This document shows, one piece after another, positions 1 to 36,718 of a stretch of DNA of 36,718 nt (position 1 is the stretch's first letter; each line of letters starts with the position of its first letter). The DNA is taken from NCBI GenBank assembly GCA_903847975.1, contig CAINFC010000173.1, positions 1-36,718 of the forward strand, read 5' to 3'. A program made the translations under genes and the position numbers. The DNA is from an uncultured Acidobacteriota bacterium. GTDB taxonomy: Bacteria > Acidobacteriota > UBA6911 > CAINFC01. The notes below the pieces were generated by a model, which saw nothing but the letters and a program-made list of their open reading frames with translations, had not been told where the DNA came from and did no database searches.

Positions 1-75
1 CAGAAACGGACGAAAAAACGATTTTTTGCGAAGCTATCTTTCCTGCCGGCTCGGCAAAAGTCCGGGATGCGAACC
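1..75. repeat. Left copy of a direct repeat also found at the right end
   Basis: The first ~34 bases match 36575-36607 almost base for base (a shared CGGACG, then AAAACGATTTTTTGC and AAGC). A weaker match continues to about position 75, where CGGCAAAAGTCCGG corresponds to CGGTAAAAAGTCTGG at 36625-36638. No gene is visible here. The copy is probably truncated by the window edge. Confidence 0.7.
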
Positions 76-99
76 GTAATAATCGTGAGAATTCCCATG

Positions 100-172
100 A
101 ACCCCTTGCAGGGTTTCCGCGAGAAGGCGACTTTTTGCCGGGTCATCAAAACGGACCAACCCGGTAAAAAGT
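100..172. repeat. Two hairpins downstream of the AhpD-like gene (R2-type repeat)
   Basis: A small hairpin pairs AACCC (100-104) with GGGTT (111-115). A larger inverted repeat pairs ACTTTTTGCCGGGT (130-143) with ACCCGGTAAAAAGT (159-172), 14 positions with one G-T wobble and a 15-nt loop. It lies just past the stop of the minus-strand gene ending at 190, so it could terminate transcription, although the T-run is inside the stem. The same CGGTAAAAAGT-type arms recur at several other intergenic sites. Confidence 0.6.
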
Positions 173-189
173 GCCTGTCGACGTGGGTT

Positions 190-558
190 TTAACCCGTGG
201 TGGGCTCCGGCCGGGATTCGGCGCGCAGAAGCTCGATGGTTTCGAAGGCATGGCGGAGGTGGGGGATGAGGATGGATCCTCCCACCACCAGGGCCACGTT
301 CAGGGCCTCCTGCAGCTCCTCGTCCCGGACTCCCAGTTCCACGCACCGTATAAGGTGGTAGTCGATGCAGTCGTTGCAGCGCAAAACCGCGGAAGCCGCC
401 AGTCCGAGCAGCTCTTTGGTACGCGCCGGCAAAGCGCCTTCGGCATAGGCCTGGGCGTCCAGCGTAAAAAAACGCTTCAGGCCCAGATGCCCGCAATGCA
501 GGATTCGGGCGTTATCCGCCTCTCTTTTTTTTCGGAATTGCTCCAGCCGGTCGGTCAT
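190..558 (-). CDS. Carboxymuconolactone decarboxylase / AhpD-like protein
   Basis: 122 aa, the usual length for single-domain CMD/AhpD-fold proteins. The key motif is C61-N-D-C64 followed by H68 (CxxCxxxH), which in AhpD relatives forms the redox-active dithiol used for alkylhydroperoxidase activity. The flanking ALPARTKELLGLAASAVLRC stretch is typical of the family. There is no signal peptide, so it is cytoplasmic. A GAGGCGG ribosome site precedes the ATG. It follows the TPR gene at 603-1046 on the same strand by 44 bp, so the two may be co-transcribed. The fold assignment is firm; the natural substrate (peroxide, or a lactone as in true decarboxylases) cannot be read from sequence. Confidence 0.85.
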   Translation of the reverse strand: MTDRLEQFRKKREADNARILHCGHLGLKRFFTLDAQAYAEGALPARTKELLGLAASAVLRCNDCIDYHLIRCVELGVRDEELQEALNVALVVGGSILIPHLRHAFETIELLRAESRPEPTTG

Positions 559-602
559 GGGATCCGCCTCGTTTCAGGGCGCGCCGTCAGCGGCTGCGCC
601 AC

Positions 603-1046
603 CTACTTTTCCTTTTTCATTTTCTTTTCCAGTTTCTGCCGTTCCGCGGCGAATTCGCTTACCGCCGGGGACCCCGGAAATTTCTTTTCGTAATCCAGCA
701 GGACCTGGATGGCTTCCTTGATTTTCTTGTCGCGCTCGCAGCTTCGCGACCAGTACCGCCAGGCATCCGTAAAGGCCGGGGCCTGCGCGGAGGCCAGCTG
801 GAAGCGGTCTGCCGCCGCCGCCCATTTCTTCTGGCCGTAGTAATACTTTCCTACTTCAAAATTCTTCTTGGCCTTCACCGGGTCGGGCTTCACCGGCGCA
901 TCCTTGTCCACCTTTTCCACTTCCACCGGGGCGTCCTGGACCGGTTCCCGGACCAGTTTGGGCTTGCCGGTCTGGGCGGCGGCCCGGGAGGCAGCCAGCC
1001 CTCCCAGAAGTATCGCAGTGCATAGCAGAGATCGGTACAAATACAT
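603..1046 (-). CDS. Secreted small TPR-like protein, function unknown
   Basis: 147 aa. An N-terminal signal peptide (residues 1 to ~24, ending near ASRAAAQ) indicates export. A Pro/Asp/Lys/Val-rich linker (about 28-58) leads into two TPR-like helical hairpins (about 60-95 and 98-130) and a very Lys-rich C-terminus. TPR units usually mediate protein contacts, but no partner is evident. The annotated ATG has its GGTAAGG almost touching it. A TTG two codons later (position 1040) would have better spacing and keeps the signal peptide, so the true start may be there. It lies upstream of the AhpD-like gene and divergent from the Hfq-like gene. Confidence 0.7.
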   Translation of the reverse strand: MYLYRSLLCTAILLGGLAASRAAAQTGKPKLVREPVQDAPVEVEKVDKDAPVKPDPVKAKKNFEVGKYYYGQKKWAAAADRFQLASAQAPAFTDAWRYWSRSCERDKKIKEAIQVLLDYEKKFPGSPAVSEFAAERQKLEKKMKKEK

Positions 1047-1167
1047 TCCTTACCCTAGGTAAAAATATTGATTTTTTCTTGCTTAAACAGCCGGAAATAA
1101 TGTACTCTATTGGTAACCCTTTCGCAAAGCCGCAATAAAACTTTCCCCGAAAAGGGATAAAGATTGG

Positions 1168-1184
1168 CCCTAACGTAGGGTTTT
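1168..1184 (+). promoter_or_regulatory. Hairpin plus T-run in the leader of the Hfq-like gene
   Basis: CCCTA (1168-1172), loop ACG and TAGGG (1176-1180) form a short hairpin followed directly by TTTT. It lies about 40 bp before the GTG start. It could be a weak terminator or attenuator, or an RNA-binding structure in the leader. No convincing -35/-10 pair was found, although TACAAT at 1203-1208 and TATAAC at 1184-1189 resemble -10 boxes. Confidence 0.3.
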
Positions 1185-1223
1185 ATAACTTACTGGTCAT
1201 AATACAATTTAAAGAGGTGGATC

Positions 1224-1565
1224 GTGAATAGAAAGCTTATACGGCCCACATTGGCGGAAGTCAAGGAACAGCGAAACGCCGGCGCGGCAGGTGCATCCAA
1301 AAAGCGCGTTCCTCCGGAGCAGACCAATGCGGAAAACTACTACTACCTGAAGCAGATGGCTGCCAGAACTCCGCTGGTGGTAAAACTTCTGGACGGGGAG
1401 GAAATACACGGCTGGCTGGAGTGGTACGATAAGGACTGCATCAAGATTCATCGCCACAACGGGCCGAATCTATTGATTCTCAAGCACTGCGTCAAGTACA
1501 TCTTCAAGGAAAGCGAAGACGAAGACGAAACGGAAGAGCACGATATCAACGAGCAGGAATCCTAG
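1224..1565 (+). CDS. hfq: Sm-like RNA chaperone, Hfq family (extended form)
   Basis: 113 aa. The central Sm fold (about residues 50-97) reads [21 protein letters not shown], then [26 protein letters not shown]. The Sm1 β1-β3 pattern and the Sm2 KHC/VKYIF segment correspond to YKHA/ISTV of classical Hfq. Hfq is a ring-shaped chaperone that helps small RNAs pair with mRNAs. Oddities are a ~45-residue basic N-terminal extension and an acidic tail ([12 protein letters not shown]). I recall this layout from Acidobacteria, which supports the taxonomic guess. The start is GTG, preceded by AAAGAGGTGG at good spacing. The 3' end overlaps the convergent pepA by 20 bp. Classical Hfq is possible, but RNA-binding specificity is inferred only. 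Confidence 0.75.
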
Positions 1566-3072
1566 CTTTCTTCCCGGCGGCGGGCCGGTATCGGAGAACG
1601 AACTCCACCAGGGTTCGGAATCCGAAGCCGGTCGGCCCTTTGGCCTGGTATGGGGTTCCCTCGGCCAGCCAGTCCACGCCGGCAATGTCCAGGTGGGCCC
1701 AGGGGATCGGGGGAACGAAGTTCTGCAGAAACATGGCACCGTAAACCGCCCCGCCCCACCGGGTGCCGATATTGCGCAGATCGGCGATATCGCTCTGCAA
1801 GGGGCGGCTGTATTCCGCATCCAGAGGCAGGCGCCACAGCTTTTCCCCGGTAAAATCCGCCAGGGAGAGCAGCTGGTCCGCCAGGGCTTGATCGGAAGCG
1901 AACAGACCGGCGTAAACCGTGCCCAGAGCCACCTTACAGGCTCCGGTCAGCGTGGCGATGTCGATCAGTGCAGCCGGACGGCGTTCCGCCGCCAGGCTGA
2001 TGGCATCCGCCAGAATCAGCCTTCCTTCCGCATCCGTATTGATAATTTCCACCGTTTTGCCGTTCCTGGCCTGGACCACATCCCCGGGGCGGGCCGCGGA
2101 ACCGCCGGGCATATTTTCCACGCAGGGCAGGACCCCTAAAACCCGGCAGGCCGGCTTCAGGGCGGCGATGGCCTGCATCGCTCCGGCTACGGCCGCCGCG
2201 CCGGCCATATCTGCCTTCATCTCCTCCATCCCGTCGGCCGGCTTCAGGGAAATTCCCCCGGAGTCGAAGGTCACTCCTTTGCCCACCAGGGCGATCAGGT
2301 CGGCGGAGGAGGCCCTTCGCGAGGGGTTGTATTCCAGCAGGACCAGCCGCGGGGGCTGGGCGCTTCCCCTGCTTACCGCCAGCAGGCAGTTCATTCCCAG
2401 CGCGGCCAGCTGCCTCTCGTGGAGCACGCGGCAGCGCAGGCCGGACCGGCGGGCCATCTGCTGCACCTTGCGGGCGAAGGCTTCGGGCGTCAGGCAGTTG
2501 GACGGCTCGTTGGTCAGCGACCGGGTGAACCGCAGGGCGGCGCCGATGCGCGTGCCCGTTTCACAGGCCTTTTCCGCCGCCTTCCGGGCGCGCGGATCGG
2601 AGACCAGGAGGGTGACCTCCTGCAGGTGTTCTTCCGGCGGGTCCGCGGTTTTGAACGAGCCGGATTCGTAGGCGGCGCCGGCGATTCCTTCGGCGGCCAC
2701 CTGGCAGCAGCGTTCCGGATCCCCGTCGTCCGGCAGCCAGAGCACCGCTTTCCCGACCCGGCGGGCATTCAGGGCGCGCCAGGCGGTTCCGGCCAGCCGG
2801 CGCAGGGCGGCGCAGTTCCAGTCGCTCTTTTTTCCGGCGCCGACGAGCAGCAGCCGCTGTACCGGAAGCCCCGCCGGGCGAAAGAGATGATGAATTTCCA
2901 GTGCCTTCCCTTTGAGCTCGCCGCAATCCAGCAGCGCGCGCAAAAGGCCCTGGGCCATCTCGTCTACCCGTCGCAGGACGGGATGATCCAGCAGCTGGTC
3001 TTCCAGGACCGGCAGGATCCAGGCTTCCGATTCGTTCCGCTCCAGGGGCGGAAGGCCGCTTTTGATTTTCAT
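1546..3072 (-). CDS. pepA: Leucyl aminopeptidase (M17 family)
   Basis: 508 aa, the normal length for M17 cytosolic aminopeptidases, which remove N-terminal residues using two metal ions and work as hexamers. The diagnostic signature NTDAEGRL is intact at 345-352. The metal and catalytic residues are visible in [16 protein letters not shown] (K265, D270, K277), in the following MKADMAG (D288) and in the signature itself. The N-terminal ~170 residues form the more variable regulatory/DNA-binding-type domain. It is the last gene of the minus-strand run, 16 bp after smpB. Its 3' end overlaps the convergent hfq-like gene. Some family members also bind DNA; nothing here shows that. Confidence 0.95.
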
Positions 3073-3088
3073 GGATGGCTCTCCGGTT

Positions 3089-3559
3089 TCAGCGCTGCCG
3101 CTTCTTCATGGCGCTTTCGATTTCGCGGCGAGACGCCTCGTCCCGCTTGGTTTCCCGCTTGTCGTACAGCCGTTTCCCTTTGGCCACGGCCACTTCCACC
3201 TTGGCCCGCCCGGCCTTGAAATAGACTTTCAGGGGGACCAGGGTCAGCCCCCGCTCCTGCACCTTGCCGATCAGCTTGCGGATCTCGCGCTTGTGCAGCA
3301 GGAGCTTGCGGGGCCGCAGGGGGTCGTGGTTCTCCCGGTTGCCGTGGGAATAGGGGCTGATGTGCGCCTCCATTAGAACCGCTTCGCCCCGCTGCACCCG
3401 CACATAGCTGTCCTTCAGGTTCATCTTCCCTTCCCGCAGGGATTTGACTTCCGTACCGGTCAGGGCCATGCCGGCTTCGTAGGTGTCGAAAATGAAATAA
3501 TCGTGGTACGCCTTGCGGTTGGTGGCCACCACCTTGACTGCCTGGGCCGCTTCCGTCAT
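3089..3559 (-). CDS. smpB: SsrA-binding protein SmpB
   Basis: 156 aa, typical of SmpB, which binds tmRNA and delivers it to stalled ribosomes for trans-translation. Recognised by VVATNRKAYHDYFIFDTYEAG, the TGTEVKSLREGK loop, HISPYSHGN and the LLLHKREIRKLIGKV helix. The basic C-terminal tail (RRE-IESAMKKRQR), which enters the decoding site, is complete. CAGGAG precedes the ATG. It sits 18 bp downstream of rfbD and 16 bp upstream of pepA on the same strand, so it is probably cotranscribed. The tmRNA gene (ssrA) itself was not seen in this window. Confidence 0.97.
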   Translation of the reverse strand: MTEAAQAVKVVATNRKAYHDYFIFDTYEAGMALTGTEVKSLREGKMNLKDSYVRVQRGEAVLMEAHISPYSHGNRENHDPLRPRKLLLHKREIRKLIGKVQERGLTLVPLKVYFKAGRAKVEVAVAKGKRLYDKRETKRDEASRREIESAMKKRQR

Positions 3560-3577
3560 GGCCGCTCCTGCCGGCCC

Positions 3578-4450
3578 CTAGGGGCGGCCTGCATCCCGGG
3601 AAGCCAGGAAGGCCTGCAGCGCCTCCTGCCAGGGCCGGAGAGGCTTCAGCCCTTCCAGCCGCAGGTAGAAATTGTCCAACACGGAATAGGCCGGGCGCCG
3701 GGCCGGCCGCGGATACTCGTCCGTGGAAATCGGCTCCACCTTGACGGCCATTCCCTGGTACCCCACGATCGCACAGGCAAAATCGTACCAGCTGCAGCTG
3801 CCGCTGTTGGTGATGTGATAGATGCCGTAGCGCTCTCCATCCACCAGCTCCACGATCTTCCCGGCCAGATCCTGGGTGTAGGTCGGGCTGCCCTGCTGGT
3901 CGCAGACCACCCGCAGGTGGTCCCGCTCCCGGCCCAGCCGCGTGATGGTGTCCACAAAGTTGCGGCCGTTGCGGCCATACAGCCATGCGGTGCGGATGAT
4001 AAAGTGCCGCGGGCAGAGCTGCTGCACGAACTTCTCCCCTTGCCACTTGCTGATCCCGTAAACGCTGAGCGGCGCCGCAGGCTCCCATTCCTTGTAGGGC
4101 GCCTTTCCCTGGCCGCTGAACACGTAATCCGTGCTGATGTAGGCCAGGGCCGAGCCGGCCTTGCGGCAGGCCAGGGCGACATTGCGCGTGCCGATGGCGT
4201 TGATCAGGTGGGCCTTATCCGGATCCAGCTCGCATCCGTCCACGTCCGTGTAGGCGGCGGTGTGAATCACCAGGTCCGGGGACAGGCTGCCGATGACCCG
4301 CACCGCCGCGTCCAGGCGTCCGATGTCCAGGTCGCTGTACTCGGGGGTGTGCACCAGGCCGCGGATCTCCGAATCGAAGGCCTTCCGGCACGCTTCCACC
4401 AGGTCCGTGCCCAGCATGCCGTTGGCTCCGAGGACCACTATTTTTCTCAT
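3578..4450 (-). CDS. rfbD: dTDP-4-dehydrorhamnose reductase
   Basis: 290 aa from the ATG at 4450. An upstream in-frame Met exists, but only the 4450 start places the Rossmann motif GANGMLG at the N-terminus. The enzyme performs the last step of dTDP-L-rhamnose synthesis, reducing dTDP-4-keto-L-rhamnose with NAD(P)H. Seen: GxxGxxG at residues 7-13, the STDYVFSG segment, the catalytic YGISKWQGE (YxxxK), and the WLYGRNGRNFVDT and GIYHITNSG segments typical of RmlD. It follows rfbB by 14 bp. rmlA and rmlC are not in the window, so the pathway is completed elsewhere or this copy serves a specific glycan cluster. Confidence 0.93.
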   Translation of the reverse strand: MRKIVVLGANGMLGTDLVEACRKAFDSEIRGLVHTPEYSDLDIGRLDAAVRVIGSLSPDLVIHTAAYTDVDGCELDPDKAHLINAIGTRNVALACRKAGSALAYISTDYVFSGQGKAPYKEWEPAAPLSVYGISKWQGEKFVQQLCPRHFIIRTAWLYGRNGRNFVDTITRLGRERDHLRVVCDQQGSPTYTQDLAGKIVELVDGERYGIYHITNSGSCSWYDFACAIVGYQGMAVKVEPISTDEYPRPARRPAYSVLDNFYLRLEGLKPLRPWQEALQAFLASRDAGRP

Positions 4451-4464
4451 ATCTTTTCCTTTGC

Positions 4465-5493
4465 TTACAGACGGGTGAAGGTTCGGTCCCGTTCCTCGTA
4501 CATTTTCCGGTAGTAACCCTGGTAGTCGCCGCTCTTGACCTGGGCCACCCATGCCTCATTCTGCAGGTACCATTCGACCGTCTTCCGCAGGCCTTCCTGG
4601 AAGGGAATGGCGTTGCTCCAGCCCAGCTCCTTTTCCACCAGGCTGCAGTCGATGGCGTAGCGGTGGTCGTGCCCCGGACGGTCCTTGACAAAGGTGATCA
4701 GCGTCTCCGGTTTGTCCATCAGCCGGAGAATGAGGCGGACGATTTCCAGGTTGGGCTTTTCGCAGCGGCCGCCGATGTTATACACCGCTCCTTCCCGTCC
4801 CTGGTGCAGCACGGTGTCGATGGCCGCGCAATGGTCCTCCACGTGAATCCAGTCGCGGACATTGGAGCCGTCGCCGTAAACCGGCAGCGGCTTCCCCTCT
4901 TTGGCGTTGGTAATCAGCAGGGGGATCAGCTTTTCGGGAAACTGGAAGGGACCGTAGTTGTTGGAGCAGCGGGTGATCACCACCGGCAGGCGATGGGTGT
5001 GGAAGTAGGAGCGCACCAGAAGGTCGGATCCGGCCTTGCTGGCGGCATACGGGCTGTTGGGGGCCAGCGGGGTTTCTTCCGTAAAATAGCCGGTGGGCCC
5101 CAGCGAGCCGTACACCTCGTCGGTGGAAACGTGCACGAAGCGGCGGATCCGGTTCCGACGGGCGGCGTCCAGCAGGACCTGGGTTCCCAGGACATTGGTC
5201 TGCACGAAGGCCTGAGCGTCGACGATGCTGCGGTCCACGTGGGATTCCGCCGCAAAGTGCACCACGGCCTCCACTCCCTGGCTCATGCATTCTTCCACTT
5301 TTTCGCGGTCGCAGATGTCGCCCCGCAGGAAGCGATATCCCGGGTTCCCTTCCAGGTCCTGGAGGCTCTCCAGGTTGCCGGCATAGGTAAGCTTGTCGAG
5401 GTTGACCACCGTGTAGTCCGGGTGTTGCCGCAGCATTCTTCGGACGAAATTGCCGCCGATGAAGCCCGCGCCGCCTGTTATCATGAGTTTCAT
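4465..5493 (-). CDS. rfbB: dTDP-glucose 4,6-dehydratase
   Basis: 342 aa from the ATG at 5493, which precedes KLMITGGAGFIGGNFV (a GxxGxxG NAD site). An upstream Met would add 15 residues not seen in the family. It converts dTDP-glucose to dTDP-4-keto-6-deoxyglucose, the second step toward dTDP-rhamnose. Diagnostic segments: HFAAESHVDRSI, the catalytic STDEVYGSLG (Thr-Asp-Glu), SPYAASKAGSDLLVRSY (YxxxK), NNYGPFQFPEKLIPL, GDGSNVRDWIHVEDHC and DRPGHDHRYAID. The start is 1 bp from the stop of the preceding glycosyltransferase gene, so the genes are tightly coupled. Confidence 0.96.
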   Translation of the reverse strand: MKLMITGGAGFIGGNFVRRMLRQHPDYTVVNLDKLTYAGNLESLQDLEGNPGYRFLRGDICDREKVEECMSQGVEAVVHFAAESHVDRSIVDAQAFVQTNVLGTQVLLDAARRNRIRRFVHVSTDEVYGSLGPTGYFTEETPLAPNSPYAASKAGSDLLVRSYFHTHRLPVVITRCSNNYGPFQFPEKLIPLLITNAKEGKPLPVYGDGSNVRDWIHVEDHCAAIDTVLHQGREGAVYNIGGRCEKPNLEIVRLILRLMDKPETLITFVKDRPGHDHRYAIDCSLVEKELGWSNAIPFQEGLRKTVEWYLQNEAWVAQVKSGDYQGYYRKMYEERDRTFTRL

Positions 5494-5494
5494 T

Positions 5495-6256
5495 TCACCG
5501 CTCCTTTGATTTGTTTTGCAGCTCCCATAGCTTAGCATATTTAAAGAAAACGGAAATGGAAGCCAGGATGGAAACGACCAGTCCCGGGATTCCCTCCCGG
5601 AAGCCCTGCTTGAATAAATAATTTTTCACGAAGGCGAAAAAAGGGTGCGCGGTCAGAGAAAGCAGCCCGGCCCGGGCGCCACGCTCCTCCAGGTCCCTGG
5701 CCGCCAGGGCGGAGTAAAGCTCCAGGCGCCGGATGTAATCCGAGAGACCGCGATAGGAATAATGAAGCAGCTCTCCCCGGCAGCGCCCGGGAGGAACCGA
5801 AAGGTGCACCGATTCATGAACCCGACCCCCGCCCCAGCGGCCGTAGTCCCGGTGGTACAGGCGCAGCTTTTCGTCGGGGTACCAGGTGGTGTGCCGGATC
5901 CAGCGGCCCAGGAAAAAGGCGGCCCGCGGAATCAGGAACCCCTTGACGCTTTCGTCTTCCGAGCGGCGCCACTGCTCGATCTCCTGTCGCAGCGGCCCGC
6001 TGACCCGCTCGTCGGCGTCCAGGCTGAAAATCCAGGCGTGGGTGGCCTGCCCGGCCGCAAAGTTTTTCTGCTCGACGTAGCCCGGCCAGTCGCGCTGGAT
6101 TACCCGGGGAGTCAGCTGCCGGGCGATCTCCGCGGTACGGTCGGTGCTCATGGCGTCCACCACAATCAATTCGTCCGCCCAGAGCACGCTCTCCAGGGCT
6201 TCGCGGATATTGTGCTCTTCGTTGCGGGTGATCAGAACCGCCGATACCTTTTTCAT
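5495..6256 (-). CDS. Family 2 glycosyltransferase, WaaE/KdtX-like
   Basis: 253 aa. The N-terminal GT-A domain shows SAVLITRNEEHNIREAL, ADELIVVDAMSTDRTAEIA and the nucleotide-sugar/metal motif SLDADERV. Length and motifs resemble the WaaE/KdtX group, which adds sugars to the LPS inner core. The C-terminus has a hydrophobic segment (about 218-240, GLVVSILASISVFFKYAKLW), suggesting peripheral inner-membrane attachment. Its ATG overlaps the stop of the upstream glycosyltransferase gene by 4 bp, and its stop is 1 bp from rfbB. The fold is certain; donor and acceptor are not known. Confidence 0.85.
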   Translation of the reverse strand: MKKVSAVLITRNEEHNIREALESVLWADELIVVDAMSTDRTAEIARQLTPRVIQRDWPGYVEQKNFAAGQATHAWIFSLDADERVSGPLRQEIEQWRRSEDESVKGFLIPRAAFFLGRWIRHTTWYPDEKLRLYHRDYGRWGGGRVHESVHLSVPPGRCRGELLHYSYRGLSDYIRRLELYSALAARDLEERGARAGLLSLTAHPFFAFVKNYLFKQGFREGIPGLVVSILASISVFFKYAKLWELQNKSKER

Positions 6257-7305
6257 GGAGCGGAAAGCTTCACGGCCTCCTCCCGGCTGCGGACAATCTG
6301 CAGCCCGGGAGTTTTGAAAAATTTCTGGAAGGTGCGGCGCAGTTCCTTGTCGGAAACTACGCCGGCGCGCTTTTCCTCCCGGCGCAGGCAGCGGATCCGG
6401 GGAAGACAGCGGACCGCCTGGGCAAAAGCCTTATAAAAACGAAGGTTGAAGCGCAGCAGATTGGTGAGCAGCAGGAACAGCAGCATGAACAGATGGGAGG
6501 CCGCCATTCCGGGGGAATGCAGGTTCTTCCAATGGAACAGAAGCCGGTTCCGGGTGGCGATCACCTCCACCTGCTTTTTGCGGAAATGGGAGTCGATGGT
6601 GCTGCTGGCATTGTGGAAAACCAGGGAAAACGGCTCGTAGCGGATCTCCCAGCCTCTTTTCCAGGCCCGGTAGGAGAGGTCGTTGTCTTCCCAGTGGTAC
6701 GGTGCGAAAAGCTCATCGAAGCCTTTCAGCTCCATCAATTTGGCCCGGTCGAACATGGAAAAGCCGCCGATGGCCGAAACCGAGATCAGCTTTCTTTCCG
6801 CCTCCGGCTCCGCCGGGGCATCCCGGCCGATATCGTAATTGGCGAACATGCTCCAGAAGCCGTGCCGAAAGCTGCCGACCTTGCCGCCGTTGCAGAATAC
6901 CTTGCGGTCCAGATCGTACACCCGGGGTGTCACCGCAAATACCTTCGGGTCCTCGAAATGCTTGACCAGCGGCCCGATAAAATGCGGATCCACGTCCACA
7001 TCGTTATTCAGGAGAAGGACCAGGGGATAGCGGGATGCCCGGAAGCCGGTGTTGCAGGCCGGGGCGAAACCGCCGTTTCGTGTCCGGCGGATCAGGCACA
7101 CCTGCTGAAAAAAATGCTTTTCCAGCCAGGCGGCCGTATCGTCGGTGCTGGCGTCGTCCACCAGGATCACCTCCGCCGGTGCCAGGTGGACTTTCTGGTA
7201 CTGGTAGACCGCGGCGAGCACCGAGGGCAGAAAGGTTTCCAGCAGAAACCTGCCGTTCCAGGTGGGAATCACCACGCTGATGCCTATGTTGCTCCCTGCG
7301 CTCAT
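6253..7305 (-). CDS. Family 2 glycosyltransferase (rhamnosyltransferase-like)
   Basis: 350 aa from the ATG at 7305. The upstream extension of the frame is low-complexity and does not match the family. The GT-A domain begins at GISVVIPTWNGRFLLETFL and has VILVDDASTDDT, the NNDVDVDP metal/donor site and a PYHWEDNDLSYRAWKRGW segment (ED base region), as in many surface-glycan and rhamnosyl transferases. A hydrophobic stretch near 285-303 (ASHLFMLLFLLLTNLLRFN) likely anchors it to the membrane. It overlaps the next glycosyltransferase by ATGA. With rfbBD downstream, a dTDP-rhamnose donor is plausible but inferred. Confidence 0.82.
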   Translation of the reverse strand: MSAGSNIGISVVIPTWNGRFLLETFLPSVLAAVYQYQKVHLAPAEVILVDDASTDDTAAWLEKHFFQQVCLIRRTRNGGFAPACNTGFRASRYPLVLLLNNDVDVDPHFIGPLVKHFEDPKVFAVTPRVYDLDRKVFCNGGKVGSFRHGFWSMFANYDIGRDAPAEPEAERKLISVSAIGGFSMFDRAKLMELKGFDELFAPYHWEDNDLSYRAWKRGWEIRYEPFSLVFHNASSTIDSHFRKKQVEVIATRNRLLFHWKNLHSPGMAASHLFMLLFLLLTNLLRFNLRFYKAFAQAVRCLPRIRCLRREEKRAGVVSDKELRRTFQKFFKTPGLQIVRSREEAVKLSAP

Positions 7306-7371
7306 ACCGGTGCGTTGCCTCGCGGAATCAGGCGATCCCCTTTGACGGACTCGTCCACGGAAGAAGGACCT

Positions 7372-7442
7372 CCTCCCCGGAAAGTGGGGAGGGTCATGCA
7401 CTCCCCGGTCTTTCCGGAGCGGAGGTCCCAGGCTTCGCTCCG
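7372..7442 (-). terminator. Hairpins between eno and the glycosyltransferase genes
   Basis: Two inverted repeats lie in the 178-bp gap after eno: CCTCCCC (7372-7378) with GGGGAGG (7386-7392), and CGGAGCG (7415-7421) with CGCTCCG (7436-7442). On the minus strand the first is followed by a moderately T-rich stretch (CCTTCTTCC). They could terminate or attenuate eno transcription and separate it from the glycan genes. This is not a textbook U-tract terminator. Confidence 0.35.
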
Positions 7443-7483
7443 AAGGACAGGTCTCCCTGGTCGGACGGCCCGCCGGATGCCGA

Positions 7484-8794
<1,311 letters not shown>

Positions 8795-8885
8795 TTAATG
8801 CGGAATGAAATCCCGGGCGGCGGGGCGGACTGTCCCCGGTCCGGGCTTCATCCATAAACTTGATACGAAAGCCGGTTGAGGCGCT

Positions 8886-8913
8886 ATTTTAACATGAAAA
8901 GATCCTGCGCCAA
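8886..8913 (-). promoter_or_regulatory. Candidate sigma70 promoter for eno
   Basis: On the minus strand TTGGCG (8913-8908), a 16-nt spacer and TAAAAT (8891-8886) match the -35/-10 consensus at 4/6 and 5/6. The predicted start is about 100 nt upstream of the eno ATG. Confidence 0.45.
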
Positions 8914-8942
8914 ACCCCTGCTGGAAAAACGGATAACAGTTT

Positions 8943-8970
8943 TTGAAACGGCGATTCCCTTTGTGGTAAT
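8943..8970 (+). promoter_or_regulatory. Candidate sigma70 promoter for the CYTH gene
   Basis: TTGAAA (8943-8948), a 16-nt spacer and GGTAAT (8965-8970) match 5/6 and 4/6 of the consensus. The predicted transcription start is about 40 nt before the TTG codon at 9016. The eno and CYTH promoters share this 239-bp divergent region. Confidence 0.4.
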
Positions 8971-9015
8971 TTGCTAGCGGGAACAACAGCTTAACAGAAT
9001 AAGGGAGACAACACT

Positions 9016-9618
9016 TTGGCCAGAGAATCGGAAATCAAGCTCAGCATGCAGGATCCTGCCGCGGTACTACGGGAATGCCTCGCCCTGGGAGCGGTCGAAA
9101 CCCAGCCCAGACAGCATGAGGAAAACCTGGTCTTCGACCGCCCGGGCCGATCCCTGCTCGGTGAGGGTAAGCTGCTGCGCGTTCGCCGATATGCCGGGCA
9201 GGTGCTGGTCACCTTCAAAGGGCCGATCTCCATCCGCGACCACATCAAGCACCGCGAGGAGCTGGAGTTCCTGCTGGATTCCATCGAGGTCTTTCCCCGC
9301 TTTCTGGAGAACCTCGGTTTCACGGTCCAGTTCCGCTACGAAAAATATCGCCAGATTCTGGAGCTGGAGGAAAGCCGCCTTCGGGCTGCGGCGGGCCAGG
9401 CGCAGCCCGGCACTGGGCGGGTACTGAAAATCATGTTCGATGAAACACCCATCGGCAACTACCTGGAGCTGGAAGGGGAAGAGGACCTGATCCACGAAGC
9501 CGCCGCGCGCCTCGGCTTTGCGCGGACGGACTACATTACCCGAAGCTACTCCGACCTCTACGACGAGGAGCGCCGCAAAAGGGGCTGGTCCGGAGAAGAC
9601 ATGGTATTCGGAAGGTAA
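9016..9618 (+). CDS. CYTH-domain protein (class IV adenylate cyclase-like)
   Basis: 200 aa. It starts with the CYTH signature ExExK (ESEIK, residues 4-8). Further charged tunnel strands are KLLRVRRY, VLVTFKGP, REELEFLL, FRYEKYRQI, VLKIMFDETPIGNYLELEG and the C-terminal YITRSYSDLY, giving the expected alternating Arg/Lys and Glu of the CYTH β-tunnel. Family members bind triphosphates and metal, acting as class IV cyclases (CyaB), thiamine triphosphatases or tripolyphosphatases; activity cannot be decided here. The start codon is TTG with AAGGGAGA before it. The stop lies 10 bp before folD, suggesting one transcript. Confidence 0.85.
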   Translation: MARESEIKLSMQDPAAVLRECLALGAVETQPRQHEENLVFDRPGRSLLGEGKLLRVRRYAGQVLVTFKGPISIRDHIKHREELEFLLDSIEVFPRFLENLGFTVQFRYEKYRQILELEESRLRAAAGQAQPGTGRVLKIMFDETPIGNYLELEGEEDLIHEAAARLGFARTDYITRSYSDLYDEERRKRGWSGEDMVFGR

Positions 9619-9628
9619 GGAGAAAAAC

Positions 9629-10558
9629 ATGGAAACAAAGTTACTGGATGGCAAGCGGATATCCGCAGAAATCAAGGCGGAGCTGGCCGGCCGCTCGGAG
9701 TTGTGGAAACGTCGGGGAATCCAGCCGGGGCTGGCAGTCCTTCTGGTGGGGGACCATCCCGCTTCGCATGTCTATGTTTCCAGCAAGGTTAAAACCTGCG
9801 CCGAGCTGGGGTACGTTTCCCGGAAGATTCTGCTGCCGGCCGACGCCGGCATCGACGAACTGCTCGGGGAAATAGAACGGCTCAACGGCGATGATGCCGT
9901 TCACGGCATCCTGGTGCAGCTGCCGCTGCCCGCCGGAATGGACACGGAAAAGGTGCTGCAGGCCATCGATCCCCGCAAGGATGTCGATGGCTTTCACCCC
10001 TTCAATGTAGGACGGCTGTGCAGCGGATCGCCGGGGCTGGTGCCCTGCACTCCGGCGGGAATCCTGCAGATGCTGAAGCGCTCCGGCATCGCCATTCAGG
10101 GCCGGCGGGCCGTGGTTTTGGGGCGCAGCAACATCGTCGGCAAGCCGACCGCCATGCTCCTGCTGCAGGAGCATGCCACCGTAACCCTCTGCCACTCCCG
10201 CACCCGGGACCTGCCGGCCGTTTGCCGGGAGGCGGACATCCTGGTGGCGGCCATCGGCCGGACGGCCATGGTCACTGCGGATTTCATCCGGCCGGGGGCG
10301 GTGGTGGTGGACGTGGGGATCAACTCCCTCCGCGACCGGGAGGAAGTGGTGCGACTGTTCGGCGAGGAGAGCCCCCGGCGGGAGGAGTTTTCCCGAAAGG
10401 GGTACACGCTGGTCGGGGATGTGCATCCCGCGGAGGTCCTGGGCCGGGCCGGGTGGTTCACCCCGGTACCGGGAGGGGTCGGCCCGATGACGATCGCCAT
10501 GCTGATGTGGAACACCGCCGAGGCCGCCGCCCGGATTCACGGCCTGCCCTGGGAGTAA
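9629..10558 (+). CDS. folD: Bifunctional methylene-THF dehydrogenase / methenyl-THF cyclohydrolase
   Basis: 309 aa from the ATG at 9629, preceded by GTAAGGAGA. FolD interconverts 5,10-methylene-THF and 10-formyl-THF using NADP. Diagnostic pieces: YVSSKVKTCAELG with the catalytic Lys, VHGILVQLPLPAGMD, DPRKDVDGFHPFNVGRL, CTPAGILQML, VVLGRSNIVGKPTAMLLLQ (Rossmann), ATVTLCHSRT, VDVGIN, GDVHP and the C-terminal PGGVGPMTIAML. The length is slightly above the usual ~285-295 because of an insertion near 245-260. It lies between the CYTH gene and a small membrane protein. folB downstream also belongs to folate metabolism. Confidence 0.97.
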   Translation: METKLLDGKRISAEIKAELAGRSELWKRRGIQPGLAVLLVGDHPASHVYVSSKVKTCAELGYVSRKILLPADAGIDELLGEIERLNGDDAVHGILVQLPLPAGMDTEKVLQAIDPRKDVDGFHPFNVGRLCSGSPGLVPCTPAGILQMLKRSGIAIQGRRAVVLGRSNIVGKPTAMLLLQEHATVTLCHSRTRDLPAVCREADILVAAIGRTAMVTADFIRPGAVVVDVGINSLRDREEVVRLFGEESPRREEFSRKGYTLVGDVHPAEVLGRAGWFTPVPGGVGPMTIAMLMWNTAEAAARIHGLPWE

Positions 10559-10576
10559 GGAAAGGGTTCAAGCACC

Positions 10577-10858
10577 ATGAACATTCGCGATCATTTCGAC
10601 GGCTGGTCCGTCGCGGTCATCCTCGTCACCCTGATCCTTTTCGTGGCTGCGCTTTTCACCAAAGGATTCACGCATGACCTGCTCCTGGAGGCCGGAGTTT
10701 TCCTGGTGTCGGTCAAGCTGATCCTGATGAGCTACAAGAACAGCCTCACCGAAAAGGCCATCCAGAATCAGTTGCGCGATATTCAATCCCTTCTGGAGCA
10801 GACTGCGAAAAGCCCTTCCTCCGCATCCGATAAAAAAGAAAAGAGTGCCGGCCGGTAA
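10577..10858 (+). CDS. Small membrane protein, unknown function
   Basis: 93 aa. Two hydrophobic helices (about 10-28, WSVAVILVTLILFVAALF, and 34-51, LLLEAGVFLVSVKLILM) are followed by an amphipathic, probably coiled C-terminal helix (AIQNQLRDIQSLLEQ) and a Lys/Ser-rich tail. It starts 18 bp after folD, so it is likely cotranscribed. Both termini probably lie in the cytoplasm, with the C-terminal helix able to pair with itself or a partner. I do not recognise a family. Confidence 0.7.
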   Translation: MNIRDHFDGWSVAVILVTLILFVAALFTKGFTHDLLLEAGVFLVSVKLILMSYKNSLTEKAIQNQLRDIQSLLEQTAKSPSSASDKKEKSAGR

Positions 10859-10938
10859 GACAGGATCGAAAGAAAAGGGGAGGCACCGGAAGAGGCGGAA
10901 GGTGTGAAAAGTCCTGCTCCACGTCAGGGAACTCACGA

Positions 10939-11029
10939 CTGCTTCCTCCTTCCTTCCGGATCTTCCCGTCTTCCTGTGAAATGATTGGGCTCACAGGAAG
11001 AGCGGGAAGAAAAGGGAAAGAGCCTGTCA
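10939..11029. repeat. R1 palindromic repeat, copy A
   Basis: This copy folds into a nearly perfect 19-bp hairpin with one bulged base. The left arm is TCTTCCCG (10961-10968) plus TCTTCCTGTGA (10969-10979). The right arm is TCACAGGAAGA (10991-11001), a bulged G and CGGGAAGA (11003-11010). It has the same orientation as copy D and lacks a 9-nt insert seen in the other copies. It lies after the stop of the small membrane protein gene and before the folB promoter. Confidence 0.8.
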
Positions 11030-11099
11030 CCGGGAGATGGTGGCGCCAAGTTTACGGTGCGGGAATCTTCCGCTGGCGGTGCGCTGATCCGGGCACAGA

Positions 11100-11129
11100 C
11101 GGACAATCGGAGGCGGGATCGGATACAAT
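11100..11129 (+). promoter_or_regulatory. Candidate sigma70 promoter for folB
   Basis: CGGACA (11100-11105), an 18-nt spacer and TACAAT (11124-11129) match 4/6 and 5/6 of the consensus. The predicted start is around 11136, giving a leader of ~15 nt before the folB ATG. Confidence 0.4.
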
Positions 11130-11150
11130 TGCGCCAGGACATAATGTTCC

Positions 11151-11516
11151 ATGGATAAGATCTGCTTAAAAGGATTGCGCTGTCTGGCCCGCGTCGGCGT
11201 CCCGGAGGAAGAACGGCAAAAGGGGTGTCGCTGCGAAATCGACCTGGAAATCTGCCGCGATCTGGAGGCCGCTGCATGGAGCGACTGCCTGGAAAACACC
11301 CTGGACTACCTGGAGGTGAGCCGGAAAGTAATCCTCCTTGCCGAGCAGGCCGGCTGCCGGCTTCTGGAGACTCTGGCGGAGAGGATTGCCGGCTATCTGC
11401 TGTCGCAGCCCATGGTGCTCGAGGTCCGGGTAGTGGTCAAAAAAATGGAGATTGCCGCAGCTCCGCCCATGGAATATGCCGCCGTGGATATCACCCGCGG
11501 CCGCCGGAAATCATAA
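11151..11516 (+). CDS. folB: Dihydroneopterin aldolase
   Basis: 121 aa, the typical FolB length. FolB cleaves 7,8-dihydroneopterin to 6-hydroxymethyl-dihydropterin and glycolaldehyde in folate synthesis and forms an octamer. Family landmarks: LKGLRCLARVGVPEEERQKG (the GVPEEER turn contains the pterin-binding Glu region), ENTLDYLEVSRKV, CRLLETLAERIAGYLL and VVVKKMEIAAAPP with the catalytic-region Lys. The usual Pro of KPxAP is replaced (KKMEIAA). It is separated from folD by a repeat and its own candidate promoter. The MBL hydrolase gene follows after 18 bp. Confidence 0.88.
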   Translation: MDKICLKGLRCLARVGVPEEERQKGCRCEIDLEICRDLEAAAWSDCLENTLDYLEVSRKVILLAEQAGCRLLETLAERIAGYLLSQPMVLEVRVVVKKMEIAAAPPMEYAAVDITRGRRKS

Positions 11517-11534
11517 GGAGGACCTGGGATTCCT

Positions 11535-12173
11535 ATGCATATTCAGAAAATCACAGTCGGACCCTTTTCCATGAACTGCTACCTGCTGGTTTGCCCGCGA
11601 ACCAGGGAGGCGGTGATCATTGATCCGGGGGACGAGGCCGAGCGCCTCTGGGATGCCATCCGGGAATGGAAAGTCGAAAAGATCCGGGCGCTCATCACGC
11701 ACGCGCACCTGGACCACATCGGCGGCCTCAGCGGCCTGGTCGCCAAGCAGCCCTTCGACATCGGATTGCACCCGGCGGATCAGATCCTTTACCATAAGCT
11801 TCCCGAACAGGGTCACTGGTTCGGTCTCCGTTTTGCGCCTCCGCCTCCCTGCCTTTGTGTGCTGCAGGAGGAGGAAAAGATCCGCTTCGGCGAAACGGAG
11901 CTTCTGGTCCTGCCGACTCCGGGCCATACGCCGGGCGGGGTCTGCTTCCTCGCGGAAAAGGAAAAAAAGCTGTTCACCGGGGACACCCTGTTTGCCGGGT
12001 CGATCGGAAGAACCGACCTGGAAGGGGGAGACGAAGCTCTTTTGCTGCACTCCATTCGGACCCGGCTTCTGCCGCTGGCCGACGATATCACCGTCTACCC
12101 GGGCCATGGGCAGGAAACGACCATCGGCCGCGAGCGCCGCAATAATCCTTTTCTGCAGTCGGTCTGGACCTGA
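11535..12173 (+). CDS. Metallo-β-lactamase-fold hydrolase (glyoxalase II-like)
   Basis: 212 aa. All metal-binding motifs of the fold are present: THAHLDHIGG (HxHxDH), TPGHTPGG, the bridging Asp in FTGDTLFAGSIGRTD and the last His in TVYPGHGQETTIGRERRNNPF. Short members of this type (~205-215 aa) hydrolyse thioesters such as S-lactoylglutathione or related small thiol esters. The exact substrate is uncertain because the C-terminal glutathione-binding domain of true GloB is missing. It is cytoplasmic, 18 bp downstream of folB. The stop lies 6 bp from that of the convergent TPR gene. Confidence 0.88.
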   Translation: MHIQKITVGPFSMNCYLLVCPRTREAVIIDPGDEAERLWDAIREWKVEKIRALITHAHLDHIGGLSGLVAKQPFDIGLHPADQILYHKLPEQGHWFGLRFAPPPPCLCVLQEEEKIRFGETELLVLPTPGHTPGGVCFLAEKEKKLFTGDTLFAGSIGRTDLEGGDEALLLHSIRTRLLPLADDITVYPGHGQETTIGRERRNNPFLQSVWT

Positions 12174-12179
12174 GGGCGG

Positions 12180-13262
12180 TCAGGGAGCCAGGGACATCAT
12201 CGGGCGCAGGGTTTCTATTACCCTGCGGACTTTCGGCGCCCAGTCGGAATCGGGATGGCGCCGCAAGAAATCCTCCATTTCGGCGATAGCGGCAGGAACC
12301 TGCTTCCGGTGGATATGGATTTCGGCAAGCAGCAGCTGCGGGCAGGTAAAGTGGTCCGGGTCCAGGCCCTTGGCCCGCTGAAGATGGACCTCGGCCCGCT
12401 CCTCCTGTCCGAGGAAATAATAGGTGGATCCAAGCTGTGATTGAGCCAGAGGGTCGTCGGGCCGGGCTTTCACCGCCGCCTGGTTCAGGGGAAGGGCTTC
12501 CTCCATGCGGTTCATGGCGTAAAGCGTGCCGGCGAGATTGACCAGCGGGGGATAGGAATCCGGCTCCTGTTTCAGGGCTTCGCGGAAATACTTTTCCGCC
12601 TGGGGCAGCTGTTTGTCCAGGTAGCTCAGGGTTCCCAGTTCGTTCCAGGCGGCCGTGAACTGCGGAGCCAGTTCGACTGCCTTGCGCAGGTGCCCGGTGG
12701 CTCCTTTCACATCCCGGCGGGCCAGGAGCTCTTTGGCCTTTTTCAACTCCTTGCGGGCCCGGTCGGGAACCGACAGCTCCACAGCGGAAACGGTAACGTT
12801 TCTTCGGGCCTGCGCCGAGGATTGGTAGACCAGGTCGATACGGACCTTTCCTTTGGAATCGGCCGATCCGGGCCCTACCACCACGCTCCTGGTTACCTCT
12901 CCGGCGCGCCGGTTGTAGGATGCGAGGATATAGGGCCCCGGGGGGACTTTCTTGAAGGTGAACCGCCCATCGATTCCGGCCAGGGTGTGCCGCTCGTAGG
13001 GCACCGTTGCCGCGCGCAGGAAAACCTGAGCGTAGATCCGGCTGAAGGGCTGCTGGTCAGAGCGCAGGACCCGCCCTTCAATTCGGTATTCCCTGTCCTT
13101 GGATGCCCCTTCGGCCGGGGCGGCCGGAGATGCCAGCGCCAGCAACAGGCATCCCGGAATCCCCAGCCGAAGGGATCGTTTCCCCCATCCGGACGCTTTT
13201 CTCTTCCTTCCGGCCAGCGATCTGTCCGGTGCCAGAGAAGGAGTGCCGTCCGAATGGTTCAA
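12180..13262 (-). CDS. Secreted TPR protein with carboxypeptidase-regulatory-like domain
   Basis: 360 aa from a TTG codon, preceded by AGGAACCC. A long basic N-terminus precedes a hydrophobic export segment (about 30-52, LRLGIPGCLLLALASPAAPAEG). Residues ~57-145 form a β-sandwich of the CarboxypepD_reg type (IEGRVLRSDQQPFSRIYAQVF, GIDGRFTFKKVPPGPYIL). Residues ~165-350 hold about five TPR units (AWNELGTLSYLDKQLPQAEK, PLVNLAGTLYAMNRMEEALP, AQSQLGSTYYFLGQEERAEV and others). This pairing is common in Acidobacteria. It likely works in the periplasm as a protein-binding scaffold; the partner is unknown. Confidence 0.75.
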   Translation of the reverse strand: MNHSDGTPSLAPDRSLAGRKRKASGWGKRSLRLGIPGCLLLALASPAAPAEGASKDREYRIEGRVLRSDQQPFSRIYAQVFLRAATVPYERHTLAGIDGRFTFKKVPPGPYILASYNRRAGEVTRSVVVGPGSADSKGKVRIDLVYQSSAQARRNVTVSAVELSVPDRARKELKKAKELLARRDVKGATGHLRKAVELAPQFTAAWNELGTLSYLDKQLPQAEKYFREALKQEPDSYPPLVNLAGTLYAMNRMEEALPLNQAAVKARPDDPLAQSQLGSTYYFLGQEERAEVHLQRAKGLDPDHFTCPQLLLAEIHIHRKQVPAAIAEMEDFLRRHPDSDWAPKVRRVIETLRPMMSLAP

Positions 13263-13296
13263 GGGTTCCTGCCCGGAAAAAGCTGCAGGGCAATGC

Positions 13297-13848
13297 CTAT
13301 TGCAGATCCGCTTCCGCCTGCCAGTAGCTGTGCAGGTTGCAGAACTCCACGACTTTCACCTTGCTGCCTCCGGCCTTCAGGTAAAAAGTGGCGGCAGGGA
13401 GAATGCCCGGGGTCAGATCCGCCCGGCCGATGTATTTGTTGTCCACATAGCAGTCCAGAAAAGCGATGTGATGGGCTTCGGTCTGGGCATGCAGCGGCTT
13501 GCCGATGCGGACCGCCACCTCCTTGCATGGCTCTTCGGTGATCAGGGCGGAGCTCTTTACCTGGATAACGGGAATGTGCTTTCCGGCACCCTCCTTGTAC
13601 CTGGCGGCGGCTTCCGTGAATACGGCGTCGTCCTGCTTGAACTTGTCTCTGGGGGCATGGCAGACCGGGCAGGTGTCGGGCATACCGCCGAATTCGATGT
13701 GGCCGCAGACCGTGCAGATATAAATCCCCGAAGCTTTCGGCTGGGCAGCCCGGCCGTCACGGGTCAGGAGGGATCCTGCGGTGAGGCTGCCGGCAACCAC
13801 CGTGGAGGCATGAAGAAAAGAGCGGCGGGTCAGATCTTTCTTTTTCAT
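13297..13848 (-). CDS. Tat-exported rubredoxin-type superoxide reductase (desulfoferrodoxin-like)
   Basis: 183 aa from the ATG at 13848 (GAAAGGAA before it). A twin-arginine signal TRRSFLHAS (residues 7-15) predicts folded export. Next is a rubredoxin-like zinc/iron knuckle with C45xxC48 and C60xxC63, then the superoxide reductase domain. All five centre-II iron ligands are recognisable: H91 (GKHIPVI), H120 and H126 (six apart, HAQTEAHH), C170 and H173 (CNLH). The enzyme reduces superoxide to peroxide without making O2, a trait of anaerobes and microaerophiles. The export signal and the N-terminal rubredoxin knuckle together are less usual than cytoplasmic desulfoferrodoxin. Confidence 0.88.
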   Translation of the reverse strand: MKKKDLTRRSFLHASTVVAGSLTAGSLLTRDGRAAQPKASGIYICTVCGHIEFGGMPDTCPVCHAPRDKFKQDDAVFTEAAARYKEGAGKHIPVIQVKSSALITEEPCKEVAVRIGKPLHAQTEAHHIAFLDCYVDNKYIGRADLTPGILPAATFYLKAGGSKVKVVEFCNLHSYWQAEADLQ

Positions 13849-13929
13849 AATTAATATTCCTTTCCGATGAAGATAAAATCCTGGCAATTCGAAAGACAGA
13901 AAACCCATACAAGTTTCACCCTGTATTAG

Positions 13930-13944
13930 TCTAAACTTTTTAGA
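13930..13944. promoter_or_regulatory. Inverted repeat upstream of the superoxide reductase gene
   Basis: TCTAAA (13930-13935), a 3-nt spacer and TTTAGA (13939-13944) form a perfect palindrome about 85-95 bp upstream of the ATG at 13848. It may be an operator. It does not match the PerR or Fur box consensus that I know. Confidence 0.3.
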
Positions 13945-13980
13945 TCCGTTTGTCTAACCATCGGCGTATACCGCACGGCG

Positions 13981-14080
13981 GCCGTCTTTTCGCTTTTCTT
14001 CCCGCTCTTCCTTTCTTCCTGTAAGCCCATTCATTTCACAGGAAGGCGGGAAGAACAGGAAGTCGGGAATTCGGAAGGGA
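13981..14080. repeat. R1 palindromic repeat, copy B
   Basis: It has the same orientation as copies C and E: a CTTTTCTTCCCGCTCTTCC block, TTCTTCCTGT, a loop, CACAGGAAGG and CGGGAAGAACAGG. It sits in the gap between the end of the sulfatase gene and the region upstream of the superoxide reductase gene. Confidence 0.8.
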
Positions 14081-14109
14081 TGCCCTGCCGAAACGGCAGC
14101 GGAACCCGC

Positions 14110-15519
14110 TCAGGGCGGAGTGGGCTTTTCTTCGCCGGTGAGGTTCCAGCCGGGCCAGGAAGGATCGGCATTCGGATTTTTGGCCGGCATGACAGCTCCG
14201 GTCTCTTTTCTCCAGCCATCCAGCATAGTCATCAGCCGTTTGGCCCGTCCCGGCTCCCGGCGGATGAGATTGCTCTTTTCTGATGGGTCCCTGCGCAGGT
14301 GAAAAAGCTCGCGCCTGCCGTCGCGGTGAAATTCGATCAGCTTCCAGTCTCCCTCGCGGATGGCGCTGCCGGGCTCGCCTCCCTGGTTGGAATAATGCGG
14401 GTAGTGCCAGTAAAGCGCGCGTGGCCTGAGTTTCCGCCCGCGCAGCAGGGGCAGCAGGCTCTGTCCGTCCACCTTTCCGGGGTCCGCTCCGGCGATCTCG
14501 CAGAAGGTGGGAAGAAAATCCACGCTGCACACCGGAGTTTCTATGACCGAACCCGGCTTCACCACGCCAGGGTAGCGGATCAGCAGAGGCTCGCGTATGC
14601 CTCCCTCGTAAAGGTGGCCTTTGCCGGCCCGCAAAGGAGCATTGTCGGTGACCGGCCTGCGGCTGGCGCCCTCGAACCGCAGTCCGCCGTTATCGGAGAA
14701 AAAAAGCACCGCAGTGCGGTCCGCTATCCCCGCCCGGTCGATCGCCTGGAGCACCTGGCCTACCGATTCGTCCAGACTCTCCACCATGGCGGCATAGACC
14801 GGGTTATACCGATCCCCGGCTTTCTCGCGGTGGCGGTCGATATCGGCTTCCCGGGCATGGAGCGGAATGTGTACGGTGTAATGGGCAAGGTAAAGAAAAA
14901 ACGGTTCGAACTTGTGTTGTTCGATGAAGCCGGCAGCAGACCGGGTCAGCTTTTCCGTGAGGAATTCGCCGGGCTCGCCCCGCAGGCCGGGGAGTTCGAA
15001 GGGTCCGAAATAGGGCCGCTTGCCCGGCGGAGGGCTGCCGGTATGGTTCCCGCCCAGGTTCCAGTCGAAGCCCTGGTCGGTGGGGTAGTAGCCCTGGCTG
15101 CCCAGGTGCCACTTGCCGATACTGGCGCTGGCATACCCTTGGGGCTGGAGGCACTCCGGTATGGTCCTTTCCGCCAGTTCCAACCGGCTCGCGGTTTTCG
15201 GAGTGATGATCGGGCCGCGTTCATGACTCGGCCGCCCCGGGATCCAGTCGGTGACCCCGGTGCGTACCGGATAGCGTCCGGTCATGATACTGGCCCGGGT
15301 CGGCGAGCAGACCGGGCAGGCGGCATAGGCCTGGGTGAAGCGTGCTCCCTGGCTGGCCAGGCGGTCCAGATTGGGCGTGGCATAGAAGCGGTTTCCATAG
15401 CAGGCAAGATCGTTTACCCCGAGGTCATCGGCAAGAATAAATACAAAATTAACCGGTGGCCTGGTCGCCGGCGGCAGCAGTCCGCCCGCCAGACTGTACA
15501 GAAAGGATCGTCTAAGCAT
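14110..15519 (-). CDS. Sulfatase (formylglycine-dependent, exported)
   Basis: 469 aa from the ATG at 15519. A consensus promoter just upstream excludes the longer frame. The N-terminus MLRRSFLYSLAGG looks like a Tat or Sec signal, so it is periplasmic or secreted. Metal-binding D31/D32 lie in FILADDLGVND. The catalytic signature is C71-S-P-T-R75, whose Cys is converted to formylglycine by an FGE or anSME enzyme not seen here. SIGKWHLG, LYLAHYTVHIPLH, FFSDNGG and KWHLG-type Lys/His residues are all present. It belongs to the arylsulfatase/GALNS-like group acting on sulfated carbohydrates; the substrate is unknown. Sulfated fucans would fit the deoxysugar locus, but that is speculation. Confidence 0.92.
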   Translation of the reverse strand: MLRRSFLYSLAGGLLPPATRPPVNFVFILADDLGVNDLACYGNRFYATPNLDRLASQGARFTQAYAACPVCSPTRASIMTGRYPVRTGVTDWIPGRPSHERGPIITPKTASRLELAERTIPECLQPQGYASASIGKWHLGSQGYYPTDQGFDWNLGGNHTGSPPPGKRPYFGPFELPGLRGEPGEFLTEKLTRSAAGFIEQHKFEPFFLYLAHYTVHIPLHAREADIDRHREKAGDRYNPVYAAMVESLDESVGQVLQAIDRAGIADRTAVLFFSDNGGLRFEGASRRPVTDNAPLRAGKGHLYEGGIREPLLIRYPGVVKPGSVIETPVCSVDFLPTFCEIAGADPGKVDGQSLLPLLRGRKLRPRALYWHYPHYSNQGGEPGSAIREGDWKLIEFHRDGRRELFHLRRDPSEKSNLIRREPGRAKRLMTMLDGWRKETGAVMPAKNPNADPSWPGWNLTGEEKPTPP

Positions 15520-15548
15520 AGGTCCTCGCCCAATGTTGTTTGGATGCA

Positions 15549-15577
15549 ATTCTAGCTGTATCCGGCAGGGCTGTCAA
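15549..15577 (-). promoter_or_regulatory. Strong sigma70 promoter for the sulfatase gene
   Basis: On the minus strand a perfect TTGACA (15577-15572), a 17-nt spacer and TAGAAT (15554-15549, 5/6) precede a predicted start near 15542. The leader is ~23 nt and contains GAGG just before the ATG at 15519. This is one of the best promoters in the window. Confidence 0.75.
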
Positions 15578-15685
15578 TTTGCGATATACTTATTTCAGGC
15601 GCAGGCAAGCGGATTTCGGATTGGTACATCCGGTCACCATGCCGAACCGCCAGGATCCCGGGATAATTCAGATTCAGAGACTGGA

Positions 15686-18600
15686 ATGGTGGAGATGTCC
15701 GTCCCTTACGTGGTCATCGTCAACGACGCCCCTACGCAGCTCCTGCTGCAGGAGGCACTGGTGCGCGATGCCGGTTTTGAGGTGCAGTCCTTTTCGGGTG
15801 CCGAGGAGGCGCTGAAGGCCATGAATCCGGCTGCTCCTCCCGCCCTGATCATGACCGACCTGAACATGCCCGGAATAGACGGCTGGCAGTTTTGCCGGTT
15901 GCTGCGCTCCCGGGAATATGCGGCCTTCAACCAGGTGCCCCTTCTGGTGTTTTCCGCCTCTTTTACCGGCCTGGTTCCTGAGAAAATCGCCGCGGAATTC
16001 GGCGTGGAATCTTTCCTTTCCTACCCGATCAACGAAAAACAATTTATCGAGCGGGTCCGGAATATTGTTCTGCACGGGGTCCGGGAAATTTCCCCGCTGC
16101 GCGTGCTGATTGTCGAGAACGACAGCGCCTTCGCCTCCACCCTGCAGGAACTGTTTACCGAGAACGGATACCTGGTCGAAACCGTTTCCACCATCCGGGA
16201 CGCGCTGAAGCTGTTCCCCAATAAGTCTTTCGACATTGCGGTTCTGGATCACCATCTGAGCGATGGCGTGGGCACTTCCCTGCTGGACACCTTTCGCGAC
16301 GAATCGGCCGGCTGCCTCTGCGTGATGATGACCTCCGATCCCAATCCGAACCTGGCGCTCGGGTGGATGAGGCGGGGGGCCGCCGCCTATGTGCACAAGC
16401 CGTTCAATCCCGGCTACCTGCTGGAGCTGTGCAGCCGCGCGCTCCGGGAGCGGACGCTGCGGCGCGTGGAAAACCTGCTGGAAGAGCGCACCCGGGAGGT
16501 GAGGGAAAGCGAGGAGAGGTTTCAGCGCATCTACACGCAGTCGCCGGTCGGCGTAGTACTGGTGGATATCGATCTGCGGTTTCTCCATTGCAACGACGCC
16601 TTCTGCCGCCTGGTCGGCTACACCGAAAAAGAGCTGCAGGCAAAAACGGTAAAGGAGATCGCCTATCCGCCCGACCAGGAGGTCGGGCAGCCGGAAGTCC
16701 GGGCCATTCTTGCCGGAGAGGCGGAACAGGCCATGGTGGAAACCCGCTATCTCCGCAAGGACGGGGAGATCGTCTGGGGCAGTGTCACCTTTCGGCTGAC
16801 CCATGATTACCAGGGGAGGCCCGCTTCTCTTCTGGCGTTAGTGCAGGATATTACCGAGCGTAAAAGGGCGGAAGAGCAGGAGCGGGTGGCCCAGGCCAAG
16901 TACCGGGTACTTTTCGAATCCCTTCCGCTGGGCGTTACCATTACCGGAAATTCCGGCGAGATCATCGAGATCAACCAGGCATCCGGGCGGATTCTGGGCC
17001 TGCCACGCAATACCCAGGCTCTGCAGACCTTGAACCGTGCACCCTGGAAGACGGTGCGCCCGGACGGGACGCCCATGCCGGCCAGGGAGTACGCCGGCAT
17101 GCTGGCTCTGCGCTACAACCGCCCGGTGGACGGTGTGGAAATGGGGATCTGCCGGGACTCAGGAGAAATCCGCTGGTTGAACGTATCCGCGGCTCCGATT
17201 CCCCTGGAAGGCTATGGGGCGGTCGTCACCTACAGTGACATCACCGAGCGCAAGCGGACCGAGGATTCGCTGCGCATTGCTTCCCTGTATTCCCGCAACC
17301 TGATCGAAACCAGCCTGGATCCGCTGGTAACCATCAGTGCGGAAGGGAAAATCATGGATGTCAACCGGGCGACGGAGAAAGTGACCGGACTGGGGCGGGA
17401 GCAGTTGATCGGCACGGATTTTGCGGACTATTTCACCGACCCGGCTCTGGCGCGTGCCGGCTATCAGAAAGTGTTTTCCCAGGGGCAGGTGACCGGGTAT
17501 CCGCTGGCGATCCGCCACGCTTCCGGGATCCTGACCGATGTCCTCTACAATGCTTCCGTATTCCGCAACGAACAGGGCGGCGTCCTGGGGGTGTTCGCCG
17601 CAGCCCGCGACATCACCGAACTGAAGCAGGCGGAAGAGCAGCTCCGGGCCAGCGAAGAGCGGATGTCCAATGCATTCCAATATGCTTCCATCGGCATGGC
17701 GTTCGTCGGGACGGACGGCCGCTGGATGAAGGTCAATCCGGCACTGGTCCGATTGCTGGGCTACACGGAAGAGGAGCTGCTGGCCAAGACTTTTCAGGAT
17801 ATTACCCACCCGGACGACCTGGACACCGACCTCGATTACGTGCGCCGGATACTGCAGGGGGAGATCACCACCTACCAGATGGAAAAGCGCTATTTTCACA
17901 GGAACGGGGGAATCGTCTGGGTTTTATTGAGCGTTTCGCTGGTACGCGATTCACAGGGAAATCCGCTCCATTTCATATCTCAGATTCAGGACATCACGGC
18001 GCGCAAGCAGGCCGAAGAGGCACGGCTCGATCTGGAGCGCCAGCTGCAGCGGACCCAGAAGGCGGAAAGCCTGGGCCGGATGGCCGGAGCTATCGCTCAC
18101 CATTTCAATAATCAGCTGCAGGCGGTGAGCGGCTTCCTTGAGCTGGCCATGGACAAACTGGCGCCGGGCACCGGCTTGTGGGAGGACATTACGGAAGCCA
18201 TGAACGCGGCGCGCCGGGCAGCCCAGGTGAGCGGCCTGATGCTGACCTATCTCGGGCAGTCCCATGGCGAGAAAATGCCGCTCAACCTGTCGGATGTGTG
18301 CCGCCAGAGCCTGCCCATGTTTGAAAGCCTCCTGCCCAAGAACGTGCTTCTCGAAGCCGATTTTCCCGCCGATGGCCCCCGGATCCGGGCCAACGCCAAC
18401 CAGATGCAGCAGATTCTGACCAACCTGCTGACCAACGCCTGGGAGGCGATGGGCAAGAGGCAGGGAGCGGTCCGCCTGGTTGTCAGGACCGTTCATCCGT
18501 CCGGGATTCCGGCTACGCGCCGCGTCTTTCCGGCGGAGTCCGCGTTCGGGCCCCGTCCCTATGCCTGCCTGGAAGTGATCGACAGCGGCTGCGGCATGGC

Positions 18601-19210
18601 GGATGAGGAAATCGACAAGATCTTCGACCCCTTTTATTCCAGCAAGTTTACCGGGAGAGGGATGGGCCTGTCGGTGGTCCTGGGGATCGTTCGGGAGCAC
18701 GAAGGCGTCATCACCGTGGAGAGCCAGCAGGGCCTGGGCAGCAGTTTCCATGTTTACCTGCCCCAGGTGGAGGACGCGGTTTCCAGGGAAGAACCGGTGG
18801 AGGAGAAAATCCGTCCCGGAAAAAAGAGCGGCACAATGCTTCTGGTGGAAGACGAGGAGCCGGTCCGCCAGGTGACCACCGCCCTGTTGGAACATCTGGG
18901 CTTTATGGTACTTTCAGCCAAGGACGGCATGGAAGCCGTGCAGATGTTCCGGCAGCATGCCGGATTGATCCAATGGGTGCTCTGCGACCTTAGCATGCCC
19001 CGGATGAACGGATGGGAAACGCTGGTTGCAATTCGTCAGCTCGCGCCCGACATTCCGGTCATCCTGGCCAGCGGTTATTCCGAGGAGCTCTTGAACGACG
19101 GCGATTACGAGGAGCGCCCGCAGGCGTTTTTATGCAAGCCCTACCGGCGCACGGAGCTGTGCCGGGCGATCGAGTCCATTCTCCCCCCCAGAGAAGGGAC
19201 CGAATCCTGA
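15686..19210 (+). CDS. Hybrid sensor histidine kinase with three receiver and four PAS domains
   Basis: 1174 aa from the ATG at 15686 (an ATG at 15695 is also possible). Order: receiver 1 (about 3-120, D58), receiver 2 (137-250, D188), PAS1 (~274-390), PAS2 (~404-515), PAS3 (~529-645), PAS4 (~655-775), HisKA with H805 in AGAIAHHFNNQLQ, the HATPase (~895-1028; NLLTNAWEAM, DSGCGMADEEIDKIFDPFYS, GRGMGLSV) and receiver 3 (~1050-1165; D1101, CKPYR). No membrane segments, so it is a cytoplasmic sensor. Receiver 1 looks degenerate: the acidic pair is N-D and the switch Lys is replaced (SYPIN). The base beside the phospho-His is His, not Asp/Glu. No cognate regulator is adjacent. Confidence 0.92.
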   Translation: MVEMSVPYVVIVNDAPTQLLLQEALVRDAGFEVQSFSGAEEALKAMNPAAPPALIMTDLNMPGIDGWQFCRLLRSREYAAFNQVPLLVFSASFTGLVPEKIAAEFGVESFLSYPINEKQFIERVRNIVLHGVREISPLRVLIVENDSAFASTLQELFTENGYLVETVSTIRDALKLFPNKSFDIAVLDHHLSDGVGTSLLDTFRDESAGCLCVMMTSDPNPNLALGWMRRGAAAYVHKPFNPGYLLELCSRALRERTLRRVENLLEERTREVRESEERFQRIYTQSPVGVVLVDIDLRFLHCNDAFCRLVGYTEKELQAKTVKEIAYPPDQEVGQPEVRAILAGEAEQAMVETRYLRKDGEIVWGSVTFRLTHDYQGRPASLLALVQDITERKRAEEQERVAQAKYRVLFESLPLGVTITGNSGEIIEINQASGRILGLPRNTQALQTLNRAPWKTVRPDGTPMPAREYAGMLALRYNRPVDGVEMGICRDSGEIRWLNVSAAPIPLEGYGAVVTYSDITERKRTEDSLRIASLYSRNLIETSLDPLVTISAEGKIMDVNRATEKVTGLGREQLIGTDFADYFTDPALARAGYQKVFSQGQVTGYPLAIRHASGILTDVLYNASVFRNEQGGVLGVFAAARDITELKQAEEQLRASEERMSNAFQYASIGMAFVGTDGRWMKVNPALVRLLGYTEEELLAKTFQDITHPDDLDTDLDYVRRILQGEITTYQMEKRYFHRNGGIVWVLLSVSLVRDSQGNPLHFISQIQDITARKQAEEARLDLERQLQRTQKAESLGRMAGAIAHHFNNQLQAVSGFLELAMDKLAPGTGLWEDITEAMNAARRAAQVSGLMLTYLGQSHGEKMPLNLSDVCRQSLPMFESLLPKNVLLEADFPADGPRIRANANQMQQILTNLLTNAWEAMGKRQGAVRLVVRTVHPSGIPATRRVFPAESAFGPRPYACLEVIDSGCGMADEEIDKIFDPFYSSKFTGRGMGLSVVLGIVREHEGVITVESQQGLGSSFHVYLPQVEDAVSREEPVEEKIRPGKKSGTMLLVEDEEPVRQVTTALLEHLGFMVLSAKDGMEAVQMFRQHAGLIQWVLCDLSMPRMNGWETLVAIRQLAPDIPVILASGYSEELLNDGDYEERPQAFLCKPYRRTELCRAIESILPPREGTES

Positions 19211-19275
19211 AGAACTTGAGGCTTATCTGTCGGCATCGCCAGAGACAGCCCGGCAAAAATTCGCCCTCTCCTTTC

Positions 19276-19373
19276 GACAAGCCCTTCCGCTTTTCTTCCC
19301 GCTCTTCCTTTCTTCCTGCAAGCCCCAATCTTTTCACAGGAAGACGGGAAGATCAGGGAGGAAGAAGGAAGCC
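19276..19373. repeat. R1 palindromic repeat, copy C
   Basis: Read as its reverse complement, this ~98-bp copy is nearly identical along its full length to copy D at 26160-26256. Inner arms: TCTTCCTG and CAGGAAGA. Outer arms: TCTTCCCG and CGGGAAGA, with a 9-nt asymmetric insert. It lies between two convergent stop codons. Confidence 0.85.
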
Positions 19374-19463
19374 ATCCGTGTAATTGGGAAGAGGAGAGGG
19401 ACTTGTTACCGACTTGTCCCTAATGGGGAAGGTGAAAAAAATCGACGATCCACCGGCGGCCGG

Positions 19464-19490
19464 TTCCCGCTGGCGACATACCAGCGGGAA
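19464..19490. repeat. Perfect 10-bp hairpin
   Basis: TTCCCGCTGG (19464-19473), a 7-nt loop and CCAGCGGGAA (19481-19490). No T-run follows on either strand. It is 60 bp past the M16 stop on the minus strand and could be a transcript-end stabiliser. Confidence 0.6.
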
Positions 19491-19550
19491 TCGACCCTTC
19501 CGGCAATTCCGGATGCCCGCAGCGATGAGAATCCGGCTGCGGACCTCCGC

Positions 19551-21731
19551 TTATTTCGGAGCCGCCGCGGCCGGTTTGTCGAAGAGCCCTTCCGCAAAGC
19601 CCTTGTTCGTTTCCACCGAGGAGGTTTTCGAGGAGGCCTTCACCTCGCCTTTCACTTTCTGGACTTCCTCCATCGGCAGGCGCAAACCGCCGGCTGCCTG
19701 GAAGTCAGCAAGGGTTTCAACGGTTTCTGCCGGTCCTTCCTGGGTTTGGGTGGTTTGCTGGAATCCCATGATCGAAGACCCGTCGGGGGACAGGTAAACC
19801 CGAAGAGGAGTTTCACCCAGGCGGACCAGAACCAGCAGCGCCTCCTTGTCTTCCAGCTTGGCCTTGCCTAACGCCTGCCCCTGCAGTTTTCCTTCCAGCA
19901 CCTGCTTGAGCAGCAGGACGCCTCCCAGAGAGGTGTAAAGGCCCCGGCGCATTTCGGCGGCAGCGCTGCCGGGCATGTCCCGGGTCATCTGGCCCATCTT
20001 CATCCAGGCTTTTTCTCCGTCGACCACCTGCATCACCGTACCCATGGGCGTCGCCATTTCCTGACAGTAGCGGTCCGGAAGCACGAAGACGCTTTTTACC
20101 TTGAGCTCCATCTCCCCCATGGGAGTTTTGGCCTTGACCACGCTCTGGGTGGTTACGTCTTTCAGTCCCAGCAGAGTCTGCTCGCCCATGGCCATGGCAG
20201 CCTTACGCAGCAGCTCCGTCCCGGCCTTCAGGCTTTCCGCTGTGGCTTCCGGGATGACCTCTTTCGGTTTGGGTTCGGGAATCCGGATGTCCAGGGTGGT
20301 GAGCTTGCCGAAAGTGGAGAGAGGCTTGTCGAACTGCTCCGCCCGCCCCACGGCCAGGATCGTCAGGACGTCCGGTTTGAGATGCTTCTGGGAGACCCGC
20401 AGGATATCCTCCTTGGTTACCTTCTCGATGGCGCTGCGCAGCTTGACATTGAAGTCGGTCGGATAACCGTAAAAGTCGTAGACCGCCTGACGGTTGACGA
20501 TTTTGGCGATGGAATCGTACTCGAAGGCGTAGCTGTTCAGGTACCCTTCCTTGGCCCGCCGCAGCTCGGCATCGGTCACCGGCGCTTCGCGAATCTTCTT
20601 GATCTCCTCCAGTATGGTGCTGATGGCTTCCGCGGTGCTGGCCGGCTTGGTGGAGGTGTAGAAAGAAAAAAGCCCCGGTCGCGTGTATCCCGGGACCATG
20701 TAGCCGCCGGCTCCGTAGGCGAGCCCTTTGGTGGTTCTCACGCTGACGAAGATCCGCGAGGAAAAGCCGCCTCCCAGGATCTCACCCATCAGGTTCACGG
20801 CCGCATAGTCGGGATCGTCCAGGCGCAGCCCCAGATGGCCCATCTGGATGAAGGTCTGCTCGACATCCTTCTTTTCGATGTAGTTGACGGACGGCGCCGG
20901 GGCGGGAATCGCCGGTACCGGAATCTGCGGAGCCGGTCCCGCGACCTGCCATCCCGAAAAAGCCTGGGCGATTTTAGCCTTCATATCGGCCACGGCAAAA
21001 TCGCCCCAGACCGCCAGAATTACGGCATCGGGACGGAAATATTTCCGGTGATAGGAGACCAGGTCGGCCTGGGTCAGGCCGTCGACGTCGTCATACTCGA
21101 ACTGACGGGCGAGAGGGGAATCCTTGCCGAAGATCACCTTCATTATTTCGCGCCGGGCCAGAGCCTGGACGTTGTCGTTGCGCCGGGCAATGAGGCTGCG
21201 CATGTGCGTTTTAGCCAGGTCCACCTTGTCCTGGGCCAGGGCGGGGGCCATCAGGAACTCGGCATAAACGGGCAGTACCTTGTCCAGGTGCTCGGTCAGA
21301 GTCCGGCCGCTGACTTCTCCGTAGTTCTCTCCGACGCTGGTTTCCACGGAAGCTCCCAGCCGCTCCAGCATCTCGTCCACTTTGTCTCCGCTCATGCTTT
21401 TGATGCCTCCGGTCCGATGTACCTCGCCGAACAGTTCGGTCAGGCCGGTCTTTCCTTTGGGCTCGGCAATGTTTCCCCCGCGGATCAGGGCGCGGAATCG
21501 GATCTGCGGAAACTCCCGATCTTCAATCAGCAGCAGCCGCATGCCGTTGGGCAGCGTTTCCCGGGTAATGGACGGCAATTGAATTTCATTCAGTTTGGGA
21601 TAGGCAATCTTATCGATAGCCCGCGGGGCACGCTCTTTTTGCGCGGATGCCGCCTGCGCAAATCCGTAGGTGGCCGCCATGGCCAGAAGCAGAACGGCAA
21701 TGCCTGCCCGCATCGGGGTTTTGGTGCTCAT
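19551..21731 (-). CDS. Inactive M16-family peptidase homologue with C-terminal LolA-like domain
   Basis: 726 aa. Signal peptide (residues 1 to ~30, AQAASA). Two M16 half-domains follow (about 50-260 and 280-500; TLPNGMRLLLIEDREFP, LSFYTSTKPASTAEAI-like segments). The zinc motif HxxEH is replaced: GLTELFGEVHRTGG gives E99, G102 and E103 at those positions, so it cannot bind zinc and probably partners the active subunit encoded just upstream. The C-terminal ~200 residues (MGTVMQVVDGEKAWMKMG, ALLVLVRLGETPLRVYL, TVETLADFQAAGGLRLP) look like a lipoprotein-carrier (LolA/outer-membrane sorting) β-fold. Periplasmic. It follows the active M16 gene by 42 bp. Confidence 0.85.
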   Translation of the reverse strand: MSTKTPMRAGIAVLLLAMAATYGFAQAASAQKERAPRAIDKIAYPKLNEIQLPSITRETLPNGMRLLLIEDREFPQIRFRALIRGGNIAEPKGKTGLTELFGEVHRTGGIKSMSGDKVDEMLERLGASVETSVGENYGEVSGRTLTEHLDKVLPVYAEFLMAPALAQDKVDLAKTHMRSLIARRNDNVQALARREIMKVIFGKDSPLARQFEYDDVDGLTQADLVSYHRKYFRPDAVILAVWGDFAVADMKAKIAQAFSGWQVAGPAPQIPVPAIPAPAPSVNYIEKKDVEQTFIQMGHLGLRLDDPDYAAVNLMGEILGGGFSSRIFVSVRTTKGLAYGAGGYMVPGYTRPGLFSFYTSTKPASTAEAISTILEEIKKIREAPVTDAELRRAKEGYLNSYAFEYDSIAKIVNRQAVYDFYGYPTDFNVKLRSAIEKVTKEDILRVSQKHLKPDVLTILAVGRAEQFDKPLSTFGKLTTLDIRIPEPKPKEVIPEATAESLKAGTELLRKAAMAMGEQTLLGLKDVTTQSVVKAKTPMGEMELKVKSVFVLPDRYCQEMATPMGTVMQVVDGEKAWMKMGQMTRDMPGSAAAEMRRGLYTSLGGVLLLKQVLEGKLQGQALGKAKLEDKEALLVLVRLGETPLRVYLSPDGSSIMGFQQTTQTQEGPAETVETLADFQAAGGLRLPMEEVQKVKGEVKASSKTSSVETNKGFAEGLFDKPAAAAPK

Positions 21732-21773
21732 AGGTTCCTCCTAGTCATTCTTTCCATGCTTTTGCTGTCATAC

Positions 21774-23303
21774 TCACTTCTGGGCCGTTTGCGCCTTGGG
21801 CTGTTCCGAGGCGGTCTCGATCGCTCCCACGGTGCGGTTCATCTTAACGAAGGTTTTTTTGGCGATCCTCTGGATATCCTCCGGGGTTACCTTGTCGATC
21901 TGCGCCAGCCAGCGGAAGGTCTCTCTCCAGTCACCCCGAAGGTTCTGGCTTTCGGCCAGCTGCATGGCCAGGCCCATATTGGAGCCGATGGTGCTCAGAA
22001 ATTCGCTCTTGGCGCGGGCTTTCAGACCTTCCAGCTCCTCCGGGGCCACCGGTTCGGTTTTCAGCTTCTCGATCTCTTCGTAAATGGCCGCCTCACATTC
22101 CGCATTGGTTTTTCCCTTATTGGGAACCGCCAGGAAGAGGAAAAGGCCTGGGTATTTCTGTCCGAGCTGGGTGATGGCCTGCACGGCGACAGCCAGCTTC
22201 TTCTCTTTGACCAGGGCTTTGTAGAGGCGCGAGGAACGGCCTCCGGCCAGGATGTCGCTCACCGCTTCATAGACGGCGTGGTCCGGGTCATTGATCCCCG
22301 GCTTGTGATAGGCGATCAGCAGCATAGGCTGAGAGGGGTCCTCCATCAGCACCCTCTTTTCCGAGCGCTGTTCCGGCTCCTGGGTAATGACGGGTCCCGG
22401 CTTTTCTCCCGACGGGATTTTGCCCATGGTCCGCTCCAGGATCGGCATCGCCCTGGCCGGGTCAACATCTCCGACGACCACCGCCGTCAGGTTTTTGGCA
22501 CCGTAATACCGCGAGAACCATTCTCTGGCCTGGGCCCGGGTGATTCCCTGCAGGTCGCTCATGTGCCCGATGACGAAGGAGCGGTACATGCTGGCCTTGA
22601 ATGCCACCGCCACGAAGTCTTCGATCAGCCGGCGAATGGGCTGGCTCATACCCATGCGGCGCTCCTCCATGATCACGTCCTTTTCCTTGTAAAATTCGCG
22701 CAGCACGGGGTTGGTAAAGCGGTCCGCCTCCAGGGTGGCCCAGAGTTCCAGCTTATTGGAAGAGAGCGAATAAAGGTAGACCGTCTGGTCCGGGGAGGTG
22801 AATGCATTCAGGTCCTGAGCCCCCTCCCGCTCCAGGATCTCGCCGATTTCATTGGAGACCACCAGCTTCTGCGCCTCGGCCTGAGCCTGCTTCATGGCTG
22901 CTTCCAGCTGCTTGAGCCTGGCCTCATCGGGCCGTGGCCTTCGAAGCCACTCCGAACGCCACGCCAGGAAGGTTTCGTCTTCCTTTTTCATGGCGGCCAC
23001 TTCCTCGGCAAAATTTTTAGTGCCGACCGTGGTGGTTCCTTTGAATGCCATGTGCTCGAAAATGTGCGCCAGGCCGGTCGCATTCTGGTTTTCATCCACG
23101 GCGCCGACATCGGCATAGGTGACCATGGAAATGACCGGGGCGTTGGTCCTGGGCAGCAGGATCACCTTGAGACCGTTGGGTAGCGTTTTTTCGAAAACGC
23201 GCTTCTCCAGATCCGCAAATCCCTGGGCCGCGGCGACGCCGGCAAGGACCAGCCAGGCGGCAGCGAAGATCAACCAGGTTCGGATTTCCCTTGTTTTTTT
23301 CAT
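21774..23303 (-). CDS. Zinc peptidase of the M16 family, exported
   Basis: 509 aa with a signal peptide (residues 1 to ~27, ending VAAAQG). The inverted zinc motif is intact: H80-I-F-E83-H84 in GLAHIFEHMAFKGT. The downstream third-ligand helix is LEADRFTNPVLREFYKEKDVIMEERRM. Between them is a ~60-residue charged helical insertion (AAMKKEDETFLAWRSEWLRR and following). The second half-domain carries KPGINDPDHAVYEAVSDILAGGRSSRLYKAL. M16B enzymes degrade peptides in a closed chamber and often work as active/inactive heterodimers, which fits the gene downstream. Start: a GGAGGAGAA site precedes the ATG, and a consensus promoter lies 175 bp upstream. Confidence 0.93.
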   Translation of the reverse strand: MKKTREIRTWLIFAAAWLVLAGVAAAQGFADLEKRVFEKTLPNGLKVILLPRTNAPVISMVTYADVGAVDENQNATGLAHIFEHMAFKGTTTVGTKNFAEEVAAMKKEDETFLAWRSEWLRRPRPDEARLKQLEAAMKQAQAEAQKLVVSNEIGEILEREGAQDLNAFTSPDQTVYLYSLSSNKLELWATLEADRFTNPVLREFYKEKDVIMEERRMGMSQPIRRLIEDFVAVAFKASMYRSFVIGHMSDLQGITRAQAREWFSRYYGAKNLTAVVVGDVDPARAMPILERTMGKIPSGEKPGPVITQEPEQRSEKRVLMEDPSQPMLLIAYHKPGINDPDHAVYEAVSDILAGGRSSRLYKALVKEKKLAVAVQAITQLGQKYPGLFLFLAVPNKGKTNAECEAAIYEEIEKLKTEPVAPEELEGLKARAKSEFLSTIGSNMGLAMQLAESQNLRGDWRETFRWLAQIDKVTPEDIQRIAKKTFVKMNRTVGAIETASEQPKAQTAQK

Positions 23304-23733
23304 GCTTCTCCTCCTAATTTTATGGTTTCATTCCACCGTAATGTTTCTCTCCGAAGGATTCCCCTTGACCTGGAAGGGTTGTCTTGCCCGAAAGGAAGCC
23401 GGATTCTTTATCCTACTTCGTCGGAACATACCGATGGCGGGAAAGAGCTTTTCTGGTATCGAAGGGAATCATCTTTCCATTATAGGCGGCAGCGGAAGAA
23501 CGAGTCAAGCAGAGGGAAAAAAAGGGGGGAAAAAGGACAGCCGCCTCTGCATGTTCTGCCGGAACCGGCCATTGATCGGACCATCACCGGAAAAACGGAC
23601 CTCTTCTTCCAAGGTGTGCCCGGGCGCCAGGCCCTTGTTTCTTGGCGGCAAATACAAAATTATGATAAGGTTTGGCGAACTGGTTTATGCTCCGCTGGAG
23701 CGGACGGCCAGACACGGAGGGAAAGGGACCGAA
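23304..23733. other. 430-bp divergent intergenic region
   Basis: No gene is convincing here, although an open frame runs through it in phase with the downstream oxidoreductase. It holds the M16 operon promoter (23479-23508, minus) and the ribosome site of the M16 gene. On the plus strand a possible -10 box TATGAT lies near 23661-23666 without a good -35 box. An A/G-rich run (GAGGGAAAAAAAGGGGGG) lies near 23511-23528. Confidence 0.5.
23479..23508 (-). promoter_or_regulatory. Sigma70 promoter for the M16 peptidase operon
   Basis: On the minus strand TTGACT (23508-23503, 5/6), an 18-nt spacer and a perfect TATAAT (23484-23479). The predicted leader is ~170 nt, long enough to hold regulatory structure. 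Confidence 0.7.
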
Positions 23734-24702
23734 ATGAACATTATCCAGGTATCCGGAACCGGTGGTCCGGAACAGTTGTTGTGTAAAGAGATCGTGACCC
23801 CGGAGCCCAAGGCCGGCGAAGTTCTGGTCCGGAACGAAGCTGTCGGGGTGAATTTTATCGACATTTACCACCGCAGCGGGATTTACCCTCTGGCCCTGCC
23901 TTTTATTCCCGGGCTGGAGGCGGCGGGCACGGTGGCGGTCGCCAACTCCCTCTCCCCGGAGTTTCAAGTCGGGGACCGCGTTTGCTATGCAATGACTATG
24001 GGCGCCTATGCGCAGTACACCTGTGTTCCGGTTGGCAACCTGGTGCGCATGCCCGCCTGGATGGATTCCCGTCTGGGGGCGGCCTCGCTGTTGCAGGGGA
24101 TGACCGCCCATTTTCTGAGCGGCTCCACCTACCCCCTGCAGGAAAAAGATACCGCTCTCGTTCATGCCGCGGCCGGCGGCGTCGGTCGGTTGCTGGTGCA
24201 AATGGCCCGGGCCCGCGGAGCACGGGTCATTGCCACCGTCTCCTCCCTGGAGAAAGCGAATCTGGCCCGGGAAGCCGGGGCCAGCGAAGTGATTTTCTAC
24301 GAGGAGCAGGATTTCCTCGCACAGGTTCGCTACCTGACCGGCGGCAAGGGAGTGCAAGTGGTGTACGATTCGGTGGGACGAAACACCTGGCAGAAAAGCC
24401 TGGAGTGCCTGGCGCCCCGGGGTATGCTGGTCTTATACGGGCAGTCGAGCGGACTGGTTCCGCCCATCGATCCCCAGGAGCTGGCCCAGAGGGGTTCGTT
24501 GTTTGTCACCCGGCCGACCCTCCGGCACTACCTGCTGAGCCGCGAGGAGCTGGATCATCGCTCCGGGGAACTGTTCCAGTGGATCCGGGAGGGAAAAATC
24601 CAGGTAAAGATCGATAAGACCTTTCCCCTGGAGCAGGCCCCCGACGCGCACCGCTACCTGCAGGCTCGAAAAACCATGGGCAAAGTCCTGCTCCTTCCCT
24701 GA
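23734..24702 (+). CDS. Quinone oxidoreductase (zinc-independent MDR family)
   Basis: 322 aa from the ATG at 23734, where the family N-terminus begins (MNIIQVSGTGGPEQLLCKEI) and a GGAGGGAAAGGGA site precedes it. The frame upstream has no matching content. Landmarks of NADPH:quinone reductase: VGVNFIDIYHRSGIYPLALPF, PGLEAAGTV, GAYAQYTCVP, GMTAHFLSGSTYPL, HAAAGGVGRLLVQMAR (NADPH-binding GGVG) and ASEVIFYEEQDF. The catalytic zinc ligands of alcohol dehydrogenases are absent. It likely reduces quinones or α,β-unsaturated carbonyls in the cytoplasm. It ends 3 bp from the convergent barrel gene. Confidence 0.92.
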   Translation: MNIIQVSGTGGPEQLLCKEIVTPEPKAGEVLVRNEAVGVNFIDIYHRSGIYPLALPFIPGLEAAGTVAVANSLSPEFQVGDRVCYAMTMGAYAQYTCVPVGNLVRMPAWMDSRLGAASLLQGMTAHFLSGSTYPLQEKDTALVHAAAGGVGRLLVQMARARGARVIATVSSLEKANLAREAGASEVIFYEEQDFLAQVRYLTGGKGVQVVYDSVGRNTWQKSLECLAPRGMLVLYGQSSGLVPPIDPQELAQRGSLFVTRPTLRHYLLSREELDHRSGELFQWIREGKIQVKIDKTFPLEQAPDAHRYLQARKTMGKVLLLP

Positions 24703-24705
24703 GGC

Positions 24706-26004
24706 CTAAAAGGTCAGCATGGTTTCCCAGCGGATGAAATAAGCCCAGTGCCGGTTGTCCGGATAAAAGTTTCCCGGCTGAAGGATCTCGGTCAGGAGGT
24801 ACGTGGTCCAGTGGCGGTTGACTTTGTAGGTATACCGCGGAATCCACAAATGGCCGCGTGACAGGCCGGAGAGAGGGTTCTGCGGCTGGGCCAGAACCCG
24901 CGGCTGTAATGCGGACATTTTCCGGTAGGTGAAATCCAGGCTGCTTTTCGCGTCGATCTGCCACAGCAGACCGGGGCTGTACATGCGAATGTTGGTCCAG
25001 TAGGCGACGCCCTGCTCCTGGGTCTGGGTGTAAAGGTACAGTTCGCTCCATTTGGGCCATCGGCTGAAAATCGGATCCCAGCCCTCCTGTGTGGAGCTGC
25101 CCATTTTGTCTCCGGAAAGCTGCGTGAAGTTAAAGCGCAGAGTGACCGGTGCCGCTTTCCACTTCCGTCGGATTTCGGCGTAGCCGCCGTTGCCCAGGCG
25201 TCCCTGGGTTCCGTAGGTGCCGTGCTGCAAGGCCCATTCGAACGTGTATTCCAGTCCGGCGGCCCCCTTGCCGGAAATACGAGAGCCCCAGGTGCCGATG
25301 TCGCTTTCCAGGTATTTCCCCCGGGCTTCCTCGTGTTTGTACATGCCGTAGAATTCTCCTCTCCAGCTTTTGGAGAGCTCACGGGTCCAGTAGAGGCCGG
25401 CTCCTTCTTCCGCTCTTTCCAGCAGCGTCTGGCTCTGGCTGTGGATTACCGGCAGATAGCGGTCTTTGCCCGGGGAGACGATAACAAAAGCGTCCAGGGT
25501 TCCCTTCTTCATGGCATAGGTGGCGCGGAGCGCATTGAAGTAGATCGTCCGGGATCCGTCCCCCGGGTTGCCCTCAATGAGCACCAGGCCTTCCCCGAAC
25601 ATCATATCCTGCCGGCCGATGCGCACCGTGAGCTTGGGGTGCAGGGTGCCCTTGAGCTCCAGGAAGAGGTTATCGAAAACAAATTCGTGGATGGTGAAGT
25701 CGCGCTTGGGGTAGATCTTCAGGTAAGGACGGAACTCGTTGGTGATGCGGGCTTGAAAGGAAATGCCCGATCCGAGCCGGATTCCGCCCCAGACGCGGGG
25801 ACGGACGCGCATGAAGACCGCACGGTCATCGCGGGTGTCGGTGGTATCCCAGATGTTGTTCCAGGTTTTGGGACGCAGCCGCAGGTCGGCCCCCCAGAAC
25901 CAGCGCTTCTCAGAGGATGCCTGAGAAGATGCGTTTTGTGCAAAGCCGCAGAAAGGGAGAGAGAGCAGCAGGATCGCCTGGCAGTAAAACAGTAATCGCT
26001 TCAT
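24706..26004 (-). CDS. Outer-membrane β-barrel, alginate-export-like family
   Basis: 432 aa with a signal peptide (residues 1 to ~22, LLLSLPFCGFAQ). The rest alternates short amphipathic strands with aromatic girdles (WFWGADLRLRPKTWNN, FMRVRPRVWGGIRLG, ISFQARITNEFR, LTVRIGRQDMMFGEGLVL, YFNALRATYAM) and ends with a strand finishing in Phe (WAYFIRWETMLTF), the usual outer-membrane insertion signal. The IGRQDMMFGEGLVLIEG segment is typical of the alginate-export (AlgE-like) family. It probably passes an anionic saccharide or another solute; alginate itself is not implied. GAGAGG lies 9 nt before the ATG. Confidence 0.85.
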   Translation of the reverse strand: MKRLLFYCQAILLLSLPFCGFAQNASSQASSEKRWFWGADLRLRPKTWNNIWDTTDTRDDRAVFMRVRPRVWGGIRLGSGISFQARITNEFRPYLKIYPKRDFTIHEFVFDNLFLELKGTLHPKLTVRIGRQDMMFGEGLVLIEGNPGDGSRTIYFNALRATYAMKKGTLDAFVIVSPGKDRYLPVIHSQSQTLLERAEEGAGLYWTRELSKSWRGEFYGMYKHEEARGKYLESDIGTWGSRISGKGAAGLEYTFEWALQHGTYGTQGRLGNGGYAEIRRKWKAAPVTLRFNFTQLSGDKMGSSTQEGWDPIFSRWPKWSELYLYTQTQEQGVAYWTNIRMYSPGLLWQIDAKSSLDFTYRKMSALQPRVLAQPQNPLSGLSRGHLWIPRYTYKVNRHWTTYLLTEILQPGNFYPDNRHWAYFIRWETMLTF

Positions 26005-26105
26005 AGTCCGAAACCTCTCGAAACAGGTCTACTCCCGGTGAAAACCAAGCCCGACCAAGGCTCCTCCCCCTTCCCGAATCGGACCAACCCCAAAGAGCGG
26101 AACTT

Positions 26106-26111
26106 ATTATA
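26106..26111 (-). promoter_or_regulatory. Possible -10 box for the outer-membrane barrel gene
   Basis: A perfect TATAAT on the minus strand about 100 nt before the ATG. The -35 region is poor, so this call is tentative. Confidence 0.35.
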
Positions 26112-26159
26112 ACTGATGGCCCGGCAGAAAGTCCCTATTCCCTTCCGAAAAATACGGAC

Positions 26160-26256
26160 GGCTTCTTTCTTCCTTCCTGATCTTCCCTTCTTCCTGTGAA
26201 ATGATTGGACTTGCAGGAAGAAAGGAAGAGCGGGAAGAAAAGCGGAAGGGCCTGTC
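26160..26256. repeat. R1 palindromic repeat, copy D
   Basis: It runs in the opposite orientation to copy C, to which its reverse complement is almost identical. It contains CTTCTTCCTGTG, AAATGATTGGAC, TTGCAGGAAG and GAAGAGCGGGAAGAAAAGCGG. It is flanked by two R2-type segments that share GATGGCCCG and AAAGTCC, placed as direct repeats about 180 bp apart (26114 and 26294). Confidence 0.85.
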
Positions 26257-26268
26257 GTCAGCAGGCGG

Positions 26269-26313
26269 GGACTTCTTACCGGATTGCCATAACCGATGGC
26301 CCGTAAAAAGTCC
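26269..26313. repeat. R2-type inverted repeat
   Basis: GGACTTCTTACCGG at the left pairs imperfectly with CCCGTAAAAAGTCC at the right. Similar arms occur at 130-172, near 19399 and at 36625-36638. Confidence 0.55.
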
Positions 26314-26356
26314 GAAAAACAACCGAAAACAAACTTACAAACGAAAGCGGTTCTGG

Positions 26357-26404
26357 GTACAGTCTTCCGACTGTGCGTGGCAAGCAGGTTTCAGCTTGTA
26401 CCAC
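26357..26404. repeat. Double-hairpin repeat-like element
   Basis: ACAGTC (26359-26364), loop TTCC and GACTGT (26369-26374) form the first hairpin. GTGG-CAAGC (26377-26385) pairs with GCTTG-TA-CCAC (26394-26404) as the second. The run GCAAGCTTGGACTCCAAAC follows. The style resembles dispersed non-coding elements I recall from Acidobacteria and Planctomycetes; that link is from memory. Confidence 0.5.
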
Positions 26405-26528
26405 GCAAGCTTGGACTCCAAACAGTTTCGTTTTGGAGGTGGTTGCGGGTGCGACTTTTTTGAGACCGTCGGTATGGACTTTCTTCGAAGGAACCTACCC
26501 TGGGTCTTTCGGGTAAAGCGCGCCCGGG

Positions 26529-27083
26529 TCAGGCGTCCTTGAGGAGAATGACGTGCAGGGCCTGCGGGCCGTGGACTCCGATGGAGAGAGTCATTTCGAT
26601 GTCCGCCGTACGGCTGGGACCGGAAATAAAGGTCAGGCACGCCATGCTTTGAAGATGCCGTGCGTTTTCCTCCCGGGCATACCGTTCGGTGAACGCCTGC
26701 AGGCTGGGTACCATCCGGCCAAGCGGCAGAACCGCCACATGAACCGGGGGAAGCAGCGATGCCAGGCGGCTCCGGCCCGGTCCCGATTCCAGGACCAGGC
26801 TTCCGGTTTCGGCGATGCCGAAATCCGCCTCGGTCAGGCCGATCTGGGCCTGGGCGCAAAGTCGGATGACTTCGTCGCGGTCGCGAGAGGTTATTTCCAC
26901 AGCCTCCTTGTCCAGGGTTTCCAGCAGGGAAGTGGACCATCGTACCCGGAGGGCCGGGCTGGCAGCCTCCTGGCAGATATCGGCGTAAATGGCTGCAGCC
27001 TGCTCCAGGCTTTCCGCCGGGTGAGGCTTTCCGCCAATGCGGGCCAGCTCTTGGGAGAAAATTGCAAGAAGAGACATCGTCAC
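26529..27083 (-). CDS. lutC: Lactate utilization protein LutC (LUD domain)
   Basis: 184 aa. The LUD domain is recognised by EAVEITSRDRDEVIRLCAQAQIGLTEADFGIAETGSLVLES, HVAVLPLGRMVPSL, LTFISGPSRTADIEMTLSIGVHGP and the final LHVILL. LutC is one of three subunits of LutABC, which oxidises L-lactate to pyruvate in Bacillus and many other bacteria. The start is GTG at 27083, immediately after the lutB stop, or an ATG two codons later; no clear ribosome site is seen, so translation is probably coupled to lutB. A lutA gene (cysteine-rich CCG domains) is not next to it. Confidence 0.9.
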   Translation of the reverse strand: MTMSLLAIFSQELARIGGKPHPAESLEQAAAIYADICQEAASPALRVRWSTSLLETLDKEAVEITSRDRDEVIRLCAQAQIGLTEADFGIAETGSLVLESGPGRSRLASLLPPVHVAVLPLGRMVPSLQAFTERYAREENARHLQSMACLTFISGPSRTADIEMTLSIGVHGPQALHVILLKDA

Positions 27084-28508
27084 CTATCGGGGAGGACGGC
27101 GGGTCGACCACCATTCCTGGAAAGTTTTCGGGGCAATCGCCGGAAAATCGCGCGTTTGTGTCCAGCAGGAAAGGGGAAAGGGTCCTTTCGACAGCCAGCC
27201 TTTTCTGGCAATCATCGCCTGGAGAGGTCGGGCGGCTTTGATTCCCAGAGAGCGCCAGCGGCGGTGAAGCGTTGCGAAGCGCCAGCCGCGCATGGCTGCT
27301 TTCTCTGCGACCCGGGGAATCAGGGGCTTGGCATTTCCGCGAACGATCCGGTGCCGGAGGGTCAGCAGAATCTGCGGGATGTCGATCCGCACCGGGCATA
27401 CATCGGCGCAGGCGCCGCAGAGGGAGGAGGCGAAGGGCAGAGGGGAGGCCTTTTTCAGCCCGACCATCTGCGGCGTAAGGATGGAGCCGATGGGCCCGGG
27501 GTATACCCAGCCATAGCTGTAGCCGCCTGCGTGGCGGTAGATAGGGCAGTGGTTCAGGCAGGCTCCGCAGCGTATGCAGCGCAGAGTGGCCCTCATTTCC
27601 CGGTCGGCAAGGATCTTCGAGCGGCCATTGTCCAGGATAATCAGGTAAAAGCGCTCCGGTCCGTCCGCATCTCCGTCACGCCGTGGTCCGTGTATCCAGG
27701 AAACATAGCTGGAAAATCTTTGCCCGGTGGCGCTGCGTGGCAGAAGAGTCAGAAAAGTTCCAAGATCGGCGACCCTGGGCACCACCTTCTCCATGCCCAT
27801 CAGAGCGACGTGGACCCTGGGTGCGGTGGTGCTCAGCCGGGCGTTCCCCTCGTTTTCCACCAGCACGATTCCTCCGGTTTCCGCGACGGCGAAGTTGACT
27901 CCGGAAATTCCCAGGCCGGCAGACAGAAACTTTTCCCGCAGGGTCCGCCGCGCGATGGCGGTCAGTTCGGCGATATCCTCGGTGTAGGGAACCCCCAGCT
28001 TTTCCTGGAAGAGCCTTGCGATCTGCTGCCGGGTCTTGTGAATGGCGGGAACAATGATGTGAAACGGGGGCTCCTGGGCCAGCTGGATGATAAATTCCCC
28101 GAGATCGGTTTCCAGGACTTCGAGGCGGGTCTCCTCCAGATAATGGTTCAGTCCGATCTCTTCGGAAACCATCGATTTGCCTTTGACCACCTGCCGAACC
28201 TGGTGTCTGCGGCATATCTCCAAAACCTGCCGGCAGGCTTCGGCGGCATCTCCGGCCCGGTATACGGTTCCGCCGTTCGCCTGAACCTGTTTTTCCAGCT
28301 GTTCAAGATAGTCCGGAAGATGGTCCAGGGTGTGCTCTTTGATCTGCTCGGCCTTGCGCCGGATTTCTTCCCATCCATCCGTCTGGGAGACGACCGTGCG
28401 GCGCTGCTGGGTAAAGCGCCCGGAAACCAGGGCGAGCGCTCCCTGCAGCTGCATGTCATGCAGGGCCTGGGAGGATTGGGTTCCAAAGTCCTCGGAAGTG
28501 ATTTTCAT
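27084..28508 (-). CDS. lutB: Lactate utilization iron-sulfur protein LutB
   Basis: 474 aa from the ATG at 28508, matching LutB length; the longer frame is unlikely. An N-terminal LUD domain (about 60-300; VVKGKSMVSEEIGLNHYLE, AVAETGGIVLVENEGNARL, HVALMGMEKVVP, SYVSWIHGPRRDGD) is followed by two 4Fe-4S motifs, CIRCGACLNHCPIY and CGACADVCPVRIDI. The typical C-terminus KTFQEWW is present. Together with LutA and LutC it oxidises lactate in the cytoplasm, passing electrons onward. It follows the SDR gene by 31 bp and abuts lutC. Placed beside the BMC operon, it could take up lactate made from lactaldehyde; this is inference. Confidence 0.93.
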   Translation of the reverse strand: MKITSEDFGTQSSQALHDMQLQGALALVSGRFTQQRRTVVSQTDGWEEIRRKAEQIKEHTLDHLPDYLEQLEKQVQANGGTVYRAGDAAEACRQVLEICRRHQVRQVVKGKSMVSEEIGLNHYLEETRLEVLETDLGEFIIQLAQEPPFHIIVPAIHKTRQQIARLFQEKLGVPYTEDIAELTAIARRTLREKFLSAGLGISGVNFAVAETGGIVLVENEGNARLSTTAPRVHVALMGMEKVVPRVADLGTFLTLLPRSATGQRFSSYVSWIHGPRRDGDADGPERFYLIILDNGRSKILADREMRATLRCIRCGACLNHCPIYRHAGGYSYGWVYPGPIGSILTPQMVGLKKASPLPFASSLCGACADVCPVRIDIPQILLTLRHRIVRGNAKPLIPRVAEKAAMRGWRFATLHRRWRSLGIKAARPLQAMIARKGWLSKGPFPLSCWTQTRDFPAIAPKTFQEWWSTRRPPR

Positions 28509-28539
28509 CGGTCGGAACGCGCCTTTTTCCGGCTCTGCC

Positions 28540-29244
28540 TTACCAGGGAATCGGCTTCCGGTTCTGGAAGAAGCCGCCGCTCGGGCCATTGTCCGGCAGG
28601 GTGCAGAGGAAGATGACGGTATCCGCGCCCTGTTCGACGGTCCGATCGGCTTCGGGGCCGCCCATGTCCGTTTTCACCCAGCCGGGGCAAACGGCATTCA
28701 CCAGGATATTGGTTCCTCTCAATTCATGGGCCAGCATCAGGGTCAGGGCGTTCAGGGCGATCTTGGATATACGATAGGCGGGAAAGCCGCCGGAGATGCG
28801 GGAGATCTGCCCCATCGTGCTGGAAAGGTTGACGATGCGTCCTCCGCCGCGCTTTTTCATGGCGGGGAAAAAGAGCTGGCAGAGACGAAGGGGGCCCAGG
28901 ACGTTGGATTCCATCGTGGATCGAATCAGGTCCGAATTCACGTTCAGGGCGGTTTTATCCTTATCTATAAAAATACCGGCATTGTTCACCAGTATATCGA
29001 TGCCCCCCCAGTTCTGCTCGACTTCTGCGACCAGGTGCCGGATACTGTCTTCATCCGTTACATCCAGCGGATGAAAGCGGACGGGCAGATTTTCTTTAAG
29101 AAGGCCGAGCGTTGCCGCTTCTCCTTCCGGTGTGTTGCGGGCCGTTAGCATGGTTTCGATCCCCAGGCGCGCCAGCTGCCGACTGATCTCCAAGCCGAGA
29201 CCTCGATTGGCCCCGGTAACCAGAGCTTTTTTTTCTTTGGTCAT
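28540..29244 (-). CDS. Short-chain dehydrogenase/reductase
   Basis: 234 aa, classical SDR. Cofactor site GANRGLGLEIS (TGxxxGxG type), DVTD, NNAG (ILVNNAGIF), the catalytic Ser in VNLSSTMG, Y-R-I-S-K (YxxxK) and PGWVKTDMGGP. It resembles carbonyl-reductase-like SDRs using NADP(H). It is the first gene of the minus-strand lut cluster and divergent from the BMC operon. Reduction of lactaldehyde to 1,2-propanediol would suit the neighbourhood, but nothing in the sequence fixes the substrate. The C-terminal GPSGGFFQNRKPIPW ending is typical of its subfamily. Confidence 0.88.
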   Translation of the reverse strand: MTKEKKALVTGANRGLGLEISRQLARLGIETMLTARNTPEGEAATLGLLKENLPVRFHPLDVTDEDSIRHLVAEVEQNWGGIDILVNNAGIFIDKDKTALNVNSDLIRSTMESNVLGPLRLCQLFFPAMKKRGGGRIVNLSSTMGQISRISGGFPAYRISKIALNALTLMLAHELRGTNILVNAVCPGWVKTDMGGPEADRTVEQGADTVIFLCTLPDNGPSGGFFQNRKPIPW

Positions 29245-29365
29245 AAATTCCGCTCCCCTGCCTAGTTTATGGTCCTATGCCGTAAAACCGAAAACGTATT
29301 TTCAAGTATAACATCAACGCCATCGGCAGAACCCTCCGACGAGAAAAAAATTGCCGTCCACCCCT

Positions 29366-29392
29366 CATGTTTTTCCGTTCAGGAGCCGATAC
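29366..29392 (+). promoter_or_regulatory. Candidate sigma28 (flagellar) promoter
   Basis: CATGTTTT (29366-29373), an 11-nt spacer and GCCGATAC (29385-29392). The -10 element matches GCCGATAA at 7 of 8 positions. The -35 element matches TAAAGTTT only at 4 of 8. The predicted start leaves a leader of ~22 nt before the ATG at 29421, and would exclude the longer start at 29367. Confidence 0.45.
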
Positions 29393-29420
29393 TCTGGAAG
29401 AATCCGGAGATTTACTGAAA

Positions 29421-29612
29421 ATGAACCAAGTTACCTTGCCGCAGACCATGGCCCGGACCGGCATCATGCTGGAAGCTCAGTACGGCTTGCTTAAAAAGGC
29501 GCTGAAGGCCGAAGCGGCTGCCGTGGCTCAGATTCTGGAAAGCCTGCCCGAGGCCTCTCCGGCGCCCAATCCCGACTCTCCGGTAGGCAATCAGGTCAAT
29601 TTCTACGCTTAG
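29421..29612 (+). CDS. Small protein resembling YjfB-family putative motility proteins
   Basis: 63 aa from the ATG at 29421, preceded by CGGAG. A single long amphipathic helix (about 8-43, ARTGIMLEAQYGLLKKALKA and following) is followed by a Pro/Ser-rich linker and SPVGNQVNFYA. This helix-plus-(G/N)xxV/I ending is the pattern of the YjfB-like family annotated as putative motility proteins. The match is by eye only, but the sigma28-like promoter supports it. It lies 65 bp before pduL on the same strand, so it could also be read through into the BMC operon. No signal or membrane segment. Exact role unknown. Confidence 0.55.
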   Translation: MNQVTLPQTMARTGIMLEAQYGLLKKALKAEAAAVAQILESLPEASPAPNPDSPVGNQVNFYA

Positions 29613-29639
29613 CCGTTCCGCAGAAAAATGACCTCTCCT

Positions 29640-29669
29640 CTTGACGCATCTGCTGTCGTCAAGCAAAAT
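29640..29669 (+). promoter_or_regulatory. Palindromic operator-promoter of the BMC operon
   Basis: CTTGACG (29640-29646), a 10-nt spacer and CGTCAAG (29657-29663) form a perfect 7-bp-arm inverted repeat. Its left arm contains TTGACG (-35, 5/6). CAAAAT (29664-29669, 4/6) lies 17 nt downstream as the -10 box. Predicted start: 29676-29678, at the pduL ATG itself. No ribosome site precedes the ATG. A repressor on this palindrome would cover the promoter. Confidence 0.5.
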
Positions 29670-29677
29670 ACTCCTTC

Positions 29678-30349
29678 ATGGAATCTAAAACCGTAAAACG
29701 CAGCGATATCGAACGTCTGGTTCGCGAAGCTCTGTCCAAAAAGCTTCCGGGGCCTCCGGCTGCCGGTTCCCCGCCCAACGATCTGAAGGTAAACATCTCT
29801 GCCCGGCACATGCATATCAGCCAGGCGAACCTGGAAGTCCTTTTCGGCCCGGGACACCGCCTGGAGGTCCTGCGCCCCCTCTACCAGGAGGGCCAGTTCG
29901 CCGCCAAAGAGACCGTGACCCTGATCGGTCCCCGGAATCGCATCATTCCCAATTTACGCATACTGGGTCCCTGCCGGAGCCTGACGCAGGTGGAACTGGC
30001 TTTTACCGACGGGATTCAGCTGGGTTTCGACCTCCCCGTTCGCCAGTCCGGGGATATCGACAACACGCCAGGGGGTTATATCATGGGCCCGAAAGGGCTG
30101 GTGGAGATTCCCAAAGGAATCATTCGTGCGGCCCGGCATGTGCACATGGGCCCGGTGGATGCCGAATATTACCGGGTGCGCCACCAGGACAGGATCCGGC
30201 TGCGGGTGAAGGCTGCCGGCTGCACCACGGTTTTCGAAGATCTGCTGGTACGGGTGGATCCCTCTTTCAAACTGGAAGCCCACCTGGACACCGACGAGGG
30301 AAATGCCTGTCACATGGAAGAGGCCGAGAGCCTGGAGCTGTTTGCATAA
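29678..30349 (+). CDS. pduL: BMC phosphotransacylase PduL
   Basis: 223 aa. Two PduL domains carry the metal-binding motifs ARHMHIS (H44, H46) and RAARHVHMGPVDAEYY. Other marks: ETVTLIGPRNRIIPNLRILGP, GDIDNTPGGYIMGPKGLV and GNACH near the end. It converts acyl-CoA and phosphate to acyl-phosphate and CoA inside microcompartments, recycling CoA. Residues ~7-22 (KRSDIERLVREALSKK) form an amphipathic helix, followed by a Pro/Gly linker: a typical encapsulation peptide that targets the lumen. No upstream in-frame start exists before a stop at 29642, so the ATG at 29678 is probably translated from a leaderless mRNA. Confidence 0.95.
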   Translation: MESKTVKRSDIERLVREALSKKLPGPPAAGSPPNDLKVNISARHMHISQANLEVLFGPGHRLEVLRPLYQEGQFAAKETVTLIGPRNRIIPNLRILGPCRSLTQVELAFTDGIQLGFDLPVRQSGDIDNTPGGYIMGPKGLVEIPKGIIRAARHVHMGPVDAEYYRVRHQDRIRLRVKAAGCTTVFEDLLVRVDPSFKLEAHLDTDEGNACHMEEAESLELFA

Positions 30350-30369
30350 ACCAAGATTCTGACGCCATT

Positions 30370-30387
30370 TAGGACGACTAGGACGAC
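30370..30387 (+). promoter_or_regulatory. Duplicated ribosome-binding segment before BMC-T
   Basis: The 9-mer TAGGACGAC occurs twice in tandem (30370-30378 and 30379-30387). The second AGGA is 6 nt from the ATG at 30390; the first is 15 nt away. Confidence 0.5.
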
Positions 30388-30389
30388 TC

Positions 30390-30983
30390 ATGAACGAAGC
30401 GATAGGAATGATTGAAACCAAGGGCTACACCGGCCTGGTGGAAGCGACCGACGCCATGGTCAAGGCGGCCAACGTACGCGTGGCCCGCTGCATCCAGATA
30501 GGCGGCTCTTTTTGCACCACCGTGGTCCGGGGGGATGTGGGCAGCGCCCGCGCCGCCGTGGAAGCCGGACGCCGAGCCGCGGAGTCGGTGGGAGAGCTGA
30601 TGGGGTCCCTGGTGATCCCCAATCCGCATGAAGGCCTGATCCAGCTGTTCCTCGATCCGCCGAGCGCCTCTCCGGCCGGCCGAAAAGAGGCAGCGGGCCA
30701 GGAAGCCCTGGGAATGATCGAAACCAGGAACCTGATTCCCCTGCTGGATGCGACCGATGCCATGCTGAAAGCGGCTCATGTGACTGCCGTCAGCTGGGAC
30801 AAGGTCGGCTCCGGTTACGTGACCACCTTTATCCGCGGGGACGTCGCCGCGGTCAAAGCTTCGGTCGATGCCGGGGTGAGGGCCGCTTCCGCCCTGGGTC
30901 AGGTCATTCTGGCCCACGTCATACCGCGGCCTCATGAAGAGCTCCCTCACCTGGGAAAATTTCTGGCCGGCCTGAGCCGGTAA
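30390..30983 (+). CDS. BMC-T shell protein (tandem BMC domains)
   Basis: 197 aa with two BMC domains (about 1-90 and 108-190), each starting EAxGMIET and ending with the edge motif PNPHEGL or PRPHEEL. BMC-T proteins form pseudohexameric trimers that tile the shell facets and can gate larger metabolites or hold a metal cluster at the central pore. Domain 1 carries the unusual pore loop QIGGSFC (G38-C42, with C34 nearby). Domain 2 has the standard KVGSGY. A central Cys-bound Fe-S cluster as in PduT is possible but unproven. It follows pduL by 40 bp and precedes the kinase by 3 bp. Permuted BMC-T forms are excluded because both domains are in standard order. Confidence 0.95.
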   Translation: MNEAIGMIETKGYTGLVEATDAMVKAANVRVARCIQIGGSFCTTVVRGDVGSARAAVEAGRRAAESVGELMGSLVIPNPHEGLIQLFLDPPSASPAGRKEAAGQEALGMIETRNLIPLLDATDAMLKAAHVTAVSWDKVGSGYVTTFIRGDVAAVKASVDAGVRAASALGQVILAHVIPRPHEELPHLGKFLAGLSR

Positions 30984-30986
30984 CCG

Positions 30987-32204
30987 ATGAGCGACATGAA
31001 AATACTGGTAGCCAACATCGGCAGCACTTCCTTCAAGTTCTGCCTGTTTTCCATGCCGGAAGAGCGGATCCTGGCCAAGGGAGGCATGGAACGGATCGGC
31101 AGCAGCGAGGCGCCTTTCCAGTTCCAGGCGGAAAACCAGCCGCTGCGGAAAAGCGTCCAGCCGGTGGCGGACTATGCCGCCGCTCTGCGCCTGGCATTCG
31201 AAGCCCTGACCGGAGAGGGAGGGGTGCTCCCCTCCGTGGGAGAGCTTTCCGCCATCGGATTCAAACCCATTATCGCCAAAGGATATTCCGGAACCCAGGA
31301 ACTGACCGAAAAGGTCCTTGCGGCCATGGAATCCTTCCAGACGCTGGCTCCGGCACATAACCCTCCCTACATACAGGCGGTGCGTCTCATCCGCGGCGAG
31401 TTCCCGGATATTCCACTGATCGGCACTTTCGAGACTGCTTTTTATGACGCCCTTCCCGAGTCGGCCTGCGTGTTTGCCGTTCCTCAGGAGTGGCGCCGGC
31501 GATTCGGAATCCGCCGCTACGGGTACCATGGAGCGAGCCACCGATATGTTGCCGAGCGGGCCGCCGTGCTGCTGAAGAATCCCGCCGCCCGTCTGATTTC
31601 ATGCCATCTGGGGGGAAGCTCTTCCATGGCGGCGGTTCGCGCCGGAGTGGCCGTCGAATCTAGCTGGGCCATGACACCCCAAAGCGGGCTCCCGCACAAC
31701 AACCGGGTCGGCGAGTTCGATGCCTTCGCCCTCCTTTACCTGATGAAAGACTGCGGCCTCGGCTTGGCAGAGGTGGAGCGGACCCTGATGAAGGAATCGG
31801 GCCTGAAGGGGATTGCCGGAACCCCCTCCGGAGATCTGCGGGACATCCTGGCGGCCGTCGACAGAGGAAGCGCCGAGGCCGGGCTGGCCCTGGAATACCT
31901 GGTGAAGTCGATCCGCAAGTATATCGGGCAGTTCCTGGTGGAACTCAACGGAGCGGACGGGATCATCTTTACCGGCGGGATCGGGGAAAACAGCCCTCTG
32001 GTTCGACGGCTGGTATGCGCCGATCTGGACCAGCTGGGGATCCTCCTGGATCCGACGGCCAACGAAGCGGCGATTCGGCGGGAGGCGGAAATCAGCGCCG
32101 CCGCCTCGCGGGTTCACCTTCTGACCATTCCCACATCGGAGGAAACGGTGATCGCCCGGGAAGCCTGTCTATATTTACAGAACGAAAAGGAAAGGAATAA
32201 CTGA
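30987..32204 (+). CDS. Acetate/propionate-type acyl kinase (divergent, BMC-associated)
   Basis: 405 aa, acetokinase fold. Present: N10 in VANIGSTSF, APAHNPPYIQA, YGYHGASHRYV (H181), SCHLGGSSSMAAV (H207), R240 in NNRVGEFDA, FTGGIGENS and the C-terminal TSEETVIA. Compared with classical AckA the catalytic Asp of FDTAF is Glu (FETAF, E149), the phosphate-binding Arg of HRIVHGG is not kept (FKPIIAKG), and MGTRSGDIDP becomes HNNRVGEFDA. I recall the same GGSSS...NNRVG pattern in kinases from planctomycete-type BMC loci. It would convert acyl-P (lactoyl-P here, inferred) and ADP to acid and ATP, probably outside the shell, as no targeting helix is seen. Confidence 0.88.
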   Translation: MSDMKILVANIGSTSFKFCLFSMPEERILAKGGMERIGSSEAPFQFQAENQPLRKSVQPVADYAAALRLAFEALTGEGGVLPSVGELSAIGFKPIIAKGYSGTQELTEKVLAAMESFQTLAPAHNPPYIQAVRLIRGEFPDIPLIGTFETAFYDALPESACVFAVPQEWRRRFGIRRYGYHGASHRYVAERAAVLLKNPAARLISCHLGGSSSMAAVRAGVAVESSWAMTPQSGLPHNNRVGEFDAFALLYLMKDCGLGLAEVERTLMKESGLKGIAGTPSGDLRDILAAVDRGSAEAGLALEYLVKSIRKYIGQFLVELNGADGIIFTGGIGENSPLVRRLVCADLDQLGILLDPTANEAAIRREAEISAAASRVHLLTIPTSEETVIAREACLYLQNEKERNN

Positions 32205-32205
32205 A

Positions 32206-32484
32206 ATGGCTCAGGAAGCGCTTGGCATTCTGGAAACCCGCGGACTGGTGGCATTGGTGGAGGCGGCCGACGCCATGCTTAAAGCCGCCAAGGTCCATCT
32301 GAGCGGCTCGCAGCAGGTAGGCAGCGGATATATTTCCGCTTTCGTCACCGGGGATGTGGCCGCCGTTCGCGCCGCCGTTGACGCCGGCGCCAGTGCGGTA
32401 AAGGCTTTAGGCGGGGAGCTGATCAGCACCCATGTCATCCCCCGCCCGCATGAGGAAGGCGCGCCTCTGATTCCCCGGTCCTGA
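32206..32484 (+). CDS. BMC-H shell protein
   Basis: 92 aa, single BMC domain that forms the main hexamer of microcompartment facets. It opens with QEALGILETRGLVALVEAAD, has the pore loop QQVGSGYIS (residues 36-44) and the TGDVAAVRAAVDAGA helix, and ends THVIPRPHEE. The ribosome site AAAGGAA is the best in the operon, in keeping with high demand for this protein. The start is 1 bp after the kinase stop. Its stop codon lies in the loop of the following terminator. Confidence 0.97.
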   Translation: MAQEALGILETRGLVALVEAADAMLKAAKVHLSGSQQVGSGYISAFVTGDVAAVRAAVDAGASAVKALGGELISTHVIPRPHEEGAPLIPRS

Positions 32485-32513
32485 CCGGGGGAATACTTTT
32501 CTTTTTTCTTTTT
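32470..32513 (+). terminator. Intrinsic terminator/attenuator inside the BMC operon
   Basis: ATTCCCCGGT (32470-32479), a CCTG loop (32480-32483) and ACCGGGGGAAT (32484-32494, one bulged G) form a GC-rich hairpin followed by ACTTTTCTTTTTTCTTTTT. The BMC-H stop TGA (32482-32484) lies in the loop. The next gene starts at 32532. It should stop part of the transcripts before the two enzyme genes. Confidence 0.8.
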
Positions 32514-32531
32514 ATCACCGGGATCCATACT

Positions 32532-33968
32532 ATGAATCGAATGATCGACCAGAACCTGGTAGCCCAGGTCGTCCAGGAAGTACTTGGAAAGCTGCAGGCC
32601 GGGGGCTTGCAGGCGGAGCCGTCCAAAGGCTGCGGAATGGGAGTTTATGCCACCATGGAAGAGGCGGTGGAGGCCGCCCACGCGGCTTTCCTCAAGCTGA
32701 CGGCCGGAGGAATCGCCGCCCGCCGGAAAGCGGTGCAGGCCATTCGCCGGCTCTGCCTGGAAAAGGCGGCCGAGTGGGGACGGATCGAATTCGACGAAAC
32801 CCGGATCGGACGCCTGGATCACAAGGTCGAGAAGCTGGCCATCTGCGCGGAGCTGGTGCCCGGCGTGGAATTTCTGACCCGCGACGCCTTCAGCGGGGAT
32901 CACGGCCTGACGGTCATCGAGTACACGCCGTGGGGAGTCATCGGGGCGGTAACGCCGGTAACCCACAGCGTTCCGACCCTCACCGGCAACGCAATCAACA
33001 TGATTGCTGCGGGGAATACGGTTGCTTTTAATGTGCATCCCGGCGGGGCGCGGTGCGCGGCCCTGGCCATCCGGACCTACAACCAGGAAATTTACAAAGC
33101 CACCGGGATCGAAAACCTGCTGACCATGGTGGAAAAACCGACCCTGGAAACCTTTGCGGTGCTGGGCAAGCACCCCCTGGTTCGACTCCTCTGCGTGACC
33201 GGCGGCCCGGGAGTCGTAAAAGCGGCCATGCAGGTCGGCAAGCGGGCTATTTGTGCCGGTCCCGGCAATCCTCCGGTGGTGGTGGACGAAACCGCCGACC
33301 TGGACCATGCCGCTCGCTGCATCATCCAGGGCGCGGCTTACGACAACAACCTCCTGTGCATTGGCGAGAAGGAGCTTTTTGTAGTGGAAAAAGTGGCCGA
33401 CGCCCTGATCGCCGCCCTGGTCCGGAACGGAGCCGTTTCGCTGACTTCGGCGCAGATCGATTCCCTGACGCGGGCAGCCTTCACGGCGGAGATGCAGGGA
33501 ACCGCCACTCACTCTCATCCGGCGGTGAACAAGAAATACGTGGGAGCGGATGCTGCCGTCCTGGCCCAGGCGGCCGGGGTCAGCGTTCCGCCCGGCACGC
33601 AGCTGCTCTTCGGGGAAACCGCCGCCTCGCACCCCTTTGTGGTCGGGGAGCAGATGATGCCCTTCCTGCCGCTGGTGCGGGTTCGCAATTTCGAAGCGGC
33701 TGTGGAGGAGGCGGTTCGCGCGGAGCACGGCTTCAAGCATACGGCCATCATTCACTCTCTTAACGTCTGCCACATGACGTATATGGCCCAGGCCGCCGAC
33801 ACCACGCTGTTTATTAAAAACGGGCCCTCGATGAGCGGCCTGGGGCTCAGCGGGGAAGGCTTCCTGAGCTACAGCATCGCCACCCCGACCGGAGAGGGAG
33901 TGACTACCCCGATGACCTTCACCCGGTCCCGGCGCTGCGTCATGGTCGACCAACTGAAGATTTACTAA
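32532..33968 (+). CDS. CoA-acylating aldehyde dehydrogenase (PduP/EutE-like, BMC type)
   Basis: 478 aa. An N-terminal amphipathic helix (residues ~5-21, IDQNLVAQVVQEVLGKL) and a Gly-rich linker form an encapsulation peptide. The catalytic domain follows: EYTPWGVIGAVTPVTHSVPT, FNVHPGGA, VTGGPGVVKAAM (NAD region) and the active-site C276 in YDNNLLCIGEKE, as in PduP/EutE. These enzymes oxidise aldehydes with NAD+ and CoA to acyl-CoA inside microcompartments. With a deoxysugar-phosphate aldolase next to it, lactaldehyde is the likely substrate (inferred). The weak site GGGA precedes the ATG. The aldolase gene follows by 11 bp. Confidence 0.94.
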   Translation: MNRMIDQNLVAQVVQEVLGKLQAGGLQAEPSKGCGMGVYATMEEAVEAAHAAFLKLTAGGIAARRKAVQAIRRLCLEKAAEWGRIEFDETRIGRLDHKVEKLAICAELVPGVEFLTRDAFSGDHGLTVIEYTPWGVIGAVTPVTHSVPTLTGNAINMIAAGNTVAFNVHPGGARCAALAIRTYNQEIYKATGIENLLTMVEKPTLETFAVLGKHPLVRLLCVTGGPGVVKAAMQVGKRAICAGPGNPPVVVDETADLDHAARCIIQGAAYDNNLLCIGEKELFVVEKVADALIAALVRNGAVSLTSAQIDSLTRAAFTAEMQGTATHSHPAVNKKYVGADAAVLAQAAGVSVPPGTQLLFGETAASHPFVVGEQMMPFLPLVRVRNFEAAVEEAVRAEHGFKHTAIIHSLNVCHMTYMAQAADTTLFIKNGPSMSGLGLSGEGFLSYSIATPTGEGVTTPMTFTRSRRCVMVDQLKIY

Positions 33969-33979
33969 GGCAAAAAATA

Positions 33980-35005
33980 ATGAACGTAGTCACCCAGAAG
34001 GAAGCGGAAGCATTTGTGGCCACCGGCGCCAAGGAGTACCGGGTTGGTACGGGAATGCTGCTGACCCCCAGCGCCCGGGACGTGTTCTCGAGCCATCAGG
34101 TGAAGATCGTGTCCGTGGAAGGGCCTTCGGGATCGGCTTCGCCGGTGCCATCGGCCGACCCTGCCAAAATGGAAGAGCTTTTTCGCAGCGAAGAGGCGGA
34201 GCGGATCAAGCGGGAAATCTGCGACATCGGCCGGAGGCTCTGGCAGCGCGAATACGTGGACGGCAACGGCGGCAATATCTCCTGCCGGCTTACGGAAAAC
34301 ACCTTTTTGTGCACCCCGACCCGGGTAAGCAAAGGGTTCATGAAGCCCGAGTCGATCAGCCTGGTCGACGGAGAAGGCCGACAGCTGGCGGGAACCGCCG
34401 CCCGAACCAGCGAAATCACCACCCACCTCGCCCTTTACCGAGGGGAGCCGAAGGCCAGGGCGGTCGTGCATGCCCACCCGGTTCATGCCACGGCGTTTGC
34501 CATCGCCGGCGTAGAGCCTCCCCCCTGCCTGATTCCCGAGCTGGAGGTGTTCGTGGGCCGGGTTCCCGTGGCTCCTTACAAGACGCCGGGCAGCGCGGAA
34601 ATGGCCGCGATCATCGAGCCGATGGCCGCCCAGCACCAGTCCATCCTGATGGGCAATCACGGGGTTATCTGCTGGGGGGATTCCGTCGAGGATGCCTATT
34701 TCAAGATGGAGATTACGGATGCCTATTGCCGCACCCTGATCGTGGCGGCGCACCTGAATCCCAGCCACTCGGGAATCCCGGCGGAAAAGATGCAGGATCT
34801 CCTGGAAATCAAGAAGCGGATGGGGCTGCCGGATCCCCGCTACAACCTGGAGGCGGTAAGGCTTTGCGAAATCGATCCCTGGGAGGTTCTGTCCGGCAAG
34901 GCCTCGCGGTGTTCTCCGGGTCCGGCCCCCGGGCTGGCGGATGTTTCCGAGGATCTGGTGAGGGAAATAACCGACCAGGTGATGAAAGCCCTCAGCCAGG
35001 GCTGA
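33980..35005 (+). CDS. Class II aldolase (fuculose/rhamnulose-phosphate aldolase-like) with extra terminal modules
   Basis: 341 aa, longer than a plain FucA-type aldolase (~215 aa). Core (about 70-290): GNGGNISCRL, TPTRVSKGFM, the catalytic E145 in TSEITTHLALY, zinc ligands H164 and H166 (VVHAHPVHATAF) and H227 (GNHGVI). It probably splits fuculose-1-P or rhamnulose-1-P to DHAP and lactaldehyde. Residues 1-48 form an extra module with LLTPSARD (27-34), reminiscent of the N-terminal segment of EutT-like BMC proteins. The C-terminus (323-338, SEDLVREITDQVMKAL) is an amphipathic helix after a Pro/Gly linker, a probable C-terminal encapsulation peptide. A kinase or isomerase for the sugar is not in the window. 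Confidence 0.9.
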   Translation: MNVVTQKEAEAFVATGAKEYRVGTGMLLTPSARDVFSSHQVKIVSVEGPSGSASPVPSADPAKMEELFRSEEAERIKREICDIGRRLWQREYVDGNGGNISCRLTENTFLCTPTRVSKGFMKPESISLVDGEGRQLAGTAARTSEITTHLALYRGEPKARAVVHAHPVHATAFAIAGVEPPPCLIPELEVFVGRVPVAPYKTPGSAEMAAIIEPMAAQHQSILMGNHGVICWGDSVEDAYFKMEITDAYCRTLIVAAHLNPSHSGIPAEKMQDLLEIKKRMGLPDPRYNLEAVRLCEIDPWEVLSGKASRCSPGPAPGLADVSEDLVREITDQVMKALSQG

Positions 35006-35054
35006 TCCTGCCGAAAACAGCCATTCTTTGGGGGAGGGGGGCCACGGACTGGAA

Positions 35055-35900
35055 ATGATTTCCTGCCGCAATCCCGTTGGTTTTCTTTGGGTGTTCCTGT
35101 CAGGTCTGTTCCTGTTCGAAGCAGCGGTCTGTTCCGCGGAGCTTTCGCCTCAAACCCTGGCGGCGTTCGACCGTTACACCCAGGAACGGGAGCGGAACAT
35201 CGAAGAGGAAATTCTTGTTCCATCCCGTTTTCTGTGGGTCGACCGGCTGCCCTCCGAAGAGCGGGAGCGATCCTATCGTCGGCTGAAAAGCGGTGACATT
35301 CTGATCGACGCCGGAAAGCGGGTCGATATCCCGGATGGCCTGATCCATCATTGGACCGGCGCGGGTTTTCTTCCCGGTGCCACCCTGGCCCAGACGCTCA
35401 GCTTCATCCGGGACTATGACCGCCATGCCGTCAACTACCAGCCCGAAGTGGCTGTCTCGCGGCTTATAGAACGCCAGGAGGAGAAGTTCCACATCCTTTT
35501 GCGGTTCAAGAAAAAGAAAGTGGTCACCGTGGTTCTGGACACCGAACACGAGGTGAATTTCCGCTCGATGGACGCCCGGCGCACTGTTTCCCGGGCGCAT
35601 ACGACGCGGATTTCCGAGGTGAGGGATGCCGGTACCCCCCAGGAGAAGATTCTGCCACCGGGCAGCGGCTGGGGTTTTCTCTGGAAGATGAACACCTATT
35701 GGCGCTTTTTTGAATCGGAGGGGGGCACCTTCGTGCAATGCGAAACCATATCCCTGAGCCGCGACGTACCGTTTGCCGTGGGGTGGATTGTCGGGCGTTT
35801 TGTCAACAGCGTGCCGGAGGAATCGCTGACCTTCACCTTGAGCAGAACCCGGGAAAAGGTTCTGGCTCTCCTTCCTGCTCGAATAGACGAAAAAAAGTAA
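35055..35900 (+). CDS. Exported START/SRPBCC-like protein, unknown function
   Basis: 281 aa from the ATG at 35055, where a signal peptide begins (residues 1 to ~28, GFLWVFLSGLFLFEAAVCSA). A TTG nine codons upstream is possible but less likely. A charged region (about 30-75) precedes a fold resembling the lipid-binding START/SRPBCC group: GLIHHWTGAGFLPGATLAQT, FHILLRFKKKKVVTVVLDTE, FLWKMNTYWRFFESEGGTFV, CETISLSRDVP and NSVPEESLTFTLSRTREKV. I recall similar acidobacterial hypothetical proteins. It follows the aldolase by 49 bp on the same strand. A role in the microcompartment is unlikely because it is exported. Confidence 0.7.
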   Translation: MISCRNPVGFLWVFLSGLFLFEAAVCSAELSPQTLAAFDRYTQERERNIEEEILVPSRFLWVDRLPSEERERSYRRLKSGDILIDAGKRVDIPDGLIHHWTGAGFLPGATLAQTLSFIRDYDRHAVNYQPEVAVSRLIERQEEKFHILLRFKKKKVVTVVLDTEHEVNFRSMDARRTVSRAHTTRISEVRDAGTPQEKILPPGSGWGFLWKMNTYWRFFESEGGTFVQCETISLSRDVPFAVGWIVGRFVNSVPEESLTFTLSRTREKVLALLPARIDEKK

Positions 35901-35950
35901 TTCGGCCGCCCGGAGACACCTGGTCACACGGGGTTTCCTGGCGAAAAACC

Positions 35951-36020
35951 CATTCGCCTTTCTTCCCGCTCTTCCTTTCTTCCTGTGAAAGGAAGAAGGG
36001 AAAGAAACACGAAGGGACCG
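35951..36020. repeat. R1 palindromic repeat, copy E (shortened)
   Basis: It starts like copies B and C (CTTTCTTCCCGCTCTTCCTTTC) but the loop is cut: TTCTTCCTGTGAAAGGAAGAAGGGAAAGAA. It lies between the stop of the START-like gene and the 3' end of the tRNA gene, again a transcript-end position for both. Confidence 0.75.
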
Positions 36021-36041
36021 GCTTCAGGAAAAGGGAAAGAA

Positions 36042-36126
36042 TGCCGAAGGAGGGAATCGAACCCTCATGTCCGCAAGGGACGCGGGATTTTGAGTCCCGT
36101 GCGTCTGCCAGTTCCGCCACTTCGGC
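36042..36126 (-). tRNA. tRNA-Leu (anticodon CAA)
   Basis: Read on the minus strand it begins GCCGAAG and ends CTTCGGC plus discriminator A, giving a 7-bp acceptor stem. The D region is GGCGGAACTGGCAGACGC. The anticodon arm CGGGA-CTCAAAA-TCCCG places CAA at 34-36 (decodes UUG). The long variable arm GTCCCTTGCGGAC marks a class II (Leu) tRNA. The T arm is GAGGGTTCGATTCCCTC. CCA is not encoded. Confidence 0.95.
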
Positions 36127-36152
36127 CTGCGTGCGAGGCAAAACAGTTCTAA

Positions 36153-36180
36153 ATTAACGCAAAGATTGCCGCCCTGTCAA
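36153..36180 (-). promoter_or_regulatory. Sigma70 promoter for tRNA-Leu
   Basis: On the minus strand a perfect TTGACA (36180-36175), a 16-nt spacer and GTTAAT (36158-36153, 4/6). The predicted start is about 20 nt upstream of the mature tRNA 5' end. Confidence 0.6.
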
Positions 36181-36362
36181 GCGGAATTGCCCCAGAAGCC
36201 TGTCCAAGAAACCGACATCTCCACCAAGATATCTGTAAGGGCGTGCGGCGCTCGCCCCATACTCCCCATTGCCTTACCGGCCGATTCCTCCGGGGGAGCA
36301 ATCGGTCCGTTTGTGGTACCGTTCTTTAAGATAATCTCGCAAAAAGTCGATATTTCATTTTG

Positions 36363-36579
36363 TTCTGCCGTCCCTAACGGGACTTGCGTGTGAACCGCAC
36401 GGGACGAAATAGCGGAGATCGTACCGTTTTACTCCGGCCTTGCCTCGTCAGGCCCTGCGTAATCCGGCACAGGACTGTGATTCTGAGGCCTAGTCCCGTC
36501 AGGGACGGCTAGATTTTAGCCCGGCAATTTATTGCCGGGTTGGCTCCAGCACAGGGCAAGTCCCATCGGGACGGCAGAA
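36363..36579. mobile_element. MITE-like element with terminal inverted repeats
   Basis: The left end (36363-36387, beginning TTCTGCCGTCCC) and the right end (36556-36579, ending GGGACGGCAGAA) are inverted copies of each other, matching over ~24 positions with one gap and a few changes. A third related hairpin, GTCCCGTCAGGGAC, sits inside at 36493-36506. There is no coding capacity. Size (~217 bp) and layout suggest a non-autonomous element or a repeat relic. Confidence 0.5.
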
Positions 36580-36638
36580 CCGGACGGAAAACGATTTTTT
36601 GCAAAGCCGTCCTTTAGAGGAAGCGGTAAAAAGTCTGG
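36575..36638. repeat. Right copy of the direct repeat at the window ends
   Basis: It starts CAGAAC-CGGACGG-AAAACG and matches bases 1-34 nearly exactly, then more weakly up to CGGTAAAAAGTCTGG. It directly follows the right end of the MITE-like element. Confidence 0.7.
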
Positions 36639-36698
36639 AACCCCGAAAGGGGTTCCGGATCACAGCCCGGGGTTGCGCCGCATAGGCGCTACCCCGGG
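36635..36698. repeat. Two strong hairpins at the right edge
   Basis: The first has a 10-bp stem (36635-36644 with 36649-36658, one G-T pair) closed by a GAAA tetraloop. The second pairs CCCGGGGT (36666-36673) and GCGCC (36675-36679) with GGCGC (36685-36689) and ACCCCGGG (36691-36698), with one T-T mismatch and loop GCATA. Confidence 0.75.
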
Positions 36699-36718
36699 TA
36701 GGCGGATTTGTTTAAAAC

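Follow-up and report, generated by a model that had tools for sequence, protein, structure and literature searches.

How the enzymatic core of a bacterial microcompartment is tied to its shell has been worked out for the Eut system, in which EutQ makes the connection, and partly for the Pdu system, in which PduB and PduM are involved (PMC12487888, PMC9132943, PMC12108088). The locus analyzed here raises the question of whether a metabolic enzyme could supply such a tie in compartments of the PVM type. By the window, we mean the whole stretch of DNA that was analyzed, which is 36,718 nucleotides long and corresponds to contig C173 of an 8.1-Mb genome. It carries a forward-strand operon (29678-35005) that encodes, in order, a PduL phosphotransacylase (29678..30349), a tandem BMC-domain shell protein (BMC-T, 30390..30983), an acetate/propionate kinase (30987..32204), a BMC-H shell protein (32206..32484), a CoA-acylating aldehyde dehydrogenase (32532..33968) and a class II aldolase of 341 amino acids (33980..35005). 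The aldolase is conserved across 80 relatives. Its company of shell proteins, PduL, acylating dehydrogenase and acetate kinase is that of a PVM-type microcompartment, of which class II aldolase is the published signature enzyme (PMC4207490, PMC8217296). Just upstream of pduL, an ORF at 29367-29612 matches YjfB_motility with an E-value of 2.1e-6, just above the Pfam cut-off.

The pentamer (BMC-P) genes of this genome are not on the window contig but on contig C230 (L211:4960-7165, genome G000), in a locus that comprises a BMC-H gene, three BMC-P genes and a 2-hydroxyacid dehydrogenase gene and that resembles the acidobacterial ACI type (PMC8217296). Additional BMC genes reside on contigs C63 and C252. 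No dedicated EutQ was found in the genome, and PF06249, the cupin of the EutQ family, was detected in two of 38 genomes, in each case as a partial match in a short frame.

The aldolase itself has a single Pfam match, to Aldolase_II (PF00596; residues 78-253, E = 3e-48). In the Pfam search, no family matched residues 1-68, and PF06249 was absent from the protein. The catalytic core spans residues 74-285 (34199..34834, forward strand, as are all features of this gene), and E145, H164, H166 and H227 are invariant in alignments of aldolase relatives. This core is preceded by a module at residues 1-46 (33980..34117), which contains the motif LLTPSARD at residues 27-34 (34058..34081) and is joined to the core by a linker at residues 47-69 (34118..34186). 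It is followed by an amphipathic helix resembling an encapsulation peptide (EP) at residues 324-340 (34949..34999). The presence of both a module and a C-terminal helix on the aldolase of a PVM operon is thus confirmed. Conservation, taken as the mean frequency of the commonest residue in each segment, is 0.59 for residues 1-38, 0.23 for residues 39-47, 0.38 for the linker, 0.77 for the core and 0.64 for the C-terminal helix.

Structure prediction depicts residues 1-46 as a self-contained mini-domain that is separate from the core. AlphaFold2 was run on the full aldolase with 51 sequences (mean pLDDT 83) and predicted a beta-alpha-beta-beta-alpha-beta arrangement, with strands at residues 2-4, 19-22, 26-28 and 42-45 and helices at residues 6-14 and 30-38. 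Blocks up to residue 40 have pLDDT values of 92-98, and residues 41-50 have a value of 79. Confidence is low at residues ~50-60 before the core and at residues 311-322 after it; the linker between module and core is predicted with least confidence at about residues 49-60 and is variable in alignments. Predicted alone, the 48-residue module takes the same fold (mean pLDDT 89, pTM 0.64). Because these predictions give no inter-domain error, we base the independence of the module from the core on the weakly predicted linker and on the existence of orthologues without the module. The independent N-terminal module proposed by an earlier sequence-only reading is therefore upheld by prediction both in context and in isolation. 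Comparisons with known structures and families were uninformative: Foldseek of the module against the PDB returned nothing at E≤0.001, the best VIA-align match (Z = 5.5) was to a glutamate dehydrogenase fragment with a common arrangement, and no Pfam model was consistently matched by a set of 41 modules, the best being the unrelated PF24409 with five of the 41.

Sequence profiles were more revealing. A profile built from the 41 aldolase modules scores Escherichia coli EutT at 21.4 bits and EutQ at 15.1 bits, as compared with 9.1 bits for the best of 4000 shuffled sequences. When the 41 modules were searched against 18,950 NCBIfam models, 33 matched TIGR02536 (best E = 2.4e-5), 20 matched EutT (0.0056) and 15 matched EutQ (0.0018), and each of five further families was hit by a single module; for the module of the window itself, the TIGR02536 match is weak (E = 0.099). 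Against 1010 ORFs from four eut/cut loci (E. coli, Cetobacterium, Acetoanaerobium and Enterococcus raffinosus), the nine best matches of the module profile (E≤0.0011) are all genes of microcompartment operons, and the first match outside this set has an E-value of 2.8. A reverse profile was built from 10 non-aldolase modules, two of which had entered on weak scores (E = 0.32 and 0.65). Among 12,511 ORFs, it finds the window's aldolase at E = 9e-7, recovers 68 of 92 aldolase ORFs at E≤0.01, and has one non-aldolase match, a protein whose gene lies in an operon with shell genes, in a genome of the same class. Together, these searches strongly indicate that the aldolase module is homologous to the N-termini of EutT and EutQ and to the C-terminus of TIGR02536 proteins, over about 45 residues that include the TPxAR motif. 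The sequence-only reading had described the N-terminal segment as EutT-like by virtue of LLTPSARD, and the profile, NCBIfam and reverse searches agree with it; searching with the module alone bears out the EutT match and adds EutQ and TIGR02536. That reading had missed EutQ's sharing of the module and also the published C-terminal EP on such aldolases.

The relationship with EutQ is the most instructive for function. Work on Salmonella EutQ assigns shell association to residues 9-41 and cargo association to residues 62-99; deletion of either segment separates shell from cargo, according to evidence from deletions, colocalization and isothermal titration calorimetry (ITC) (PMC12487888). The helices that follow residues 9-41 bind cargo encapsulation peptides; for EutQ 1-99 and the EutC peptide, the Kd is 7.6 uM. 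EutQ without its cupin domain still forms compartments, whereas EutQ without its N-terminus does not (PMC12487888). The stretch of E. coli EutQ that aligns with the aldolase module is residues 2-37, which by this alignment is the shell-binding part of EutQ.

The module probably extends to PduM as well, judging from sequence. In PduM, the encapsulation peptide is at the N-terminus, and mutants without the protein show a partial separation of shell and core (PMC12108088, PMC9132943); according to a 2025 paper, homologues of PduM are known only from Pdu compartments (PMC12108088). Its C-terminus is linked to the module through flavoproteins whose genes occupy the position of pduM, between pduL and the gene for the pentamer. 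Two such flavoproteins that end in the module were observed, in Rahnella (L254:8639-9334) and in Ilyobacter (L255:9628-10335), and were compared with Kosakonia PduM (L257:8638-9117). The three best matches of the Rahnella module alone are TIGR02536 and both PduM models (E = 0.0014, 0.0025 and 0.013). Two PduM C-termini outscore all of 1000 shuffles with the non-aldolase profile; with the aldolase profile, their scores are weak (1.9 and 0.0 bits) and exceed those of 994 and 915 of 1000 shuffles.

Several other proteins carry the module in distinct arrangements. Stand-alone ORFs of ~88 residues occur in Gram-positive-type eut operons of Cetobacterium (L208:14233-14499, directly after a gene of the EutN/CcmL family) and Acetoanaerobium (L209:13661-13978). 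In them, the module is followed by a linker and a helical tail, an arrangement like that of EutQ 1-99, with no cupin. Gram-positive EutQ lacks the shell-binding helices (PMC12487888), and these ORFs may represent the missing linker, split off as a separate protein. Acetoanaerobium also encodes a phosphotransacylase of the PduL/EutD kind with a C-terminal TIGR02536 module and an EP-like N-terminus (L209:12771-13673). The sole non-aldolase match of the reverse profile (L194:3067-3816, genome G018) joins an EP-like helix, the module and an RpiB-like domain, and belongs to a microcompartment operon whose own aldolase (L013) is without the module.

At the other end of the aldolase, the C-terminal helix has the form of an encapsulation peptide, that is, an amphipathic terminal helix of 15-20 residues on a flexible linker (pLDDT<50 at residues 311-322). 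Its hydrophobic moment is reached by 0.8% of shuffled sequences. The EP-like helix claimed from the sequence therefore holds up: it is predicted, has a significant moment, and is kept in 106 of 107 shell-bearing orthologues. This agrees with published work, which states a C-terminal EP for the ACI-type pfam00596 aldolase and reports this aldolase family also in PVM and GRM5 loci (PMC8217296). N-terminal EPs had also been claimed for PduL and the dehydrogenase. Helices are present in both (about residues 8-25 and 4-22, respectively), but their moments are not significant, being reached by 15% and 36% of shuffles; an N-terminal EP on type II dehydrogenases is described in published work (PMC8217296). 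With a profile of the C-terminal tail, the number of shuffles (of 500) that score as well is two for PduL, six for EutE, 12 for EutC and 68 for the window's dehydrogenase, which weakly supports the bridging of shell and core proposed below. We also considered the idea that the C-terminal helix corresponds to EutQ's cargo-binding helix, but the profile did not support it, as 120 of 500 shuffles scored as well.

To establish how widely these features occur, we scanned a genome collection, obtained 510 relatives of the aldolase, and kept the best 80, nearly all from Verrucomicrobiota and one from Omnitrophota. In these best 80 of 510, the module scores at least 15 bits in 79, in a ranking by whole protein that leans somewhat to module bearers, and a shell gene is present in the fetched piece for 73. 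Given the module on 79 of 80 relatives and the C-terminal helix in 106 of 107 shell-bearing orthologues, we conclude that the features are not due to chance. In 37 genomes selected because they encode the aldolase, the count of strong module matches is exactly one per genome (four have a second match of 15-17 bits), and the window's genome likewise has one strong copy. A further sample of 288 Verrucomicrobiota genomes was taken without regard to the aldolase; with at most 24 candidates scored per genome, the module was detected in 32 of them, one of which has an extra 18.7-bit match. BMC-P genes occur in 31 of these 32 genomes versus 17 of the 256 others (Fisher test, 3e-28, ignoring kinship). 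All 29 newly fetched module loci encode aldolases that end in an EP-like helix. The 17 genomes with BMC-P and without the module mostly lack an aldolase of the PVM kind, and no module was found in their fetched loci.

The module is not a feature of every compartment. It was found in one of 42 other loci (genomes G226, G240 and G392 contribute two rows each, and nine of the 42 have no shell gene according to the query set) and was not detected in the remaining 41, which include ACI-type loci with an aldolase among the shell genes. Therefore, it is not needed for every compartment. A search of a plasmid collection found no Planctomycetes PVM aldolase covering 80% of the query.

Orthologues from genomes without a shell are informative. 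We defined these as lacking detectable PF00936 (BMC-H/BMC-T); in seven of the nine genomes, a search for BMC-P likewise found none. The motif TPxA[RKHQ] is present in 105 of 107 shell-bearing orthologues (a set from which two duplicates were dropped) and in none of the nine shell-less ones, which represent about five lineages by our count and come from draft genomes that may miss genes (for example, G031 is 76% complete and G025 is 93% complete). The module profile itself had served to find 29 of the 107 orthologues and one of the nine; when these are excluded, the counts are 77 of 78 versus none of eight. The module as a whole is present in 106 of the 107 shell-bearing orthologues; in two of the shell-less nine (L045 and L176), an eroded module scores above 15 bits. 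The catalytic residues are invariant in shell-less L005, L007 and L008. The C-terminal helix is retained in five of the nine, and may therefore serve another role too. In L045 (L045:9001-10083), TPxAR is lost, and a strongly acidic, cysteine-rich linker follows the module.

The closest relatives of the window's aldolase, among the best 80 of 510, are PVM aldolases of Verrucomicrobiota. In a tree whose root is unfixed and which contains one partial long branch, the window's aldolase groups with Verrucomicrobiota rather than with its own class (support 96/88), which suggests horizontal transfer of the aldolase into its host, which we take to be a member of the Acidobacteriota.

We think it reasonably probable that the aldolase is at once the signature enzyme and a two-ended linker between shell and core. 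From the analysis as a whole, we infer bridging of the following kind. In PVM-type compartments, the N-terminal module would dock on the inner face of the BMC-H/BMC-T shell, the C-terminal helix would co-assemble with the N-terminal helices of PduL and the aldehyde dehydrogenase, and flexible linkers, one between module and core and one between core and C-terminal helix, would flank the catalytic domain. Class II aldolases of this family are homotetramers, as established for FucA, so each assembled enzyme would offer the shell four anchors and the core four helices. The aldolase would then replace a dedicated linker such as EutQ. Supporting this reading are the homology of the module, the known role of the corresponding part of EutQ, the fold prediction, the single strong copy per genome, the co-occurrence with shell genes, the loss of the motif with the shell, and the lack of a dedicated EutQ in the window's genome. 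Against it, the EutQ result covers one type of shell, whereas shell proteins vary; the module went undetected in ACI-type and other loci; the C-terminal helix persists in five of the nine shell-less orthologues; the C-tail profile falls short for EutQ's cargo helices (120/500) and for the window's dehydrogenase (68/500); EutT has the module, yet no EP-like helix was identified in it; and PduM stays with the core, not the shell, when the PduB N-terminus is missing (PMC9132943).

Other explanations were weighed against linkage. The module might be a second targeting tag for the aldolase alone, fixing this enzyme to the shell, with cargo held by another link such as a PduB-like extension. In Pdu, residues 1-37 of PduB are the main shell-core link (PMC9132943), EutT bears the module without being a known linker, and the C-tail has low similarity to the helix of the window's dehydrogenase. 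However, if it were a tag, one would look for it on more than one cargo enzyme, and strong matches were restricted to the aldolase in 37 of 37 genomes and 29 of 29 loci. Moreover, most non-aldolase carriers that we have seen have an EP-like helix in the same protein. We regard a simple tag as unlikely.

Considerably less likely, in our view, is control of metabolism inside the compartment, by way of substrate, cofactor or oligomer, which would account for a module common to EutT and TIGR02536. The module does occur on enzymes (the EutT adenosyltransferase, the phosphotransacylase fusion and the RpiB-like protein), but its carriers have no common chemistry, the shell-less orthologues keep their catalytic residues and lose the motif, and the part of EutQ needed for compartments is the N-terminus, not the cupin (PMC12487888). 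Finally, the N-terminal segment, being in frame and conserved, could belong to the ordinary aldolase fold. The sequence-only reading had itself named this as one outcome that would count against its proposal, and it did not occur: structure prediction, alone and in context, returned a separate domain, the solved structures of relatives start at positions equivalent to residue 67 or beyond, and the segment is absent or eroded in close orthologues, with the shell-less ones retaining the catalytic residues and lacking the module's motif. We consider an integral segment very improbable.

A broader proposal can also be made, to which we give slightly less than even odds. Several metabolosome families (EutQ, EutT, TIGR02536, the stand-alone eut ORFs and PduM) would share one small domain as their anchor on the shell side, usually joined within a protein to an EP-like helix. 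In PVM-type compartments, evolution would have put the signature enzyme between the two, so that the enzyme couples core to shell. The class II aldolase as PVM signature and the C-terminal EP on ACI-type aldolases were already known (PMC4207490, PMC8217296). We found no mention of the N-terminal module in the literature searched, a body of text that most subscription papers lay outside. The module provides a concrete candidate linker for PVM-type compartments, which degrade fucose and rhamnose; it joins EutQ and, probably, PduM; and the ~88-residue ORFs of Cetobacterium and Acetoanaerobium are a candidate answer to the question of how Gram-positive EutQ manages without shell-binding helices.

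Comparison with known systems places the aldolase among several partial counterparts. The N-terminal region of EutQ from Salmonella and E. coli has the same homologous module, followed by a linker and helices. In EutQ, an acetate-kinase cupin comes after the helices, whereas the window's protein has the aldolase core between module and helix, and homology between the EutQ helices and the aldolase's C-terminal helix is unsupported by profile. PVM-type class II aldolases (fuculose/rhamnulose phosphate aldolases) of Planctomycetes and Verrucomicrobia have the same core and operon partners, and the consulted passages on PVM-type and ACI-type aldolases do not mention the N-terminal module (PMC8217296, PMC4207490). 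The N-terminal extension of EutT is a homologous module with an LTPSAR motif, as in the aldolase, but sits on a cobalamin adenosyltransferase. PduM, a linker of Pdu compartments, has an EP at one end and, judging from the intermediates, a probably module-like C-terminus, comparable to the EP-like helix and module of the aldolase, with the order of elements reversed. CcmN of beta-carboxysomes consists of a core-binding domain and a C-terminal peptide. It has been named as a linker (PMC12487888). With no sequence relation claimed, the aldolase would resemble it in the principle by which it works.
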